NCBI GenBank assembly: GCA_024281095.1
Contig: JAMXLJ010000138.1
Location: forward strand, 20,888 to 84,887
Direction of reading: 5' to 3'
Source: Acidimicrobiia bacterium
Lineage (GTDB): Bacteria; Actinomycetota; Acidimicrobiia; IMCC26256; JAMXLJ01
DNA length: 64,000 bases
The notes under the pieces are model-generated. The model ran no database searches. It saw nothing but the letters and a program-made list of their open reading frames with translations, and was not told the DNA's origin. Position numbers and translations under genes: made by a program. Shown piece by piece: positions 1 to 64,000 of this stretch; the first letter of the stretch is position 1, and every line of letters starts with the position of its first letter.

Positions 1-1449
1 TACCGCGCCGTCGTCGCGGGTGCGCTCGACGCGGCACCGTTCTGGGCCCGACCCGACCTGCGATCGCTCGTGTTCGACGTTCCGCACACCGTGTTGCGTC
101 CCGACGTGGCGGGCGTGCAGATCACCGCATGGGGCGCGCACTCGCCGGAGTACCCCAGGGCCTCGATGCCCCAGGGCCTGCTCACCTCGATCGACGACAG
201 GTTCGGGCCTCATCCTGCGTTCGCGAACGACTCCGACCCGGGCTGGTACTCCCCCGAATATCTCGCCAACCTGACCGCTTCGTTGCAGGCGGGCGCGCGC
301 CGCCGCATCGAGATCCTCGAGTGGCTCCTCGAGAAGGACGATTCGTTCGACTTCGTGCTCGCCACGATGTCGGAGCCGCACTCCGGTGGCCACCACCTCT
401 GGCACGGCGCCGACGCGGGTCATCCGCTGGCCGGCACCCCGAGCGCAGCCGTCGCCGCAGCGCACCTCGTCGATCTGTACCGGACGCTCGACGAGTGCGT
501 CGGCCGGTTCGTGAGCCTCGCCGGCCCCGAAACCACGGTCGTCGTGTTCGCGTTGCACGGCATGCAGACGAACGGCAACGACCTTCCGTCGCTCGTGCTG
601 CTTCCCGAACTGCTGCACCGGCGTCATGTCGGGCGTGCCGCGCTTCGTGATCCGGATCCGGCCCGGTGGCGCGCTTCCGGTATGCAGCCGATCGTCCCCG
701 ACGAATCGGAGCAGTGGATCGCCTACATGGCGTCGCGCTTCGCGGACACGTTGGCCGCTCGCGTGCGCAACGTCGCGAAGCAGGTGCTGCCGCACGGTGT
801 GATGCATGCGGCTCGTCGCGCCCTCGGGCGGCCTGATCCGCGGCTCGGCCCGCTCGTGACCGCGATTCCCGCGGAAGACCGACGTGAGCCGTCGGCGCTG
901 GGGCTCGGCGCCCGCGACCCCGACTACCAGATCGTGTGGCGGTATCGCCGGCACTGGCCGTCGATGCCGGCATTCGCGCTCCCGTCGTTCTCCGACGGGC
1001 ACGTGCGCGTGAACGTACGCGGTCGTGAGCACGACGGGATCGTCGACCCGGCCGACTTCGCTGCCGCCTGCGACGCGGTGGTCGAGCTCGTCGCCGCGTG
1101 CCGCGACCCGCGCACGGGTGAACCGGTGCTCGCCGACGCGGTGCGCATGCGTACGAGCCCGCACGACGACGGCCCCGCCGCCGACCTCGTGCTGACGTGG
1201 GCCGGAGCCGCGGACGCGTTCGAGCATCCGCACCTCGGCACGATCGGTCCGTTCCCGTTCTGCCGTACCGGCGAGCACAGCCCCGACGGCTTCGCCCTCG
1301 TCGCCGGCCCGGGCATCACGCGTCGCGACCTGGGCGTGCGCTCGGCGTACGACCTCCCACCGACACTGCTCACACTGCTCGAACGGCCACCCGACCATTC
1401 GCTCACCGGCCACGCGCTGCCGGTCGCGGTCAGTGGGGTCGCGTCATGA
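1..1449 (+). CDS. Alkaline phosphatase/sulfatase-superfamily protein, 5'-partial (frame open from base 1)
   Basis: Frame +1 is open from base 1 (YRAVVAGALDAAPFWARPDL...FDVPHT); C-terminal FALVAGPGITRRDLGVRSAYDLPPTLLTLL typical of AP-superfamily hydrolases; ATGA overlap with next gene. Confidence 0.7.
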   Translation, partial: YRAVVAGALDAAPFWARPDLRSLVFDVPHTVLRPDVAGVQITAWGAHSPEYPRASMPQGLLTSIDDRFGPHPAFANDSDPGWYSPEYLANLTASLQAGARRRIEILEWLLEKDDSFDFVLATMSEPHSGGHHLWHGADAGHPLAGTPSAAVAAAHLVDLYRTLDECVGRFVSLAGPETTVVVFALHGMQTNGNDLPSLVLLPELLHRRHVGRAALRDPDPARWRASGMQPIVPDESEQWIAYMASRFADTLAARVRNVAKQVLPHGVMHAARRALGRPDPRLGPLVTAIPAEDRREPSALGLGARDPDYQIVWRYRRHWPSMPAFALPSFSDGHVRVNVRGREHDGIVDPADFAAACDAVVELVAACRDPRTGEPVLADAVRMRTSPHDDGPAADLVLTWAGAADAFEHPHLGTIGPFPFCRTGEHSPDGFALVAGPGITRRDLGVRSAYDLPPTLLTLLERPPDHSLTGHALPVAVSGVAS

Positions 1450-2573
1450 GCCGTCGCGATCCCGCCGACGTGAAGGTCAGCGTCTGCATCATCAACTACA
1501 ACTACGCGCGCTACCTGGCCGACGCGATCGAGAGCGCACTCGATCAGGACCACCCGAACCTCGAGGTGATCGTGATCGACGACGGCAGCACCGACGCGTC
1601 GCTCGCGGTGGCGCAGCGGTACGCGCCGCGTGTGCGCACGATCCGCAAGGCGAACGGTGGACAGGGCTCGGCGGTGAACGCGGCGTTCACCGCCGCCACG
1701 GGTGAGGCGTTGTTCTTCCTCGACGCGGACGACATGCTCACACCGGGCACGGTCTCGCTCGCGGCCGCCGCGTTCGCGGAGGATCCGTCGCTCGCGAAGG
1801 TGCAGTTCTCCATGGAGATCGTCGACGCGAGCGGCATCTCCACCGGCCGCTGCATCCCGGGGCCGGGGACGCACTTCCCGAGTGGGGACCTCTCCGACCG
1901 GGTGCTGCGGTGCCGCAACTACCCGTGGCCGCCGAGCAGCGCGAACGCGTATTCGTCGGCCGCGCTCGAAATCGTGCTGCCCATACCCGAGGAGATCTAC
2001 CGCGGCGACACCGACTGCTATCTGGCCGAGACGGTTCCCTTGTGCGGCCCGATCCGGTCGATCCCGCACGTCGGTGCGAAGTACCGCTGGCACGGAGCGA
2101 ACGACTTCGCGGGGAGTGCAGGTGGTGTCGCCTGGCTGCACCACAAGCTCGATCTCGTCGACGCGGGTCACGAGGCGGTGCGCCAGACCGCGCGGAAGCT
2201 CGGGATGTCGCTGGCTTCGTTCCCCGACGACGTCGCCGACCTCGACGACATGGCGTACCTCGGCGTACGTCTCGCGTCGTTGCGCATGGACCCGGCATCG
2301 CACCCGCTGCGCGGCGACCGTGTGCACGACCTCACCATCCGGGGGATCGTGGCGAGCTTCCGGCACCCGTATCTGTCACGCCGGGCGCGGCTGAAGCGGG
2401 TGGTCTGGTTCGTCGCCGCCGGGTTCGTCCCGCGGCGCGCCGGGCGCTGGGTCTGCCGGCTCTTCGTGCCCGACGGCCCCTTCCGGCCGCGGTGGCAGGC
2501 GATGTTCGGGCGCGCCCGCGAGCTTCCCGAGGTCGCGGTCACGAACGGACGCACGCACGCGAAGGCCGTCTGA
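1446..2573 (+). CDS. Glycosyltransferase family 2
   Basis: VSVCIINYNYARYLADAIESALDQDHPNLEVIVIDDGSTD and FLDADD motif; ATG at 1446 overlaps preceding stop. Confidence 0.9.
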   Translation: MSRRDPADVKVSVCIINYNYARYLADAIESALDQDHPNLEVIVIDDGSTDASLAVAQRYAPRVRTIRKANGGQGSAVNAAFTAATGEALFFLDADDMLTPGTVSLAAAAFAEDPSLAKVQFSMEIVDASGISTGRCIPGPGTHFPSGDLSDRVLRCRNYPWPPSSANAYSSAALEIVLPIPEEIYRGDTDCYLAETVPLCGPIRSIPHVGAKYRWHGANDFAGSAGGVAWLHHKLDLVDAGHEAVRQTARKLGMSLASFPDDVADLDDMAYLGVRLASLRMDPASHPLRGDRVHDLTIRGIVASFRHPYLSRRARLKRVVWFVAAGFVPRRAGRWVCRLFVPDGPFRPRWQAMFGRARELPEVAVTNGRTHAKAV

Positions 2574-2581
2574 ACCGCGGC

Positions 2582-3472
2582 TCAGCCGGGAACGCGAACC
2601 GGCCCGGGTTGGCGTCGTTGCCGCGGGAGCGGTGCCGCCGTGCCGGCATCGTCCGGCCGGAACCGCCTCGCTCGCGAGCGCCGCGTGACGGCTTCGCCCG
2701 CCCGCACGATCCCGTACGCGACCCCGGTCGTGACGACACCGGACACCGCATCGAGGATCCAGTGGTTGCCGGTGACGACGATCGCCAGCGTGATGGTGAA
2801 GGGGTACGCGACGAGCAGCGCGCGTGACCACCAGCGACGCAGTTGCGGGTACAGCGCGAACACGCACCATGACGACCATCCGAGGTGCAGGCTGGGTACC
2901 GCGGCGTAGAGGTTGCCGAAGGCGTCCTTGTCGTTGCCGCTCGGAGGCTTGCCCAGGCCGAAGTACTTCACCGCGGTGTCGACGAACCCGTAGTTGCCGG
3001 GCATCAAGCGCGGCGGCATCACGGGATAGAGCCAGAAACCGAGCAGACCGAGGCCGAACACGACGAAGAGCACGTTGCGCCAGCGCACGTAACGCGCCGG
3101 CGCCTTCCGGTACAGCCACACGAGCACGACGACCGGCATGACGAAGTGAATGCTGCCGTACCAGATGTTCTCGAACGAGATGAACGGGTGGTACTTCAGG
3201 AAGAAGTGCTGGAGGCCGTGCTCGACATACAGACCGGTCGCCTTCTCGATGTGCACGAGTTGCTTCGCGTGCTCGAACGCGAGGTGTTGCGGGCCCTGCA
3301 CCTTGTCGCGCAGCCAGTCGTACGCGTAGTACACCGCGAACACGAGGGCGATCTCGAGCACCCACCCGTACCGAAGGCGCCGGCTCGACGGCGCGCGGGG
3401 CTCGGGCGGCGCAGGTGTTTCGTCCTGCGGCCGCGGCGGCGGCACGGGGAAGGGTACGGCTGCGGCTTGCAT
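2582..3472 (-). CDS. PAP2-superfamily / inositolphosphotransferase-like membrane phosphatase
   Basis: Multiple TM segments; PSLHLGWSSW and GNHWILDAVSG phosphatase motifs. Confidence 0.8.
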   Translation of the reverse strand: MQAAAVPFPVPPPRPQDETPAPPEPRAPSSRRLRYGWVLEIALVFAVYYAYDWLRDKVQGPQHLAFEHAKQLVHIEKATGLYVEHGLQHFFLKYHPFISFENIWYGSIHFVMPVVVLVWLYRKAPARYVRWRNVLFVVFGLGLLGFWLYPVMPPRLMPGNYGFVDTAVKYFGLGKPPSGNDKDAFGNLYAAVPSLHLGWSSWCVFALYPQLRRWWSRALLVAYPFTITLAIVVTGNHWILDAVSGVVTTGVAYGIVRAGEAVTRRSRARRFRPDDAGTAAPLPRQRRQPGPVRVPG

Positions 3473-3534
3473 GGAAGCTTTCAGGCTAGAGCCAGCGACG
3501 GCCTGTCCTCGGAACTACCCCAACTGCTGCGGTG

Positions 3535-3936
3535 CTACTGGTCCCGGCGGCGGACCGCGAACGTGGCGGTTGCATGGGCCACGACCTCGCCTTCCGCGTC
3601 ACGAACCCAGGCCTCGGCGAACGCCACGCTGCGGGTGAGGCGCTGTACCTCGCCACGCACGGTGAGACCGTCACCTTCCTTGGCCCCACGGGGCATCGAG
3701 TAGTCGATCTGCAGCGTGGACACGCGGTCGCCGCGGTCGAGCGCGGCGTTCAGGGCGAAGTTCATGGCCGCGTCGAGGGTGACGCCGTACACCCCGCCGT
3801 GGACGATCCCGAACGGGTTGCACGCCATCGTGGTCGGGTTCCAGACGGCTGAGCACCAGCCATCGCCGTACGAGTCGAACGCGAGGCCGATGGCGGCGAG
3901 GAGCGGCATGCCGCCGTCGCCGAGCTGCGAGTCCAT
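3535..3936 (-). CDS. PaaI-family hotdog thioesterase
   Basis: NPFGIVHGGVYGVTLDAAMNFAL hotdog signature. Confidence 0.85.
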   Translation of the reverse strand: MDSQLGDGGMPLLAAIGLAFDSYGDGWCSAVWNPTTMACNPFGIVHGGVYGVTLDAAMNFALNAALDRGDRVSTLQIDYSMPRGAKEGDGLTVRGEVQRLTRSVAFAEAWVRDAEGEVVAHATATFAVRRRDQ

Positions 3937-4005
3937 GTTCCGCACGACCGGCCAATCTACGCACGTCTGCGGCCCTGAGGCGGACGGGGCGCGCGGGCGT
4001 ACACT

Positions 4006-4015
4006 CGACCGGTCG
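4006..4015. promoter_or_regulatory. Palindrome CGACCGGTCG in divergent thioesterase/thiolase promoter region (candidate TetR-type operator)
   Basis: Perfect 10-bp palindrome 24 bp upstream of the thiolase ATG. Confidence 0.4.
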
Positions 4016-4038
4016 GTCAAGTTTCGCGGGAGGATCTC

Positions 4039-5193
4039 ATGGCCACGGCTGTCATCGTCGACGCGGTCCGCACCGCGCTCGGGCGTCGCAACGGGAAGCT
4101 CAAGGACACCCACCCGGTCGATCTCGCGGCGTTGACCCTGCGATCGCTCGTGGAGCGCAACGGTGTCGACCCCGCGCAGGTCGAGGACGTGATCATGGGC
4201 TGCGTCATGCAGGTCGGCGACCAAGCGGTCAATGTCGGCCGGAACGCGGCGCTGGCGGCCGGCTTCCCGGAGTCGGTCGTCGGAACGACGGTCGACCGTC
4301 AGTGCGGGTCGTCGCAGCAGGCGGCGCACTTCGCTGCGCAGGGTGTGATCGCCGGTGCGTACGACGTCGTCATCGCGGCCGGGGTCGAGAACATGACGCG
4401 GGTGCCGATGGGCGCCTCGTTCATTTCCGGCAGCATGCCGTTCGGCCCGAAGATGATGGAGCGCTACAACCTCGTGCCGCAGGGCATCTCGGCCGAGCTC
4501 ATCGCGGAGAAGTGGGGTATCACGCGGGAGCAGAACGACGAGCTGTCACTCGAGTCCCACCGGCGTGCGACACGCGCGACCGACGAGGGCCGCTTCGAGA
4601 GGGAGATCATTCCCGTCACGGTCACGACCGACGACGGCACCGCGGAGTTCAAGGTCGACGAGGGCTTCCGGCGCGACTCCTCGCTCGAGAAGCTCGGGTC
4701 GCTCAAGCCGGCGTTCAAGCCGGACGGCGTGGTCACCGCCGGCAACTCCAGCCAGATCAGCGACGGCGCCGCCGCGCTGCTCATCATGAGCGAGGAGAAG
4801 GCGAACCAACTCGGCCTGCGGCCGCGCGCCAGGTTCCATTCGTTCGCGCTGGCCGGCGTCGACCCCGTGCTCATGCTCACGGGCCCGATCCCCGCGACGA
4901 CCAAGGTGCTCGAGCGGGCCAAGATGACGCTCGACCAGATGGACCTGATCGAGATCAACGAGGCCTTCGCGCCCGTCGTCCTGGCGTGGCAGCAAGAGCA
5001 TCACCCCGACATGACCAAGGTCAACGTGAACGGTGGTGCGATCGCGATCGGCCACCCGCTCGGATGCTCGGGCGCGCGGCTGATGACCACGCTCCTCAAC
5101 GAGCTCGAGCGCACTGGCGGCCGCTACGGCCTGCAGACGATGTGCGAGGGCGGCGGTATGGCGAACGCGACGATCATCGAACGCCTGGGTTGA
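4039..5193 (+). CDS. Acetyl-CoA C-acyltransferase (thiolase)
   Basis: VDRQCGSSQQAAHFAAQ active site; NVNGGAIAIGHPLGCSGAR C-terminal motif. Confidence 0.95.
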   Translation: MATAVIVDAVRTALGRRNGKLKDTHPVDLAALTLRSLVERNGVDPAQVEDVIMGCVMQVGDQAVNVGRNAALAAGFPESVVGTTVDRQCGSSQQAAHFAAQGVIAGAYDVVIAAGVENMTRVPMGASFISGSMPFGPKMMERYNLVPQGISAELIAEKWGITREQNDELSLESHRRATRATDEGRFEREIIPVTVTTDDGTAEFKVDEGFRRDSSLEKLGSLKPAFKPDGVVTAGNSSQISDGAAALLIMSEEKANQLGLRPRARFHSFALAGVDPVLMLTGPIPATTKVLERAKMTLDQMDLIEINEAFAPVVLAWQQEHHPDMTKVNVNGGAIAIGHPLGCSGARLMTTLLNELERTGGRYGLQTMCEGGGMANATIIERLG

Positions 5194-5197
5194 CCAC

Positions 5198-5458
5198 TTG
5201 CTGTACCTCAAGATCCTGATCGCGATCCTGGCGGCCTTGACGATCTACGTCATCGCCGCCGGGATGATCAGGTCGTTCAACACGGAGCCCCCGGCCGAGC
5301 CCGAGCCGGGCGAGCTGCGCCCGGTGGACTATCGCTACCGGTGCGTCGTGTGCGGCGCCGAGGTGACGATGACGGCGGCTCCGGGCGACGAGGTGCCGGA
5401 GCCGCCGCGGCACTGCCGTGAGGACATGGCCCTCGTCGTAGAGGCTACGGACGGCTGA
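5198..5458 (+). CDS. Small single-TM protein with C-terminal Cys/His cluster
   Basis: N-terminal TM LKILIAILAALTIYVIAAGM then YRCVVCGAEV...HCREDM; TTG start close behind thiolase stop. Confidence 0.6.
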   Translation: MLYLKILIAILAALTIYVIAAGMIRSFNTEPPAEPEPGELRPVDYRYRCVVCGAEVTMTAAPGDEVPEPPRHCREDMALVVEATDG

Positions 5459-5500
5459 ACTCCCAGGTGGGCGCCCGGAGTTCCCCCTCGAGGGCGCAAT

Positions 5501-5525
5501 CCACAGGTTGGGGACAAGCCTGTGG
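5501..5525. terminator. Possible hairpin between convergent genes (CCACAGG-N11-CCTGTGG)
   Basis: 7-bp perfect inverted repeat in convergent intergenic space; no clear T-tract. Confidence 0.35.
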
Positions 5526-5568
5526 GAAGTTACACCGTTGGTATTTGTTCACGCTCTGGTAACCGGCG

Positions 5569-5859
5569 TCAGCGGTACCGGGTCGCGAACACGAAACCGG
5601 CGCAGATCTCGACCAGCCCCAGGATCAGATAGCGGTTGTGGGCGCCTCCGGGGAGCAGCCCGAGGTAGTTGGTGATCACCACCAGGCAGCCGCCCAGCAG
5701 GAGGCAGAACATCGCGGTCGGCACCCACATCGGGCTCGCCGGCGCCTTCTTCGGGGACGGCGGCGTGTACCGCGACGGCTTGGGCTTCGGCTGCGTGGTC
5801 CGCGACGACTTGCTCTTCGGCTGCGGCACGCGGCCGAGGATATCCGTGCGGCGTGCCAC
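5569..5859 (-). CDS. crgA: Cell division protein CrgA
   Basis: Two TM small protein: SPMWVPTAMFCLLLGGCLVVITNYLGLLPGGAHNRYLILGLVEICAGFVFATRYR. Confidence 0.9.
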   Translation of the reverse strand: MARRTDILGRVPQPKSKSSRTTQPKPKPSRYTPPSPKKAPASPMWVPTAMFCLLLGGCLVVITNYLGLLPGGAHNRYLILGLVEICAGFVFATRYR

Positions 5860-5882
5860 ATCGGCGCGGGTACGGTCGTGGC

Positions 5883-6482
5883 GTGACCGGTGCCCGGGTG
5901 CTCGTCATCGACAACTACGACTCGTTCGTCTACAACCTCGTCCAGTACCTCGGCGAGCTCGGCACGACCCCGATCGTTCACCGCCACGACGCGTTGTCGC
6001 TCGCCGAGCTGCGCGCGATCGAGCCCGACGCACTGCTCGTCTCGCCCGGGCCCGGCCGGCCCGAGGACGCGGGCATCTCCAACGACGCGATCCGTGACTT
6101 TGGCGAGCGGGGCATCCCGGTGCTCGGCGTCTGCCTCGGGCACCAGTGCATCGGCCAGGTCTACGGCGGCGAGGTGGTGCGCGCGCCGCAGGTGATGCAC
6201 GGCAAGACGTCCGAGATCCGTCACGCGGGCACGGGCGTGTTCGCCGGGCTGCCCAACCCGATCACCGCGACGCGCTATCACTCGCTCGTCGTCGAACCCG
6301 GCTCGGTGCCTTCGTGTCTCGAGATCACCGCCGAGGCGGATGACGGCGTCGTGATGGGCCTGCGGCACCGTGAGCTGCCCATCGAGGGTGTGCAGTTCCA
6401 CCCGGAGTCGATCCTCACCGACGCCGGTCGCGATCTCCTGCGGAACTTCCTCGCCGCGAGGGCTGCCGACCCGGTTCGTTAG
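5883..6482 (+). CDS. trpG: Anthranilate/para-aminobenzoate synthase glutamine amidotransferase component
   Basis: VLVIDNYDSFVYNLVQYLGELG, GVCLGHQCIGQ, GVQFHPESILT. Confidence 0.95.
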   Translation: MTGARVLVIDNYDSFVYNLVQYLGELGTTPIVHRHDALSLAELRAIEPDALLVSPGPGRPEDAGISNDAIRDFGERGIPVLGVCLGHQCIGQVYGGEVVRAPQVMHGKTSEIRHAGTGVFAGLPNPITATRYHSLVVEPGSVPSCLEITAEADDGVVMGLRHRELPIEGVQFHPESILTDAGRDLLRNFLAARAADPVR

Positions 6483-7252
6483 GGCAGGCGCGCGAGGCGG
6501 CCGTCGACCCGGGCGAGCCCGTCGGCGACGAGTGACTCCAGCGCTTCGCGGTCGACGGTGGCGACGGGCACCGCTGCGGCGCGAAGCGTCGCCAGAACGT
6601 TGCCGCGCCGTTGACGGAACGAGCCTGCAAACCGGCCTTGTGGCGCGGCGCGTGTCTCGTCCGCGAGCGGGCCGCGTGCCGTGCAGGCCCGCGCGAGCGG
6701 GCACTCCTCGCAGCGCGGATTACGCGGGCGACACAGCAACGCGCCGACGTCCATGAGCGCGAGCAGCCGGTCGCGTCCGGTGAGCGGACCGGCAACGTCG
6801 CGCATCGCCGCTTCCGCGGCTCGCGGTGTGAGTCGCATGCCACGAACGCGCTCGACGACTCGACGCACGTTCACCTCCACCGCGACGACGTCGGCATCGT
6901 GGGCCTGGGCGAGCACCGCGTTGGCCGTGTACCGCCCGACCCCGGGCAGGGTCGCGAGATCGTCGGGCCATCCCGACGCCGCGATCGCCGTCGCCGCCTC
7001 CCACAGGCGGCGGGCCCGACGCGGGTAACCGAGCCGGCCCCACGCCTCGATGACCTCACCGGGGCCCGCGGCGGCCGTCGCCTCGGGCGTGGGGAAGCGG
7101 TCGATGAACGCGGGCCATGCCGCCGCGACCCGCGGCACCTGCGTCTGGTGCAGCATCACCTCCGACACGAGGATCGGCCAGCGGTCGCGCGTCGCCCGCC
7201 AGGCAAGATCGTGACGGCCGTGGCGGAAGTACCAGTGCGCGAGCGCGCTCAC
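6479..7252 (-). CDS. mutY: A/G-specific adenine glycosylase (MutY-like), no C-terminal NUDIX domain visible
   Basis: SEVMLHQTQVPRV, LPGVGRYTANAV, 4Fe-4S CRPRNPRCEECPLARAC; 257 aa. Confidence 0.85.
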   Translation of the reverse strand: MSALAHWYFRHGRHDLAWRATRDRWPILVSEVMLHQTQVPRVAAAWPAFIDRFPTPEATAAAGPGEVIEAWGRLGYPRRARRLWEAATAIAASGWPDDLATLPGVGRYTANAVLAQAHDADVVAVEVNVRRVVERVRGMRLTPRAAEAAMRDVAGPLTGRDRLLALMDVGALLCRPRNPRCEECPLARACTARGPLADETRAAPQGRFAGSFRQRRGNVLATLRAAAVPVATVDREALESLVADGLARVDGRLARLP

Positions 7253-9147
7253 GTCGTGGTGGTCGTCGAGGACCCGCTGAACTGACCCACCGTGATCGTG
7301 ACGGTGGAGCCCTGCGGCGCCTGCATGTTGCCCTGCGGATTCTGGGCGAGCACGAGCCCGTCGTGTGACGCGGTCGACGGAACGGTGACGACCTGCACCT
7401 TGAACCCGGCTGCGCTCAGGGTCGCCTGAGCCTGCGACTGCGTGGTGCCGGTCACGTCGGGGACCGTGGCGTTTTGCGGACCGGTCGAGACGAACAGCTT
7501 CACCGTGCTGCCGCGCGCGGCCTGCGTGTTGCCGGCCGGGTCCGTGCCGATGACCTGACCCGCGGGCACGGTGTTGCTCGGCTGATTGACGCGCTGGACC
7601 TTGAACCCGGCCGCGGTCAACGTCTGCGTCGCGGTCACCTGGTCGTCGTTCTGCACTTGCGGCACGCTCACCGGAGCGGGGCCGGCCGAGACCATGACCG
7701 TCACGACGGCACCCCTCTGCACCTGGGCCCCGGGCGGCGGGTCGGTGCTGATCACGACGTTCGGCTGGATGTTCTCGCTCGGCGTGGTCTGCTTGTTGAC
7801 CCTCAGGCCGAGGCCGGAGAGCGTCAGGTTCGCCTGGTCGAACGTCTGGTTCGTCACGTCGGGCAGCGCGAACGGGCCCGCGCCGCTGCTGACGCGCAGG
7901 GTCACGGTGTCGCCCTTGTGGATCTTCGTGCCCGCAGTCGGGCTCTGGCTGACGACGTTGCCGGCCGGGACCGTGTCACTCGTCACCGGCTCCGTCTTCA
8001 CCTTGAAGCCCGCACCGACGAGCGTGAAACGCGCGGTCGCTTCCGGCTGATTCACCACGTTCGGCGTCGCGACCGTCTTGCCGCCACTGTTCCCGAGGAG
8101 CAGGACCAACGCGACGATGGCCGCGCCTAGCAGGAGGAGCGCCGCGATGACGGCCAGGATGGGCCCGCGTGACCGGCGTCGTTCCTCTTCCACGGTGCGG
8201 CGCGCGACCGTCGACGGCACCGGGGCCGCGGCGACGGTCTGTTGCGCCGCGGTCGGTTGCACCGCGGTCATGGATCCCGTGATCGCCGCGACCTCTGCCG
8301 TGACCGGCGCGGCGATGGGCGGCTGGCCGCGCTGGAAGCGCAAGAGGTCCGTTCGCAGATCGTCGGCCGACTGGTAGCGCGAGTCGGGGTCCTTCGCCAT
8401 GGCGGTCAACACGATGCGTTCGAAGTCGGGTGGCAACGCGCCGACGCGTTGCGACGGCGGCTGCACGTCTTCGCGTACGTGCTTGTACGCGACCGCGACG
8501 GGCGTGTCGCCCGAGAACGGCGGCGTTCCGGTGACCATCTCGTAGAGCACGACACCGAGCGAGTACACGTCGGAGCGCCCGTCGCAGGGCAGCCCCTGTG
8601 CCTGCTCGGGCGAGAAGTACGTGGCCGTACCCATGACGGAGCCCGTCTGCGTGAGACCCTCGCTCGTGCCGGCGCGGGCGATCCCGAAGTCGGTGACCTT
8701 GACGATGCCGCTCGGCGTGATCAGCACGTTGCCCGGCTTCACGTCGCGGTGCACGACGCCGGCGCGGTGCGCGTAGCCGAGCGCGCCCGCGATGTCGGCG
8801 CCGATCTGCGCCGCCTCGTGGGGCGACAGCCGGCCGCGTGAGCGGATGAGGTCGCGCACGCTTTGACCGTCGACGTACTCCATGACGATGAAGTACGTGT
8901 TGTCCTCCTGGCCCCAGTCGTAGATCGCCACGATGTTGGGGTGGCTCAGGTTGGCGGCGGCCTGGGCCTCTCTGCGGAACCGCTCCACGAAGCTCTGCTC
9001 GCGTGCGTACTCCGGGAAGAGGACCTTGACGGCCACCGGACGGTCGAGCAGTTGATCCCGCGCGAGGTAGACCTCGGCCATCCCACCGCGCGCGAGCACG
9101 CGGTCGACCTCGTAGCGATTGGAAAAGGAGCGAGGATCCGCTGCCAT
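7249..9147 (-). CDS. pknB: Ser/Thr protein kinase PknB with about 4 extracellular PASTA domains
   Basis: VHRDVKPGNVL, DFGIAR, TM segment, then four PASTA repeats. Confidence 0.96.
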   Translation of the reverse strand: MAADPRSFSNRYEVDRVLARGGMAEVYLARDQLLDRPVAVKVLFPEYAREQSFVERFRREAQAAANLSHPNIVAIYDWGQEDNTYFIVMEYVDGQSVRDLIRSRGRLSPHEAAQIGADIAGALGYAHRAGVVHRDVKPGNVLITPSGIVKVTDFGIARAGTSEGLTQTGSVMGTATYFSPEQAQGLPCDGRSDVYSLGVVLYEMVTGTPPFSGDTPVAVAYKHVREDVQPPSQRVGALPPDFERIVLTAMAKDPDSRYQSADDLRTDLLRFQRGQPPIAAPVTAEVAAITGSMTAVQPTAAQQTVAAAPVPSTVARRTVEEERRRSRGPILAVIAALLLLGAAIVALVLLLGNSGGKTVATPNVVNQPEATARFTLVGAGFKVKTEPVTSDTVPAGNVVSQSPTAGTKIHKGDTVTLRVSSGAGPFALPDVTNQTFDQANLTLSGLGLRVNKQTTPSENIQPNVVISTDPPPGAQVQRGAVVTVMVSAGPAPVSVPQVQNDDQVTATQTLTAAGFKVQRVNQPSNTVPAGQVIGTDPAGNTQAARGSTVKLFVSTGPQNATVPDVTGTTQSQAQATLSAAGFKVQVVTVPSTASHDGLVLAQNPQGNMQAPQGSTVTITVGQFSGSSTTTTT

Positions 9148-9222
9148 GCGTCGAGAAACCCTACTGGTCCGTCGGTTCGGTCATGAGGCGCGTCCTCTCC
9201 GGGAAATGTCGAGATCTCGCGG

Positions 9223-10689
9223 TCATGGGCCCTGCAGCAGCTTCTGGAGAACCTGACGTGCGATCGGTGCCGACACCCGCCCACCGGTGGCGTCGCTGCC
9301 CTGGTTGCCGCCGTGCTCGACGATGACCGCCACGGCGAAACGCGGCGCGTCGGACGGCGCGAAGGCGATGAACCAGGCGTTGGGCGCCTGCTGACCGCCG
9401 ACCTGCGCGGTGCCTGTCTTGCCGGCCACGGGCACGCCGGGGATCTGGGCGGGGGTGCCGGTGCCGTTCGCGACGACCCCGTTCATCAGCGTTGTGAGCG
9501 TCGCGGAAACCTGGGGCGTCATCGCCTGTTTCCATTGCTTCGGCTCGAAGCGGCGCACGAGCCCACCTTGCGCGTCGCGGATCTCGCTCATCACGTGCGG
9601 CTCCATGATCACACCGTTGTTCGCGACCGCCGCAGCGACGAGGGCCATCTGCAACGGCGTGACGGCAATGAAGCCCTGGCCGATTCCCGCGAGACCGTAG
9701 AACGCCTTGTTGGTCGCGAACGGCTTGCCGTCCATGTCGGTCGACGGGACCGCGCCGGGCGCGACGTCGAGCGGCGGTCGCTCACCAACGCCGAACGCGT
9801 GCATACCGGGCGGGAAGAGGTCGCCGAGACCGATGCCGATGTCGGCGAAGGTGGTGTTGCACGAGACGGTGAAGCTCTCCGTCAGCGTTCCTCCGCAGCT
9901 CTCGTTGCCGAAGTTGGCCAGTGTGCGCGGCGAGTCGGGCAGCTGAAGGCTGGTGCGGACCGGAAATGTCGAATCGACCGTGACCTTGCCGGTGCCGAGA
10001 CCCACCGCGGTGGTGACGACCTTGAAGGTGGAGCCCGGCGCGTAGATCTCGCGGTACGCGCGCGCGAGGTTCGGGTGGGTCGGATCGTTGTTGAGCCCGG
10101 TGAAGTAGGTGTTGACAAACGTGCCGTTGTGCGCGGCGAGCCCGCTCGGGTTGAACGACGGGTTGGAATACATCGCCAGAATTGCGCCCGTACGCGGGTC
10201 GAGCGCGACCACCGACCCCCGCTGCGTGCCAAGTGCCTGACGCGCGACCTCCTGCACGTCGGAGCGCACCGTGAGCACGACCGAGCCGTACTGGTCCTTG
10301 GTCGACAAGATGTTCCGGAAGTTGAACCGGGCGACGTCGGGATCGTGGCCCGCGAGCGCATCGTTGTAGGTCGCTTCGACACCGGTGTTGCCGACGACGA
10401 ACGACTGATATCCGACGATCTGTGCGAGCAGGTCCCCGAGCGGGTACTCGCGTTGCAGCTTGAAGAGGTCGTTGGACGCCACCGACTTCGCCGCAACCTT
10501 GCCGTCGGCCGTGATGATCTCACCCCGGGGGTGCGAGTAGTCGCGCACGAGCCGCCGCACGTTACGGGGATCGTGATCCAGCTTCTTCGCGTCGACGACC
10601 TGCAAGTAGGTGAGCTGGCCCACGAGCGCGAGCAGCAGCACCACGACCGTGATGCCGAACCGGCGGATCATGCGGTCCATCGTGTTCAT
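9223..10689 (-). CDS. pbpA: Penicillin-binding transpeptidase PbpA
   Basis: SxxK (GSTFK), SxN (SCN), KTGT motifs. Confidence 0.96.
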   Translation of the reverse strand: MNTMDRMIRRFGITVVVLLLALVGQLTYLQVVDAKKLDHDPRNVRRLVRDYSHPRGEIITADGKVAAKSVASNDLFKLQREYPLGDLLAQIVGYQSFVVGNTGVEATYNDALAGHDPDVARFNFRNILSTKDQYGSVVLTVRSDVQEVARQALGTQRGSVVALDPRTGAILAMYSNPSFNPSGLAAHNGTFVNTYFTGLNNDPTHPNLARAYREIYAPGSTFKVVTTAVGLGTGKVTVDSTFPVRTSLQLPDSPRTLANFGNESCGGTLTESFTVSCNTTFADIGIGLGDLFPPGMHAFGVGERPPLDVAPGAVPSTDMDGKPFATNKAFYGLAGIGQGFIAVTPLQMALVAAAVANNGVIMEPHVMSEIRDAQGGLVRRFEPKQWKQAMTPQVSATLTTLMNGVVANGTGTPAQIPGVPVAGKTGTAQVGGQQAPNAWFIAFAPSDAPRFAVAVIVEHGGNQGSDATGGRVSAPIARQVLQKLLQGP

Positions 10690-12017
10690 GAGTGGGATGC
10701 CACCGCGATGGCCGACGTTCGCGCGTACGCCTCGGCGTCGGCCGCAGCCTCGTCCGAGATGCGCAGGAGCAGCGCGACGAGCACGAAGTTCGCGACGAGC
10801 GACGATCCTCCGTACGAGACGAACGGCAGCGTGATGCCCGTCAATGGGATCAGTCGCGTGACCCCGCCGATGATGACGAACGCCTGGATACCGATGAGGC
10901 CCGTGAGGCCGGTCGCGAAGAGCTTCGTGAACGGCCGGTCACTCGACACGGCGATGCGGAAGCCGGCTCCGACCACGATGAGAAAGGCGATGACGACCGC
11001 GACGGTGCCGAGCAGGCCGAGCTCCTCGCCCACCGCGGCGAAGACGAAGTCGGTGGCCGCGTTCGGGATCTTCTGAGGGCTCCCGAGACCGAGGCCGGTG
11101 CCGCCGAAGCCGCCGCTGCCGAACGCGAACAGCGACTGGATCAGCTGGTAGCCCTTTCCTTGAGCGACGGGCCACGGGTTGATCCACGTCGACACGCGTA
11201 CCTGCACGTGCCCGACGGCGTTGTACGCGAACACCGACGCGACCGCGAAGAGCCCGGCCGCGCCGATCAGGTAGGCCGACCGTTCCGTCGCGACGTAGAG
11301 CATCCCGACGAACACCGCGAAGAACAACATCGACGAACCGAGGTCGCCCTGCCCCGCCATGATGATGAGCGAGAAGCCCCACGCGAGCACGAGCGGGAGC
11401 AGGTGCTTGGGATCGGGCACCATCATCCGCCCGATCCGCCGGCTCCCGGCCGACAGCAGTTCACGCTTGTCGGCGAGGTACGACGCGAAGAAGACGACGA
11501 GGAGCACCTTCGCGATCTCGTTGGGCTCGAAGTTCACCGGGCCGAGGTGCACCCAGAGCCGCGCGCCGTTGATGGTGGCACCGATACCCGGTGCGAGTGG
11601 CAGCACGAGCAAAGCGAAGCCGAGCAACGCGAACGTGTAGCGGTATCGCTCGAGCGCGCGCGGCCGCCGCACGACCGCGAGTGTCGCGACGAAGCACGCC
11701 ACACCAACGCCGGTCCACACGGCCTGTGTGCGCGCGAGGTGATGATTCAGACGCGAGATCATGATGAACCCAATGCCGCACAAGAGCGCGACGAGCGGGA
11801 GCAAGGTTGCGTCGCCTCGTGGCGCGAACCAACGCACGCCGAGATGCGCGACGGCGAACATCCCGACCATCACCGCGAGCAGCACCCAGAGGTCCGGTGG
11901 CAGGTCGAGCTGCTTCGAGAGCTGCACGAGGATGTAGCCGGAGACGACGATGACGACAGCCAGCAGGCCCAGCAGGAGCTCGGACCCGCGGCGACGGCGC
12001 GCAACAGCAGATTTCAT
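10686..12017 (-). CDS. rodA: SEDS glycosyltransferase RodA/FtsW
   Basis: Polytopic; GLLGTVAVVIAFL..., PLTGITLPFVSYGGSS; overlaps pbpA start. Confidence 0.96.
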   Translation of the reverse strand: MKSAVARRRRGSELLLGLLAVVIVVSGYILVQLSKQLDLPPDLWVLLAVMVGMFAVAHLGVRWFAPRGDATLLPLVALLCGIGFIMISRLNHHLARTQAVWTGVGVACFVATLAVVRRPRALERYRYTFALLGFALLVLPLAPGIGATINGARLWVHLGPVNFEPNEIAKVLLVVFFASYLADKRELLSAGSRRIGRMMVPDPKHLLPLVLAWGFSLIIMAGQGDLGSSMLFFAVFVGMLYVATERSAYLIGAAGLFAVASVFAYNAVGHVQVRVSTWINPWPVAQGKGYQLIQSLFAFGSGGFGGTGLGLGSPQKIPNAATDFVFAAVGEELGLLGTVAVVIAFLIVVGAGFRIAVSSDRPFTKLFATGLTGLIGIQAFVIIGGVTRLIPLTGITLPFVSYGGSSLVANFVLVALLLRISDEAAADAEAYARTSAIAVASHS

Positions 12018-12030
12018 GCCGGTGCGCCGG

Positions 12031-13305
12031 TCATGGTCCGATCGGTGTGCTCGGTGGCGGTGCAGCCGGCGGTGCGGGACTCGTGGTCGTGGTCGTGGCG
12101 GCAACGGCTCGGCGCTCGTCGGCCTTGCGCTGCAGCGCGGACAGGTACTCGAGCGCTCGCGTCTTGTCGGTGAACTTCTTCTTGCCCCGCACGTCGGCCT
12201 GGTCGGCCTCGGTGAGGTCGGAAACACGGAGTGGTGTGCGCCGCTCGACCGTGGGCTCGAATCCCAGCACACCGCCCGGGCGACCCCGGAACAAGGTGAC
12301 CCGGCCGGCGTCGAACGTCACGAAGAACGCCTTGCGCGCATACCAGGCCACCGCACCGACCGCGACCCCGACCACGATCGCGACGGGCAGCAGCCACACG
12401 AGGAATCGGAAGAGCCGCCGTGTCGTACCTCGCGGCGCGAGCCGGATCGGTCTCGGGAGGTCCTCGTCGATGACGGCGTCCGAGGCGCGGTCGGCCTGCG
12501 GCTCCGCCTCCGAGGCCTCCGCGGAATCGACGGCCGCGGGCGTCGTGGGGACGAGCGGCGTGGCGGTGGTCAGGTCGGCACGCTCGCCCCGCGGTGGATC
12601 GTCGGACGCGGCCTCCAGGACGACCGCGCTCACGTTGTCTTCACCCCCGGCCGCGTTCGCCGCGTCGACGAGCATGTTCGCGGCGCGCTGCGGATCGTGC
12701 TCGCGGCGAAGGATGCGGGCGATGTCGACCTCGCGCACCATCGTGGTCAGACCGTCGGAGCAGATGAGCACCCGGTCGCCGGGGTCCAGGTCGACCGGGT
12801 AGACGTCGACGAGAACGCTCTCGTCGACGCCGAGAGCGCGGGTGATGATCGAGCGTTGTGGGTGCACGACTGCCTGCTCGGGCGTGAGCCGGCCTTCGCG
12901 CACCAGCTCCTCGACCAGGCTGTGGTCCTCGGTGATCTGCTCGAGCTCGTCGTCGTGGAAGCGGTACGCGCGCGAGTCGCCGACGTGGCCGATGACGATC
13001 GAGTTGCCGTCGGTCGCGACGGCGGCGGTGAGTGTCGTGCCCATGCCACGCAGGTTCTCGTCGTCGTGGGCCTTCGCGAACACGGCGGTGTTGGCTGACT
13101 CGATCGCCTCCGAGATGGGACGGCCCGCGGCCACGGCCGCCCGCAGCGCCTCGAGCGCGGTCGCGCTGGCAACCTCGCCGGCGCGGTGGCCGCCCATGCC
13201 GTCGGCGACTGCGAAGAGGTGCAGTCGTTCGTCGACACGGACGGCGTCCTCGTTGCCCTCCCGCACCCGGCCGACGTCGCTGGCGGAGCCCACGAGCAGC
13301 CTCAC
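12031..13305 (-). CDS. pstP: PP2C-family protein phosphatase PstP
   Basis: DVGRVREGNEDAV, VADGMGGH, GHVGDSRAYR, SDGLTTMV, GGEDNVSAVVLE; C-terminal TM. Confidence 0.96.
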   Translation of the reverse strand: MRLLVGSASDVGRVREGNEDAVRVDERLHLFAVADGMGGHRAGEVASATALEALRAAVAAGRPISEAIESANTAVFAKAHDDENLRGMGTTLTAAVATDGNSIVIGHVGDSRAYRFHDDELEQITEDHSLVEELVREGRLTPEQAVVHPQRSIITRALGVDESVLVDVYPVDLDPGDRVLICSDGLTTMVREVDIARILRREHDPQRAANMLVDAANAAGGEDNVSAVVLEAASDDPPRGERADLTTATPLVPTTPAAVDSAEASEAEPQADRASDAVIDEDLPRPIRLAPRGTTRRLFRFLVWLLPVAIVVGVAVGAVAWYARKAFFVTFDAGRVTLFRGRPGGVLGFEPTVERRTPLRVSDLTEADQADVRGKKKFTDKTRALEYLSALQRKADERRAVAATTTTTSPAPPAAPPPSTPIGP

Positions 13306-13775
13306 ACCGTCACCTCCGTGACGGTCTGACCGAACTGGATGCGGTCACCGCGGCGTAGGCGCGTGGCGCCTTCGATGCGTTTGCCGTTGACGTAGGTTCC
13401 GTTGCGGGAGCCGAGATCTTCGACGTACGTGCGTCCGTCTCGTTGGAACAGACGCGCGTGGACCTGCGACACGAACGTGTCGTCGGGCAGCACGATCTGG
13501 CATCCGCCTCCGCGTCCGACCGTGACTTCGCGATCGAGCGTGAATGCCTCGCCGGCGAGCGATACGGGCTCGACGATGTGCAACGACGGAAGCCGCCGCC
13601 GATCGCGTGACTTCGGCTTCGGCTTCGGCGGCGGCACGACCTCGTCGGCCGCGAGGTCCACGTCCTTGGCCGCGCGCATCTCGAGCACCACCACCCGCAC
13701 GACACGCGCGAGGAAGAGGTAGAGAAGGGCGAGGAAGCAGAACTTCAAGACGGTGAGCAGGTTCTCGGTAGTCAT
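13302..13775 (-). CDS. fhaB: FHA-domain protein FhaB
   Basis: FHA core VGRGGGCQIVLPDDTFVSQVHARLF...DLGSRNGTYVNG; N-terminal TM. Confidence 0.93.
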   Translation of the reverse strand: MTTENLLTVLKFCFLALLYLFLARVVRVVVLEMRAAKDVDLAADEVVPPPKPKPKSRDRRRLPSLHIVEPVSLAGEAFTLDREVTVGRGGGCQIVLPDDTFVSQVHARLFQRDGRTYVEDLGSRNGTYVNGKRIEGATRLRRGDRIQFGQTVTEVTV

Positions 13776-13779
13776 CGTC

Positions 13780-14433
13780 TCAGGACGCCTCGAACCGGAT
13801 CGTCGCCGCGCCCGCGCCGATCACGTCGCCGTCTTCGAGCAGGCGCTGGCTCACCGGCTGGCCATTCACGGTCGTGCCGTTGAGCGACCCCAGGTCGTGC
13901 AGCACGTAGCCCTCCGCTTCCGGGCGGATCTCGGCATGCCGCCGCGACACCTGGGGGTCGGGCAGGGGCACGGTGCAGTCGGAGAGGCGCCCGATCGTGA
14001 CGGTGCCTTCGTCGAGCGCGATCCGCCGGCCGTCGGAGAGCACCAGCGATCCGGCCCTGCCGTGCACGCCTTCGACGATCGCGGCGTCGACGTGGAACTC
14101 GCCCCGCCGCAGGCGTTCGCCGACCGCGATCTCGACCCGCACCGGGCCGAGGAAGTGGTACTTCTCATCGCGCGCATGTTCGCGCGCTGCGTCCTCGAGT
14201 TCCCGGATCAGTGTGTCGGCGAACGACTCGAAGTGCTCGTAGTCCTCCTCGGCCAGCAACACCTTCACATGGTTGGGCGCGACAGTGCCGCGGACGCCGA
14301 TTGTCCGATGCGCATCGAGCTCGCGGACCATCCGTCGGGCGATCTCCACGGGCTGCAGACCGCTGCGGAACGCCTTCGCGAAGGTGCCTTCCACGAGCCG
14401 CTCGAGCCTCCGCTCGAACCCCTGGAGTCCCAT
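13780..14433 (-). CDS. fhaA: FhaA-type protein (N-terminal DUF3662 plus FHA)
   Basis: MGLQGFERRLERLVEGTFAKAFRSGLQP; IGRLSDCTVPLPDPQVSRRHAEI...DLGSLNGTTVNG. Confidence 0.93.
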   Translation of the reverse strand: MGLQGFERRLERLVEGTFAKAFRSGLQPVEIARRMVRELDAHRTIGVRGTVAPNHVKVLLAEEDYEHFESFADTLIRELEDAAREHARDEKYHFLGPVRVEIAVGERLRRGEFHVDAAIVEGVHGRAGSLVLSDGRRIALDEGTVTIGRLSDCTVPLPDPQVSRRHAEIRPEAEGYVLHDLGSLNGTTVNGQPVSQRLLEDGDVIGAGAATIRFEAS

Positions 14434-14541
14434 CGCGACCGGAGTGTACCGGCGTCCCGCCGGCGTCCTGGGCCAGGCAGAGGGGCCGATCAGGGCCCTT
14501 GCTAACCTTCCTCCCCCGGTGCGGGCCCAGCCGCGCGCCGT

Positions 14542-14625
<84 letters not shown>

Positions 14626-14734
14626 CCGAGTGTGATGTCGCGAGACATCGTGGACAGGTCGTTCAGGTCAGGGAGAAGGCCGACCACGAGGCACAGCCAC
14701 TCGGCGGTCCAGCCTTCGCTCCCACCGCGCGAGA

Positions 14735-14766
14735 CACCCCGTGCCGAGCAATCTCGACACGGGGTG
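14735..14766. terminator. Long near-perfect hairpin, candidate terminator between tRNA-Leu and the convergent phosphodiesterase gene
   Basis: CACCCCGTG-c-CGAG-CAAT-CTCG-a-CACGGGGTG: 13 paired positions and one mismatch, 4-nt loop. Confidence 0.6.
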
Positions 14767-14818
14767 CTCATCGCGTGCGCGGGATCCGGCGGACCTCCGC
14801 GTTCGTCGGCTCTGGCTG

Positions 14819-16576
14819 TCAGTGCTGGTCGAATTCCCGGAGCCCCGGAAGCACGCGGACGTGCTCCACGCGCACCGAGTCCAACGTGTTCTTGTCGAGT
14901 CCGAGAAGCGTCAGGATCGTCGGGGCGACCTGATACGTGCGCACGGGCTGGTCCACGGTCCGAGCCTGTGCCTCGTGCTCGGCCAAGCGCCTGCCGTCGA
15001 CGACCAGCATTGCGACATGCGTGTCGTTGGCGGAGAACCCACCGTGCTCGGCAACCTTCTTCACGCTCTTCGAGTAGATGGTGCCCACGATTGGTTGGAT
15101 GATGATGTCCGGCGTACGGGGATCCGTGGCCGGGTTGCCGAACTGATCCTCGAGCGGCTCGCCGGTGAGCAGCGTCTGGATCCGGGCCGTGTTGGCGCCC
15201 TTCCGATCTTTCTCGAGTGCCGCGACGGCCGGCGCCACGCCGGCGGAGTGCTGGTACCACATCAGCGAGACGTCGTCGTCGATGGTGAAGTCAGGCTGGG
15301 TGACGCCGGCATTCGTCAGGACCGCGTTTTCGGCGCTGCCGATCATGTGCAGCTGCTTGGGGTCGATGGGCGATTGCCCGTGCTTGGCACTGATGATGAT
15401 CTGCGTCGACGACAACAGATGCTTCGCCTTCAGCTCGTCGACCATCGAGCCGAGCGCGGTGTCGACGAAACCGATCGCGCCCTCGAGCTGCGGGGTGAAG
15501 GTCAGCGTGCCGGGCATGTAGCCGCCCGGCGTGTAGCCGGCCTGGCACGGGATCGGACGCTGCTTGGAGGTCGTGTTCCAGTCGCAGAAGTTCGGGTCGA
15601 CGAGCTTCTGGCCGACGCTCACCGCTTGGAAGTTCATCCCGAAGATCGCCGGGACCGGAGCGTGGTTCGTACCGACCGAGTTCCAGCCGTCGATCTGGTT
15701 GAGGATCGCGTCGACCTTGACCTGGTCGTACGACTCGGTGTCGCCGACCGAGTCGGTGATCGCCGCGCCCGGGAACTTGGTCGTGTCCCGCGGGAAGCTC
15801 ACGATGTGAGTGGTTCCGACCCGGGTCGTCTTCAGTGTCGGCGGGATGATGTCGGCGTTGATCTCGGTCTGGAACGGGTCGTCGACCGCGTTCGGGGTGC
15901 CGTGACCGGCCACGAGCCCGTTGGCAGCCGGGTGCTTGTCGGCCCATGCGGTGTACAGCTTGGCCGCGTGCGCCACGCTGAAGATCGAGTTCACGCGGTT
16001 GAAGTCGTTGGGAAAGACCGGCACGCATTTCCCATTCACGACGGCGCGATTGAGCTGGGCCGGGTCGACCCCCTCGTTGAGGATCGTGCGGGTGCCGTTC
16101 GGGTTGCTGAACGTCGGCGCACCGTTGTCGACGTTCTCGAAGTACTGCGCCTCGGCTCCCGCCGGCGGGGTGCAGTCCTGCTTGCCCGAAGCCAGCTGCG
16201 CCGGAGCCGTGAAGAACGTCCGGTCGTACGAGTCGTCGTAGTACACACCCGAAAGCTTGGGATCTGCTCCGGTGGTCAGGCCGACGATGCCCGGGGAGGA
16301 GTCGCTGGGCTTGGAAGTCGCGGCGTTTGTGTACGTCGTGCCGTAATGGGCGAGCTTCGCAAGATTCGGGCAGGCGCCAGCGGCCTCGCACTGTGCGAGG
16401 TCGAAGGCGTGGAAGCCGTCCACGCTGATGAGGAGCACATGGCGCGTACGCCCGGACGGATTGGCGGACGCCGGAGACGCGACCGCGGCGAGCCCGCCCA
16501 CGAGCACGAGGCCGGCCACCGCACTGGCGAACCAGCGGCGAAATCGATGCATTCGGATCCTCCCGGGAGACGTCAC
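14819..16576 (-). CDS. Secreted type I phosphodiesterase / alkaline phosphatase family protein
   Basis: Signal peptide; VLLISVDGFHAFDLAQ...; ISAKHGQSPIDP motif. Confidence 0.85.
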   Translation of the reverse strand: MTSPGRIRMHRFRRWFASAVAGLVLVGGLAAVASPASANPSGRTRHVLLISVDGFHAFDLAQCEAAGACPNLAKLAHYGTTYTNAATSKPSDSSPGIVGLTTGADPKLSGVYYDDSYDRTFFTAPAQLASGKQDCTPPAGAEAQYFENVDNGAPTFSNPNGTRTILNEGVDPAQLNRAVVNGKCVPVFPNDFNRVNSIFSVAHAAKLYTAWADKHPAANGLVAGHGTPNAVDDPFQTEINADIIPPTLKTTRVGTTHIVSFPRDTTKFPGAAITDSVGDTESYDQVKVDAILNQIDGWNSVGTNHAPVPAIFGMNFQAVSVGQKLVDPNFCDWNTTSKQRPIPCQAGYTPGGYMPGTLTFTPQLEGAIGFVDTALGSMVDELKAKHLLSSTQIIISAKHGQSPIDPKQLHMIGSAENAVLTNAGVTQPDFTIDDDVSLMWYQHSAGVAPAVAALEKDRKGANTARIQTLLTGEPLEDQFGNPATDPRTPDIIIQPIVGTIYSKSVKKVAEHGGFSANDTHVAMLVVDGRRLAEHEAQARTVDQPVRTYQVAPTILTLLGLDKNTLDSVRVEHVRVLPGLREFDQH

Positions 16577-16802
16577 AGAGCGTGGCCTCGTCCGTCGGCT
16601 GAAGGGTGCGAGCGACGAGACCGCAGAAGCTGCCCGCGCTTGTCAGCGTCACACGGGAATGGATCCGGCGACCGCACGGAAACGAATCCTTCAATGCCCC
16701 GTCAGGTGGTGTTCAACCGGGACGCCTACCGCTCATGTCGCCGCCGGTCGGAAACCGCTCCCCACGCGCGAGGCGGCGTAACCGGTCGTAGAGTCACGAA
16801 GC

Positions 16803-17291
16803 ATGGACGTCTCCGGTTACAACCACTCTGACTCGATCACCATCAACGCTTCGCCCGACGATGTCTATGCGATCGTGAGCGACGTGAGCCGCATCGGCGA
16901 ACTCAGCCCCGTATGCCAGTCGGGCGCGTGGGACGATCCGGCCCAGGCAGGCAAGGAAGGCGCGTGGTTCACGGGCCACAACGCAATCGGTTCGTTCACT
17001 TGGGACACGCATTGCAAGGTCGTCGTTGCCCAGCCGGGCCGGGAGTTCACCTTCGTGAACCACGGGCCGAACGGCGAGTTCGAACTCGTGCGTTGGCGCT
17101 ACACGCTGGAGCCCGTCGGTGAGTGCAGCCGGGTGACGGAGTCGTGGCAGGTGTTGCCGGCGTATCCGGACTTCGTCGCGGCTGGTGATCCGAACCTCGA
17201 TGTCAAGGCGCGTGTCGACGGCATGGCGCAAATGGCCCGCGACGGCATCAAAGAAACGCTCGCCAACCTCAAACGCGTCGCCGAACGCTGA
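16803..17291 (+). CDS. SRPBCC (START/Bet v1-like) family protein
   Basis: SITINASPDDVYAIVSDVSRIGELSPVC. Confidence 0.85.
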   Translation: MDVSGYNHSDSITINASPDDVYAIVSDVSRIGELSPVCQSGAWDDPAQAGKEGAWFTGHNAIGSFTWDTHCKVVVAQPGREFTFVNHGPNGEFELVRWRYTLEPVGECSRVTESWQVLPAYPDFVAAGDPNLDVKARVDGMAQMARDGIKETLANLKRVAER

Positions 17292-17302
17292 CCGGGTGAC
17301 GG

Positions 17303-18564
17303 TCAGGCGCGGTCTCGTGTCGCCCAGGCCGCGCGCTGCGCGAGCAGGAAATTGCGCTCGGCGGGATTCGACGTGAGGTCGATGGCGCGGTCGTAGGCCG
17401 CGATGGCTGCATCGACATGACCCGCGCGGGCGAGCAGGTCGGCGCGGGCCGCGTGGTACGGCTGGTACGTCTCGAGTCGGGCCGTATCCAGCGACGCGAG
17501 GGCGGCGAGCCCGTCGGTGGGCCCGTAGAGCTCGCCGACGGCGATGGCTCGGTTGAGCGCGACGACCGCGTTGGGGCGCAGCGCGAACAGATGGTCGTAG
17601 AGAGCGACGATCTGCGACCAGTCGGTGTCCTCGGCCTTGGCGGCGTCCGCGTGGACGGCGGCGATCGCGGCCTGGATCTGAAACGGTCCGGGCTGGTTGC
17701 GGCGGAGGCAGGCGCGCACGAGCCCGTGTCCTTCGGCGATGAGCGAGCCGTCCCAGCGTGTGCGGTCCTGGTCGGCCAGCCGCACCATCGAGCCGTCGGC
17801 GCTCGTGCGGGCCGGCCGTCGCGCCTCGGTGAGGAGCATGAGCGCGAGCAGGCCGACCGCTTCGGGCTCGTCGGGCATGAGTTCCGTGAGTACCCGTCCG
17901 AGGCGGATCGCTTCACGCGACAGGTCGACGCGCGTGAGGGTGTCGCTCGAAGTGCCGGTGTGACCTTCCGTGTAGATCACGTAGATGGTGGCGAGCACTG
18001 CGTGTAGCCCTCGGGGAGCTCGGCCGGACGGGGCACGCGGTACGACGCATGGTTGTCGCGCAGTTTGCGCTTGCCCCGCACGATCCGTTGCGCGAGCGCG
18101 GGCTCGGGAACGAGGAATGCGTGCGCGATCTCGGGCGTGTCGAGACCGCCGAGCAGCCGCAGTGTGAGCGCGACCTGGGTGTCGGCCGCCAATGCCGGGT
18201 GGCAACACAGGAACATGAGGCGGAGCTGGTCGTCCGCGACGACGTCGACGAATGAGTCGAGGTCGTCGAGCTCGGCGCGGTGGCGGGGGTCGCGCTCATC
18301 GGCCTGCATTCGGTGCGCCGCGATGTAGCGGTCGGTGCGGGTCGCTTCGCGCCGCAACCGGTCGATGGCCCGGTTGCGCGCCGTGGTCGTGATCCAGCCG
18401 CCCGGGTTCGGCGGCAAACCGTCGGACGGCCACCGCTCCGCGGCGATGGTGAACGCCTCCGCCACCGCGTCCTCGGCGAGGTCGATGTCGCCGAGGACGC
18501 GGATCAGCGTGGCGGTGCAGCGGCCGGCCTCCCGACGGAAGACCTCCTCGAGCGGGTCAGGCAT
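17303..18564 (-). pseudogene. ECF42-like (SigJ-type, long C-terminal TPR-like extension) sigma factor, split by apparent frameshift near 18009
   Basis: ORF 17977-18564 carries sigma2/sigma4 and ends ...RPAELPEGYTQCSPPST*; ORF 17303-18208 continues ...LHAVLATIYVIYTEGHTGTSS... in another frame; restoring one C gives ...RPAELPERLHAVLATIYVIYTEG. Confidence 0.8.
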
Positions 18565-18907
18565 CTGTCGGTCGGACCTCGACCGGTCCTTCGCACGCGG
18601 CCGCGGCCTTGCCGGCCCAGTCGAGCGCGGCGTCGAGGTCGACGGCCTCGATGATCCAGAAGCCGCCCATCTGTTCCTTGGTCTCCGCGTAGGGACCGTC
18701 GGTCATCGAGACCTCGCCGCCGGTGGCTCGCACCACCGTGGCCGAAGACGCCGGGTGCAGGCCGGCGCCGAACACCCATGCGCCCGCTTGCTCCAGGGCG
18801 GCGTTGTACGCGCCGACCTGTGCGCCGATGCGTTGCATGTCCTCCGAGGAGTAGTCGAGATCGTCGTACGGGCCGTCGTGCCAGACCGAGAGCAGGTACT
18901 GAGGCAT
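18557..18907 (-). CDS. YCII/DGPF-domain protein
   Basis: TDGPYAETKEQMGGFWIIEAVDLDAALDWA. Confidence 0.92.
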   Translation of the reverse strand: MPQYLLSVWHDGPYDDLDYSSEDMQRIGAQVGAYNAALEQAGAWVFGAGLHPASSATVVRATGGEVSMTDGPYAETKEQMGGFWIIEAVDLDAALDWAGKAAAACEGPVEVRPTDA

Positions 18908-18949
18908 GGTGAGAGTCTCCTTCTCGTAAACGAACGTGCGGGCGGGGGA

Positions 18950-19372
18950 TCAGGCGCCGGCTCGGCGCGCGAGCACCGGAACGATGATCGCCGCGGCCAG
19001 CAGGTGCAGAGCCACCAGGGCGACCTTCGTGGCGGTGTCGGGCGGCAACACGACCGAGGGCACACACGACAGGGCGGTGAGCACCGCGGTGATCTGGACG
19101 AACCGGCTCCGTGACGTGGTGCTGCGCCGGTTGAGCACGGCGAGGAGCAGTCCGCCGAGGACCGCGCCCAGGAACGTCATCTGTGCGAAGCCTGCGATGG
19201 GAATCATCTTGCCGCCCGTTGCGAGCGGGACGCCGGCGGCGTGCATTGCGGCGGCGACCACGCTCGTGACCGCGGCCGCGGCGAGCCCCACGACGACGGT
19301 GGTGCGCCGCAGCGAGCCGGCCGGTCGGTGGACGGATGTCGAACCGGTGAGGATCGGCGTGGTGACGGACAT
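18950..19372 (-). CDS. Four-TM membrane protein (DUF6069-like, uncertain)
   Basis: Hydrophobic segments VVVGLAAAAVTSVVAAAMHA, MTFLGAVLGGLLLAVL, LHLLAAAIIVPVLA. Confidence 0.65.
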   Translation of the reverse strand: MSVTTPILTGSTSVHRPAGSLRRTTVVVGLAAAAVTSVVAAAMHAAGVPLATGGKMIPIAGFAQMTFLGAVLGGLLLAVLNRRSTTSRSRFVQITAVLTALSCVPSVVLPPDTATKVALVALHLLAAAIIVPVLARRAGA

Positions 19373-19582
19373 CGTGGCTCCTTTCGTTTCGGCGGCGCCT
19401 CGTGCGGCCGCACGCCACGTCCACGAACGCCGCAGCCCGAATCGACAGCGATACGAAGGAAATTTCGGGCTGTCGGATTCGTGCTCGCTCCATCTTCCGT
19501 GGGCGGCGCCGACGACGCGACCAGACGCGAGCTCGTTCGCCGGCGCCGCGCGCACGTCTGAACGAGTCGACGACGGGGATGT

Positions 19583-20773
19583 TCAGTCGGGGAGCATCGG
19601 CATCGAGAGGCCTTCGTCGCGGCCGAGCAGGACGGCTCGCTTCACCGCGTCGGAGCCGAACCGCTCGTGGACACCGTCGAGCGCCACGTCGAGAGCGCCG
19701 CCGTCGCGGCGATCGAACGGCAGGGCAAGTTGCACGATGCTGTCGTCGTACAGGTTCGCGACCGACAGGCCGACGAGGGTCAGGCCGCGCGCATCGATGA
19801 CGGGTCGAGCGGTCGCGAGGAGGACGCGGGCGGCGGCAAGGATCGTGTGACTCTCGGCCGTGGGCCAGGGCACGGTGTGCGAGCGCGTGGCGCGCCCGAA
19901 ATCGTCGAAGCGCAAGCGGAGCACGACCGTGCGGCCGACTCTCCGGGCCGTTCTCATGCGCCTCGTGATCCGATCGACGAGCGCGACAACGATCGCGTCG
20001 ACCTCTTCGCATGGCCGGCGAGAGCGCCCGAGCGCGCGTTGGGATCCGATCGAGCCGCGGCGGCGACCTGGCTGCACGGGCCGCGGGTCGCGGTTGTGCG
20101 CGAGCGCGTGGAGATGGCGTCCGGACGCGCGTCCGAGCATGGCGACGAGCGTCGATTCGCCGAGACGAGCGACCTCGCCGACCGTCGTGATGCCGCGGCT
20201 GTGCAACTTCTCCGCCGTCTTCGCCCCGACGCCCCAGAGGCGCCGCACGGGAAGCGGGTGCAGGAACGCCGACTCGCGGTCGGGCGCGACGACAAGAAGG
20301 CCGTCGGGCTTGGCGACCGCGCTCGCCACCTTGGCGAGGAACTTCGTTCGCGCGACTCCGACGGTGATGGGCAAGCCGACGCGCTCGAGCACCTCACGCC
20401 TGAGGCGCTGCGCGATCTCGACCGGTGTGCCCGACACCCGCCGCAAACCGCCGACGTCGAGGAAGGCCTCGTCGATCGACAGGCCTTCGACGAGCGGCGT
20501 CGTGTCCTCGAACACCTGGAACACCGCTTTGCTCGCGTCGGAGTAGGCGGACATGCGCGGCGGCACCACGACCGCGTGCGGACAGAGCAGCCGCGCCTCA
20601 CGGCCGCCCATGGCCGTGCGGACGCCGAACGCCTTCGCCTCGTAGCTCGCCGCGAGCACCACACCCCCGCCGACGACGACGGGCCGCCCGCGCAAACGGG
20701 GATCGTCGCGCTGCTCGACCGACGCGTAGAAGGAGTCGAGATCGGCGTGCAGGATCGTCGCCTCGCCGCGCAC
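19583..20773 (-). CDS. dinB: DNA polymerase IV (Y-family)
   Basis: ILHADLDSFYASVEQRDDP, SIDEAFLDV, GVARTKFLAKVASAVAKPDG. Confidence 0.96.
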   Translation of the reverse strand: MRGEATILHADLDSFYASVEQRDDPRLRGRPVVVGGGVVLAASYEAKAFGVRTAMGGREARLLCPHAVVVPPRMSAYSDASKAVFQVFEDTTPLVEGLSIDEAFLDVGGLRRVSGTPVEIAQRLRREVLERVGLPITVGVARTKFLAKVASAVAKPDGLLVVAPDRESAFLHPLPVRRLWGVGAKTAEKLHSRGITTVGEVARLGESTLVAMLGRASGRHLHALAHNRDPRPVQPGRRRGSIGSQRALGRSRRPCEEVDAIVVALVDRITRRMRTARRVGRTVVLRLRFDDFGRATRSHTVPWPTAESHTILAAARVLLATARPVIDARGLTLVGLSVANLYDDSIVQLALPFDRRDGGALDVALDGVHERFGSDAVKRAVLLGRDEGLSMPMLPD

Positions 20774-20786
20774 GAACGTATGTTCG
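20773..20786. promoter_or_regulatory. Actinobacterial-type SOS (LexA) box CGAAC-GTAT-GTTCG at dinB start
   Basis: Perfect inverted repeat matching CGAAC-N4-GTTCG core directly abutting dinB GTG. Confidence 0.8.
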
Positions 20787-20824
20787 CACGCCGCGGTGAC
20801 GGTATCCAGGCCGCGCCGCGCCGA

Positions 20825-21292
20825 TCAGAACTCGGTGGCGGTGCCCTCCGTGCGGGATCGCATGTCGAGCGCCCGCACGAGCGACGCGACGACCTGCTCC
20901 CAAGCGTCCCGCAACTCGTGGTCGTCGGGCCCGCACGGGGCGAGGTCGTCGATGGTGAGCGCCACGGTGCTGCCGCCCGCATCGGCGGCGATGTCCCACG
21001 TCACGATCACGGTCGGATCCGCACCTCCGGCCCGTGCACCGAGTGTGTAGCTGAGGCGGACCGGCGGCGTGGCCGCGAGCACCTCGCCGTCGGAGCGAAC
21101 GATCGGCGTCGTCGTGCCGGGCTCCGCACCCGGCTCGAGGCGCACGGCGTCTCCCGGACGCCACGTCGACGTGAGATTGAGCCCGCGTGGCACGCCGGCG
21201 TTCGCCGAGCCGCAGGTGAGGCACTGCCAGACCCGCTCGGGCGGCGCGGCCGTCGTCGCCGAGATCATCCAGGTCGTGAACGGATCGCGCAT
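20825..21292 (-). CDS. SRPBCC/AHSA1-like protein
   Basis: MRDPFTTWMISATTAAPPERVWQCLT... Confidence 0.7.
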   Translation of the reverse strand: MRDPFTTWMISATTAAPPERVWQCLTCGSANAGVPRGLNLTSTWRPGDAVRLEPGAEPGTTTPIVRSDGEVLAATPPVRLSYTLGARAGGADPTVIVTWDIAADAGGSTVALTIDDLAPCGPDDHELRDAWEQVVASLVRALDMRSRTEGTATEF

Positions 21293-21406
21293 CGCCCCTG
21301 CCTTCGTTCGCCCCGGTGCGCGGATCAACGCCGCACCGAACGCACGATTGTGGCGCAACTCGGCGCCGTCGCGCACGGCTTTGCACCCAGACGGGTGCGA
21401 AGCGAA

Positions 21407-22282
21407 TCAGGCCGAGGCGGTGTCGACCAGGCCGTAGCGCCGGCGGACGACGAGCTCCAGCCTCCCGAAGATCAACGCGTCGGCGACCACGCCGATCACG
21501 AAGATCACCACCATCGTGGCAAGGAGGCCTTCGGCGTCGGCCTGCTCCCGTGCGAAGTTCAGCCGGGAGCCGAGCGAGTTGACGTGGCCGATGGTGACGA
21601 GGAGCTCGCCCGCCAACAGGCTGCGCCACGCGAACGCCCATCCTTGCTTGAGGCCCGAGACGAACGACGGCAGCGCGGCCGGGAGCACGACGTGGCGCAG
21701 CGAAGCGAAGCCGCGCGCACCGAGCACTTTGCCGGCGCGCAGCAGGATCGGCGGGATGTGATCGACACCACCCACGATGCCGTTCGCGACCGACGGCGCG
21801 GCACCGAGCACGACCACGAAAAGGACCGCACGTTCCGACGACGACTGGAACAGCAGCAGCGCGAGCGGGAACCACGCGATCGAGGGCATGGTCTGCAGGC
21901 CCGTGACCATCGAGCCGATCCCGGAGCGCAACACGCGGCTTCGGGCCACCGCGACACCGAGCACCACGCCGATCACGAGCGCCACCGCGAAGTCCCCGAA
22001 CGCGCGGCGCATGGTCACCAACATGGCGTCGAGCAGCGTGCCGTGCAGGAGATCTCTCCACAGACGGCTGAACGTCGGTGCCGGGCCCGGGAAGACATAG
22101 GTCGGTCGCCAGCCGCTCCACACGACGACCTGCCACACGAGCAGGACGATGCCGATCGCGACGAGCTTGGGCCACGTCGCGGCCCAGATGCGCGCCCCTC
22201 GGGTTGTCGGACGGGGCTCACCGAGCTCGAGAGCGTCGAGCCCCGACTCCAGCCGCGCGAGGCTCAGCTCATCGGTCGCCAT
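21407..22282 (-). CDS. ABC transporter permease (SsuC/TauC-like)
   Basis: SIAWFPLALLLFQSS; EAA-like loop ARGFASLRHVVLPAALPSFVSGLKQGWAFAWRSLLAGE. Confidence 0.92.
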   Translation of the reverse strand: MATDELSLARLESGLDALELGEPRPTTRGARIWAATWPKLVAIGIVLLVWQVVVWSGWRPTYVFPGPAPTFSRLWRDLLHGTLLDAMLVTMRRAFGDFAVALVIGVVLGVAVARSRVLRSGIGSMVTGLQTMPSIAWFPLALLLFQSSSERAVLFVVVLGAAPSVANGIVGGVDHIPPILLRAGKVLGARGFASLRHVVLPAALPSFVSGLKQGWAFAWRSLLAGELLVTIGHVNSLGSRLNFAREQADAEGLLATMVVIFVIGVVADALIFGRLELVVRRRYGLVDTASA

Positions 22283-23072
22283 GGCGGCGCACCTCCTCGC
22301 GCAGACGGTCGGTCAGCGTGGCGGCGAGGTCGGCGACGTCGTGCGACTCGATCCGCCGCGGCCGCGCAATGTCCACCCGCTGCTCCTGGACCACGCGCCC
22401 CGGCCGGCTCGAAAGCAGCGCGACGCGGTCTCCGAGGCGAACGGCTTCACGCACGTTGTGGGTCACGAACACGACGGTGAGACCGGTCTCCTGCCACAGC
22501 CGCTCGAGCTCGTCGTGCAGCACGTCGCGCGTCATCGCGTCGAGCGCGCCGAACGGCTCGTCCATCAGGAGCAGCTGGGGCTGTTGCGCGAGTGCGCGCG
22601 CGAGGGCGACGCGTTGACGCATACCGCCGGACAGCTCGTGCGGCCGCCGGTGCTCGAAGCCTTGGAGGCGCACGGTTGCGAGGAGCCGTTCCGCCTCCGC
22701 CCGCCGTTGCCGCCTCGGCACCTTCCGAAGCTTCAGCGCGACCTCGACGTTGCCGCGGGCCGTGAGCCACGGGAACAGCGCGGCTTCTTGGAAGAGGAGC
22801 GTCGGCCGCTCAACGGTGACCGTGACCGAGCCGGCCGTCGGACGATCGAGGCCCGCGACGAGGTTGAGGAGGGTGCTCTTCCCGCAGCCGGACGCGCCGA
22901 TGAGGCAGAGGAACTCGCCCCGTGCGACGTCGATCCCCACGTCGTCGAGCGCCTGGACCGGGCCGAACCACTTCGACACGTTGCGCAACGAGATCGCCGG
23001 TTCCGCGCCCGCCGGTGTGGGCGACGAAGCGGACGGCATCGAACGTGCGAGCCGGGCCGGTATCACGCTCAC
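22269..23072 (-). CDS. ABC transporter ATPase (SsuB/TauB-like)
   Basis: GASGCGKST, LSGGMRQRVALARAL, LLMDEPFGALD; GTG start overlaps substrate-binding protein stop. Confidence 0.93.
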   Translation of the reverse strand: MSVIPARLARSMPSASSPTPAGAEPAISLRNVSKWFGPVQALDDVGIDVARGEFLCLIGASGCGKSTLLNLVAGLDRPTAGSVTVTVERPTLLFQEAALFPWLTARGNVEVALKLRKVPRRQRRAEAERLLATVRLQGFEHRRPHELSGGMRQRVALARALAQQPQLLLMDEPFGALDAMTRDVLHDELERLWQETGLTVVFVTHNVREAVRLGDRVALLSSRPGRVVQEQRVDIARPRRIESHDVADLAATLTDRLREEVRRHGDR

Positions 23073-24124
23073 GTGGCCGATACCTGGGGCTGCCCCTTCG
23101 CCTTCAGGATCTGATTCAGGAACGACAGGTCGAAGATGCCCTTCAGATCGACCGGCTGGAGGAGCCCGATCGCCACGGCGTTCTTCGCCGACTGCGCGAG
23201 CGAGCTCGCGATCGGATCGTTCGTGAACGTGAGGTTCCCGATCGCCGTGCTCGCGATTTCGGGCTTCAAGGTCTTGCCGGTGATCGCGCCGATTGCCTCG
23301 TTCGCGATGCTCGCGGCGCGCGCCGGATCTGCGTTCACGGCATCGTTGGCGTCGACCTGAGCCTGCACGAGCCGTTTCACCGTGTCGGGATGGGCCTGAA
23401 GGAACGCGGCCCGCACGACGAGCAACGTCGTGACGTACTTCCCATCCGGCCACAGCGTGCGCTCGTCGACGAGCACGTGACCCTTGCCCTCCTTCACGAG
23501 CCGGGTCGCCCACGGCTCCGGCACCCACGCGCCGTCGATCGCACCCGTCTGGAACGACTGCAGCGTGAGCGAGTTGTCCTGGGGCACCACCGTGACGTCG
23601 CCGCCGCCTTCGGGCGTCGTCGTGTAGCCCTGCGACTTCAGCCACGACCGCAGCGCGACGTCCTGCGTGTTGCCGAGTTGGGGCGACGCGAGCTTCTTGC
23701 CCTTCAGTTGCGTCGCGCTCGTGATGGACGCCTTCACCACCAGGAACGCGCCACCGGATGCCTCACCGGACACGATCTTGATCGCGGTGCCCTTCGACTT
23801 CTGCCACGCGTTGATCGCCGGGTTCGGACCGACGTACGTCGCGTCGATCGCGCCGGAGAACAACGCGTTCACCGCGTCCGGGCCGGCATTGAACGTGGCC
23901 GTCTTCAACGTCACGTTCGCGCCGAGGTCACGGGCGTAGATGCCGTCCTTCACACCGACGAGCGCGGTCGCATGGGTGACGTTCGGGTAGTAGCCGAGCC
24001 GCAGCGTCACCTTGTCGGTGCCGGCCGAAGCCTTACTGGAGCCGCCGCCGCAGCCGGCGAGCGCAACGAACGCCACGACGAGCACCGCCGCGACACCGGT
24101 TCCCCGCCGCGAGAGGTGTCGCAC
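23069..24124 (-). CDS. ABC transporter substrate-binding lipoprotein (SsuA/NMT1-like)
   Basis: Lipobox VALAGCGGG; LRLGYYPNVTHATALVGVKDGIY. Confidence 0.92.
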   Translation of the reverse strand: MRHLSRRGTGVAAVLVVAFVALAGCGGGSSKASAGTDKVTLRLGYYPNVTHATALVGVKDGIYARDLGANVTLKTATFNAGPDAVNALFSGAIDATYVGPNPAINAWQKSKGTAIKIVSGEASGGAFLVVKASITSATQLKGKKLASPQLGNTQDVALRSWLKSQGYTTTPEGGGDVTVVPQDNSLTLQSFQTGAIDGAWVPEPWATRLVKEGKGHVLVDERTLWPDGKYVTTLLVVRAAFLQAHPDTVKRLVQAQVDANDAVNADPARAASIANEAIGAITGKTLKPEIASTAIGNLTFTNDPIASSLAQSAKNAVAIGLLQPVDLKGIFDLSFLNQILKAKGQPQVSAT

Positions 24125-24147
24125 TGGAGGGTCCTTCCCGAGTCGTA

Positions 24148-24179
24148 GTCAACTAAACAAGTCGACAAAGTAGACAATC
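24148..24179 (-). promoter_or_regulatory. Direct repeat TTGTCTACT-TTGTCGACT upstream of importer operon
   Basis: Minus-strand AGATTGTCTACTTTGTCGACTTGTTTAGTTGAC; AT-rich pocket in a high-GC window. Confidence 0.4.
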
Positions 24180-24216
24180 TCGGAGACCAGGTCAAAGCGG
24201 GGACAACCGACGTGAC

Positions 24217-24720
24217 TTACGTGACCTCGCGGAGCCGGCCGGTGTCGACGTCGTACACGAACCCGCGCACGTCGTCCTTCCGTGGGACGAACGGGCTCGA
24301 CCGGATGCGGGCAACGGACTGGCGCACGTCGTCGTCGAGATCCGGGAACGCCTCGAGCGCGAACGGCGGCCGGAGGCCGGTCTCGGCCGCGATCCGGGCC
24401 TTGAGCTCGTCGTCGGTGAACGTCTGCATCCCGCAGTCGGTGTGGTGGATCACCATCACCGCGGTCGTGCCGAGCAGGCGCTGCGAGATGAGCAGCGACC
24501 GGATCGTGTCATCGGTGACCGCGCCGCCGGCGTTGCGGATCACGTGCGCGTCACCGTTGCCAAGGCCGAGCATGCGGGCCGGGTCGACCCGGGCGTCCAT
24601 GCACGTGATGACCGCGACGCCGGTCGCGGGCTTCGACGGGAGATGCTCGCCCGAGGCTGCGTTCGCGTAGCGCTCGTTGTTCACCAGTAGGCCGTCGACG
24701 GCGGTCCCAGGACGGTTCAT
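24217..24720 (-). CDS. Beta-class carbonic anhydrase
   Basis: CMDARVDP and HHTDCGM zinc-ligand motifs. Confidence 0.88.
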   Translation of the reverse strand: MNRPGTAVDGLLVNNERYANAASGEHLPSKPATGVAVITCMDARVDPARMLGLGNGDAHVIRNAGGAVTDDTIRSLLISQRLLGTTAVMVIHHTDCGMQTFTDDELKARIAAETGLRPPFALEAFPDLDDDVRQSVARIRSSPFVPRKDDVRGFVYDVDTGRLREVT

Positions 24721-24831
24721 CGGTGCTCCCAAGTGCTCGGGTCGGACGTCGCATTCTGCGTCCGGGCGGAGGTCGCGGTCACACCGGTCTGATGCTTCGA
24801 CCGCACGCCGCACATCGATGTGGGGTACCGG

Positions 24832-26331
24832 TCAAGCAGGAGCCGACACTTCCGTGCCCGTCGCGATGGTGCGCCCGCGCGCGAGGAGCAACACCGTGCC
24901 GAGGAAGGCGGCGAAGAGCACGACCGGAGCGGCGACCGTCGTGAGGTCGCGCCACAGCGGGTCCCACGCCGACTGCGGATGTGACTGCGGCAGCTCGTAC
25001 GACGCGAGCACCACTCCGCTCATCGCCGCGGCAATTGTCGCCAGGGGGTTGCGGCAGTCCACGGCGAACGACGGTAACGACCACAACGAGTACCACGGCA
25101 GCACGTACGAGCTCGCCGCGGTGTACGCGCCGGTCGTCGCGGCAACCGGCAAGAACGGATCAGGCCACTTCCGTAGGCGTGTCGCGAGGAACGCGACGAG
25201 GCCGATCACCGCGATGACGGCGGCGCTGATGACGACGTCGATCTGCCAACCGCCGTGCGCGCGGACGTGCCCGGGCACGAGATAGGTGTTGAAGATGTTC
25301 CACACGGATGCTCGGCTCACGTTGTGGTTGCTCGAGAGCAGCACGCCGATCGATCGGGGCGCGAATGCGACTCCGGCGCCGATCACCGCGAGGCAGCTGA
25401 CCGCGACGCGCGTCGCGTCCTTTCGGCGCCGGTTCACGAGCATCCACACGACCACGCCGGCAAGGCCGAGCAACGCGGTGAATTTCACGAGCGCCGCACA
25501 GCCCACGACGATGCCCGCCGCCGCCGCACGCCGGCGCCACGCCAACGCGGCACCGCCGAGCAATGCCAGGCCGACGAGTGCGTCGTTGTGGCCTCCGTTG
25601 ACCGCGCTCGTCCACACGACGGGTTGCAGCCCGAACCACAGAACCGCGCCGTTCGAGTGCGTCAGCCGGCGGAGGAGGAGGAGCGTGCCGAGCACTGCGA
25701 CGGCCTCCGCGCCTTGGAAGCCGAGCCGCGCGACGAGAGCCGATGACCGCGCCACCATCGCGACGAGCGCGGCGAACGTCACGAACACCGGGCCGTAAAC
25801 GCTGCGCGTCGATCGCCAGCCCGTGCTGACGCGCGCGAGGAACGGGTCAGAGGCGAAGTGCGAGGGTGGTCGCACCCACGGGTTGGCGTGGTGCACGCTC
25901 ACGATGCGGCCGTACATCTCGTACGACCACAGGTCGTTGGAGCGGTGGGGTGGCGTGGCCATCGCCACGACCACGAGCGTCGCGATGACGGCCGCGACCA
26001 CCCAGCCCGGCACGGTCGGGTTGCGCCATTCGGATCGACCGATCCACAGGGCCGCGGCGGTGGTCATCAGCACGAGCGCCACGCCCGGTCCGCCGCGTAC
26101 CCGCTCGCTCGCGGCCACGAGTACGACCGAGCCCATTGCGGTCGCGAGCACCAGCGCGAGACGGAAGGGGCGTGTGAGCGGGCCCGTGCTCCATTCACGC
26201 AGGTTGTGCACCGCGCCATGGAACCACGTGCCGGCGAAGCACGCGCGTTCGTGCGCGGCGACGAGCAGCTCAGCTTGCCTGCGCGGCGACCTGGCGGTGC
26301 ACGTCTTCCATGTCGAGCTCGGCGACCTTGG
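24832..26331 (-). CDS. Polytopic GT87/MptA-B-like glycosyltransferase (start uncertain)
   Basis: Multi-TM; SNDLWSYEMYGRIVSVHHANPWVRPPSHFASDPF; GGHNDALVGLALLGG. Confidence 0.7.
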   Translation of the reverse strand, partial: PRSPSSTWKTCTARSPRRQAELLVAAHERACFAGTWFHGAVHNLREWSTGPLTRPFRLALVLATAMGSVVLVAASERVRGGPGVALVLMTTAAALWIGRSEWRNPTVPGWVVAAVIATLVVVAMATPPHRSNDLWSYEMYGRIVSVHHANPWVRPPSHFASDPFLARVSTGWRSTRSVYGPVFVTFAALVAMVARSSALVARLGFQGAEAVAVLGTLLLLRRLTHSNGAVLWFGLQPVVWTSAVNGGHNDALVGLALLGGAALAWRRRAAAAGIVVGCAALVKFTALLGLAGVVVWMLVNRRRKDATRVAVSCLAVIGAGVAFAPRSIGVLLSSNHNVSRASVWNIFNTYLVPGHVRAHGGWQIDVVISAAVIAVIGLVAFLATRLRKWPDPFLPVAATTGAYTAASSYVLPWYSLWSLPSFAVDCRNPLATIAAAMSGVVLASYELPQSHPQSAWDPLWRDLTTVAAPVVLFAAFLGTVLLLARGRTIATGTEVSAPA

Positions 26332-26632
26332 TGATGAGCTCCTCGAGCATGGGCCCCTGCAGCGCACCGGGTTGCGCGAACAGCAAGACACCCTCCCGGA
26401 AGATCATCAGCGTTGGGATCGACATGATCCCGAGCGCACCGGCGAGCTCCTGTTCGGCCTCGGTGTCGACCTTCGCGAAGACGAGATCCGGGTGGTCTTC
26501 CGATGCCTGCTCGAACACCGGAGCGAACATGCGGCACGGGCCGCACCATCCTGCCCAGAAGTCCACGAGGACCGTGTCATTGTCGCGGATCGTCGACTCG
26601 AACGTGTCCTTGGTCATCTCGATCGTGGCCAT
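26270..26632 (-). CDS. Thioredoxin
   Basis: VLVDFWAGWCGPCRMFAPVFEQ. Confidence 0.95.
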   Translation of the reverse strand: MATIEMTKDTFESTIRDNDTVLVDFWAGWCGPCRMFAPVFEQASEDHPDLVFAKVDTEAEQELAGALGIMSIPTLMIFREGVLLFAQPGALQGPMLEELITKVAELDMEDVHRQVAAQAS

Positions 26633-26774
26633 CTGGTTGCTCCGCTTCTCGGTTCGGATGCCGGAGTGGTTGCAACGCCGAGCACGGCGTCCCCATTCCG
26701 ATACCCGGTCGATCGGGTGCCGATACGCGGGCGTCCCGCGCGCCTTGTACTGGGAATACGCGACGATGTCGGCC

Positions 26775-27419
26775 ATGTCGGATGCCGTCCGCCCCCAGTT
26801 ACCCGGGAATTCGCAGGTCGACGTCATCGGCGCGACCGAGATCGGTGCGGCCGCCCATGTCGCGGCCCGCGCCCTGCACGACGACCCGATGTTCGTATTT
26901 CTCTCGAAGGACGCGCAGCGGCGCCGCCGGGCGCTGCCGGTGTTCCTCCGCGCCGTTCTGGAATCGGGGCTCGCAGGGCGGGCCACCTATGTCGCCCGGA
27001 GGAGCGGAGTGGTCTGCGGCGTGGCGGCGTGGCTGTCGCCGGGCACCTATCCCCTCAGCATCTCGCGCCGCGCCCGCCAGGCGCTCGGCGCGCTGCGGGC
27101 GTTGGCGGCGACGCCGCGGACCATTCCCGCCGGACTCAGCGCCATGATCGCGATGGAACGTGCACACCCGCTCGAGGAGCACTGGTACCTCGCCCTGCTC
27201 GCGGTGGATCCGGCCGAACAGGGGCACGGATTCGGCGCCGCGCTCCTGCAGGAGATCCTGACGCGTGAAGGCGCCGACCTGTGGCCGGCGTATCTCGAGA
27301 CGACGAACCCCCGGAACCTTGCGTGGTACGGGCGCTTCGGATTCGACGTCGAGGAGGAGCTCCGTCCGATCGCCACCGGCCCGGCGATCTGGACCATGCG
27401 AAGGCCGTCGGCGGGCTGA
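26775..27419 (+). CDS. GNAT-family N-acetyltransferase
   Basis: LLAVDPAEQGHGFGAALLQEIL...YLETTNPRNLAWYGRFGFDV. Confidence 0.9.
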   Translation: MSDAVRPQLPGNSQVDVIGATEIGAAAHVAARALHDDPMFVFLSKDAQRRRRALPVFLRAVLESGLAGRATYVARRSGVVCGVAAWLSPGTYPLSISRRARQALGALRALAATPRTIPAGLSAMIAMERAHPLEEHWYLALLAVDPAEQGHGFGAALLQEILTREGADLWPAYLETTNPRNLAWYGRFGFDVEEELRPIATGPAIWTMRRPSAG

Positions 27420-27531
27420 CCGGTTCGCGTCGATCGGGACCAAGGTCCTCCGCACAACGATCCGATCGGCCCTACCTGGTCACGCCGCGTTCCGGCACGA
27501 TGCGCACAGATCGGGTGGCTGCGACTTCGCG

Positions 27532-27579
27532 GAGGGCCGGGCGTGTCGGGGACTTGACACGCCTGGCCCTCTTGCTTTT
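27532..27579 (+). terminator. Rho-independent terminator downstream of GNAT gene
   Basis: GAGGGCC-G-GGCGTGTC-ggggactt-GACACGCC-T-GGCCCTC followed by TTGCTTTT. Confidence 0.87.
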
Positions 27580-27618
27580 GCGCGCCCGTCTGCCGGATGC
27601 GGTGTGCGATCGAGCGGC

Positions 27619-28215
27619 TCAGAGCGGAACCGGCAGGAGGAACGCGTCCTCGTTCCAGTTGCGCACGACCCGGGTCTCACGCTCGAAGCCGAGCACCGAC
27701 AGCGTCGCCGTGTCGAGCGCGAGGACTCGACCGCACTCCGGACCGAGCTCCAGCCAGCACGCCGCGAGCACTCGCAGGATGTGTCCGTGCGCGAACAACG
27801 CGACGTCACCGGGGACCGTGAGCGCCCGAGCCACGACCGCCTTCGCCCGTTCGGCGACCTGTTCCAGCGTCTCACCGCCCGGTACGCGACCGGTCCAGAT
27901 GGTCCACCGCGGATCGTGCTCGCGGATCTCGACGGTGGTGCGGCCCTCGTACTCGCCGTAGTCCCACTCGCGGAGGTCGGGCTCGATCTCGGCCACGTCG
28001 CCGTAGCCTGCGATACGGCACGTCTCGCGTGCGCGGAGCAGCGGACTGGTGAGCACCAGCGCGAACCGCCTCCCGGCGAGGCGACGCCCGAGGGCCGCGG
28101 CCTCGCGGCGCCCGGCGTCGTTCAGCGCCACATCCGTCCGGCCCGTGTGACGCCCCGACTGCGACCAGTCGGTCGTGCCGTGACGCACGAGCCACACCTC
28201 TTGAGGCTCGGTCAT
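27619..28215 (-). CDS. Histidine phosphatase family (phosphoglycerate mutase-like)
   Basis: VWLVRHGTTDWSQSGRHTGRTD; LREWDYGEYEG. Confidence 0.93.
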   Translation of the reverse strand: MTEPQEVWLVRHGTTDWSQSGRHTGRTDVALNDAGRREAAALGRRLAGRRFALVLTSPLLRARETCRIAGYGDVAEIEPDLREWDYGEYEGRTTVEIREHDPRWTIWTGRVPGGETLEQVAERAKAVVARALTVPGDVALFAHGHILRVLAACWLELGPECGRVLALDTATLSVLGFERETRVVRNWNEDAFLLPVPL

Positions 28216-28222
28216 GGCCGGG

Positions 28223-29617
28223 TCACACCTCGGGATCGTGCCAGCCGCCATGGGACGCGACGAGCCGGTCGGCTTCGGACGGCCCCCACGTGCCCGGCCG
28301 GTACGGGATCGCGGCCGGATGGTCGCGAAGCACGCCGTCAACGACGCGCCACGCAGCCTCGACGCCGTCTTCGCGTGCGAACAGCAGCGGCTCGCCCTCC
28401 ATCGCGTCGCCGATCAACCGCTCGTAGGCCGACATCTCGTCGGGGCCGGCGTTGCAGACGTACAGCTCGAGCGGTTCGCCGACGAAATCCTCGCCGGGCT
28501 TCTTCGCACGCGCGCCCAACGCGATGGCCACGACAGGGTTCAGTCGAAAGCGCAGATAGTTCGTCTTGCCCGGCGGTGGCTCCGAATCGGCGAAGACGCG
28601 CTGCGGTGGCGCCTTGAGCTCGACCATCACCTCGGTGCACGTCACCGGAAGTTTCTTGCCCGTCCGCACGTAGAACGGCACCCCCGACCACCGCCACGAG
28701 TCGATCATGCAACGAGTGGCGAGATACGTCTCGACGTCGGAATCCGGCGCGACGCCGTCTTCGTCGCGGTACCCCTCGAACTGGCCGCGCACGACGTCGT
28801 GCGGCCGCAGGGACCGCATGGCCCGGAACACTTTCTCCTTCTCGTCCCGCAGCGATTCGACACCGCCGCCGACGGGCGGTTCCATCGCGAGGAGCGCGAT
28901 GACCTGGAGCAGGTGGTTCTGCACGACGTCGCGCAACGCGCCGACCTCTTCGTAGAAGCGCCCGCGACCTTCCACGCCGAAGTTCTCCGCCATCGTCACC
29001 TGGACGCTGGCCACGTAATTGCGGTTCCAGACGGGCTCGAGAAAGGAGTTGGCGAAGCGGAAGTACAGGATGTTCTGTACGGGCTCCTTCCCGAGGTAGT
29101 GGTCGATGCGGAACACCTTCGACTCCGAGAAGACCTCGTGAAGCGTCCGGTTGAGAGCCTCGGCCGACGCGAGATCGCGGCCGAAGGGCTTTTCCACGAT
29201 GACCCGACCGTCCTTGGCGCACCCGGACGACCCCAGTGCGTGCACGACGGTGGGAAACAAGCTCGGCGGGATCGCGAGATAGTGCGCGGGGAACCGTGAG
29301 CTGTCGAGCGCCGCATGCAAGCGATCGAAGGTGGCCGGGTCGCGGTAGTCGCCGGTCACGTACGACATCGATGCGGCGAGCTTGTCGAAGGCCGCGCCGT
29401 CGTCGATGCCTCCGCCGAACTGCTCGATCCCGTCACGCGCCCGCTGCCGGAGCTGCTCGATGCTCCAGTCCTCCGACGCGACCCCGATCACGGGCGCGTC
29501 GAGATGGCCGCGCTTCGTCATCGCGTACAACGCGGGGAAGATCTTCTTGTGCGCGAGGTCCCCGGTCGCGCCGTACAGCACGAGGGCATCCGACCGCGGC
29601 ATACCGGTGCGGGTCAT
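28223..29617 (-). CDS. zwf: Glucose-6-phosphate 1-dehydrogenase
   Basis: [33 protein letters not shown]. Confidence 0.97.
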
Positions 29618-30633
29618 GCGCCGGCTGCCTTCTCGAGATGGCCGCCGAACTCCTTGCGCATGGCCGACTGCACTCGGTTCGCGAACTCCGCATGTCCCTG
29701 CGACGCGAAGCGGGCGTAGAGCGCGGCTCCGAGCACCTGTGCGGGAACACCCTCCTCGATGGCGGCCTGCATGGTCCACCGCCCTTCGCCCGAGTCGGAT
29801 ACCCGGCCGGAGAACTCTTCGAGCTTGGGCGACTTGTAGAGCGCCGCGGCCGTGAGGTCGAGGAGCCACGATCCGATGACGCTGCCGCGCCGCCACACCT
29901 CGGCCACGGCCGTGGTGTCGATGTCGAAGTGGTAGTACTCCGGGTTCTGGAGTGGTGCTGTCTCGGCGTCGAAGGCTTGTTTGCGGGTGCCCACGTCGGC
30001 ATCGTGCAGGATGGCGAGCCCTTCGGCGAACGCGGCCATGATCCCGTACTCGATGCCGTTGTGAACCATCTTCACGAAGTGGCCCGCCCCGTGCTCGCCG
30101 CAGTGGAGGTACCCGAACTCCTCCGGGGCCGGTTCCCCGTCGCGCCCCGGCGTACGCGGGGCGGTGTCGACGCCGGGTGACAGCGTGCGGAAGATCGGGT
30201 CGAGGTGGGACACGGTCTCGTTCTCTCCACCGATCATCAGGCAGAAGCCACGCTCGAGCCCGAACACGCCGCCGCTCGTACCCACGTCGACGTAGTGGAT
30301 GCCCTTCGCGTCAAGCTCCTTCGCCCGCTTGATGTCGTCGCGGTAATAGGAGTTACCGCCGTCGATGAGGATGTCGTCACGGGAGAGGAGATCGGAGAGC
30401 TTGTCCACCATCTCGCTGACGAACGCGGCGGGCAGCATCATCCACGCCGCACGCGGCTGCGTGAGCTTCCCGACGAAGTCTTCGAGCGACGACGAGCCGG
30501 TCGCACCCTCGTCCGCGAGCATCTTCACGGTTGCCGGGTTGACGTCGAACACGACGCATTCGTGACCGTCGCGCATCAACCGTCGCACGAGATTCGCGCC
30601 CATCCTTCCGAGGCCGATCATTCCGAGCTGCAC
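29614..30633 (-). CDS. gnd: 6-phosphogluconate dehydrogenase (decarboxylating)
   Basis: [37 protein letters not shown]. Confidence 0.95.
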
Positions 30634-30635
30634 GT

Positions 30636-32285
30636 TCAAACCTCCCGGTTGTCGGAACCGCCGCCCGTTCGTCGCTCGCGGTACCGGCGGATGAGCGCGT
30701 TGGTGGAGCTGTCGTGACGGAGTGGGGCATCGGGATCCTGGAGCTCCGGCACGATGCGCGACGCGAGCACCTTGCCGAGCTCCACGCCCCATTGGTCGAA
30801 CGAGTTGATCCCCCACACGGTGCCCTGCGTGAACACCTTGTGCTCGTACGTCGCGACGAGCTGCCCCAGCGTGTAGGGCGTCAGACGGTCTGCGAGCAGC
30901 GTCGTCGTCGGCCGGTTGCCGGGAAACGTCCGGTGCCGCGCGAGTTGCGGGTCGACGCCTTCCGCGGCGACCTCGCGCTCCGTCTTGCCGAACGCCAGGG
31001 CCTCGGTCTGCGCGAGGAAATTTGCCATCAGCAGGTCGTGATGATCGCCGACCGGGTCGTTGGGCTGCACGAACCCGATGAAGTCGCACGGCACGAGCCT
31101 CGTGCCCTGGTGTATCAACTGGTAGAAGGCGTGCTGGCCGTTCGTTCCCGGCTGACCCCACACGACCGGGCCGGTGTCCACGTCGACGGGCGAGCCGTCG
31201 AGGCGCACCGACTTGCCGTTGCTCTCCATGTCCAGCTGCTGCAGGTAGGCGGGAAAGCGCTCGAGGTGCTGGCTGTACGGCAGCACTGCGTGCGTCTCGG
31301 CACCGAAGAAATCGATGTACCAGACGCCGATCAGGCCCATGAGGACCGGAAGGTTGCGCTCGAACGGCTCCGCGCGAAAGTGCACGTCCACCGCGTGGAA
31401 CCCGTCGAGCATCTCGCGGAAGTGCTCGGGGCCTATTGCGACCATGAGCGACAGGCCCACGGCCGAGTCCATCGAGTACCGGCCGCCCACCCAGTCCCAG
31501 AAGCCGAACATGTTCCGGGGGTCGATGCCGAACTCCTCCACCTTCTCGGCGTTCGTCGACACCGCGACGAAATGTCGCTCCACCGCGTCCTCGTCGAGTG
31601 CGGCGACCAACCAGTCCCGCGCCGCGCGCGCGTTGGCAAGCGTCTCCAACGTCGTAAACGTCTTGGAGCACACGATGAACAGCGTCTCGGCGGGATCGAG
31701 ATCGCGAAGTGCCTCGGTGATGTCGGCACCGTCGACGTTCGACACGAACCGGAACGTCATGTCACGCCGGCTGAAGTCCTGCAGCGCCTTGTACGCCATC
31801 GCGGGGCCGAGATCGGATCCCCCGATGCCGATGTTGACCACGTTCCGAATGGGAAGCCCGGTCGCGCCTCGCCACTCCGCCGAGCGGACCTTGTCGCTGA
31901 ACTGGCCCATCCGGTCGAGCACGTCGTGAACCTCGGCCACTACGTCGACGCCGTCCACCACGATCGACTCCGTGCGCGGCGCACGGAGAGCGACATGGAG
32001 CACCGGGCGGTTCTCGGTGACGTTGATGCGCGCGCCCGCGAACATCTCGTCGATCCGGGTTCGAAGGCCTACGGCCTCCGCGAGTGCGCACAGCTTGCGG
32101 ATCGTCTCGACAGTCAGGCGGTGCTTCGAGTAGTCGAAGTACAGGCCGTCGAACGTGAGCGCCATCCGTTCGCCCCGCGACGGGTCCGTGGCGAACAGGT
32201 CGCGGAGATGCACGTTGCGTATCGCGGCGAAGTGGTCCCTCAGTGCGTGCCACTCGGGCGTCTGATGAAGGGGGGTGTCTGTCAC
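30636..32285 (-). CDS. pgi: Glucose-6-phosphate isomerase
   Basis: [41 protein letters not shown]. Confidence 0.97.
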
Positions 32286-32430
32286 GAGCTACTCCTGCGC
32301 GGGGGTGTCCACAGCCTTGCGCATGAGGCGACCCTGTGCGGTCGCGTGGCCGGGTCGGCACTGCCAGGGCTCTCGCCGAGTTGCCCGGGTATCCCTCGCT
32401 TTGGTGGGCGGGGCGGCGAAACTGCGCCGC

Positions 32431-33336
32431 GTGCGGGAGCGACGCCTGCAGCTGCGACATCCACTCGATCTGGCCCTCACGCTCGGACCGCTGCAGCGAG
32501 GTCGGTTCGACCCGTGCACCAGGGTCACGCCACGCGAGGTGTGGCGCGCGACGGGCACGCCGGCGGGCGCGGTCGCCGTGCGCATCCGCCACGAGGGTGG
32601 CGTCGTGGTCGCGACGGTCTGGGGGTCCGGCGGAGCGTGGGCCCTGGAGCAGCTGCCACGGCTGCTCGGCCTGCACGACGACCCGGCCGTGTTCGAACCG
32701 CGTGACCCGCTGCTGCGCGAGCTCCACAGGCGGCATCCCGGCCTTCGCCTCGGTGCGACCGATCAGGTGATCGAAGCGCTCGTCGCGTCGGTGATCGAGC
32801 AACGCGTCACGTCGGTCGAGGCCCATCGCAGCTACGCGCGCCTCGTGCGCCGGCACGGCACGCGGGCTCCCGGGCCTGCCGCGGCGCGGGGCATGTACGT
32901 CCCGCCCGCGCCCGAGCAGCTCGCGGGCATGCCGTACTGGGCGTATCACCCGCTGGGGATCGAGCGCTCCCGCGCCGAGACGATCCGGCGTGCATGCACG
33001 CGTGCATCCGGGCTCGCCCGTCTCGGCTGCCGCGAGTCCGATGTCGTGCACCGTTCGCTGCGGTCGTTGCGCGGTGTCGGCCCGTGGACCGCGGCCGAGG
33101 TCGCCGCGGTAGCCCTCGGCGACCCGGATGCGGTGAGCGTGGGCGACTACCACCTGCCGCACCAGGTGGCGTGGGCGCTCGCCGGCGAGGCCCGGAGCGA
33201 CGACGAGCGGATGCTGGAGCTGCTCGAGCCCTACCGGGGGCAGCGGGCGCGCGTGGTTCGGCTGATCACACTGGCCGGCCTCGGCCCCGCGCGGCGTACC
33301 CCGCGGGCGCGCCTGCGCGCGATCGAGCACATCTGA
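32431..33336 (+). CDS. HhH-GPD DNA glycosylase (AlkA-like); start uncertain
   Basis: LRGVGPWTAAEVAAVALGDPDAVSVGDYHL. Confidence 0.85.
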   Translation: MRERRLQLRHPLDLALTLGPLQRGRFDPCTRVTPREVWRATGTPAGAVAVRIRHEGGVVVATVWGSGGAWALEQLPRLLGLHDDPAVFEPRDPLLRELHRRHPGLRLGATDQVIEALVASVIEQRVTSVEAHRSYARLVRRHGTRAPGPAAARGMYVPPAPEQLAGMPYWAYHPLGIERSRAETIRRACTRASGLARLGCRESDVVHRSLRSLRGVGPWTAAEVAAVALGDPDAVSVGDYHLPHQVAWALAGEARSDDERMLELLEPYRGQRARVVRLITLAGLGPARRTPRARLRAIEHI

Positions 33337-33363
33337 GCCGGCGCCGCCTACGACGCGCGCCAG

Positions 33364-33729
33364 TTACTCCGGCGGTTCGCTCAGCGGCGTGCGCCCGGCG
33401 AAGCCGTCCTCGGGCCAATGCCACCAGTCCACGGCAGGCTCGCCGACGATCCAGCACAGCCAGTACTCGCGGCCGCTCGGGGCGATCGCGGGGAAGTCGA
33501 CGAGCCCGCGGTCGACGTCGCGCAGCACGATGCCGTCACGGCGCAGTTCCTCGAGCAGCGGGCCGATTCGCGTGTCGACTGCTGCCTCGCCCTGTCCGTT
33601 CGACGAGCCGTTGCCGGAGACCCGGCCGGCGCGCTCACGTGTCGCAGCGACGACCTCGCGGATGCGCTCGACGATCGCATGGACGCGTTCCAGCGCGCCG
33701 TTCGCCTCGTCGACGGTCCAGAACCGCAT
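33364..33729 (-). CDS. DUF2203-family protein
   Basis: FTVDEAN-like start, GIVLRDVDRGLVDFPAI, YWLCWIVGEPAVDWWH. Confidence 0.85.
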   Translation of the reverse strand: MRFWTVDEANGALERVHAIVERIREVVAATRERAGRVSGNGSSNGQGEAAVDTRIGPLLEELRRDGIVLRDVDRGLVDFPAIAPSGREYWLCWIVGEPAVDWWHWPEDGFAGRTPLSEPPE

Positions 33730-33807
33730 CACTCCGACGATAGGACCCTGAACCGGCACGGGTATACGCAGGGGGCGCGCGCACGGACGCCGGTACGATG
33801 CCCGGTC

Positions 33808-34746
33808 GTGAGTCGCGTCGCGTACTTCGGCCCCCGGGGCACCTTCACCGAGGAGGCCGTCCTCACCCAACCCGATCTGGCGGGCGAGGAGATGCTCCCA
33901 TTGGCAACCGTGCCTCAGGTCATGGCTGCGGTCGAGCGCGGCGACGCGCACCACGGCGTCGTGCCGATCGAGAACATGATCGAAGGCTCGGTGTCGGTCA
34001 CCCTCGACACGCTCGCGTTCGAGAGCGATCTGCTGATCCAGCGCGAGATCGATCTGCCGATCGTCCTCCACCTCTGCGCCCGTCCCGAGACCCGCCTCTC
34101 CGACGTCCGCACGGTGCTGTCGCACCCGCACGCGCACGCGCAGTGCCGCGTGTGGATGAGCCGGAAGCTTCCCGACGCCGAGCTCGTGGCCGCGAACTCG
34201 ACCGCGGACGCAGCCCGCCAGGTCGCGCGGTCGAAGCGCACGGACAGGGCCGCGATCGGCACCGCGTTCGCGGCCCGGCTCTACGGCCTGGAGCTGCTCG
34301 CGAGCGAGATCGAGGACCACCCGGAGAACCAGACCCGCTTCGTGCTTCTCGGCCGTGGCGTCCCTGCGCCCACCGGTCACGACAAGACCTCGATCGTGTG
34401 CTTCCAGCGTGTCGACAAGCCCGGATCGCTGCTGTCGATCCTGCAGGAATTCGCGGCGCGGGGCATCAACCTCACGAAGCTCGAGTCACGCCCCACCAAG
34501 CAGGGCCTCGGCGAGTACTGCTTCTTCATCGACGCGGCGGGGCACATCGCCGACGAGGTCGTGGCCGACTGCCTGCGTGCGCTCGCGGCGCGGCAGGCGG
34601 AAGTGAAGTTCCTCGGCTCGTACCCGGTCGCGGGTGAGGAGGAGGCCCACGCGCGCCGCACGGCCGTGTCCAAGGCCGAACGGGCTGCGGCCCGATGGAT
34701 GCAGGAACTGCGCGAGCAGATCCGTCCGGAGCAGGCGCCGTCGTGA
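33808..34746 (+). CDS. pheA: Prephenate dehydratase
   Basis: VAYFGPRGTFTEEAV; VPIENMIEGSVSVTLD; ACT domain KTSIVCFQRVDKPGSLLSIL, LESRPTK. Confidence 0.96.
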   Translation: MSRVAYFGPRGTFTEEAVLTQPDLAGEEMLPLATVPQVMAAVERGDAHHGVVPIENMIEGSVSVTLDTLAFESDLLIQREIDLPIVLHLCARPETRLSDVRTVLSHPHAHAQCRVWMSRKLPDAELVAANSTADAARQVARSKRTDRAAIGTAFAARLYGLELLASEIEDHPENQTRFVLLGRGVPAPTGHDKTSIVCFQRVDKPGSLLSILQEFAARGINLTKLESRPTKQGLGEYCFFIDAAGHIADEVVADCLRALAARQAEVKFLGSYPVAGEEEAHARRTAVSKAERAAARWMQELREQIRPEQAPS

Positions 34747-35996
34747 TCGACCTGCGCCGGCTTCGAACCGAGCCGGAGTACCGACGTGGCATCGAGCGCA
34801 AACGGGTGCGTCCCGGCCTGATCGACGAAGTGCTCGAGGCCGACGACGAGCGCCGGCGCCTGCAGACCGAGGTTCAGAAGCTGCGCGAACGGCAGAACGC
34901 CGCTTCGAAGCGGATCGGCAAGGCGCCACCCGACGAGCGTCCCGCGCTCATCGAGGCTGCCGCGGCGCTGAAGGAGGAGCTCGCTGCGCTCGAGCCCCGG
35001 CTCGCGGAAGCCGAAGCGCGTGTGAGCTCGCTCGTGCTCCAGTTGCCGAACCCGGCCGACCCGCGTGTGCCCGACGGCGGCGAGGAGGACTCGGTGGTGT
35101 TGCGGGAGGTCGGCGCGCCGACGCCCGCGCCCGCGCTCGATCACGCCACGTTCGGCGCCGTGATGGGTTTCGTCGACACCGAACGGGCCGCGGAGATCAG
35201 CGGATCGCGCTTCGCCTACTTGCTGCGCGAAGGCGCGTTGCTCGAGCTCGCCCTCGTGCAGTGGGTGATGTCGCGCCTCGTCGCGGAAGGCTTCACGCCG
35301 GCCATCCCGCCGGTGTTGGTGCGCGAGTCGACCATGGAGGAAGCGGGGTTCTTCCCCACCGACCGCAACCAGGTGTACGAGGTCGACGGGGGCGAGCTGT
35401 TCCTCGTCGGCACGTCGGAAGTGCCGTTGTCGGGCCTGCATCGGCGTGAGACCCTCGACGCGTCGGCTCTGCCCCTGCGCTACGGCGGGTTCTCCACGTG
35501 CTTCCGCCGGGAAGCGGGCACGTACGGCAAGGACACGCGCGGCATCTTCCGGGTGCACCAGTTCGACAAGGTCGAGATGTTCTCTTACGCGGATCCCGAG
35601 CATTCGTGGGACGAGATGGACACGCTTCTCGCGATCGAGGAGTCGATCGTCGGCGGCTTGGGCCTGCCGTACCGCATCGTCGACATCGCCGCCGGAGACC
35701 TCGGCCCGGCCGCGGCGCGCAAGTTCGACATCGAGGTGTGGCTGCCCTCCGAGCAGCGCTACCGCGAGCTGACGAGTTGCTCGAACTACCTCGACTACTC
35801 GGCCCGGCGTCTCGGCACGCGCGTGCGCGACGACGGTGACACGAGGCTGGTCCACACGCTCAACGGCACCGCCTGCGCGGTGGGGCGCACGCTGCTGTTC
35901 CTCTTCGAGCACTACCAGCAACCCGACGGCGCTTTCGTGGTGCCAGACGTGTTACGCCCGTACACAGGGTTCGAACGCGTCGAGCCGCGCGGCTGA
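34743..35996 (+). CDS. serS: Seryl-tRNA synthetase
   Basis: Coiled-coil arm; class II motifs STCFRREAGTYGKDTRGIFRVHQFDKVEMF, TSCSNYLDYSARR. Confidence 0.97.
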   Translation: MIDLRRLRTEPEYRRGIERKRVRPGLIDEVLEADDERRRLQTEVQKLRERQNAASKRIGKAPPDERPALIEAAAALKEELAALEPRLAEAEARVSSLVLQLPNPADPRVPDGGEEDSVVLREVGAPTPAPALDHATFGAVMGFVDTERAAEISGSRFAYLLREGALLELALVQWVMSRLVAEGFTPAIPPVLVRESTMEEAGFFPTDRNQVYEVDGGELFLVGTSEVPLSGLHRRETLDASALPLRYGGFSTCFRREAGTYGKDTRGIFRVHQFDKVEMFSYADPEHSWDEMDTLLAIEESIVGGLGLPYRIVDIAAGDLGPAAARKFDIEVWLPSEQRYRELTSCSNYLDYSARRLGTRVRDDGDTRLVHTLNGTACAVGRTLLFLFEHYQQPDGAFVVPDVLRPYTGFERVEPRG

Positions 35997-36047
35997 CGAG
36001 CGGTGCGCACGACCCGGCGCCGGCGCGCCCCCGCTACCCTCGTGCGC

Positions 36048-36133
36048 GGAGGGATGCCGGAGTGGCCGAACGGGGGAGTCTTGAAAACTCTTGAGCGAGA
36101 GCTCCGCGGGTTCGAATCCCGCTCCCTCCGCCA
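36048..36133 (+). tRNA. tRNA-Ser (anticodon TGA)
   Basis: GGAGGGA...TCCCTCC acceptor, CTTGAAA anticodon loop, long variable arm, encoded CCA. Confidence 0.94.
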
Positions 36134-36163
36134 GGGGGTTGTCGGGCCGGCGGTGATGGCCGC

Positions 36164-36643
36164 GTGAGCGGCGTGCGCGACATCCCCAGGGTGCACACGC
36201 CACCGGGCGGCTACGGCACCGAGATGCCGCCGCCGGTGCTCGCCGGGTGTACCGATCCGTTGCCCTCGGGCGCGCCGGACCTGCGCGGGACATGGAAGGT
36301 CACCGATGCTCGATCCGATGGTGGGCCGCTCGCGGCCGACCATCCGATCTGGCAACACGTCGAACGCATCGAGCAGGCGGGCGATCGCGCCGTCATCACC
36401 GCCGGCGGTGTGATTCACGACATGGTCGCCGACGGCACGTTCGAGCACGGTGTCGACGATGTGATGGCGCTCGACCTGACGACGCGCATCAACGTCGCCG
36501 CGTCCTACGAGGACGGCGTGTTGGTGTTGCGCCCGCGCGACATGCCCGGTTTCGAAGTGCGACGTTTCCGCGAGGGTCCCGAGCTCGTGTGGCAGTACGG
36601 CCCGTTCTTCACGACCCGCAGCGTCCGGATCGCCGACGCCTGA
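36164..36643 (+). CDS. Hypothetical protein
   Basis: Complete ORF; lipocalin-like strand-rich sequence (LRGTWKVTDARSDGG...). Confidence 0.6.
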   Translation: MSGVRDIPRVHTPPGGYGTEMPPPVLAGCTDPLPSGAPDLRGTWKVTDARSDGGPLAADHPIWQHVERIEQAGDRAVITAGGVIHDMVADGTFEHGVDDVMALDLTTRINVAASYEDGVLVLRPRDMPGFEVRRFREGPELVWQYGPFFTTRSVRIADA

Positions 36644-36697
36644 GGCGCTCGCCGGCGCTCAGTCCGCCGCCCGGACGTGCACGGTCGGTGCCGCCCG

Positions 36698-37411
36698 CTA
36701 CAACAGGCCGACCCGAGGCGCGCACCCCCAGCCCGTGTACCCGAAGCGCGCTCGTACGCGTTCGGCTACGACGATCTGTTGGTCACGCGTCGCGAGGCCG
36801 GCGTTCGACGCGAAGTCTCCTCCGCCGAAGTCGTTCCATGTGCCGTTGTAGAAGCCGAGGCCACCGGAGAAGCGCGAACCGCGCATGCTCCAGTTGCCGC
36901 CGGTCTCACATTGCGCGAGCCGGTCCCACACTGCATCACGCGCGCGACGCGCGATCGCAGTTTCGGCGTCGCGCGCGACAGCTGCTTCGTGCGCGGCAGC
37001 AAGCTGCATACGGATCGCGTGGTCTGTCGACATCGCGCGTCCCTGCGGATCCCGCGACAAGCTCTCGCGCGTCGGCGCGGAGAGCGCGTTCGCGAGCGCG
37101 ACATCGTTCAAGACCTCGGGATGGACGCGCGCCGGACGCGCCGGACGCGCCGCGCTGCCGGATGCGCCGGCCGCCATCGTGAACGCGACCGACCCGGCAA
37201 CGGCGGCCGCGCAACAAACGGACACGACCGTCACATTGTTCCGATGTCGCCGGCGGCGACGCGATCGTGACGTCGGTCTGGTGCGGGAACGAGCGTGGCG
37301 GGAAGACCGCGAACCGTGCGGGTCACCGTGAACCTGAACCTCTTGCTCACGGTTGGCCGAGCGGCGCTGACGGGCCGAAAATGACCCGCGCGTGGACGTC
37401 GTGGACTGCAT
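36698..37411 (-). CDS. Resuscitation-promoting-factor/transglycosylase-like protein
   Basis: C-terminal AVWDRLAQCETGGNWSMRGSRFSGGLGFYNGTWNDFGG...DQQIVVAERV; basic N-terminus then TM. Confidence 0.85.
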   Translation of the reverse strand: MQSTTSTRGSFSARQRRSANREQEVQVHGDPHGSRSSRHARSRTRPTSRSRRRRRHRNNVTVVSVCCAAAVAGSVAFTMAAGASGSAARPARPARVHPEVLNDVALANALSAPTRESLSRDPQGRAMSTDHAIRMQLAAAHEAAVARDAETAIARRARDAVWDRLAQCETGGNWSMRGSRFSGGLGFYNGTWNDFGGGDFASNAGLATRDQQIVVAERVRARFGYTGWGCAPRVGLL

Positions 37412-37495
37412 GCAGTGGGTCTCCTTGCTCCGGGGTCCGGAATCGGGCCGGCCGAGTCTCCGTTCACCGCGCCATCGCTCGCCTCGGAGGGAACG

Positions 37496-37984
37496 ATGTG
37501 GGTGACGGCGATGGGCGATACCCATGTCCGCAGGGGGAGAAACCGTCGATTGCCGGAATTGCTCTGCGAATCGCTCGCGCGGGCGGACGCGGTGCTCCAC
37601 GCGGGCGACGTGCTCACGAGCGAGCTGCTCGAAGAGCTCGCATCGTACGCGCCCGTCTATGCCGTGCTCGGAAACAACGACCACGAGCTCGTCGGTGTCT
37701 TGCCGGAGACCCGTCGCGTCACCTTGGACGGTGTGGACGTCGCGATGGTGCACGATCCGGGCCCACGCGCCGGACGCGTCGCGCGTCTGCATCGTCGATT
37801 CCCCGACGCGGATGTCGTCGTGTTCGGCCACACGCACGAACCGTGCGAGCAGACCGGCATCGACGGCCAGCTGCTCTTCAATCCGGGGTCACCCACGCAA
37901 CGGCGGCGACAACCGTTTCACACGTTCGGCGAGCTCGAGTTCCGCAACGGACGCATCGTGTCGCACCAAATCGTCCGCGCCTGA
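37496..37984 (+). CDS. YfcE-type metallophosphoesterase
   Basis: GDTHVRRG, LHAGDV, GNND, FGHTHEP, NPGSPTQRR. Confidence 0.93.
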   Translation: MWVTAMGDTHVRRGRNRRLPELLCESLARADAVLHAGDVLTSELLEELASYAPVYAVLGNNDHELVGVLPETRRVTLDGVDVAMVHDPGPRAGRVARLHRRFPDADVVVFGHTHEPCEQTGIDGQLLFNPGSPTQRRRQPFHTFGELEFRNGRIVSHQIVRA

Positions 37985-38039
37985 CCGAAGTCGAAGTCGG
38001 GATGAGCGCGGCCGGTTAGCCTCGGATCACGATGAAGGA

Positions 38040-41000
38040 ATGCTCGACGTGATCGCGGAGGAGCACGCGGCGTCGACGCGCGGATGGATACGGCGAATGG
38101 GGTCGTACCTCCGCCCTCACCGAGGCAAGGTCATCGTGGCGTTCTCCGCGGCCGTGCTTGGCACGACCATCGCCGCGTTCAGCCCGATCGTCGAGCGGCA
38201 CATCGTCGACGACGGCATCGTCAAGCATCACGGCGGGATCGCGGCATGGCTGGGGCTGCTCGTGGTCTTCGGCGTCCTGCGCTTCGTCGCCGCGTACGTG
38301 CGGAGGTACTGGGGCGGTCGGGTCAGTCTCGACGTGCAGCACGATCTCCGCACCGACATCTTCCGCCAGCTGCAGCGGCTCGACTTCGCCCGCCACGACG
38401 AGCTGCAGACCGGTCAACTCGTCAGCCGGGCCGGCTCCGACGTGACCTTGATCCAGGGCCTTCTCGCCTTCCTTCCGATCGCGCTCGGCAACGTCGTCAT
38501 GTTCGTCGTGTCGATCGCTCTGATGCTCTGGCTGTCGCCGCTGCTGACGGTGGTCATGCTGGTCGTGGCCCCGCTGCTCCTCGTCACCGCGGTCAAGTTG
38601 CGGACCTCGATCTTCCCGGCGAGCTGGGACGCGCAGCAGAAGGCCGGTGACGTCGCAACCGTGGTCGAGGAGGCGGTCACCGGCGTCCGGGTCGTGAAGG
38701 GCTTCGGGCAGGAGGAGCAGGAGCTGGAGCGGCTCGTGGGCGCGGCTCGCAAGCTCTACGGCTCGCGCACCCGGCTCGTGCGCACCCAGGCCCGGCTGCA
38801 ACCGGCGCTGCAGACCATTCCCGCGCTCGGCCAGGTTGCCGTGCTGGCCCTGGGCGGCTGGCTGGCCGTCGAGGGACGGATCAGCATCGGCACCTTCTAC
38901 GCGTTCATGGCGTATGTCTCGAACCTCGTGTCGCCGGTGCGGATGCTCGCCGGCGTGCTCACCGTCGGCCAGCTCGCCCGGGCCGGGGCGGAGCGCATCT
39001 TCGCCCTCCTCGACTCCAACCCCGTCGTGACCGATCGGCCGGACGCCGTCGATCTGCCACCCGCGCGCGGCGACATCGTGTTCGACCGGGTGACGTTCGG
39101 CTACCTGCGATCCGAGCCGGTGTTGCGGGACTTCTCGCTCCACGTGAGAGCGGGCGAAACCGTCGCGCTCGTCGGCACGTCCGGCTCGGGGAAGTCGACG
39201 GTGGCCTTGTTGCTGCCGCGCTTCTACGACGTGCAGGACGGCGCGGTACGCGTCGACGGAAATGACGTGCGCGATGTCACACTGCTCTCGCTGCGCGGGC
39301 AGATCGGTGTCGTGTTCGAAGACAGCTTCCTGTTCTCCGACACGGTGCGGGCGAACATCGCGTTCGGCCGTCCCGACGCCAGCGACGCCGACGTCGTCGC
39401 CGCGGCGGAGGCAGCCGAGGCTCACGAGTTCATCGCGAGCCTGCCCGAGGGCTACGACACGGTCGTGGGCGAGCAGGGCCTCACACTGTCGGGTGGCCAA
39501 CGACAACGGGTCGCTCTGGCGCGCGCGCTCCTCACCGATCCACGCATCCTGTTGCTCGACGATGCGACGTCGTCGGTCGACGCGCGCGTCGAGGAAGAGA
39601 TCCACGCGACATTGGCCCGTCTGCTCGCCGGCCGCACGACGATCCTCATCGCGCACCGACGGTCGACCCTCAACCTCGCGGACCGCATCGTCGTCGTGGA
39701 CGAGGGCCGCGTCGTCGACACCGGCACCCACGACGAGCTCTGGGCCCGCTGCGACCTGTACCGCATGCTCCTGGCCGGTCCGGGCGGCGACGCCGAGGGT
39801 GTCGGAGCAGACCAGGCCGAGCGAGCCGACGCCGGTCCGGGCGATGTGCCGGCGTTCTCCGAAGCGGCGCAGAGCGTCGTCGAGCCGGCTCCGGACGGCG
39901 TGACGGCATCGGCATGGCCCCGACGTGCCGGCGACGCCGAGGGCGACGGCGCCGGCGTCGCGGTCGGTCCCGGCGGCCCACGGGCGGGGGGTGCCGGGCT
40001 CGGTTTCGGTGGCGGCCGTGGCGGCGGCATGTTCGGCGGCGGGGCCGAGATGGCGCTGGCCCCGACGCCCGAGCTCCTGGCCAAGGTGGCGGCGCTTCCG
40101 CCCCCGAACGACGATCCCGGAGTCGACGTCCGCCACGAGACCCGGCTCGGTGAGCAGTTCGTGTTCCGGCGGTTCCTGCGCCCGTATCGCGCCGCGCTGG
40201 CGTTCGGCGTGCTGCTCGTCACGCTCGACGGCGTCGCGACCCTGCTCGGCCCCGGGCTCGTGAAAGCCGGTCTCGACCGCGGCGTCGCCGCGGGGTCCAC
40301 CGCGGCGCTGTTCGCGGTCTCGGGTGCTTTCCTGGCCGTCACGTTGCTCGACTGGCTCGACATGTGGGGCCAGACGCTCGTCACCGGACGCACCGCTGAG
40401 CGGCTGCTGTTCGGGCTTCGAGTCAAGGTCTTCGCCCAGCTGCAGCGGCTCGGCGTCGACTACTACGAGCACGAGATGGCCGGTCGCATCATGACGCGCA
40501 TGACGACCGACATCGAGTCGTTGTCGCAGCTGCTCCAGAACGGTCTCGTGAGCGCGCTCGTGAACGTGGTGACGTTCGTCGGCGTCGGAATCGCGCTGGC
40601 CGTCCTGAACCCTCGGCTTGCGGGCGTCACCGCGTTGACGCTCCCGCCGCTCGTGTTCGCGACGCTGTGGTTCCGGCGCGCGTCGGGCCGCGCGTACGAC
40701 CGTGCCCGCGACCGGATCGCGGCTGTGAACGCGAATCTCCAAGAGGGCTTGTCGGGCGTCCGGGTCTCGCAGGCCTTCACCCAGGAGACGCGCAGCTCGG
40801 AGGCGTTCGACGGCGTGGCCCGGGGCTATCTCGACGCGCGGCTGCGGGCCCAGCAGCTCGTGGCCACGTACTTCCCGTTCGTCGAGATGCTCTCGGAGCT
40901 CGCGGCCGCCGTCGTGCTGGGCGCCGGCGCCGCGTTGCTGCCGGCGGGACCGGGTGCCGGCGCCGAGGTGATCACGTTCCTGCTGTACCTGGACCTGTTC

Positions 41001-41882
41001 TTCACCCCGATCCAGCAGCTGTCGCAGGTGTTCGACTCGTACCAACAGGCACGCGTGTCGATGGGGCGGATCGGCGAACTGCTCGACACGCCGACGTCGG
41101 TCCCTCCGCCCGCGGATCCCGTCGTCCCCGGTCACCTGCGCGGCGAGATCGTGTTCGACCATGTTCGTTTCCGCTACTCGAACGCCATCGACGACGCGTT
41201 GCGCGACGTCGATCTGCTCGTTGCACCGGGGGAGACGGTCGCGCTCGTCGGCGAGACGGGCGCGGGAAAGTCGACGATCGTGAAGCTCGTCGCACGGTTC
41301 TACGACGTGACCGGTGGGGTCGTCCGGGTGGACGGGATACCCGTGGACCGGTACGACCCAGCGGCCTACCACGCCCAGCTCGGCGTCGTTCCGCAGGAAG
41401 CCTTCCTCTTCTCCGGAACCATCCGCGACAACATCGCCTACGGGAGACGCGACGCGACCGATGCCGAAGTCGAAGCGGCGGCGCGAGCGGTCGGAGCGCA
41501 CACGTTCGTTGCGGCGCTCCCGAATGGCTACCTGCAGCACGTCAGCGAACGTGGCCGTTCGCTGTCGGCCGGGCAGCGGCAGTTGATCGCGCTCGCGCGC
41601 GCGCGGCTCGTCGACCCGGCGATCCTGTTGCTCGACGAGGCGACGTCGAACCTGGACCTCGCAACCGAGGCCGCCGTCACGCGGGCGATGGGTGTCGCGG
41701 CGAGAGGCCGTACGACGCTGCTCATCGCGCACCGGCTGCAGACCGCGCGGCTCGCCGACCGGATCATCGTCGTCCACGACGGCAGGATCGTCGAGCAAGG
41801 CTCCCATGACGAGCTCCTGGGTCACGAAGGCCGGTACGCGGCAATGTGGGCCGCGTCCGCGCCCGAGCGCCACGCCGTGTAG
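38040..41882 (+). CDS. Single-polypeptide double ABC exporter (TMD-NBD-Gly-rich linker-TMD-NBD)
   Basis: Two complete ABC exporter halves in one ORF; NBD1 GTSGSGKST/LSGGQRQR/LLLDDATSSVD; NBD2 GETGAGKST/LSAGQRQL/LLLDEATSNLD. Confidence 0.93.
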   Translation: MLDVIAEEHAASTRGWIRRMGSYLRPHRGKVIVAFSAAVLGTTIAAFSPIVERHIVDDGIVKHHGGIAAWLGLLVVFGVLRFVAAYVRRYWGGRVSLDVQHDLRTDIFRQLQRLDFARHDELQTGQLVSRAGSDVTLIQGLLAFLPIALGNVVMFVVSIALMLWLSPLLTVVMLVVAPLLLVTAVKLRTSIFPASWDAQQKAGDVATVVEEAVTGVRVVKGFGQEEQELERLVGAARKLYGSRTRLVRTQARLQPALQTIPALGQVAVLALGGWLAVEGRISIGTFYAFMAYVSNLVSPVRMLAGVLTVGQLARAGAERIFALLDSNPVVTDRPDAVDLPPARGDIVFDRVTFGYLRSEPVLRDFSLHVRAGETVALVGTSGSGKSTVALLLPRFYDVQDGAVRVDGNDVRDVTLLSLRGQIGVVFEDSFLFSDTVRANIAFGRPDASDADVVAAAEAAEAHEFIASLPEGYDTVVGEQGLTLSGGQRQRVALARALLTDPRILLLDDATSSVDARVEEEIHATLARLLAGRTTILIAHRRSTLNLADRIVVVDEGRVVDTGTHDELWARCDLYRMLLAGPGGDAEGVGADQAERADAGPGDVPAFSEAAQSVVEPAPDGVTASAWPRRAGDAEGDGAGVAVGPGGPRAGGAGLGFGGGRGGGMFGGGAEMALAPTPELLAKVAALPPPNDDPGVDVRHETRLGEQFVFRRFLRPYRAALAFGVLLVTLDGVATLLGPGLVKAGLDRGVAAGSTAALFAVSGAFLAVTLLDWLDMWGQTLVTGRTAERLLFGLRVKVFAQLQRLGVDYYEHEMAGRIMTRMTTDIESLSQLLQNGLVSALVNVVTFVGVGIALAVLNPRLAGVTALTLPPLVFATLWFRRASGRAYDRARDRIAAVNANLQEGLSGVRVSQAFTQETRSSEAFDGVARGYLDARLRAQQLVATYFPFVEMLSELAAAVVLGAGAALLPAGPGAGAEVITFLLYLDLFFTPIQQLSQVFDSYQQARVSMGRIGELLDTPTSVPPPADPVVPGHLRGEIVFDHVRFRYSNAIDDALRDVDLLVAPGETVALVGETGAGKSTIVKLVARFYDVTGGVVRVDGIPVDRYDPAAYHAQLGVVPQEAFLFSGTIRDNIAYGRRDATDAEVEAAARAVGAHTFVAALPNGYLQHVSERGRSLSAGQRQLIALARARLVDPAILLLDEATSNLDLATEAAVTRAMGVAARGRTTLLIAHRLQTARLADRIIVVHDGRIVEQGSHDELLGHEGRYAAMWAASAPERHAV

Positions 41883-41897
41883 GTACGCTCCCGCTCC

Positions 41898-43493
41898 GTG
41901 CCCGACGAAGATCCGAGCGCCTGGTGGCGCGAAGGCGTCCTGTACGAGATCTACCCGCGTTCCTTCGCCGACACCGACGGCGACGGTGTGGGCAACATCG
42001 ACGGCATCACCGCCCACCTCGACCATCTCGCGTGGCTCGGCGTGCAGGGGGTCTGGCTCAACCCGATCACCGTCTCGCCCGACGCGGACTGGGGCTACGA
42101 CGTCGCGGATTACACGGACGTGCAGCCCGTGCTCGGCACGCTCGCCGACGTCGACGAGCTCATTGCGCGTGCCGATGAACGCGGCATCCGCGTGATCCTC
42201 GACCTCGTGCCCAACCACACGAGCGACCGTCATCCTTGGTTCGTCGAGTCGCGCGCCTCGCGCGACAGCCCGAAGCGCGACTGGTACGTGTGGGCCGATC
42301 CCAAGGCCGACGGATCACCGCCGAACAACTGGAGCAGCAGCTTCGGCGGCCCGGCATGGACGTTCGACGAGCACACCGGGCAGTACTACCTGCACAACTT
42401 TCTCTCGGAGCAGCCGGACCTCAACTGGTGGAACGAGGAGGTCCGAGCCGAGTTCGACCGGATCCTGCGCTTCTGGTTCGACCGCGGCATCGCGGGGTTC
42501 CGCATCGACGTCGTCCACATGATCGTCAAGGACCGGTTGCTGCGCGACAACCCGCCCACCACTGATGACGATCACTTCATGGATCAGGTCAAGGGCCAGC
42601 GCCCCGTGTACAACTCGTGCCGGCCGGAGGTGCACGACGTGTTGCGCCGTTGGCGGCGGATCGCCGACGAGTACGACGCGCCCCGCGTCCTCATCGGCGA
42701 GACCCACGTGTTCGACTACGACGTGCTCGCGTCGTTCTACGGGAACGGCGACGAGCTCGATCTCGCATTCAACTTCCTCTTCCTGTTCGCCCCGTTCGAC
42801 GCCGAGCAGTTACGCGCGGTCGTCGACGCCACGAGCGCGGCGCTCCCCGCCGCTGCGTGGCCGGTGTGGACAGGAGGCAACCACGACGCGTACCGGTTCC
42901 CATCCCGTTGGGCCGCGGGCAACGCCGACGCCGCGCGCGCCGCGTTGATGATGTTGCTCACGCTACGGGGCAGCGTGGTTCTGTACTACGGCGACGAGGT
43001 CGGCATGACCGACACCGAGGTGCCGCGCGAGCGGCTGCTCGACCCGGTCGGCCTCCGGTTCTTTCCGCTGTACGGGCGCGACCCCGAGCGCACGCCAATG
43101 CAGTGGTCGGCCGAGCCGGGCGCGGGCTTCACAGACCCGGACGTCGAGCCGTGGCTTCCGTTCGGCGACCTCGCCTCCGCGAACGTGGAGGATCAGCGTC
43201 ACGATCCCGACTCGACGCTCTCTCTCACGCGTGACCTGATCGCGCTTCGTGACGCGGTACCCGAGCTTCGTCACGGCGCCTATTCGCGACGCGACGCGCC
43301 CGCCGGTGTGTTCGCATGGCGGCGCGGCGAGCGAGCGCTCGTCGCGGTGAACACGTCCGACGCCACGGCGATCGTCGATGACGTGTTTGGCGTGGTGCGG
43401 ATCGGCACCCGCCGCCAGCGCGACGGCGAGCGGCTCGACGGCACGTTGCGACTCGCTCCCTGGGACGGCGTTGTCGTGTGGCTCGACGCCTGA
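41898..43493 (+). CDS. GH13 alpha-glucosidase-type protein
   Basis: YEIYPRSFADTDGDGVGNIDGI, DLVPNHTS, GFRIDVVHMI, GNHD. Confidence 0.95.
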   Translation: MPDEDPSAWWREGVLYEIYPRSFADTDGDGVGNIDGITAHLDHLAWLGVQGVWLNPITVSPDADWGYDVADYTDVQPVLGTLADVDELIARADERGIRVILDLVPNHTSDRHPWFVESRASRDSPKRDWYVWADPKADGSPPNNWSSSFGGPAWTFDEHTGQYYLHNFLSEQPDLNWWNEEVRAEFDRILRFWFDRGIAGFRIDVVHMIVKDRLLRDNPPTTDDDHFMDQVKGQRPVYNSCRPEVHDVLRRWRRIADEYDAPRVLIGETHVFDYDVLASFYGNGDELDLAFNFLFLFAPFDAEQLRAVVDATSAALPAAAWPVWTGGNHDAYRFPSRWAAGNADAARAALMMLLTLRGSVVLYYGDEVGMTDTEVPRERLLDPVGLRFFPLYGRDPERTPMQWSAEPGAGFTDPDVEPWLPFGDLASANVEDQRHDPDSTLSLTRDLIALRDAVPELRHGAYSRRDAPAGVFAWRRGERALVAVNTSDATAIVDDVFGVVRIGTRRQRDGERLDGTLRLAPWDGVVVWLDA

Positions 43494-43540
43494 CCGCCAC
43501 GACCGACAAACGCCAACCGTCGAGCGCCGACCGAACGCGG

Positions 43541-44572
43541 TCAGGACGCGTGCGACGCGGTCCAGGTCAGCAGGTCGTCGACCGGCCAGGTGTTGACGAT
43601 GTCGCCGGTCGGCACGCCGCACTCGGCGGCACGGTCGGCTCCGTAGTGCTGCCATTCGAGCTGACCGGTGGCGTGCGCATCCGTGTCGACGGAGAACTTG
43701 CATCCGAGCTCGATCGCACGTCGCAGGAGCCGCTTCGGCGGGTCGAGCCGTTCCGGACGGCAGTTGATCTCGACCGCCTTGTCGAAGCGCTTGCACGCGG
43801 CGAACACGAGATCGGCGTCGAAGGTCGACTCGGGCCTCCCGCGCCCTACCACGATGCGCCCGGTGCAATGGCCGAGCACGTCGGCGTGCGGGTTGGCCAT
43901 GGCCCGCACCATGCGCTCGGTCATCGCGTCCGCATCCATACGAAGCTTCGAATGAACGCTCGCGACCACGACGTCGAGCTGGGCGAGGAGGCTCTCGTCT
44001 TGATCGAGCGTGCCGTCCTCGTTGATGTCCACCTCGATGCCCGTGAGGACGCGAAACGGCGCGAGCTCCTCGTTCATCCTCGCGACGACGTCGAGCTGGT
44101 CGCGCAAACGCTCCGGGCTGAGCCCGCGGGCCACACTGAGACGCGGTGAGTGGTCGGTGAGCGCGACGTAGTCGTGTCCGAGCGCGGCCGCCGTGCGCGT
44201 CATCGCCTCGATCGACGATCCACCATCCGACCAGTCGGAGTGCATGTGCAGATCACCGCGCAGCAGCTCCAGGATCTCGTCGCCGGCTCCCGTCGGCGTG
44301 CCGGGATCATTCTCCAGGCGCCGGAGATACGCGGGCGTCTCGCCGCGGAGTGCTTCCTCGATCACGCGCGCCGTCTTGTCGCCCACGTTGGGCAGCGATG
44401 TCAGCGCGCCGCGCGCCGCGAGCTGTTCGAGTTCCCCACGGTCGAGGTCGCGGATCGCGTCGGCCGCGCGCCGGAACGCCATCGGCCGGTACGACGGCTC
44501 CCGCGCCCGCTCCAGCAGGTGGGCGATCCGTTCCAGCGCCTGAACAGGCTCCACGTCAAGCAGGCTAGACAC
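43541..44572 (-). CDS. HhH plus PHP-domain protein (PolX C-terminal-half-like)
   Basis: LTSLPNVGDKTARVIEEAL HhH; DLHMHSDWSDG, LTDHSP, GIEVDIN, VASVHS PHP motifs. Confidence 0.85.
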   Translation of the reverse strand: MSSLLDVEPVQALERIAHLLERAREPSYRPMAFRRAADAIRDLDRGELEQLAARGALTSLPNVGDKTARVIEEALRGETPAYLRRLENDPGTPTGAGDEILELLRGDLHMHSDWSDGGSSIEAMTRTAAALGHDYVALTDHSPRLSVARGLSPERLRDQLDVVARMNEELAPFRVLTGIEVDINEDGTLDQDESLLAQLDVVVASVHSKLRMDADAMTERMVRAMANPHADVLGHCTGRIVVGRGRPESTFDADLVFAACKRFDKAVEINCRPERLDPPKRLLRRAIELGCKFSVDTDAHATGQLEWQHYGADRAAECGVPTGDIVNTWPVDDLLTWTASHAS

Positions 44573-44623
44573 CGGCGGGCCCGCTCGGGCCCCCGAACCA
44601 CCGGTCGTATACTTCACCGGTTC

Positions 44624-44713
44624 GGAGGGATGACTGAGCGGCCGAAAGTGCTCGCCTGCTAAGCGAGTAGGGGGTGTTGAGCCTCCTCGAGGGTTCAAAT
44701 CCCTCTCCCTCCG
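44624..44713 (+). tRNA. tRNA-Ser (anticodon GCT)
   Basis: GGAGGGA...TCCCTCC acceptor, CTGCTAA anticodon loop, long variable arm; CCA not encoded. Confidence 0.93.
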
Positions 44714-44727
44714 CAAAGGAGTCCCCG

Positions 44728-45384
44728 ATGCCGACCGGAGCCGAGACCGCCGACGCGCTGCTCGCGCTCGGATCGGCGACGCTGGGGGAGTCGGGTGCCC
44801 GCGCGATGCGCGCTCGCATCGGGCCCGCGTGGCCGGGCGCGACGCTCGCCGCGCCGGCATACCCCGTCCGTTGCAGCACGGGCGACAACCTCGCGGTGCA
44901 CGTCGCGGTGGCGCAGGCGCCCTCCGGACACGCGCTCGTCGTGGACGTCGGGCCGCTGCGCGAGCTCGGGTACTGGGGAGAGGTGCTCACGACCGGCGCG
45001 CAGTCCCGCGGCATCGCGGGGTTGGTCATCGACGGCGGTGTGCGGGACGCGGGCGCGTTGCAGGCTCACGCGTTCCCGGTCTTCAGCACCACCATCGCGT
45101 TGCGTGGGGCGACGAAGAACCGTCCCGGTTCCGTCGGCTCGCCGGTCCGCGTAGGTGACGTCACGGTCGAGCTGGGTGACTGGGTCGTCGGCGACGCCGA
45201 TGGCGTGGTCATCGTCCCCGGAGGCGTTCTCGACGCGGTGCTCGCTGCGGGCCGCGCCCGGGCCGAGAAGGAGCAGGGGTTCTTCCGTGCGTTGCGCGAC
45301 GGGGCGACCACGCTGGAGTTGCTGAACCTCGACGCCGGTCTGATTGCGGGCGTGCAGCAGGGAAACGCGCAGGAGGGGTCATGA
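44728..45384 (+). CDS. RraA-like family protein
   Basis: GDNLAVHVAVAQAPSGHALVVDVG...GEVLTTGAQSRGIAGLVIDGGVRD...GDWVVGDADGVVIVP. Confidence 0.93.
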   Translation: MPTGAETADALLALGSATLGESGARAMRARIGPAWPGATLAAPAYPVRCSTGDNLAVHVAVAQAPSGHALVVDVGPLRELGYWGEVLTTGAQSRGIAGLVIDGGVRDAGALQAHAFPVFSTTIALRGATKNRPGSVGSPVRVGDVTVELGDWVVGDADGVVIVPGGVLDAVLAAGRARAEKEQGFFRALRDGATTLELLNLDAGLIAGVQQGNAQEGS

Positions 45385-45833
45385 ACGTGCTGGTCGCCAC
45401 CGACGGCTCGGAGCTGTCCGTGCACGCGGCGCGCCGCGGGCTCGGGCTGTTGGGCGCGCCCGAGACGATCACCGTCGTCGCGGTGCTGAGCGAGATCCCG
45501 GGCGACGAGGCGGGCGGCTTCGAAGGCCCGGTCGAGACGCCCGAAGAGCAGCAGCAGGAGTGGAATCAGGAACAGGCCGATGCAGACGCCGCGATCGCAG
45601 CCACGATCGGCGCGATCGGAAGGCCCGAGGCCGCACGCCGCGTCGAGGTCGGCGACCCGGGCGGGGCGATCTGCGCGGTCGCCCGCGACATCGACGCCGA
45701 CGTCGTCGTCATGGGATCGCACGGCCGCGGCGTGCTGAAGCGTGTCGTCCTCGGATCAGTGAGCGAGTACGTGATCCATCACGCGCCGTGCCCCGTCCTC
45801 GTCGTGCGTGAGGGCGCCGAGCACGACAGCTGA
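45381..45833 (+). CDS. Universal stress protein (UspA family)
   Basis: NVLVATDGSELS...VVMGSHGRGVLKRVVLGSVSEYVIHHAPCPVLVV. Confidence 0.95.
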   Translation: MNVLVATDGSELSVHAARRGLGLLGAPETITVVAVLSEIPGDEAGGFEGPVETPEEQQQEWNQEQADADAAIAATIGAIGRPEAARRVEVGDPGGAICAVARDIDADVVVMGSHGRGVLKRVVLGSVSEYVIHHAPCPVLVVREGAEHDS

Positions 45834-45840
45834 CCCTGCG

Positions 45841-46824
45841 TCACACCGTCACGAGGTTCTGGGGACGCTCGCCCGCGAGCACCGCGAGCGCGCCTTCGCA
45901 CGCGACGCGCGCCATGCGGGTGCGGGTTGCGAGGGACGCACTTCCGATGTGGGGCAGCAGGACCGTACGCGGCGCCGCGAGCAGCCGCGGGTGCAGCCGC
46001 GGCTCGTGCTCGTACACGTCGAGCCCCGCCGCGAAGATCACGCCCTGCTCGAGCGCGATCGCCAGCGCCTCCTCGTCCACGACGGGCCCGCGGGCGGTGT
46101 TGACGAGCACCGCGTGGGGTCGCATCACCGAGAGCTCACGCGCGCCGATGAGGTGCCGGGTCTGCTCCGTGAGCGGTACGTGCAGGCTGACGATGTCGGA
46201 GCCCGACAGGAGCTGCTCCAATGACGCGATGTACCCCGGATCGCCGGTGTCGCGGCGGGTGTGGTGCAACACGCTCATCCCGAACCCCGACGCGCGCCGC
46301 GCGACGGCCTGGCCGATCCGGCCGTACCCCACGAGCCCGAGCGTCGCGCCGTGCACGTCCTGCCCGAGGTACTGGTTGATGCCCCAGCCGGCCCAGCGAC
46401 CGGCACGCAGGTCGTGCTCGGCCTCGGACGACAATCGCGCCGCGGCAAGGATGAGCAGGAACGCGAGATCGGCTGTCGTCTCGTCGAGAACGGCGGGCGT
46501 GTTGCACACGGAGATGCCGAGCGACGTCGCCGTGGCCACGTCCACGTTGTCGTAACCGACCGCGACGTTCGCGACGACGCGCAGCCGCCCCGCTCCGGCG
46601 TGAAGCACCTCGGCGTCGATACGGTCGGTCAGCAGGCACACGAGCGCGTCGGCGTCGTGAACACGTCGGACGAGCTCGTCGTGTGTGAAGGGTTCGTCGC
46701 CGTCACGTGTGAGCACCTCGTGGCCCGCGGCGACGAGCGGGTCGAGGCCGCCATCCGGAAGCCGGCGCGTGACCAGCACACGGGCGCGACCCGCGCCGGC
46801 CGCCCCGTCTGCAGGGGGCGTCAA
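45841..46824 (-). CDS. D-2-hydroxyacid (glyoxylate) dehydrogenase
   Basis: GLVGYGRIGQAVARRA; NTARGPVVDEEAL; LPHIGSAS; TTG start overlapping cupin stop. Confidence 0.93.
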   Translation of the reverse strand: MTPPADGAAGAGRARVLVTRRLPDGGLDPLVAAGHEVLTRDGDEPFTHDELVRRVHDADALVCLLTDRIDAEVLHAGAGRLRVVANVAVGYDNVDVATATSLGISVCNTPAVLDETTADLAFLLILAAARLSSEAEHDLRAGRWAGWGINQYLGQDVHGATLGLVGYGRIGQAVARRASGFGMSVLHHTRRDTGDPGYIASLEQLLSGSDIVSLHVPLTEQTRHLIGARELSVMRPHAVLVNTARGPVVDEEALAIALEQGVIFAAGLDVYEHEPRLHPRLLAAPRTVLLPHIGSASLATRTRMARVACEGALAVLAGERPQNLVTV

Positions 46825-47204
46825 TGACTCGTGTAGTCGACGGGCCCGGAGTCCTTCACCCCTACTGCGAAGCAGAAGCAGTGGATCGGTGCGTGCTCGC
46901 TCACCGGACGCAGGCTGTGCACCTTGTCGGGTGGGATGTGCACGAGGTCGCCCTGACCGATCTCCCGCTCCTCGCCGTCGATGGTCATGAGCCCGCGTCC
47001 CGACGTCACGTAGTAGAACTCGTGGGTCGGGTGTGAATGCGGGTCGACCAGCCCTCCGCCCGCCACCTCGAACTCGCTCACGAGCTCGAGGAACCCACCG
47101 TCGGTGATCTCCTTCATCTCTCGGGGGTTCACCAGCCACCACACCGGCACGGTGCCGTTGTGCTCGACGACCGGTTCCACGTCCTCGATCGAGCGCACGT
47201 CCAT
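46821..47204 (-). CDS. Cupin-domain protein
   Basis: DPHSHPTHEFYYVTSGRGLMTIDGEEREIGQGDLVHIPPDKVHSL. Confidence 0.92.
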   Translation of the reverse strand: MDVRSIEDVEPVVEHNGTVPVWWLVNPREMKEITDGGFLELVSEFEVAGGGLVDPHSHPTHEFYYVTSGRGLMTIDGEEREIGQGDLVHIPPDKVHSLRPVSEHAPIHCFCFAVGVKDSGPVDYTSH

Positions 47205-47220
47205 CCGCGTCCTCCATACA

Positions 47221-47236
47221 CTGACGGCTGCGTCAG
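47221..47236. promoter_or_regulatory. Inverted repeat CTGACG-GCTG-CGTCAG upstream of cupin/dehydrogenase operon
   Basis: 6-bp perfect arms, 4-nt spacer, 17 nt upstream of cupin start. Confidence 0.45.
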
Positions 47237-47306
47237 CATAAAGCAGCGTGTCGGCGAAGGCTTGCGGTGGCACCGGCCGGCACCGGTGACGAGCGGGAGG
47301 TTCACC

Positions 47307-47807
47307 GTGAGCGGGCAGCGCACGATCACGCTCGAGGCGCAGCCGTTGACGGTGGAGGCCTGGGAGCCATTCGGGCAGATCCCGGTGAACGAGACCGATC
47401 CCGTCGACCCGGTGCACCTCGAGTTCCGCCTCGCCGATCCCCACTGCAACTTCATCTTCCACGGCTACGACGAGCTGACGTTCGGCCCCGGTGGAAACAT
47501 GCTCTGCGATCATCTCAACCGTCACGACACCGCGACCCAGACGCTCATGCCGATGAACTGTGACGCCGTGCTGGTGGTCGCGCCGGCGTCGGTCGACTTC
47601 TCATCTCCCGAGCACGTCGACACGATCCGCGCGTTCGTCCTGCACCCGTTCGAGATCTGCAACCTTGCGATCGGCACGTGGCACTGGGGCCCGTTCCCCA
47701 CTGGGCCGGGTCGGGTCCGCCTGCTCAACGTCCAGGGAAAGGGTTTTCCCGACGACAACCTCGTCGCCCGCCTCGACGAGCTCGCCCGCGTCGAAGTGGT
47801 CACGTGA
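47307..47807 (+). CDS. Ureidoglycolate lyase-family protein
   Basis: EAWEPFGQI..., MPMNCDAVLVVAP, AFVLHPFEICNLAIGTWHWGPFP. Confidence 0.75.
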   Translation: MSGQRTITLEAQPLTVEAWEPFGQIPVNETDPVDPVHLEFRLADPHCNFIFHGYDELTFGPGGNMLCDHLNRHDTATQTLMPMNCDAVLVVAPASVDFSSPEHVDTIRAFVLHPFEICNLAIGTWHWGPFPTGPGRVRLLNVQGKGFPDDNLVARLDELARVEVVT

Positions 47808-48032
47808 CGAGCGAGGTATCGGACGACGATTCGCCGTTCCGTTACCGCGCGCTCACCAGCTCGTTGCCTTTTGTGGCTACCGTCGACTTTCGACGAGTCC
47901 GATTCAAGAACGTGCCCGCGACAGACGATGCACAGGGGGACGGGGACTCGAGGTTCCCTCCCGAGCCGGAGGATGATGGCTTTGTCGGCGATGGGTGAAG
48001 CGGACCGGGACCCGAGGTCCGGAACGGACGCC

Positions 48033-48389
48033 ATGATCGACCTCACCGCGCCGGCCCTCCGTAGCGTCGCACCGCCGCACACGATCTACGACGAGGTGCG
48101 CCGGGTCATCGTCGACCGCGGGCTGACCCGTGGTCGCGAGCACACCCGGCGCGGGCAGGTCGGCCTTGCCGGCGCGATCGAGGTCGCCGTGGCGGAAGGT
48201 GCCGGCGTGCGGCAGACGCCGCGCCCGCGCCAGGGATCACGCATGGCCCGTGAGGCGCGCATCGCGCGGCACCTGCGGGAGCTCGCCGGTACGAGCAGCC
48301 TTGCGGCCTGGATCGACGCGCGAGGCCGCTCGTTGAACGACGTGTTCGATCTGCTGACGCAGGCTGCGGTGGCGTTTCCCGAGGACTGA
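48033..48389 (+). CDS. Small hypothetical protein (DUF6197-like, uncertain)
   Basis: RGLTRGREHTRRGQVGLAGAIEVAV...SLAAWIDARGRSLNDVFDLLTQA. Confidence 0.5.
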   Translation: MIDLTAPALRSVAPPHTIYDEVRRVIVDRGLTRGREHTRRGQVGLAGAIEVAVAEGAGVRQTPRPRQGSRMAREARIARHLRELAGTSSLAAWIDARGRSLNDVFDLLTQAAVAFPED

Positions 48390-48600
48390 CCCTCTGCCCG
48401 GAGCGGGCGGCCCCCGATCGGCCGCGTCGTAGCCCAGCGCCAAATCACGCTCGCGCGGCCGGCGGCCCTCTAGGCTCCCGCGCGACGGTCTCGACGGCTC
48501 CGCAGGTCGGCGCGACACGTTGCGTGGGTATTTCGGGACCCGAATTGGTCTTCGACCACGCAGCGCGTCAAGCCTGCCGAGCGAAGGCGAAAAATCGGAC

Positions 48601-48638
48601 ACTTTGCGTTGACGCAGAGTGAACTCGTCGTTTACGTT
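48601..48638 (+). promoter_or_regulatory. Candidate promoter TTGACG-18-TACGTT with inverted repeat ACTTTGCGT/ACGCAGAGT covering the -35
   Basis: 9-bp arms (one G:T) with 2-nt spacer at 48601-48620; TTGACG inside it; TACGTT downstream; about 50 bp before operon ATG. Confidence 0.45.
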
Positions 48639-48687
48639 TCTCGTCGCTGGGGCGAGATCAATTTCAACTGGGGCGGGGTGAAACCTC

Positions 48688-50730
48688 ATGGCAATGATGC
48701 CGGAGCGTTGGGCGGGCACGCGCAAGTCCGTGTCCATGGAGGCAGGCGCGGCAGCGGGGAGCGCGTGGGGTGGGCTCGATGCCCAACCCGAGTTTGCGCT
48801 CACCGTCATCGTGCCGACGCGCAACGAAGCTGCGAATGTCGAGGCGCTGCTCGAGCGCGTCGACGCCGCGCTTCTGGGCATGCCGGCGGAGGTCGTGTTC
48901 GTCGACGACAGTGACGACACGACGCCGGACGTGATCGACGCCGTGGTCCGGTCGCGCCGCTTTGCCGGCAACCTCGTCGTGTCGCTGCTGCACCGTCCGG
49001 TCGGCACACGCGACGGTGGCCTCGGTGGCGCGGTCGTCGCCGGTCTGCGGCTCGCGCGCTCGCCGTGGGTCGCGGTGATGGACGGCGACCTGCAGCACCC
49101 GCCGGAGCTGCTCGTCAAGATGTTGGAGGCGGGCGAGCGCGAACACGCGACGCTCGTCGTCGCGAGCCGCTACCGCGAGGGTGGCGACAGCGCGGGCCTC
49201 GCGGGCTCGACGCGCACGGTCGTGTCCATCGCCGCGTCCGCCGCGGCAAAGGCCACGTTCCCGCGTGCGCTGCGCTCCGTCACCGACCCGATGAGCGGGT
49301 TCTTCATGGTCCGTCGTGACGCCGTGGACCCGAACGCGCTTCGGCCCCGCGGCTTCAAGATCCTCATGGAGATCGCGGTGCGCACGCCCGAACTGCGCGT
49401 GGCGGAAGTGCCCTACACCTTCGGTGAGCGCTACGCCGGCGAGAGCAAGGCCAACAGCCGTGAGGGCGTCCGTTACCTGCGCCACCTGGGCCGGCTCCGC
49501 ATCGACCTCGCGCGTCAGCAGGCGCAGATGCGTGCCGAGTCGAAGGCGTCGACGCACCGGTACGACATCCACGGCATCATCACCGTCGAGGCCGACGCCC
49601 GGCTGCCCGAGCTCGAGGCGTTCCGTGTCCGCGCGCTGGACGGTCCCCCGACCATCCGCGTGCGTCTCGGCAAGCTGCCGGAGTCACCGAGCCGGTCGCG
49701 GCGCGACCCGTTCCGGCGCCAGATCCGTTACACCGAGACGCTCGGCAACCTCGGGTTCGCGGCCGACATCGCAATCGGCGAGCGCATCGAGGTGCTCGCG
49801 GCACCGTTGCTGCGCCACTCGCCGCACGTGTTGTACACGAACCTCGTCGAGCCGATCCTGCGGTGGAGCTTTGTCGCACGCGGGTACGCGCTCGCGCACG
49901 GCGCGTGCGTCGTCGAAGGTGACGACGCGTTCATGATCACGGCCCGCACCGACACGGGCAAGACGACCACGATGCTGAAGCTGCTCGACGCGAAGCCCTA
50001 CGACTTCGTCGCCGACGACCTCACGATCGTCTGCCCCGACGGGCGTGTCCTGCCGTACCCGAAGCCGCTGACCATCAGCAACCACACGCTGCACGCGGTC
50101 AACACGCCCTTGCTGAACTGGCGTGAGCGCACCACGCTGCCGCTGCAGAGCCGGGTGCACTCCCGTTCCGGGCGGAAGTTCGCCTTCCTGCTCACCCGTA
50201 CCGGCCTGCCGGTTGCGACGATCAACACGCTCATGCAGCTGGTGATCCCGCCGCCGAAGTACCCGGTGCAGCGGTTGGTGCCGGGCGTGCGCACCGCGAA
50301 GCCGGCGAAGCTGGCCGCGCTGTTCGTGATCCAGCGGTCGAACGACGGCTTCGAGTGGCTCGACGAGGACGACGCGCTCGAGATCCTGCTCGGCAACTGT
50401 GAGGACGCGTACGGGTTCCCGCCGTACCACTCGATCGAGGACTTCCTGCTCTCGTCGAACGGCGACAACCTGCGCGCGGTCGAGCGTCAGATCATCGCCG
50501 GTGCACTGGAAGGCCGGCGGGCGGCGTTGCTGTCGAGCACCACGCTCGACTGGGCGACGCGGATTCCGGGTCTCATCGAGCAGGTCCAGAACGACCTGCG
50601 CGTGGTTCCCGGCGACGCGACGTCATGGTCACGTGCCGCGGTGACCGAGCTGCCGGGGGGCAACGGCCACAACGGAAACGGCGACGGACACACGGTCACG
50701 TCCATCGTCCCCGTTGAGGCGCCGGAGTGA
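48688..50730 (+). CDS. Fusion: polyprenol-phosphate GT2 glycosyltransferase + HPr kinase/PEPCK-like P-loop domain
   Basis: TVIVPTRNEAANVEALLERV...MDGDLQHPPELL...SGFFMVRR; then GACVVEGDDAFMITARTDTGKTTTMLKLLDAKPYDFVADDLTIVCPDGRVLPYPKPLTIS. Confidence 0.85.
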   Translation: MAMMPERWAGTRKSVSMEAGAAAGSAWGGLDAQPEFALTVIVPTRNEAANVEALLERVDAALLGMPAEVVFVDDSDDTTPDVIDAVVRSRRFAGNLVVSLLHRPVGTRDGGLGGAVVAGLRLARSPWVAVMDGDLQHPPELLVKMLEAGEREHATLVVASRYREGGDSAGLAGSTRTVVSIAASAAAKATFPRALRSVTDPMSGFFMVRRDAVDPNALRPRGFKILMEIAVRTPELRVAEVPYTFGERYAGESKANSREGVRYLRHLGRLRIDLARQQAQMRAESKASTHRYDIHGIITVEADARLPELEAFRVRALDGPPTIRVRLGKLPESPSRSRRDPFRRQIRYTETLGNLGFAADIAIGERIEVLAAPLLRHSPHVLYTNLVEPILRWSFVARGYALAHGACVVEGDDAFMITARTDTGKTTTMLKLLDAKPYDFVADDLTIVCPDGRVLPYPKPLTISNHTLHAVNTPLLNWRERTTLPLQSRVHSRSGRKFAFLLTRTGLPVATINTLMQLVIPPPKYPVQRLVPGVRTAKPAKLAALFVIQRSNDGFEWLDEDDALEILLGNCEDAYGFPPYHSIEDFLLSSNGDNLRAVERQIIAGALEGRRAALLSSTTLDWATRIPGLIEQVQNDLRVVPGDATSWSRAAVTELPGGNGHNGNGDGHTVTSIVPVEAPE

Positions 50731-51494
50731 CGTCGGGTCACTCCGGCCGTCACAACCGCAACCAGACAACCCCATCGACCAGCCCCCCGGACGGTCTCGA
50801 CATGAGTGTGCGTGTAGAAGATTCGGCGCCCGGCGCCGTGCAGGCGCCGGCACCCCGGCTCGTGGCGCCGCTGATGCGGCGCTGGCCGGACCTCTGGCAG
50901 CGGGCGCTGCGCTTCGTGCGCTTCGGCCTCGTGGGCGTCACCGGGATCGCGGTGAACGAGGCTGCGCTCGCGGCCGCCGTCGCGGTGGGCGCACCCGAGT
51001 TGCTGGGCGTCGTGATCGCGACGCAGTGCTCCTCGATGTGGAACTTCGCGCTCGTCGAGCGGTGGGCGTTCCGCGGTACCTCCTACCAGCGCCGGCTGTG
51101 GCACCGCCTGGTGATGTTCTTCGCGGTCAACAACGCCGCATTGTTGCTGCGTGGCCCGATCATCGTGGGCCTGAAGCACGCCGGCGTCGGCGTGCTCGTC
51201 GGCAACCTGGTGTCGCTGGTCGTGCTGATCCTCCTCCGGTTCGCGCTGTCCGACTCGTGGATCTGGGGCAAGGCGGAGACGGAGTCCGCGCTCACGGGTG
51301 TTCCCGAGGACGAGATCGCGCTGCTCGACGGCAAGGACCCGCGCTCGCTGCACGCCACCACCATGGCCGGCATGACCACCAACGGGACGCCGTCGGTGGT
51401 CGAGCTGACGGGGGAGGTGAGGGCGCGCTACGCGGACGAAGAGGTCCGCGGAGGTAGCAGTCGCCCCAGGTTTCCGGCTGCGGGCACTACGTAG
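50727..51494 (+). CDS. GtrA-family membrane protein
   Basis: FVRFGLVGVTGIAVNEAAL...WNFALVERWAFRG; GTGA overlap with preceding gene. Confidence 0.9.
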   Translation: MTSGHSGRHNRNQTTPSTSPPDGLDMSVRVEDSAPGAVQAPAPRLVAPLMRRWPDLWQRALRFVRFGLVGVTGIAVNEAALAAAVAVGAPELLGVVIATQCSSMWNFALVERWAFRGTSYQRRLWHRLVMFFAVNNAALLLRGPIIVGLKHAGVGVLVGNLVSLVVLILLRFALSDSWIWGKAETESALTGVPEDEIALLDGKDPRSLHATTMAGMTTNGTPSVVELTGEVRARYADEEVRGGSSRPRFPAAGTT

Positions 51495-51618
51495 CCGCAC
51501 CGGCCCCGCACTCGTTCCCGAAGCGACGGCCGCCGGCACGCTGGTCGCCGCGCGCGACGTCGACGTCGAGGAGACGCCAGCGGCGCCGGCCGCGACGGAG
51601 CCCGAGGATCGGCCGCTC

Positions 51619-53112
51619 GTGCCGGCGTGGCTGTGGCTCGCCGGCATCCTCGTCGTCGCGGTGTTCGTTCGGGTCTGGGGCCTGAACCGGGTCGGATTCA
51701 ACAGCGACGAGACGGTCTACGCCGGGCAGGCCGCGTCGATCGCGGGCAACGTCACCCTGCAGAAGTTCTTCCCGATCTACCGCGCGCACCCGCTGCTGTT
51801 CCAGACGACGCTGTCAGTCCTCTACCAGTTCACGACGAGCGACTACGCGGCCCGTCTCCTCAGCGTGGTCTTCGGTGTCGGCACGGTCGTGGTCACGTAC
51901 CTGACCGGCCGGTTGCTGTACGGACGCCGGGCCGGGCTCATCGCGGCCGCGCTGCTCGCCGTGATGCCATACCACGTCGTCGTCACGCGGCAGGTCCTCC
52001 TCGACGGGCCGCTCGTGTTCTTCTCGACGCTGACGCTGTACCTCGCGGCGCGTTACGCGGTGACGCAGCGACCGGTGTGGCTCTACGCGACCGGTGCCGG
52101 CATGGGGCTGACGTTCCTCGCGAAGGAGACCGGCATCGTCCTCGTCGCCGCGGTCTACGCGTTCCTCGCGCTCGCACCGCGCGTGAAGGTGCGCATCCGC
52201 GACCTCATCGTGTCGGGCGGGATCATGGCCTGCATCATGCTGCCGTACCCGCTTTCGGTGGCGTTCGGGAACTCGTCGAAGACCGGGAAGTCGTTCTTCG
52301 CGTGGCAGCTGCTGCGCCGGCCGAACCACGGCGCGTTGTTCTACTTCACGAACGTGCCGGCCGCCCTCGGCTACATCGTGTTCGCGGCTGCGCTCGCCGG
52401 GTTGTGGGTGCTTCGCAAGGAGCGCAGCTGGCGCGAGGTGTTGTTGCTCTCGTGGATCCTCGTCCCCGTCGGGTTCTTCCAGCTGTGGCCGGTGAAGGGA
52501 TTCCAATACCTGCTTCCCATCGCGGCGCCGTTCGCGATCCTTGCCGCGCGGTCGCTGGCCCGCATGCCCGTTCGCAGGCATCGCTCGTCCGGTGAGTTCA
52601 CCGGGTTGTCGCCGATCGTGAGCGGTGTCGCTCTCGCGGCTATCGGTTTGAGCCTCCTGCTGCCGACGATCCAGCGCATCAGCCCGTCGTCGTCGGGCAC
52701 GTTCCTCGCCGGTTCGGGTGGAGTCGCCGGAGGGCGCGAGGCCGGCGAGTGGGTCGGCAGAAACGTGCCGCGGAACGCGCAGCTGCTCGCCCTCGGGCCG
52801 TCGATGGCCAACATCATCGAGTTCTACGGCGACCGGAAGACGTACGGGCTGTCGGTCAGCACCAACCCGCTGCATCGCAACCCGGTGTACGAGCCCATCG
52901 CGAACCCCGACCTCCAGATCCGTCGCGGCTCACTGCAGTACCTCGTGTGGGACTCGTATTCCGCCAACCGTTCGCCGTTGTTCGCGGCCAAGCTGCTGCG
53001 CTTCGCGGAGAAGTACCACGGCCGGGTGGTGCACACGGAGTCGGTCAAGGTCTCGAGCGGCGGCGTTCAGGGGCAGCGTCGCGTCGTCGTGATCTACGAG
53101 GTGCGGCCATGA
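51619..53112 (+). CDS. GT39/PMT-like integral membrane glycosyltransferase
   Basis: NRVGFNSDETVYAGQAASIAG; multi-TM; LAKETGIVLVAAVYAF. Confidence 0.9.
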   Translation: MPAWLWLAGILVVAVFVRVWGLNRVGFNSDETVYAGQAASIAGNVTLQKFFPIYRAHPLLFQTTLSVLYQFTTSDYAARLLSVVFGVGTVVVTYLTGRLLYGRRAGLIAAALLAVMPYHVVVTRQVLLDGPLVFFSTLTLYLAARYAVTQRPVWLYATGAGMGLTFLAKETGIVLVAAVYAFLALAPRVKVRIRDLIVSGGIMACIMLPYPLSVAFGNSSKTGKSFFAWQLLRRPNHGALFYFTNVPAALGYIVFAAALAGLWVLRKERSWREVLLLSWILVPVGFFQLWPVKGFQYLLPIAAPFAILAARSLARMPVRRHRSSGEFTGLSPIVSGVALAAIGLSLLLPTIQRISPSSSGTFLAGSGGVAGGREAGEWVGRNVPRNAQLLALGPSMANIIEFYGDRKTYGLSVSTNPLHRNPVYEPIANPDLQIRRGSLQYLVWDSYSANRSPLFAAKLLRFAEKYHGRVVHTESVKVSSGGVQGQRRVVVIYEVRP

Positions 53113-54503
53113 GCGCGCGCATGCGACGGGTACGACGTGCGCGGCGCGTCGGCGGCACGGTCGTGGTCGCCGGCCTCGCCCTGTGGCTCGGTGGCATCGT
53201 GCCCGCGTCGGCGGCACACACCGGCACGAGCAAGCCGCTTGCGACCGCGCCGCCGGCGGCGCCGACCACCACACCGTTGCGTCACTTCATCAGCGTGATG
53301 CAGGAGAACCACACCTTCGACAACTACTTCGCCGGCTACCACGGTGCCGACGGCACTCCGGCGAAGGCATGCGTCCCGATCGATCCCACGGGCCAGACGT
53401 CGAAGGACTGCGTCAGCCCGTTCCATATCGGCAAGCGACCGATCCAGAACCTCGCGAGCGGTGTCACGGAGTTCAACACGGCGTTCGCGAAGGGTGCCAT
53501 GAACGGGTTCGCCGCTGCGCAAACCTCGCGGGGCGTTCCGGTCGACCTCCCGATGGGCTACTACGACGACCGCGACATCCCGTACTACTGGAACCTTGCC
53601 GACGAGTACGTGCTGTTCGACCGCTTCTTCACGTCGATCGGCGGCGGAAGCGTGTGGAACCACATGTTCTGGGTGACGGGCACCCCGGGCGACACCAGCC
53701 GCGAGACGGTCCCGCCGAACGGGTACCCCGACACGACGCGCACCGTCTTCGACGAGCTCCAGGCGAAGGGTGTGTCGTGGAAGTTCTACGTGCAGAACTA
53801 CGACCCGAACATCACGTACAAGGGCGGGCGTGACGCGAAGCGGGGCGCGCAGGTGCCACGGGTGCCGCTGCTGGCCATCCCGCGGTTCGTCAACAACGAC
53901 GCGCTCATGGCTCACGTGGCCCCGCTCGACGACTATTTCAGCGACCTGCAGAACGGAACGTTGCCGGCGGTGTCGTACATCGTCCCCTCGGGCAGCAGTG
54001 AGCACCCACCGGGCAGTATCCAGAGCGGCCAGAACTTCGTGCGCAACATCGTCAATTCGTTGCAGCAGAGCAGTTCGTGGTCGTCGAGTGCGCTGCTGCT
54101 CACCTACGACAGCTGGGGGGGCTGGTACGACCACGTGCCGCCGCCCGCGGGCTACGGACTGCGCACGCCGGCCCTTCTGGTGAGCGCCTTGGCCAAGAAG
54201 GGCGTGGTCGACCACACGCAGCTCGACTTCACGTCGATCCTGCGGTTCATCCAGCAGAACTGGAGCCTCCCGCCCCTGCCCGGCCAACGCCAAGTCCAGG
54301 ACTTCAGTGGCGCGTTTGCGTTCTCCGCACCCGCACGGCAAGCGTCGTTCGTGTCATCGGAACGGCATCCCGCGGTGGCGCCGGCGCCGACGCGAGGGAT
54401 CATCTACGTCGCCTACGGCGGCGCGATCGCGCTGTCGCTCGGGCTCATTGCGGGCGCAGTTGTTCTCACGATGCGGCGCAACCGAACGATGGAACCCGCG
54501 TGA
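53109..54503 (+). CDS. Secreted phosphoesterase (phospholipase C / acid phosphatase family) with C-terminal TM
   Basis: FISVMQENHTFDNYFAGY; YDSWGGWYDHVPPP; C-terminal TM IALSLGLIAGAVVLTMRRNR. Confidence 0.92.
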   Translation: MSARMRRVRRARRVGGTVVVAGLALWLGGIVPASAAHTGTSKPLATAPPAAPTTTPLRHFISVMQENHTFDNYFAGYHGADGTPAKACVPIDPTGQTSKDCVSPFHIGKRPIQNLASGVTEFNTAFAKGAMNGFAAAQTSRGVPVDLPMGYYDDRDIPYYWNLADEYVLFDRFFTSIGGGSVWNHMFWVTGTPGDTSRETVPPNGYPDTTRTVFDELQAKGVSWKFYVQNYDPNITYKGGRDAKRGAQVPRVPLLAIPRFVNNDALMAHVAPLDDYFSDLQNGTLPAVSYIVPSGSSEHPPGSIQSGQNFVRNIVNSLQQSSSWSSSALLLTYDSWGGWYDHVPPPAGYGLRTPALLVSALAKKGVVDHTQLDFTSILRFIQQNWSLPPLPGQRQVQDFSGAFAFSAPARQASFVSSERHPAVAPAPTRGIIYVAYGGAIALSLGLIAGAVVLTMRRNRTMEPA

Positions 54504-55672
54504 TGAGCCCCCGACGCGTCCTGACGGTGCTCGCGCCGATCGGCGTGGTCGTGGGCATGCTCCTGGGCGCCGCGGCGCCGGCGATGGCAGCGAACACGCC
54601 GCCGCCCCAACGACCGCACCCCAAGGGCACGCCGGCGCCGAAGCGCGCGCATCCCAAGCTGAACCAGGCGCTGCCCCAGGGCTTCAACCAGCTGAGCATC
54701 CAGACCACGCCTCCGGTGGCCGGCGCGAAGTTCACCTTTGCCGGAGCGACGATCACCACGGACAACGCCGGGATCGGGACGATGCTCATCACACCGGCCC
54801 AACGCCTGATCCTGCGCGACAACCGCCAGGACGAGCTGGTGGTCGCGACACCCACCGTGGACGTGAAGCAGGGCGTGCGCGCCCAATTCACCGGATGGTT
54901 CGGCGCCGGGGTCTACCGTGCCGGCGTGGAGTCGCAGGTGGCGACGTTCGAATTCGACTACCTCACGAGCTTCAACTTCACCAATTTGAAGGGCCGCGTC
55001 GTCCCGCCGTCCCTCATGAGCTCGCTGCAACTCCAGAGCAGCATCGGCGAGACGATCGATCTCGACACCGCGGATCCGGTCTGGCTGCAGGGGAGTCAGG
55101 TCGTCACCGGCAGCAACGGTCTCGAGAGCAAGGACATCTTCTACAAGGTCAACAGCGTCGTGGTCGCAGGCTCGAACGTGGTGAACCGCGCGCAACAGCG
55201 CTTCGTGCCGAGCCAGCAACAGCTCGCGACGGTGAAGCTCCTCTTCTACTCGGCGCGCTTCGTCGCGACGGACGCGATGTTCGGCGGTGGCATCGGCACG
55301 GGCATCGACCTGCAATATCCCGACGGGACGACGCGCCACATCCCGTTCGCACGGGGCCACGCGGTCACGGTCGACGACCTGCCCCGTGGCGACTACCACG
55401 TGACGGTCGTCGGTGGCGGTCTGAAGATGGCGCGGCCGGTGTCGATCTCGCGCGACCAGGAGGCCGACCTCGACGTCATCAGCTACGTCGACGTCGCCGT
55501 GGTCGGCGTCGCACTCCTCCTCCTGGCGCTCGTGATCTTGTGGTTCGGCCTGCAACTGCGCCGTCGACACCGCGGGTACAACCGGCGTCTGGCGCGCCAG
55601 GCCCGTCGTGATCGCAAGGCGGCGAAGCAGGCCCCGATCGCGGGTGTCGCGGCGGCGGTCGATCAGCCGTGA
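54503..55672 (+). CDS. Unrecognised exported protein with signal peptide, beta-rich ectodomain and C-terminal TM
   Basis: Signal peptide VLAPIGVVVGMLLGAAAPAMA; TM VDVAVVGVALLLLALVILWFGLQL; basic C-tail. Confidence 0.8.
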   Translation: MSPRRVLTVLAPIGVVVGMLLGAAAPAMAANTPPPQRPHPKGTPAPKRAHPKLNQALPQGFNQLSIQTTPPVAGAKFTFAGATITTDNAGIGTMLITPAQRLILRDNRQDELVVATPTVDVKQGVRAQFTGWFGAGVYRAGVESQVATFEFDYLTSFNFTNLKGRVVPPSLMSSLQLQSSIGETIDLDTADPVWLQGSQVVTGSNGLESKDIFYKVNSVVVAGSNVVNRAQQRFVPSQQQLATVKLLFYSARFVATDAMFGGGIGTGIDLQYPDGTTRHIPFARGHAVTVDDLPRGDYHVTVVGGGLKMARPVSISRDQEADLDVISYVDVAVVGVALLLLALVILWFGLQLRRRHRGYNRRLARQARRDRKAAKQAPIAGVAAAVDQP

Positions 55673-57123
55673 ACACCAGCGCGTGGCGCCGCCTGATCGC
55701 GCCGGCCCTCGTGGGAATCGCTTTCCTCACCGGTGTCTCCGCGACGAGCGGTGCCGCGGCGGCGCCGCGCGTCGCGGCGTCGTCGGGAAGCGGCGGCCCG
55801 TCCGCCACCAGCGCGCAGCCGGGCCACGTGCCGGTGCTCGCGTACTACTACATCTGGTTCGACGCCCGGTCGTGGGAGACGAAGAAGTCGGATCTTCCCG
55901 AGTTGGGCAAGTACTCGAGCGACGACGTCGCGGTGATGCGTCAGCACGTGCAGTGGGCGAAGAGCGCCGGCATCGACGGCTTCATCGTGAGTTGGAAGCA
56001 CACTCCGACGCTCGACGCGCGGTTGGCGAAGCTCGTCGACATCGCCGAGCAGGAGAACTTCAAGCTTTCGATCATCTACCAGGGTCTCGACGTCAACCGG
56101 GACCCGCTTCCCGGCGGCGCCGCGACCGTGGCACGCGACCTCGACTGGTTCAGCTGGAACTACTCGCAGCGGGCGCCGTTCAACATGTTCCCGAAGCCGC
56201 TCGTCATCTGGTCGGGCACCTGGGGGTTCTCGGCTGCGGACATCGCGGGAGTCACCGCGACGCGCCGCGACCATCTGCTGATCCTCGCCTCCGAGCGCAA
56301 CGTCGACGGGTACAACCGGTTGGCTCGCGTGGTCGACGGCGACGCCTACTACTGGTCATCGGTGAACCCGGCGACATACGACGGCTACGCGCAGAAGCTC
56401 GTCGAGATGCGTCAAGCCGTCGACGCGAGCGGCGGCCTGTGGTTCGCCCCGGCCGCACCGGGATTCGACGCGCGGCGCAATCAGGGAACCTCGGTGGTTC
56501 CGCGCAACGACGGCAAGACGTTCGAGCAGGAGATCGCGGCCGCGCTCGACTCGAGGCCCGACGCGCTCGGGCTCATCAGCTGGAACGAGTTCACCGAGAA
56601 CAGCCACATCGAGCCGAGCCGGAACTACGGGTTCCGATACCTCGACGTGGTCGCGCAGCGTCTCGGCGACGGCGTGCCGGTTCCCGAGTTGCTGCCCGGC
56701 GCGGCGCATGGCGGCTCGAGCTCGGCCGGCAACCAGGCCGACGGGGCCGACTCGAGCTCGTCGTCGAGTCACGGGTTCCCGACCGGCCTCGTCGTGTTCC
56801 CGGCGTTCCTGATCTTCTTCGTGGTCGTGTTGTTCGTGGCGGGCCGTCGTGCCCGACGGCCGGACCGGCCCGACGGCTGGGGCGGTGGCCTGTGGCGTCC
56901 GGGGGGCCCGCGGCGACCGGCGGCACCGGGGAGCCGTCGAGCCCGGCGCGAGGCGCGACAGGCCCAGACGTTTGCGCGGCTGCGCCGGCTCGGGAAGGCG
57001 GCACCCTCACGCGTACCGTCGCCGTCGCCGTCGCCGTTCACGTCCGGCACCACAGCGCAAGATGGGGCGCTGCCTGTGCTGTCCGGCCTGCCCGCGGGGC
57101 AACGCCGTGACGGCTTCGACTGA
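55669..57123 (+). CDS. GH99-like (endo-mannanase-like) exported glycoside hydrolase with C-terminal TM
   Basis: PVLAYYYIWFDARSW...AKSAGIDGFIVSWK...LGLISWNEFTENSHIEPSRNYG. Confidence 0.8.
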   Translation: MNTSAWRRLIAPALVGIAFLTGVSATSGAAAAPRVAASSGSGGPSATSAQPGHVPVLAYYYIWFDARSWETKKSDLPELGKYSSDDVAVMRQHVQWAKSAGIDGFIVSWKHTPTLDARLAKLVDIAEQENFKLSIIYQGLDVNRDPLPGGAATVARDLDWFSWNYSQRAPFNMFPKPLVIWSGTWGFSAADIAGVTATRRDHLLILASERNVDGYNRLARVVDGDAYYWSSVNPATYDGYAQKLVEMRQAVDASGGLWFAPAAPGFDARRNQGTSVVPRNDGKTFEQEIAAALDSRPDALGLISWNEFTENSHIEPSRNYGFRYLDVVAQRLGDGVPVPELLPGAAHGGSSSAGNQADGADSSSSSSHGFPTGLVVFPAFLIFFVVVLFVAGRRARRPDRPDGWGGGLWRPGGPRRPAAPGSRRARREARQAQTFARLRRLGKAAPSRVPSPSPSPFTSGTTAQDGALPVLSGLPAGQRRDGFD

Positions 57124-59158
57124 CCGCGCCGATCCTCCGCCGGGTCGCCCGGGCGACGCCCTCTCGCGCCGCACCTTCATCGGCTCGGGCCTTGCGGCGC
57201 TCGGCGCGCTCGCCGTCGGTGGCTGTGCGGGCGGGCCCGGTGAGGGGCCGGCGGCGCCGGTGCTCGACCCGGGGCCCGGCCGAATCACCGTGGACGGCGC
57301 GACGCGTCTCCGGCTCTCGTGGCGCGCAGTTCGGGGCGCCCGCTCGTACGACGTCGAGCTCAACGGCTCCGTGGTCGCGGCCGGCGTCACCGAGCCCGCG
57401 GTCGAGCTCGCGTACGGCGACGGCGCGACCGGCTTGGTCGAGGGGCACAACCGCTGGCGTGTGCGTGCCCGCGACTCGGCGAGTGGCGCGTGGAGCCGGC
57501 CGGGCACGTTCGACGTCGTCGCGCGCGGCGCCGTGTTGGCCCGCCGGTTCGACCGTGAGGACGACGGGCCCATCGAGCTCACGACCCGTAGGGCGAGCGG
57601 CACCACACTGTCGGTCGCTGCGGCCGCGGCGCTCGGCGCGGGCAAGGGCCTCCTCATGCGGGGTGCCGACCCCGCCGACGCGGTCGCGTCGAAGAACCTC
57701 TTCACGCAGCCGCTGAGCGAGTGCTGGCTCCGTCTGGCGGTGCGACCGAGCCGTTGGCAGCGCGCCGGCGCGCGTGTCCACCTCGCGCGGATCCACTCCC
57801 AAACGGGGAGCGCGGCCCGTGAGGCGCTGCAGTGGATCACGGGCGAGGGCATCGCAGCGGAAAGCGTGGCCCGGGCCGTCGCACCGGTGCGCGCCGGCGC
57901 CTGGACACAGGTGCAGCTGGGCGTGTTGGCCGACGGCAGCGTGGAGCTGTGGACCTACGACGGGCGGCGTGAGCACCTCGTCGGCCGGGGCCGGAACCCC
58001 GGTCTGGCCGGTGCGGTCAAGGACACGCTCGCGATCGGCAACGACCTCACGCGCACGGGATCGACGTTCGAGGTGCATCTCGACGGCTTCGCGGTCGGCG
58101 AGCACCGGCTGCCCTGGGCGAACACCGCGCCGCCGATCACGCCGGCGCGACCGGTTCGTCTCGATCCCGCGTCGTTGCCGGCCCGGTTCAGCTTCTGCTT
58201 CGGATCCTGCAACAACGCAAAGTCGGCGCCGTACCACGACACCGCGGTCGGCGTCGCCGCCCGTCTCCAGCCCGATTTCTTCGTCCATCTCGGCGACTAC
58301 GGATATCCCGACAGCAATGCGTACCGGCCGTCGGTCGCGGGCTACCAGGCGCTGTGGAGCGATCTGTTCTTCGAGGAGCAGCTCGAGCTCCTCTCGCGCA
58401 AACCGTGGCTGTACATCGCGTCCGACCACGACATGGGCCGCAACGACTGTGACATCACGAGCTGCAGCCCGGTCGCGAGTCGTGCGTTCGCGCAATGGCA
58501 GAACAATGACCCGAGCGCCGACGGACAGGGCCGTTACGGGAGCGTGCTGCTGGACAGAGGTCGCGTGCTGCTCGTGTGGACCGAAGGCATCGCATACCGC
58601 AGTCTCCTCACCGCGCCCGACGGGCCGGGCAAGACGGTGCTCGGAGCGAAGCAGAAGACGTGGCTGTTGGGGCTGCTCGCATCGACCACGGCGCGGCTCG
58701 TGATCATCGCGTCACAGACATCGGTCGGTTTCGTCACCGGGAGCGACTGGGCCCAGTACCCGACGGAGCGGGCCGAGCTGATCCACGCCTGCCAGTCGTC
58801 GCCGGCCGCGGCGGTGCGGTTCATCAGCGGCGACTACCACCACGCAGGCTGGTCGCGCTTCGGTCCGAAGGTCGCCGAGTGGCTGGCGGCTCCGATGGCC
58901 GAGTTTCCCGAGGGCGCGAACCCGCCCGGGCCGCTGGTCGACCAGTCTGCACTGGCCGCAATCGGCGCCGGCTTCTCGAGCCGGCCGGAGGCGTTGCGCG
59001 GCGAGAGCTGGTCGGCGTTCAACGCGTCTTCGTCGGTTGGCCGCGTGACGATCGACGGCGACGCGCGCACAGCCACATTCGAGCTGCTCGACGCGCGCGG
59101 TCAGCTTCGTAACGACGGTGCCGCGTTCACGTTCCGCGAGATCGTGCGCTACGCGTAG
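57107..59158 (+). CDS. PhoD-like phosphatase, Tat/lipoprotein signal, N-terminal FnIII/ConA-like modules
   Basis: SRRTFIGSG Tat motif and VGGC lipobox; FCFGSCNN, HLGDYGYPD, YIASDHDMGRNDCD, SGDYHHAGW. Confidence 0.88.
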   Translation: MTASTDRADPPPGRPGDALSRRTFIGSGLAALGALAVGGCAGGPGEGPAAPVLDPGPGRITVDGATRLRLSWRAVRGARSYDVELNGSVVAAGVTEPAVELAYGDGATGLVEGHNRWRVRARDSASGAWSRPGTFDVVARGAVLARRFDREDDGPIELTTRRASGTTLSVAAAAALGAGKGLLMRGADPADAVASKNLFTQPLSECWLRLAVRPSRWQRAGARVHLARIHSQTGSAAREALQWITGEGIAAESVARAVAPVRAGAWTQVQLGVLADGSVELWTYDGRREHLVGRGRNPGLAGAVKDTLAIGNDLTRTGSTFEVHLDGFAVGEHRLPWANTAPPITPARPVRLDPASLPARFSFCFGSCNNAKSAPYHDTAVGVAARLQPDFFVHLGDYGYPDSNAYRPSVAGYQALWSDLFFEEQLELLSRKPWLYIASDHDMGRNDCDITSCSPVASRAFAQWQNNDPSADGQGRYGSVLLDRGRVLLVWTEGIAYRSLLTAPDGPGKTVLGAKQKTWLLGLLASTTARLVIIASQTSVGFVTGSDWAQYPTERAELIHACQSSPAAAVRFISGDYHHAGWSRFGPKVAEWLAAPMAEFPEGANPPGPLVDQSALAAIGAGFSSRPEALRGESWSAFNASSSVGRVTIDGDARTATFELLDARGQLRNDGAAFTFREIVRYA

Positions 59159-59164
59159 CCCTGT

Positions 59165-61699
59165 TCACGGGCCGACACGCGACGTGCCGAACGCGGCGTC
59201 GTCGAACACGACGTCGTACGTGCGTCCGCTCTGTACTTCGCCGATCTGCATCTTGCCCACCGGAGTAGTGCCGAGGTTCGTCGTCGACGACAACGCATCG
59301 ACGCGTGCACCGTCGGCCCAGACCTCCACGGCGCTCGACGTGCCGTTGATCAAAGTGTGGAGCTCGACCTCGTGCCACGAGCCGAGCGACAGCACCAGCG
59401 CGCTCGTGGTGGTCGTGCCGGCGACGTCGTTGCGCACGCCGAGCTGACCCGATGCGGTGACGAACACGTACGCCAGCGAGCCGTCGGCGGCGGTTCGGTG
59501 TCGCAGGAGGTTGACCTGACTTGACGCGGTCTTCAGGTCGAAGAACACGCGGGAATAGGAGTCGGTGTAGGTCGACGGCAGCACCTTCTTCGCATAGGTG
59601 GCGCCAACCGTGGTGTTGCCCTCGGCTGCGAACGCGCCGTTGTGCACGGTCGTGCTCTGCACCGTCAGTCCGCCGGTGATGGACCAGGCCGACAGGCTGC
59701 CCGACTCGAAGCCGTCGCTGAAGAGCGGTGGTGCCGAGCCGGCGGGTGTGTTCACCGTCAGCGCCGTGCTCGGCGGCGATGGGTTCCCGGCGCCGTCGCG
59801 GGCGACCACCTGGTACTGGTACGTGGTGGACGGCGCCACGGTGCCGTCGAAGTAGCTCGTGGTGTTGCCCTGGGTGCTGGCGATCACGGTGCCGTCGCGC
59901 AGCACGTCGTACCCGCCGATCCCGCTCGGATCCGATGCCGCGCCCCAGGACAGCGTGACGCTCGACGAGGTGGCGTTCGCGAGCAGACCGCTGGGCGGTG
60001 CCGGAGCCGTCGTGTCGATGGTCCACTTCGCCGCGGCCGGCGACGGGTCGGTCTGCCCGTTGGCCTTGGCGGTGACGGTAACGGTGTGCGAGCCCACCGC
60101 GAGCCCGCTCAGGTTCAGCGGGCTGCTGCATGCGCTCGCAGCCGCGCCGTCGACGCTGCACGTGAACGTCGCCGGGGTGATCGACGAGTGGAATGCAACC
60201 GACGCGGTCGTCGCGTTGGTTGGGCTCGCGGGCGCGCTGTCGATGATCGTGTCGGGCGCGACACCGAACGTGTAGCTCTGTACGTCGAAGGTCCGCCCGA
60301 GCGAGTCGGTCGGCGTGACCGTCACGGTGTTGCCGCTGACAGTCACCTTGATGAAGTGGGACACGCGCGCCGCGCTGTCGGGGAGGGGCGCGGCGCCGCA
60401 TTTCGACCCGATGTTCTTCGACGGCGACCAGCCGATGCCGTACTTGTCGACCGCGCTGCAGCCGACCTCGGCGATCGGTTGGAGTGTGGCGCCGCCGCCA
60501 CCGGTGATGTAGTTCGGGAACGTTCCGGGCGTGCCGGGCACGTTGCGCTGGTAGAGGTGCGCGTGGCCGCTGAACGCCAGGTTGACGCCGTTCGACGCGA
60601 GCAGGCCTTCGACGCTGTTCGGGCCCTGCAGGAACGTGTCGGAACTCTGGGCCTTCTGGTCCGAGTACATCGGATAGTGGAAGAAGGCGAATTTCAGCCC
60701 GCCGGGGTGGGCCGCGAGGTCCGACTTGAGCCACTGGTATTGCGCAGTGCCCGGGGCCCAGTGTGCGGCGTAGTCGTCGGAGTACACGGTGCCGGTGCCC
60801 ACGTTGCCGTCAGCCCAGTCTGCTTGCAGCACGTAGAAGCGCGCGTTACCGGCGTCGAATGCGTACCAGCTGCTCGGGTAGCTCGCGGACGCCGTGCCGT
60901 TCACGCAGCAGTACGTCTCCTTGACGTAGCGGCCACCCGAAGTCGCCGCCGCGGTGTCGGACGGCCAGATCATCTGCTCGGTGCTCCGCGTGCCGGTGGC
61001 GTTCGTGAAGCCGTGGTTGCCGCTGGCCGCGAACATCGGGATGGTGTCGCCGGGCACTGTCCAGAACGACCGTCCGAACACCGCGCTGATGTTGGCTCCG
61101 GTCTGTTGCAGGTCGCCGTAGTTCGTCTGGCTGCCCGACTGGTACGCATTGTCACCCACGCTGATCGCGAAGCGGGCCCCGCTCGTCGAGATCAGGCTCA
61201 TGATGTTCGCGAGGTTCGGGTTGCCCGTGGCGTCGACCTGACCCCAGTCGCCGAGCACCGCGAACGAGAACGTCTCCGGTGAGCCCGCGGGAACCTGCGT
61301 CTTGAACACCGGCGACGCATCGGCGCCGAGCAGGTCCGTCGTGCCGAGATACACGCGGTAGCAGTAGGAGCCGGCCGCGGGCAGCGACAGTTGCGCGACC
61401 CACTGGTACTCGCTGACGCCGTTCACGGTGATCGGGTACCTCGTGGCCGTGACGGACGTGTTCGCGGTGCAGGTGCCGCCGGTGCCCACGGTGCCCCACT
61501 TCACCGAGCCTGTCGTGGCCGACTGGTCGGTGGCCCAGTTCACCTTGATCTGCGTGCCCACCGCGTCGGTGAGATAGGGATAGCGGCGCAGCTGTGTCGC
61601 GTTCGCGGCGCCGGTTGGCGCGACGGCGACGGCCACCAGACCCGCGGTGAGAAGGAACGTGCAGACGACTGCACGCAGCGTGCGATGACCCGACCCCAT
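59165..61699 (-). CDS. Secreted purple-acid-phosphatase-like metallophosphoesterase with FnIII and ConA/LamG-like C-terminal modules
   Basis: Signal peptide; VLGDWGQVD, SVGDNAYQSG, ASGNHGF, FSGHAHLYQRN; later FnIII PPSGLLANATSSSVTLSWGAASD. Confidence 0.92.
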   Translation of the reverse strand: MGSGHRTLRAVVCTFLLTAGLVAVAVAPTGAANATQLRRYPYLTDAVGTQIKVNWATDQSATTGSVKWGTVGTGGTCTANTSVTATRYPITVNGVSEYQWVAQLSLPAAGSYCYRVYLGTTDLLGADASPVFKTQVPAGSPETFSFAVLGDWGQVDATGNPNLANIMSLISTSGARFAISVGDNAYQSGSQTNYGDLQQTGANISAVFGRSFWTVPGDTIPMFAASGNHGFTNATGTRSTEQMIWPSDTAAATSGGRYVKETYCCVNGTASASYPSSWYAFDAGNARFYVLQADWADGNVGTGTVYSDDYAAHWAPGTAQYQWLKSDLAAHPGGLKFAFFHYPMYSDQKAQSSDTFLQGPNSVEGLLASNGVNLAFSGHAHLYQRNVPGTPGTFPNYITGGGGATLQPIAEVGCSAVDKYGIGWSPSKNIGSKCGAAPLPDSAARVSHFIKVTVSGNTVTVTPTDSLGRTFDVQSYTFGVAPDTIIDSAPASPTNATTASVAFHSSITPATFTCSVDGAAASACSSPLNLSGLAVGSHTVTVTAKANGQTDPSPAAAKWTIDTTAPAPPSGLLANATSSSVTLSWGAASDPSGIGGYDVLRDGTVIASTQGNTTSYFDGTVAPSTTYQYQVVARDGAGNPSPPSTALTVNTPAGSAPPLFSDGFESGSLSAWSITGGLTVQSTTVHNGAFAAEGNTTVGATYAKKVLPSTYTDSYSRVFFDLKTASSQVNLLRHRTAADGSLAYVFVTASGQLGVRNDVAGTTTTSALVLSLGSWHEVELHTLINGTSSAVEVWADGARVDALSSTTNLGTTPVGKMQIGEVQSGRTYDVVFDDAAFGTSRVGP

Positions 61700-61856
61700 G
61701 ATGCAAAGCTCCCCAGAAGGGGCCGGCGCGCACCTGCCGCGCACCAGCACCCCGCCCTTGACCCCAGACACGGAAGTCTACGGGGACCCGGCGCGCGATG
61801 TCGGTCAACCCGGGCGAAACGACGCACGTGGCCGCCCGGCTCGTAGCCTCACTTCC

Positions 61857-62357
61857 ATGCCACGACGGGTGCGATCCGACGTCACCACCGGCGTGAACGA
61901 GCTGCGGGCCAGCGTGCGACGGGAGTTCCCGCGGGTCGATGCCGACGAGGCCACCGCCGTGCTGGTGCTGATCGCCGCGGCCCGCCGTGTGGACGCGTGG
62001 CTGCAGGGCGCACTGAAATCGGTGGGGCTGGCCGATTCCGGCGCCGCGGTCGTGCTGACCCTGGCCCTCGCCGGGCCGCCGTACCGACTTTCCGCGAGCC
62101 GCCTGAACGAGATCCTGGTGATCACCTCGGGTGGCATCACGCGTGCGGTGGACCGCCTGGTGCGCGACCGCATCGTGACCCGGGTGGCCGACCCCGACGA
62201 CGGCCGCCGGGTGCTCGTGCAGTTGACCCGCCGCGGCCGGACCATGGCGGGCGAGATCCTCGGGGTGCTCCTCGAGGAGTTCGAGGGACGGGTAGGTCTC
62301 ACCGACACGGTCACGGCGGTGCTCGGCGGCTTCGTCGACGTCCCGCCGCCACATTGA
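61857..62357 (+). CDS. MarR-family transcriptional regulator
   Basis: LSASRLNEILVITSGGITRAVDRLVRDRIVTRVADPDDGRRVLVQLTRRGR. Confidence 0.9.
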   Translation: MPRRVRSDVTTGVNELRASVRREFPRVDADEATAVLVLIAAARRVDAWLQGALKSVGLADSGAAVVLTLALAGPPYRLSASRLNEILVITSGGITRAVDRLVRDRIVTRVADPDDGRRVLVQLTRRGRTMAGEILGVLLEEFEGRVGLTDTVTAVLGGFVDVPPPH

Positions 62358-62401
62358 CGCGCTCGTCGCGGGTTCGACGTCTCGCGCGATGGGAGGCGCG
62401 C

Positions 62402-63259
62402 TCAGCCCGTCGTGACGAGCGACGAGACGGACTGCGGGGCGAAGTAGGGAGCGTCGCCGTCGATCGTGCAGCGGCGCATCCGGCGATGTTGCGGGTAGTG
62501 GTCGCTCAGCGCGCGATGGTTGGTGCAGCGCTCGTCCCAGATCGCGACGTCGCCGGCGCGCCATTGCCAGCGAACCTGCACGTTCGGGTCGTCCAACCGG
62601 CCTTGGAGCCACCGCAGCATCCACTCGCTCTCTTCGCGTGTGAATCCGACGACCGACTCCATGAACATCCCGGAGACGAACAATGCGCGCCGGCCCGTCT
62701 CGGGATGGGTTCGGATCAACGGATGGGTGGCACCGGGGAAGGCGGCCTGCAGCTCTGGCAGCTGCTCGCTTCCGGCGATGCGCGCGAATTTCTCCCAGAA
62801 GTCGCTGCCTTGCGTGTGGTGGATCGACAGAGGAGCCAGCATGTCGCGCAACGCGGGCGAGAGCGCGTCGTACACGCGGTAGAGGTCGGCCCACATGGTG
62901 TCGCCGCCGTACGCGGGAAGCTCGAGCGCGCAGAGGATCGCGATCTTCGGAGGCTCCGGCATCCAGGAGATGTCGGTGTGCCAGCCGTCGGCGTCGGGCG
63001 GGCTGTCGGGGGTGTCCTCGATCACGTGCAGCGCCTGCGTGCCGCCGTAGTGCGCCGCGATGGGATACACGCTCGGCTGGCCGAACCGTTCCGCAAGCGC
63101 GAGCTGGCCCGAGTCGCTGAGCTGCTGCTCCCGGAAGAACAACACCTGGTGCGTGAGCAGGGCGGTGTGCACGGTCTCGAACGCCGCGTCGTCGATGGTC
63201 TCGAGGTCGACTCCGGCGACGACGGCACCTAGCGCACCGTTGAGCCTGCGCACGTCCAT
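62402..63259 (-). CDS. TauD/TfdA-family alpha-ketoglutarate-dependent dioxygenase
   Basis: WHTDISWMPEPPKIAIL; GDVAIWDERCTNHRAL. Confidence 0.93.
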   Translation of the reverse strand: MDVRRLNGALGAVVAGVDLETIDDAAFETVHTALLTHQVLFFREQQLSDSGQLALAERFGQPSVYPIAAHYGGTQALHVIEDTPDSPPDADGWHTDISWMPEPPKIAILCALELPAYGGDTMWADLYRVYDALSPALRDMLAPLSIHHTQGSDFWEKFARIAGSEQLPELQAAFPGATHPLIRTHPETGRRALFVSGMFMESVVGFTREESEWMLRWLQGRLDDPNVQVRWQWRAGDVAIWDERCTNHRALSDHYPQHRRMRRCTIDGDAPYFAPQSVSSLVTTG

Positions 63260-63291
63260 GGTGGCTCCCTTTCCCGCCCCGGTAGATTTCC

Positions 63292-63303
63292 CTGACTAGT
63301 CAG
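63292..63303. promoter_or_regulatory. Perfect palindrome CTGACTAGTCAG in divergent dioxygenase/SDR promoter
   Basis: 12-bp perfect palindrome midway between divergent starts, adjacent to TATCCT -10-like element. Confidence 0.6.
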
Positions 63304-63348
63304 ATATCCTACGATCTCGAGGGCTCGAGCACCAGGGAGTTTCTCATC

Positions 63349-64000
63349 GTGGACGGCATGCAGGGAACGGCGGTGCTCGTCACCGGGGCCACGTCGGGGA
63401 TCGGCCGGGCAACCGCCGCTGCGCTCGCCCGCGCCGGGGCAACGGTGGTGATCGGCGGCCGCAACGCGCAACGGGTCGAGCAGGCGCGTGCGGAGATCAC
63501 GGTTGAGACCGGGTCGCCGGTCGAAACGGTCGTATTCGACCTCTCGCAGCTCGCCTCGGTTGCGAGCGCGGCGGACGAGATCGGCGACCGCTTCGGACGG
63601 TTGCACGTGCTCGTGAACAACGCCGGTGTGATGATCCTCGGCCGGCGCCGCACGACTCCCGAGGGTCTCGAGCTGATGTTCGCGGTGAACCACCTCGGCC
63701 CGTTCCTCTTGACCGCGCGTCTGATGCCACGCCTCGTCGCCGGTACGCCGGCACGGGTCGTGAACGTGTCGTCCGAGGGTTACGGCATCGCGCGAGACGG
63801 TCTGCAGTGGGACGACCTGCAGTGGGAGCGCTCGTGGTCGGGTTGGCACGCGTACGGCGCCTCGAAGCTGTGCAACCTGTACTTCACGGCCGAGCTCGCA
63901 CGCCGGCTCGACGGCCGCGGCGTCACCGCCAACGCCTGCCATCCCGGGCTCGTCGACACGCAGCTCGGCCGTGTCCGCGACGAGGACCGCCTGCCGAGCG
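63349..64000 (+). CDS. Short-chain dehydrogenase/reductase, 3'-partial (runs off window; absent from ORF track)
   Basis: VLVTGATSGIGRATAAALARAG, NNAGVM, YGASKLCN. Confidence 0.93.
   Translation, partial: MDGMQGTAVLVTGATSGIGRATAAALARAGATVVIGGRNAQRVEQARAEITVETGSPVETVVFDLSQLASVASAADEIGDRFGRLHVLVNNAGVMILGRRRTTPEGLELMFAVNHLGPFLLTARLMPRLVAGTPARVVNVSSEGYGIARDGLQWDDLQWERSWSGWHAYGASKLCNLYFTAELARRLDGRGVTANACHPGLVDTQLGRVRDEDRLPS

Follow-up and report, generated by a model that had tools for sequence, protein, structure and literature searches.

A candidate extracytoplasmic mannosylation cassette with a PEPCK/HprK-fold kinase-like module in Acidimicrobiia and distant bacteria

Introduction

In three-component transmembrane glycosylation (GtrB/GtrA/Gtr; LTA/WTA), a GT2 enzyme loads a sugar onto polyprenyl phosphate, GtrA moves the sugar-lipid, and a GT-C enzyme transfers the sugar outside the membrane (PMC11127046, PMC8035078). 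The donor-site residues of one synthase that charges such a carrier, dolichyl phosphate mannose synthase from Pyrococcus furiosus (PfDPMS, PDB 5MLZ), are described and were used here for mapping; the enzyme is also somewhat active, at a lower level, with GDP-Glc and UDP-Glc (PMC5526996).

We describe a gene cassette in a 64,000-nucleotide stretch of DNA from an Acidimicrobiia bacterium (the whole stretch is called the window below). A polyprenyl-phosphate-sugar synthase, a GtrA protein and a GT-C transferase are encoded together in it, and by its genes the cassette has the same GT2/GtrA/GT-C logic as the three-component systems. It differs from them in that the synthase, which is of the DPMS type, forms one polypeptide with a PEPCK/HprK-fold module, in most cases with GtrA as well, and in having a fixed trio of membrane-anchored exoproteins, often with a metallophosphatase. 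Most work on polyprenyl-phosphate-mannose pathways in bacteria has dealt with mycobacteria and their relatives; here a DPMS-type synthase and a kinase-like enzyme are combined, together with a constant set of exoproteins, in bacteria with little-studied envelopes. The Actinoplanes gsf cluster was considered as a counterpart and rejected: it has GtrA, but no HPr, phosphoesterase, GH99 or mannosyltransferase was found in it.

Results and Discussion

Gene content and proposed function

The original prediction was of a coherent, apparently undescribed surface-glycoconjugate unit of seven consecutive plus-strand genes at 48601-59158. All seven open reading frames were found (Table 1), the genes are co-conserved (see below), and the open-access literature searched held no description of the cassette. 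Five of the six junctions overlap exactly as predicted (50727/50730, 53109/53112, 54503 by 1 nt, 55669/55672 and 57107/57123); the sole gapped junction is that from GtrA to GT39, with 124 nt to the first ATG/GTG/TTG start. The limits of the unit had to be revised, as the first gene begins at 48688 and a metallophosphoesterase gene on the minus strand co-occurs with the others, so that the end lies further downstream. The domain calls for GT2, GtrA, PMT_2, PF04185, GH99 and PhoD hold at the Pfam level, and the fifth protein scores above no Pfam cut-off. Hydropathy shows a signal-like N-terminal segment and a C-terminal TM helix in three proteins, namely the phosphoesterase, the exoprotein and the GH99-like protein.

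Table 1. Genes of the cassette and its flanks in the window, with the matches on which each assignment is based
Feature	Coordinates	Strand	Evidence	Remarks
DUF6197 protein	47871..48389	+	PF19698 42.2 bits	Upstream of synthase; clade-specific accessory
DPMS-type GT2 (res. ~37-285) and PEPCK/HprK-fold kinase-like module (res. ~290-640)	48688..50730	+	GT2 Pfam 80.8 bits; PfDPMS PDB match; AF2 model; Foldseek	One gene
GtrA/DPMS transmembrane domain protein	50727..51494	+	PF04138 54.2 bits	Separate gene
PMT-like GT39 glycosyltransferase	51619..53112	+	PF13231 (PMT_2) 75.2 bits; PF02366 57.1 bits	GT-C fold
PF04185 phosphoesterase-fold exoprotein	53109..54503	+	PF04185 229.7 bits; PLC/AcpA PDB matches	C-terminal TM anchor
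Exoprotein resembling tandem Ig-like/beta-sandwich proteins	54503..55672	+	AF2 model; Foldseek; hydropathy	Signal peptide and C-terminal TM helix
GH99-like hydrolase	55669..57123	+	PF16317 52.6 bits; bacterial endo-alpha-mannosidases in the PDB, E 2.4e-19 with family profile	C-terminal TM anchor
PhoD-like phosphatase	57107..59158	+	PF09423 50.0 bits	Twin-arginine signal; clade-specific addition
Purple-acid-phosphatase-like metallophosphoesterase	59165..61771	-	PF00149 32.5 bits	Outside 48601-59158

The families, active-site residues, fusion, gene order and co-occurrence reported here are read from the sequences themselves; the sugar used in vivo, the acceptor, the kinase substrate and the roles of the exoproteins we infer. 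With a probability of roughly 0.68, the cassette is an extracytoplasmic mannosylation system that works on polyprenyl-phosphate-mannose, with surface-anchored accessory proteins and a module that phosphorylates a specific substrate nearby. In the cytosol, the DPMS-type GT2 would load mannose from GDP-mannose onto polyprenyl phosphate, and the GtrA domain would anchor the synthase and present or flip the polyprenyl-phosphate-mannose. The PMT-like GT39 would then pass mannose to an acceptor at the outer face, where the three membrane-anchored exoproteins (phosphoesterase-fold, Ig-like and GH99-like) and the secreted metallophosphatase may bind, trim or complete it. The PEPCK/HprK-fold module would use ATP to phosphorylate a specific substrate near the mannose-loading step and would not be a passive scaffold. 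If confirmed, this would bring a new family of kinases into lipid-linked glycosylation, for which Flexivirga endophytica, Leekyejoonella antrihumi, Thermalbibacter longus and a Thermomicrobium isolate would be available as cultured hosts.

Mannose synthase and its architectures

The combination of a DPM-type GT2 with GtrA and a PMT/GT39 enzyme, which had been read as a lipid-linked sugar pathway, is borne out at the level of residues. Among PDB entries the GT2 domain matches PfDPMS (5mlz) with 142 bits (E 2.4e-40), and the next match has 31 bits. The window's synthase keeps 15 of the 16 PfDPMS residues checked, the exception being Tyr10, a main-chain contact, which is replaced by Arg. Twelve positions (D39, G68, L69, D89, D91, Q93, H94, R117, R131, K178, R202 and K208) are invariant in 68/68 cassette sequences, E12, S135 and F177 are near-invariant, and apart from Tyr10 each donor-site residue tested is kept in 65-68 of the 68. 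This conservation strongly supports GDP-mannose as the predicted donor, tempered by the activity of PfDPMS with GDP-Glc and UDP-Glc.

Most cassettes have in common with PfDPMS both the donor-site residues and the layout of a GT2 domain followed by a TM domain; unlike PfDPMS, the cassette synthase carries a kinase module, and the window encodes the TM domain by a gene of its own. In most loci beyond the window's clade a single open frame spans GT2, GtrA and kinase, as it does in the isolates Thermalbibacter longus, Flexivirga endophytica, Leekyejoonella antrihumi, Thermomicrobium sp. and Kouleothrix aurantiaca. A separate GtrA gene, with GT2 running directly into the kinase, is found in the window's clade and in several Acidimicrobiales. 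A single change on the kinase-module tree suffices to explain this state (13 rows, support 84/90, 87% of bootstrap trees), and the split architecture of the window is, on that tree, one derived event. A third layout, a GtrA-kinase fusion without GT2, is seen in L080, L104 and L121, and L080 has no other cassette gene nearby.

In one locus (L110) a type II mannose-6-phosphate isomerase domain (PF01050, E 1.8e-31) lies in frame upstream of GT2, and in another (L115) a PF01050 domain lies near the cassette; both fit a mannose pathway, in few loci. The isomerase cupin was rejected as a common neighbour: the gene cluster that had suggested it proved to be the fused synthase itself, and a direct search returned only L110, L115 and L116. 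Weighing against a mannose pathway, in the window's own genome no type I phosphomannose isomerase was seen, and the type II cupin is present only as a protein of 155 aa.

What is the acceptor of the GT39 enzyme?

The catalytic DE motif of the GT39 protein is kept in 65/65 sequences. Its closest solved relatives are, weakly, protein mannosyltransferases, with a match to yeast PMT1 at E 1.6e-4. The PMT_4TMC domain, which is C-terminal in the canonical actinobacterial PMT, is absent both from the GT39 protein and from the assembly. There is a real, if smaller than even, chance that mannose goes to a lipid or to a cell-wall or secondary polymer (for example, a phosphoinositol-mannoside-like lipid) and not to a protein. 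Such an acceptor would agree with the missing PMT_4TMC domain, with the inclusion of phospholipases C in the PF04185 family, and with the frequent modification of glycans by bacterial GT-C enzymes that use polyprenyl-phosphate sugars (PMC8035078, PMC11127046). The PMT relationship, though weak, speaks for a protein acceptor instead, as does the constant presence of an Ig-like surface protein as partner. For phosphoinositol-mannoside lipids in Thermomicrobia, the open-access literature searched offered no evidence.

Kinase-like module

The AF2 model of the kinase-like module has a pLDDT of 92.9 and a pTM of 0.91. Its best solved Foldseek matches are PEPCK (E 6e-5) and then HprK (E 2e-3), with modest TM-scores to PEPCK of 0.32-0.45. 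A PDB sequence search with the module gave chance matches only, and among HprK/P sequence models just TIGR04352 was hit, with 16.4 bits against a cut-off of 200. The window's module shares the fold, the TDTGKT P-loop and the Asp-Asp motif with HprK/P and PEPCK kinases; unlike them, it matches no solved member significantly by sequence, has its own N-terminal region and a second conserved patch, and is fused to a membrane glycosyltransferase. Because the fold is that of PEPCK/HprK at modest TM-scores, the module is a distinct family inside this superfamily. We came across no description of the family in the open-access literature searched.

Both the P-loop and the Asp-Asp pair are invariant in 64 module sequences. 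The same sequences hold a second invariant group of residues, around SPHVLYTN, PKPxTxSxHT, QSxxHS, PPPK and NxxDAxxFPP, which suggests a defined substrate. Could the module be only regulatory, sensing ATP or acting as a protein kinase to turn the synthase on or off within an otherwise ordinary three-component glycosylation system, in line with the original prediction that the ATP-binding domain gates precursor supply? In favour are the regulatory nature of HprK, itself a kinase/phosphatase, and the position of the module on the polypeptide of the synthase. However, the second residue set goes beyond an ATP site, and in L080 the module persists with GtrA alone, no GT2 being found nearby. We regard a purely regulatory module as rather unlikely.

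A more far-reaching possibility is a self-contained carrier cycle on one enzyme complex: the cassette phosphatases would dephosphorylate the polyprenyl phosphate that transfer leaves at the outer face, the polyprenol would recross the membrane, and the module, as a new PEPCK/HprK-fold family, would rephosphorylate it beside GtrA and the mannose-loading site. This cycle we consider improbable.

Exported proteins

In appearance the fifth protein is not an enzyme but a surface protein of tandem Ig-like domains: its AF2 model (pLDDT 88.3) is a chain of beta-sandwich domains with a C-terminal helix, and Foldseek gives partial matches to pilins and CnaB-type proteins.

By profile the GH99-like protein matches GH99 endo-alpha-mannosidases and mannanases significantly, and it has both of their catalytic Glu residues, corresponding to E404/E407 of MANEA (PMC11025385); the pair is kept in 31/31 sequences and is E307 and E310 in the window. 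Unlike these enzymes, it is membrane-anchored, of low identity, and has in the profile alignment a YxGLD-type stretch in place of the H[I/L]EPY motif described in the same work, so that an alpha-mannoside is no more than a candidate substrate for it.

The PF04185 protein is clearly a member of the family of phospholipase C and the acid phosphatase AcpA, but it has a C-terminal TM anchor, and its site is incomplete in most cassettes. In the window E66, N67 and D334 are present, as is S181 at the place of the Ser/Thr nucleophile, and S335 stands where D/E is expected, so that one metal ligand is lost. The metal ligands described for AcpA are required in SapM (PMC6635428) and NPC4 (PMC9837106). 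Since the four canonical ligands are complete in only 19/52 cassette copies, many copies may be non-catalytic.

The PhoD protein scores well above the Pfam gathering threshold of 27 bits and under the NCBIfam equivalog cut-off. PhoD genes are present in order-mates of the window's genome and in some Acidimicrobiales cassettes, and DUF6197 is conserved only in cassettes of the order-mates; both are clade-specific additions outside the core. By contrast, the metallophosphoesterase at 59165-61771 belongs to the cassette. It has full-length orthologues of up to 1293 bits and retains its conserved motifs. Metallophosphoesterases recur beside the cassette in other loci as well.

The original prediction gave the four exported proteins the role of enzymes that process or recycle a phosphorylated surface polymer. 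In that form it was not supported, the fifth protein looking Ig-like, the PF04185 protein having lost a metal ligand in the window and PhoD lying outside the core; the phosphorylated polymer itself is a weak inference, because most copies of the phosphoesterase, the window's included, have a degenerate site. A phosphate- or glycan-scavenging operon, in which phosphomannans outside the cell are broken down by exported phosphatases and the GH99-like hydrolase and the glycosyltransferases are present only incidentally, would account for up to three exported phosphatase-fold proteins beside a hydrolase and for the recurring metallophosphoesterases. It is very unlikely, as the biosynthetic genes vary least within the cassette (see below), the phosphoesterase site is mostly broken, and the exoproteins are anchored to the membrane. 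No core transporter neighbour was seen among the loci either; an ABC ATPase recurs in 8 of them, on both strands and at varying distance.

Distribution and gene order

Within the window's own order, the full synthase-kinase fusion occurs in 6/58 genomes, flanked by the other cassette genes where contigs permit, with GtrA and PhoD in varying positions. Full-length copies of the kinase module were found by profile in exactly these six genomes, and so were strong matches to the exoprotein, for which the other genomes gave two weak partial matches only. The full-length module was found in 3/398 Actinomycetota genomes, the window's own counted, and the cassette is therefore rare and patchy.

A scan with the kinase-module alignment over one genome per GTDB species gave at least 80 loci, an undercount since the scan demands an exact peptide pattern. 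By record title they belong to Actinomycetota, Chloroflexota, Thermomicrobiota, Trueperaceae and Dormibacterota, with single, possibly misbinned, MAG contigs called Acidobacteria and Spartobacteria; isolates among them include Flexivirga endophytica, Leekyejoonella antrihumi, Thermalbibacter longus and Thermomicrobium sp. None of 72,556 plasmids had a match to the module.

Presence of each gene was scored with profiles from the window's genes in the 37 loci with enough flank. The biosynthetic genes were nearly constant (GtrA in 37, GT2 in 36, GT39 in 34), followed by those for the exported proteins (PF04185 protein 31, exoprotein 31, GH99 29), the metallophosphoesterase (23), DUF6197 (2) and PhoD (1). 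Some cassettes are short of one or more exoproteins, which speaks against the proposed system. The conserved order is DPMS, GtrA and kinase, then GT39, the PF04185 protein, the Ig-like exoprotein and the GH99-like hydrolase. Neighbours keep this order and strand in 50/50 pairs of GT39 and PF04185 protein, 43/43 of PF04185 protein and exoprotein and 39/39 of exoprotein and GH99, and kinase and GT39 share a strand in 65/67 pairs; such counts track relatedness, and the pairs are not independent events.

The co-conservation on which the original prediction depended was thereby confirmed, the order being strictly kept in dozens of distant genomes and the kinase and exoprotein being all-or-none in the 58, and the association of the genes is far above chance. 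That the synteny reflects mere phylogenetic inertia or chance is hardly credible: a few loci (L080, L104 and L108) lack several genes, yet a cassette this rare keeps its order across several phyla. As a separate observation, three paralogues of the exoprotein in one genome lie outside cassettes, amid unrelated genes (L126-L128 of G027).

Genomic context and related proteins

Histidine kinases of the HisKA_3 type and LuxR-type response regulators recur around the cassette, each at about nine loci (L061, L074, L115 and L116 among them), at most a few kb from the kinase gene and mostly upstream of it, and may have a regulatory role. Exoproteins also recur close to the cassette, at L054 and about 21 further loci; many have metallophosphoesterase domains and some a CBM96 domain.

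At L110, a PF01050 domain is located upstream of and in frame with the GT2-GtrA-kinase ORF, with which it possibly forms a four-module fusion. At L080, GtrA is fused to the kinase, and the nearby region is devoid of GT2 and other cassette genes.

The PF04185 family is expanded in the window's own genome, with 13 match stretches on contigs C2, C69, C81, C93, C108 and C116, several of which are grouped on C2. The same genome encodes a second P-loop protein of the kinase-module type, a distant one. Further copies of the Ig-like exoprotein were observed away from the cassette in genome G027.

Coordinates of features outside the window
Feature	Source	Position
PF01050 (type II mannose-6-phosphate isomerase) domain	Nocardioidaceae MAG	L110:8240-8650
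GtrA-kinase fusion	Spartobacteria MAG	L080:9512-11074
Recurrent exoprotein		L054:19429-20877
Second, distant kinase-module-like P-loop protein	window's genome (G000)	C168:21049-21387
Ig-like exoprotein copy	G027	L126:9348-10508
Ig-like exoprotein copy	G027	L127:1-1336
Ig-like exoprotein copy	G027	L128:8848-9081

Follow-up and report, generated by a model that had tools for sequence, protein, structure and literature searches.

The gene at 48688..50730 (plus strand) of the DNA analysed here, a stretch of 64,000 nucleotides referred to as the window, raises the question of what a kinase-like domain, designated K, could contribute when it is joined to an enzyme of lipid-linked sugar synthesis. 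Sequence, profiles, a structural model and orthologues all indicate that the gene encodes a 680-residue fusion protein comprising a GT2 glycosyltransferase (DPM-synthase type) and a domain with the HprK/PEPCK fold. The open reading frame starts with ATG and displays a stop-free translation, coding-type codon positions and a GC3 of 0.91. Its product is 79% identical, across residues 2–680, to an orthologue from the same genus, and a homologue search revealed that the GT2-K fusion recurs in many genomes. The possibility that the fusion reflects chance, or a frameshift or assembly artefact, was rejected on the basis of this orthologue and the recurrence in independent genomes. A reading of the gene as mobile-element cargo was also discarded, as plasmid, phage and viral-contig collections contained no relative. 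An earlier note on this DNA had described a lipid-sugar synthase fused to a kinase-like domain, which the orthologue, the profiles and Foldseek bear out; the frame is real and intact and the motifs quoted from it are in place, with PTRNEAANVEALL starting at residue 43, MDGDLQHPPELL at residue 131, and VADDL and VLPYPKPLTIS occupying residues 441–445 and 454–464, respectively. The full-length model contains two well-formed domains separated by a long linking helix (residues 257–285; 49456..49542, +), which lies where homologues that are triple fusions (see below) carry the transmembrane domain of GtrA; the window protein has no predicted transmembrane segments.

The first third of the protein, which the note had taken to be a DPM1-like GT2, matches PF00535 of Pfam at residues 39–213 (E 1.4e-22), while the Pyrococcus DPM synthase (PfDPMS, 5mlz) aligns with residues 37–270 (E about 1e-39), consistent with that assignment. 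The catalytic domain, delimited by alignment to PfDPMS, extends over residues 37–275 (48796..49512, +). It is a GT2 of GT-A fold with the DxD, acceptor-phosphate and A-loop residues of PfDPMS, whose roles in the active site have been described (PMC5526996). All 13 donor, acceptor and A-loop residues are kept: Glu12, Asp39, Asp89, Asp91, Gln93, His94 and Arg117 of PfDPMS correspond to E47, D74, D132, D134, Q136, H137 and R161, and Arg131, Ser135, Phe177, Lys178, Arg202 and Lys208 to R176, S180, F223, K224, R248 and K254. Since these residues are retained, and nearly all are invariant in the homologues, the active site of the GT2 half is of the DPMS type and complete, down to the positions that contact mannose in PfDPMS. 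The sugar transferred is probably mannose. A mannose-1-phosphate guanylyltransferase (GDP-mannose pyrophosphorylase)-type gene is located just upstream of one related cluster (L103). PfDPMS resembles the window protein in its GT2 domain and, similar to the triple-fusion homologues, carries a transmembrane part after it; in contrast, PfDPMS lacks a kinase-like domain, and the transmembrane part in the window is a separate gene.

Domain K (residues 288–640; 49549..50607, +) was defined from profiles, the model and Foldseek. A Pfam search of the 680-residue protein assigned no named family to this domain, and a PDB sequence search with a K profile returned zero matches. The nearest profile matches to the K core were the HprK-related kinases A/B and ScmC (TIGR04352, TIGR04355 and TIGR04249). 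Of 24 homologues, 18 matched the NCBIfam profile HprK_rel_A (best 1.7e-7) and 19 matched ScmC (best 4e-6), in most cases weakly. These families differ from K in gene context, and the window K scores only 11–18 bits against cut-offs of 125–200 (17.6 bits for TIGR04352, where the cut-off is 200). An AlphaFold model of K, built from the 24 homologues (pLDDT 89, pTM 0.88), retrieved PEPCK first in Foldseek (E 2.8e-6, prob 1.00) and HprK/P next (prob up to 1.00), the probabilities of these top matches being 0.9–1.0. ATP-dependent PEP carboxykinase (1ayl and others), although the best structural match, gave a TM-score of 0.46 on the query at 13% identity, and no PEPCK sequence family matched K above cut-off. 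Alignment of K with 11 true HprKs (hhalign; 71 columns, P 1.3e-5) superimposed His404, the Walker A motif and the DD pair; the spacing from Walker A to the kinase-2 DD is correct, and the histidine is upstream, as in HprK. The K domain belongs to the PEPCK/HprK superfamily. Foldseek and hhalign therefore agree with the note's view of the C-terminal half as an HprK/PEPCK-like P-loop domain, and the two outcomes it had named as counting against this view, a lack of HprK/PEPCK similarity or a generic ABC/AAA ATPase, did not occur when checked. A generic ATPase was rejected because the matches listed by Foldseek, at least 50, were nearly all PEPCK or HprK/P; AAA or ABC descriptions were absent from the 50 listed, and the AAA_22 profile gave an E of 0.088 on the 680-residue protein, under cut-off.

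Comparison of 31 K sequences identified 60 invariant positions, including H404, D422, T423, G424, K425, T426, D443 and D444. His404 (49897..49899, +) is profile-aligned with the histidine of the HprK motif HGxMVD; the aligned Walker A motif, ARTDTGKT, comprises residues 419–426 (49942..49965, +), and the invariant DD of VADD (residues 441–444; 50008..50019, +) corresponds to the kinase-2 acidic pair of HprK/PEPCK. Other motifs are specific to the family, namely the near-invariant YPKPLTIS (residues 457–464; 50056..50079, +), the invariant PPPKY (residues 521–525; 50248..50262, +) and DAYGFPPY (residues 573–580; 50404..50427, +). Across the 31 sequences the motifs with no HprK counterpart are SxHVLYTNxxEPxxR, PKPxTxS, QSxxHSxxGR, PPPKY and NxxDAxxFPP. 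As judged from its sequence, K is a distinct family, a non-HPr branch added to the HprK/PEPCK superfamily. The proposal that K is more conserved than the GT2 was dropped as evidence, being true in 19 of 33 loci and tied in the window. The N-terminal motif of K, DIHG (residues 293–296; 49564..49575, +), is shared with distant standalone HprK-like proteins, three of which were observed (L081:7401-8465, L081:16285-17511 and L085:7477-8547); the first and the last of these start with DIHG, and the L081 pair, in the actinobacterial genome G038, is surrounded by several GT2 genes. At a further locus (L084:6486-7792) an HprK-like protein is followed by an apparent PqqD-like small protein, an arrangement that we take to resemble the HprK_rel_A/PqqD pairs.

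Although K shares with HprK/P (TIGR00679, PF07475) its superfamily and the aligned histidine, Walker A and DD, the differences are substantial. The ExRGxGI signature of HprK is tied to phosphorylase function and comes after the point equivalent to YPKPLTIS; its ExRGxG core is invariant across the 11 true HprKs, whereas the ExRGxGI loop is absent from all 31 K domains, which possess a different N-terminal part (DIHG) and other C-terminal motifs. The window protein matches neither TIGR00679 (cut-off 240 bits) nor PF07475, and only 2 of 24 relatives display a weak match to TIGR00679 (best E 0.009). In 21 genomes of the window's order no protein scored above the TIGR00679 cut-off, and a search of 16 carrier genomes for PTS-HPr (PF00381) found it missing in 12, the window's genome (G000) being one of the 12. 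An HPr-kinase function for K was thus rejected: the host has no HPr, the signature is missing and the scores are far below cut-off. Of the two roles suggested in the earlier note, phospho-regulation is not supported in any HPr-kinase-like form, given the lack of HPr and HprK; phosphotransfer is a prediction.

The genes around the fusion offer a context for such a reaction. From 48688 to 57123 the genes lie on a single strand with mostly overlapping start and stop codons. A GtrA/DPMS transmembrane protein (50727..51494, +; PF04138, E 2e-14) overlaps the stop codon of the fusion gene, and is followed by a GT-C glycosyltransferase (51619..53112, +; start uncertain) that matches PMT_2 (PF13231, E 8.8e-21), is Agl23-like and is termed PMT below. 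Further downstream are a PLC/acid-phosphatase-like phosphoesterase (53109..54503, +; PF04185, E 4e-68; start inferred), an exported, C-terminally anchored protein that was assigned to no family but whose homologues contain Ig-like/CarboxypepD_reg domains (54500..55672, +; start inferred) and a GH99-like exported protein (55669..57123, +; PF16317, E 5e-14) with the motif WNEFTENSHIEP and a C-terminal transmembrane anchor. As each of these last three proteins begins with a hydrophobic segment of the signal type and has a transmembrane segment near its C-terminus, they should act outside the cell while held at the membrane. The next gene encodes a PhoD-like phosphatase with a Tat-type signal (57107..59158, +); it is conserved in the same genus, but its membership of the module is unsure. 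It faces a gene for a metallophosphoesterase with an fn3 domain (59165-61771, −), and both are present in a same-genus genome (L054).

The conserved cluster consists of a GT2, a GtrA flippase, K, the PMT, a PLC-like phosphoesterase, the exported Ig-like protein and a GH99-like hydrolase. While the recurrence of the GT2/HprK-like architecture that the note had proposed to search for was evident, the fusion is one of four arrangements of a single conserved cluster, which the note had missed. GT2, GtrA and K are all separate genes at L103–L107; GT2 is separate and GtrA fused to K at L080 and L108; GT2 is fused to K with GtrA separate in the window and 10 others; and at 15 loci the three form a GT2-GtrA-K triple fusion. 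Fusion and splitting of these components were repeated events because the K tree requires seven changes of arrangement, against a minimum of three. One of the seven may stem from L049, where a contig edge intervenes; its 'K alone' label was rejected as an artefact of that edge. In most bootstrap trees GT2-K splits into two clades. The mixing of phyla in the K tree suggests that K has been transferred horizontally. As the fusion is one arrangement of a conserved cluster, with GtrA (50727) and GT-C (51619) genes directly downstream in the window, a role in a glycan pathway is likelier than the free-standing form of phospho-regulation.

Actinomycetota, Chloroflexota, Thermomicrobiota, Acidobacteriota and Verrucomicrobiota all yielded copies of K, almost invariably within the same cluster. 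When the neighbours in the window were compared with homologous loci by tblastn, loci with enough downstream sequence contained the PMT in 23 of 25 cases, the PLC in 21 of 23 and the exported protein encoded from 54500 in 18 of 22, with GH99 present in 12 of 15. The PMT had no match in L052 and L041, and divergent Acidimicrobiales clusters yielded neither of the last two genes. Among 251 Chloroflexota genomes 10 have K; nine of these, and no other genome of the set, have the cluster-type PMT (E ≤ 1e-40), and the contig of the remaining one (G678) stops after K. The probability of this pattern arising by chance is about 1e-15 if genomes are treated as independent, which they are not. Of the 397 Actinomycetota genomes only G000 and G116 yielded a full K, and only these two yielded the PMT, so that throughout the 648 sampled genomes the cluster-type PMT is restricted to those that hold K. 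G116 contains two copies of this PMT (C160:2339-3844 and C9:5524-7191), of which the in-cluster copy shows an apparent insertion or gap. The exported enzymes may share a substrate, as suggested by a CBM96-GH99-phosphoesterase fusion (L036:1343-4144) and a CBM96-phosphoesterase fusion (L041:7250-8770). CBM96 recurs around the K family, with one such protein (L081:5109-7277) beside a standalone K relative.

The GT2, GtrA and GT-C proteins constitute a known multi-component transmembrane glycosylation scheme (PMC8035078), and the cluster encodes its GT-A lipid-phosphate-sugar synthase, GtrA-type flippase and GT-C enzyme. The reading that we favour, although tentatively, is that K provides a near-obligate kinase step in multi-component transmembrane mannosylation, working on the lipid-linked sugar, or next to it, ahead of flipping. 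The GT2 would generate polyprenyl-phosphate-mannose from GDP-mannose; K would carry out an ATP-dependent phosphorylation of the lipid-linked sugar, or of the carrier beside it, at the cytoplasmic face; the product of the adjacent GtrA gene would flip polyprenyl-phosphate-mannose; and the PMT would transfer the sugar to an extracytoplasmic acceptor. The exported phosphoesterase and GH99-like hydrolase could then trim or recycle the product, the PLC-family enzyme processing phosphodiesters in the product or freeing the carrier. Bacillus enzymes of other families are known to free UndP from UndP-sugars (PMC11898649). The kinase activity, its substrate and the order of these steps are all predictions. 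Since K is fused to the synthase in some loci and to the flippase in others, and these two handle one and the same intermediate, that intermediate would be its natural substrate. Phosphoglycosylated lasso peptides, in which HprK-like kinases operate beside sugar transfer, provide a precedent (PMC8498205). A bolder version, which we consider doubtful, is that K represents a new kinase class that phosphorylates the polyprenyl-phosphate-linked sugar itself before flipping, with the GT-C enzyme transferring a phospho-sugar that is processed by the phosphoesterase and GH99-like protein; this would amount to transmembrane phosphoglycosylation of a surface acceptor.

CsbB/GtcA/YfhO and their kin (PMC8035078, PMC7389260) likewise comprise a GT-A maker of the lipid-phosphate sugar, a GtrA-type flippase and a GT-C transferase. 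In the window cluster all three are encoded together; it differs in adding a near-obligate K as fourth component, an exported phosphoesterase, an Ig-like protein and a GH99-like hydrolase. It should be emphasized, however, that known three-component systems run without a kinase (PMC8035078), that the characterized HprK-like kinases cited use proteins or peptides and not lipids or sugars, and that the strong conservation of K at YPKPxTIS, QSRxHS, PPPKY and DAYGFPPY could signal a chemistry different from that of a simple kinase. In addition, a Verrucomicrobiota locus (L052:3846-7080) contains GtrA-K without GT2, PLC or GH99 within 6 kb; it adjoins a divergent membrane protein of no assigned family and is the sole clear departure from the cluster arrangement. 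The parts come from known superfamilies; what is new is a near-obligate HprK/PEPCK-fold component in a transmembrane glycosylation system. A literature search, whose coverage excluded most subscription papers, found no description of the fusion or the cluster, and a kinase is absent from the accounts it found of the widespread three-component sugar-transfer systems. The near-constant presence of K in one such system, fused to synthase or flippase, suggests that bacterial surface decoration involves an ATP-dependent step not recorded so far.

It could be argued that K is instead a regulatory protein kinase, possibly a kinase/phosphorylase, that phosphorylates the GT2, GtrA or PMT encoded alongside it and thereby tunes flux to the cell's energy state, in the way that HprK/P acts through HPr. 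HprK/P is an ATP-sensing protein serine kinase (PMC9138534), the HprK-related kinases are the closest profile relatives of K, and K is either joined to the membrane enzymes or encoded next to them. Regulators, however, usually come and go, whereas K is near-obligate and strongly conserved in several phyla; together with the missing HprK signature and the scarcity of PTS-HPr among carriers, this makes the explanation possible but improbable.

Less probable again is that K phosphorylates polyprenol, dolichol or another carrier lipid, making or regenerating polyprenyl phosphate for the GT2. If K fed acceptor straight to its GT2 partner, the fusion would be accounted for, and the exported phosphoesterase could free carrier outside the cell. 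Enzymes of the HprK/PEPCK fold are soluble, however, and we know of no lipid kinase among them; the GT2 can draw on the general polyprenyl-phosphate pool, and K goes with a single PMT subfamily, not with GT2s at large, the standalone DPMS-like GT2s of G004 and G015 being without K. We regard it as very unlikely that K phosphorylates Ser/Thr of a cytoplasmic protein or peptide that is later exported, glycosylated on the phosphate and cleaved at the phosphodiester by the PLC-like enzyme. The cluster does contain a phosphodiesterase-family enzyme, and kinases of lasso clusters phosphorylate peptide serine, pseudomycoidin carrying hexoses on such a phosphate (PMC8498205), but among the cluster's ORFs of at least 90 amino acids none stood out as a conserved gene for a small peptide, and the GtrA fusion argues for a membrane intermediate. 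Equally improbable is an ATP-binding allosteric sensor or scaffold for a GT2/GtrA complex that transfers no phosphate, to which the alanine at the first Walker A position and the missing HprK signature might point, as the invariance of His404, GKT and both aspartates in 31 of 31 sequences is the pattern of an active enzyme.

Other genes in the window include a further exported phosphodiesterase-type protein (14819-16576) and, just upstream of the cluster, a DUF6197 gene (47871-48389, +), similar small genes being apparently upstream in L031 and L054. The window also encodes a serine/threonine kinase with four PASTA domains (7249-9147, −), a type of protein that is ordinary for Actinobacteria.
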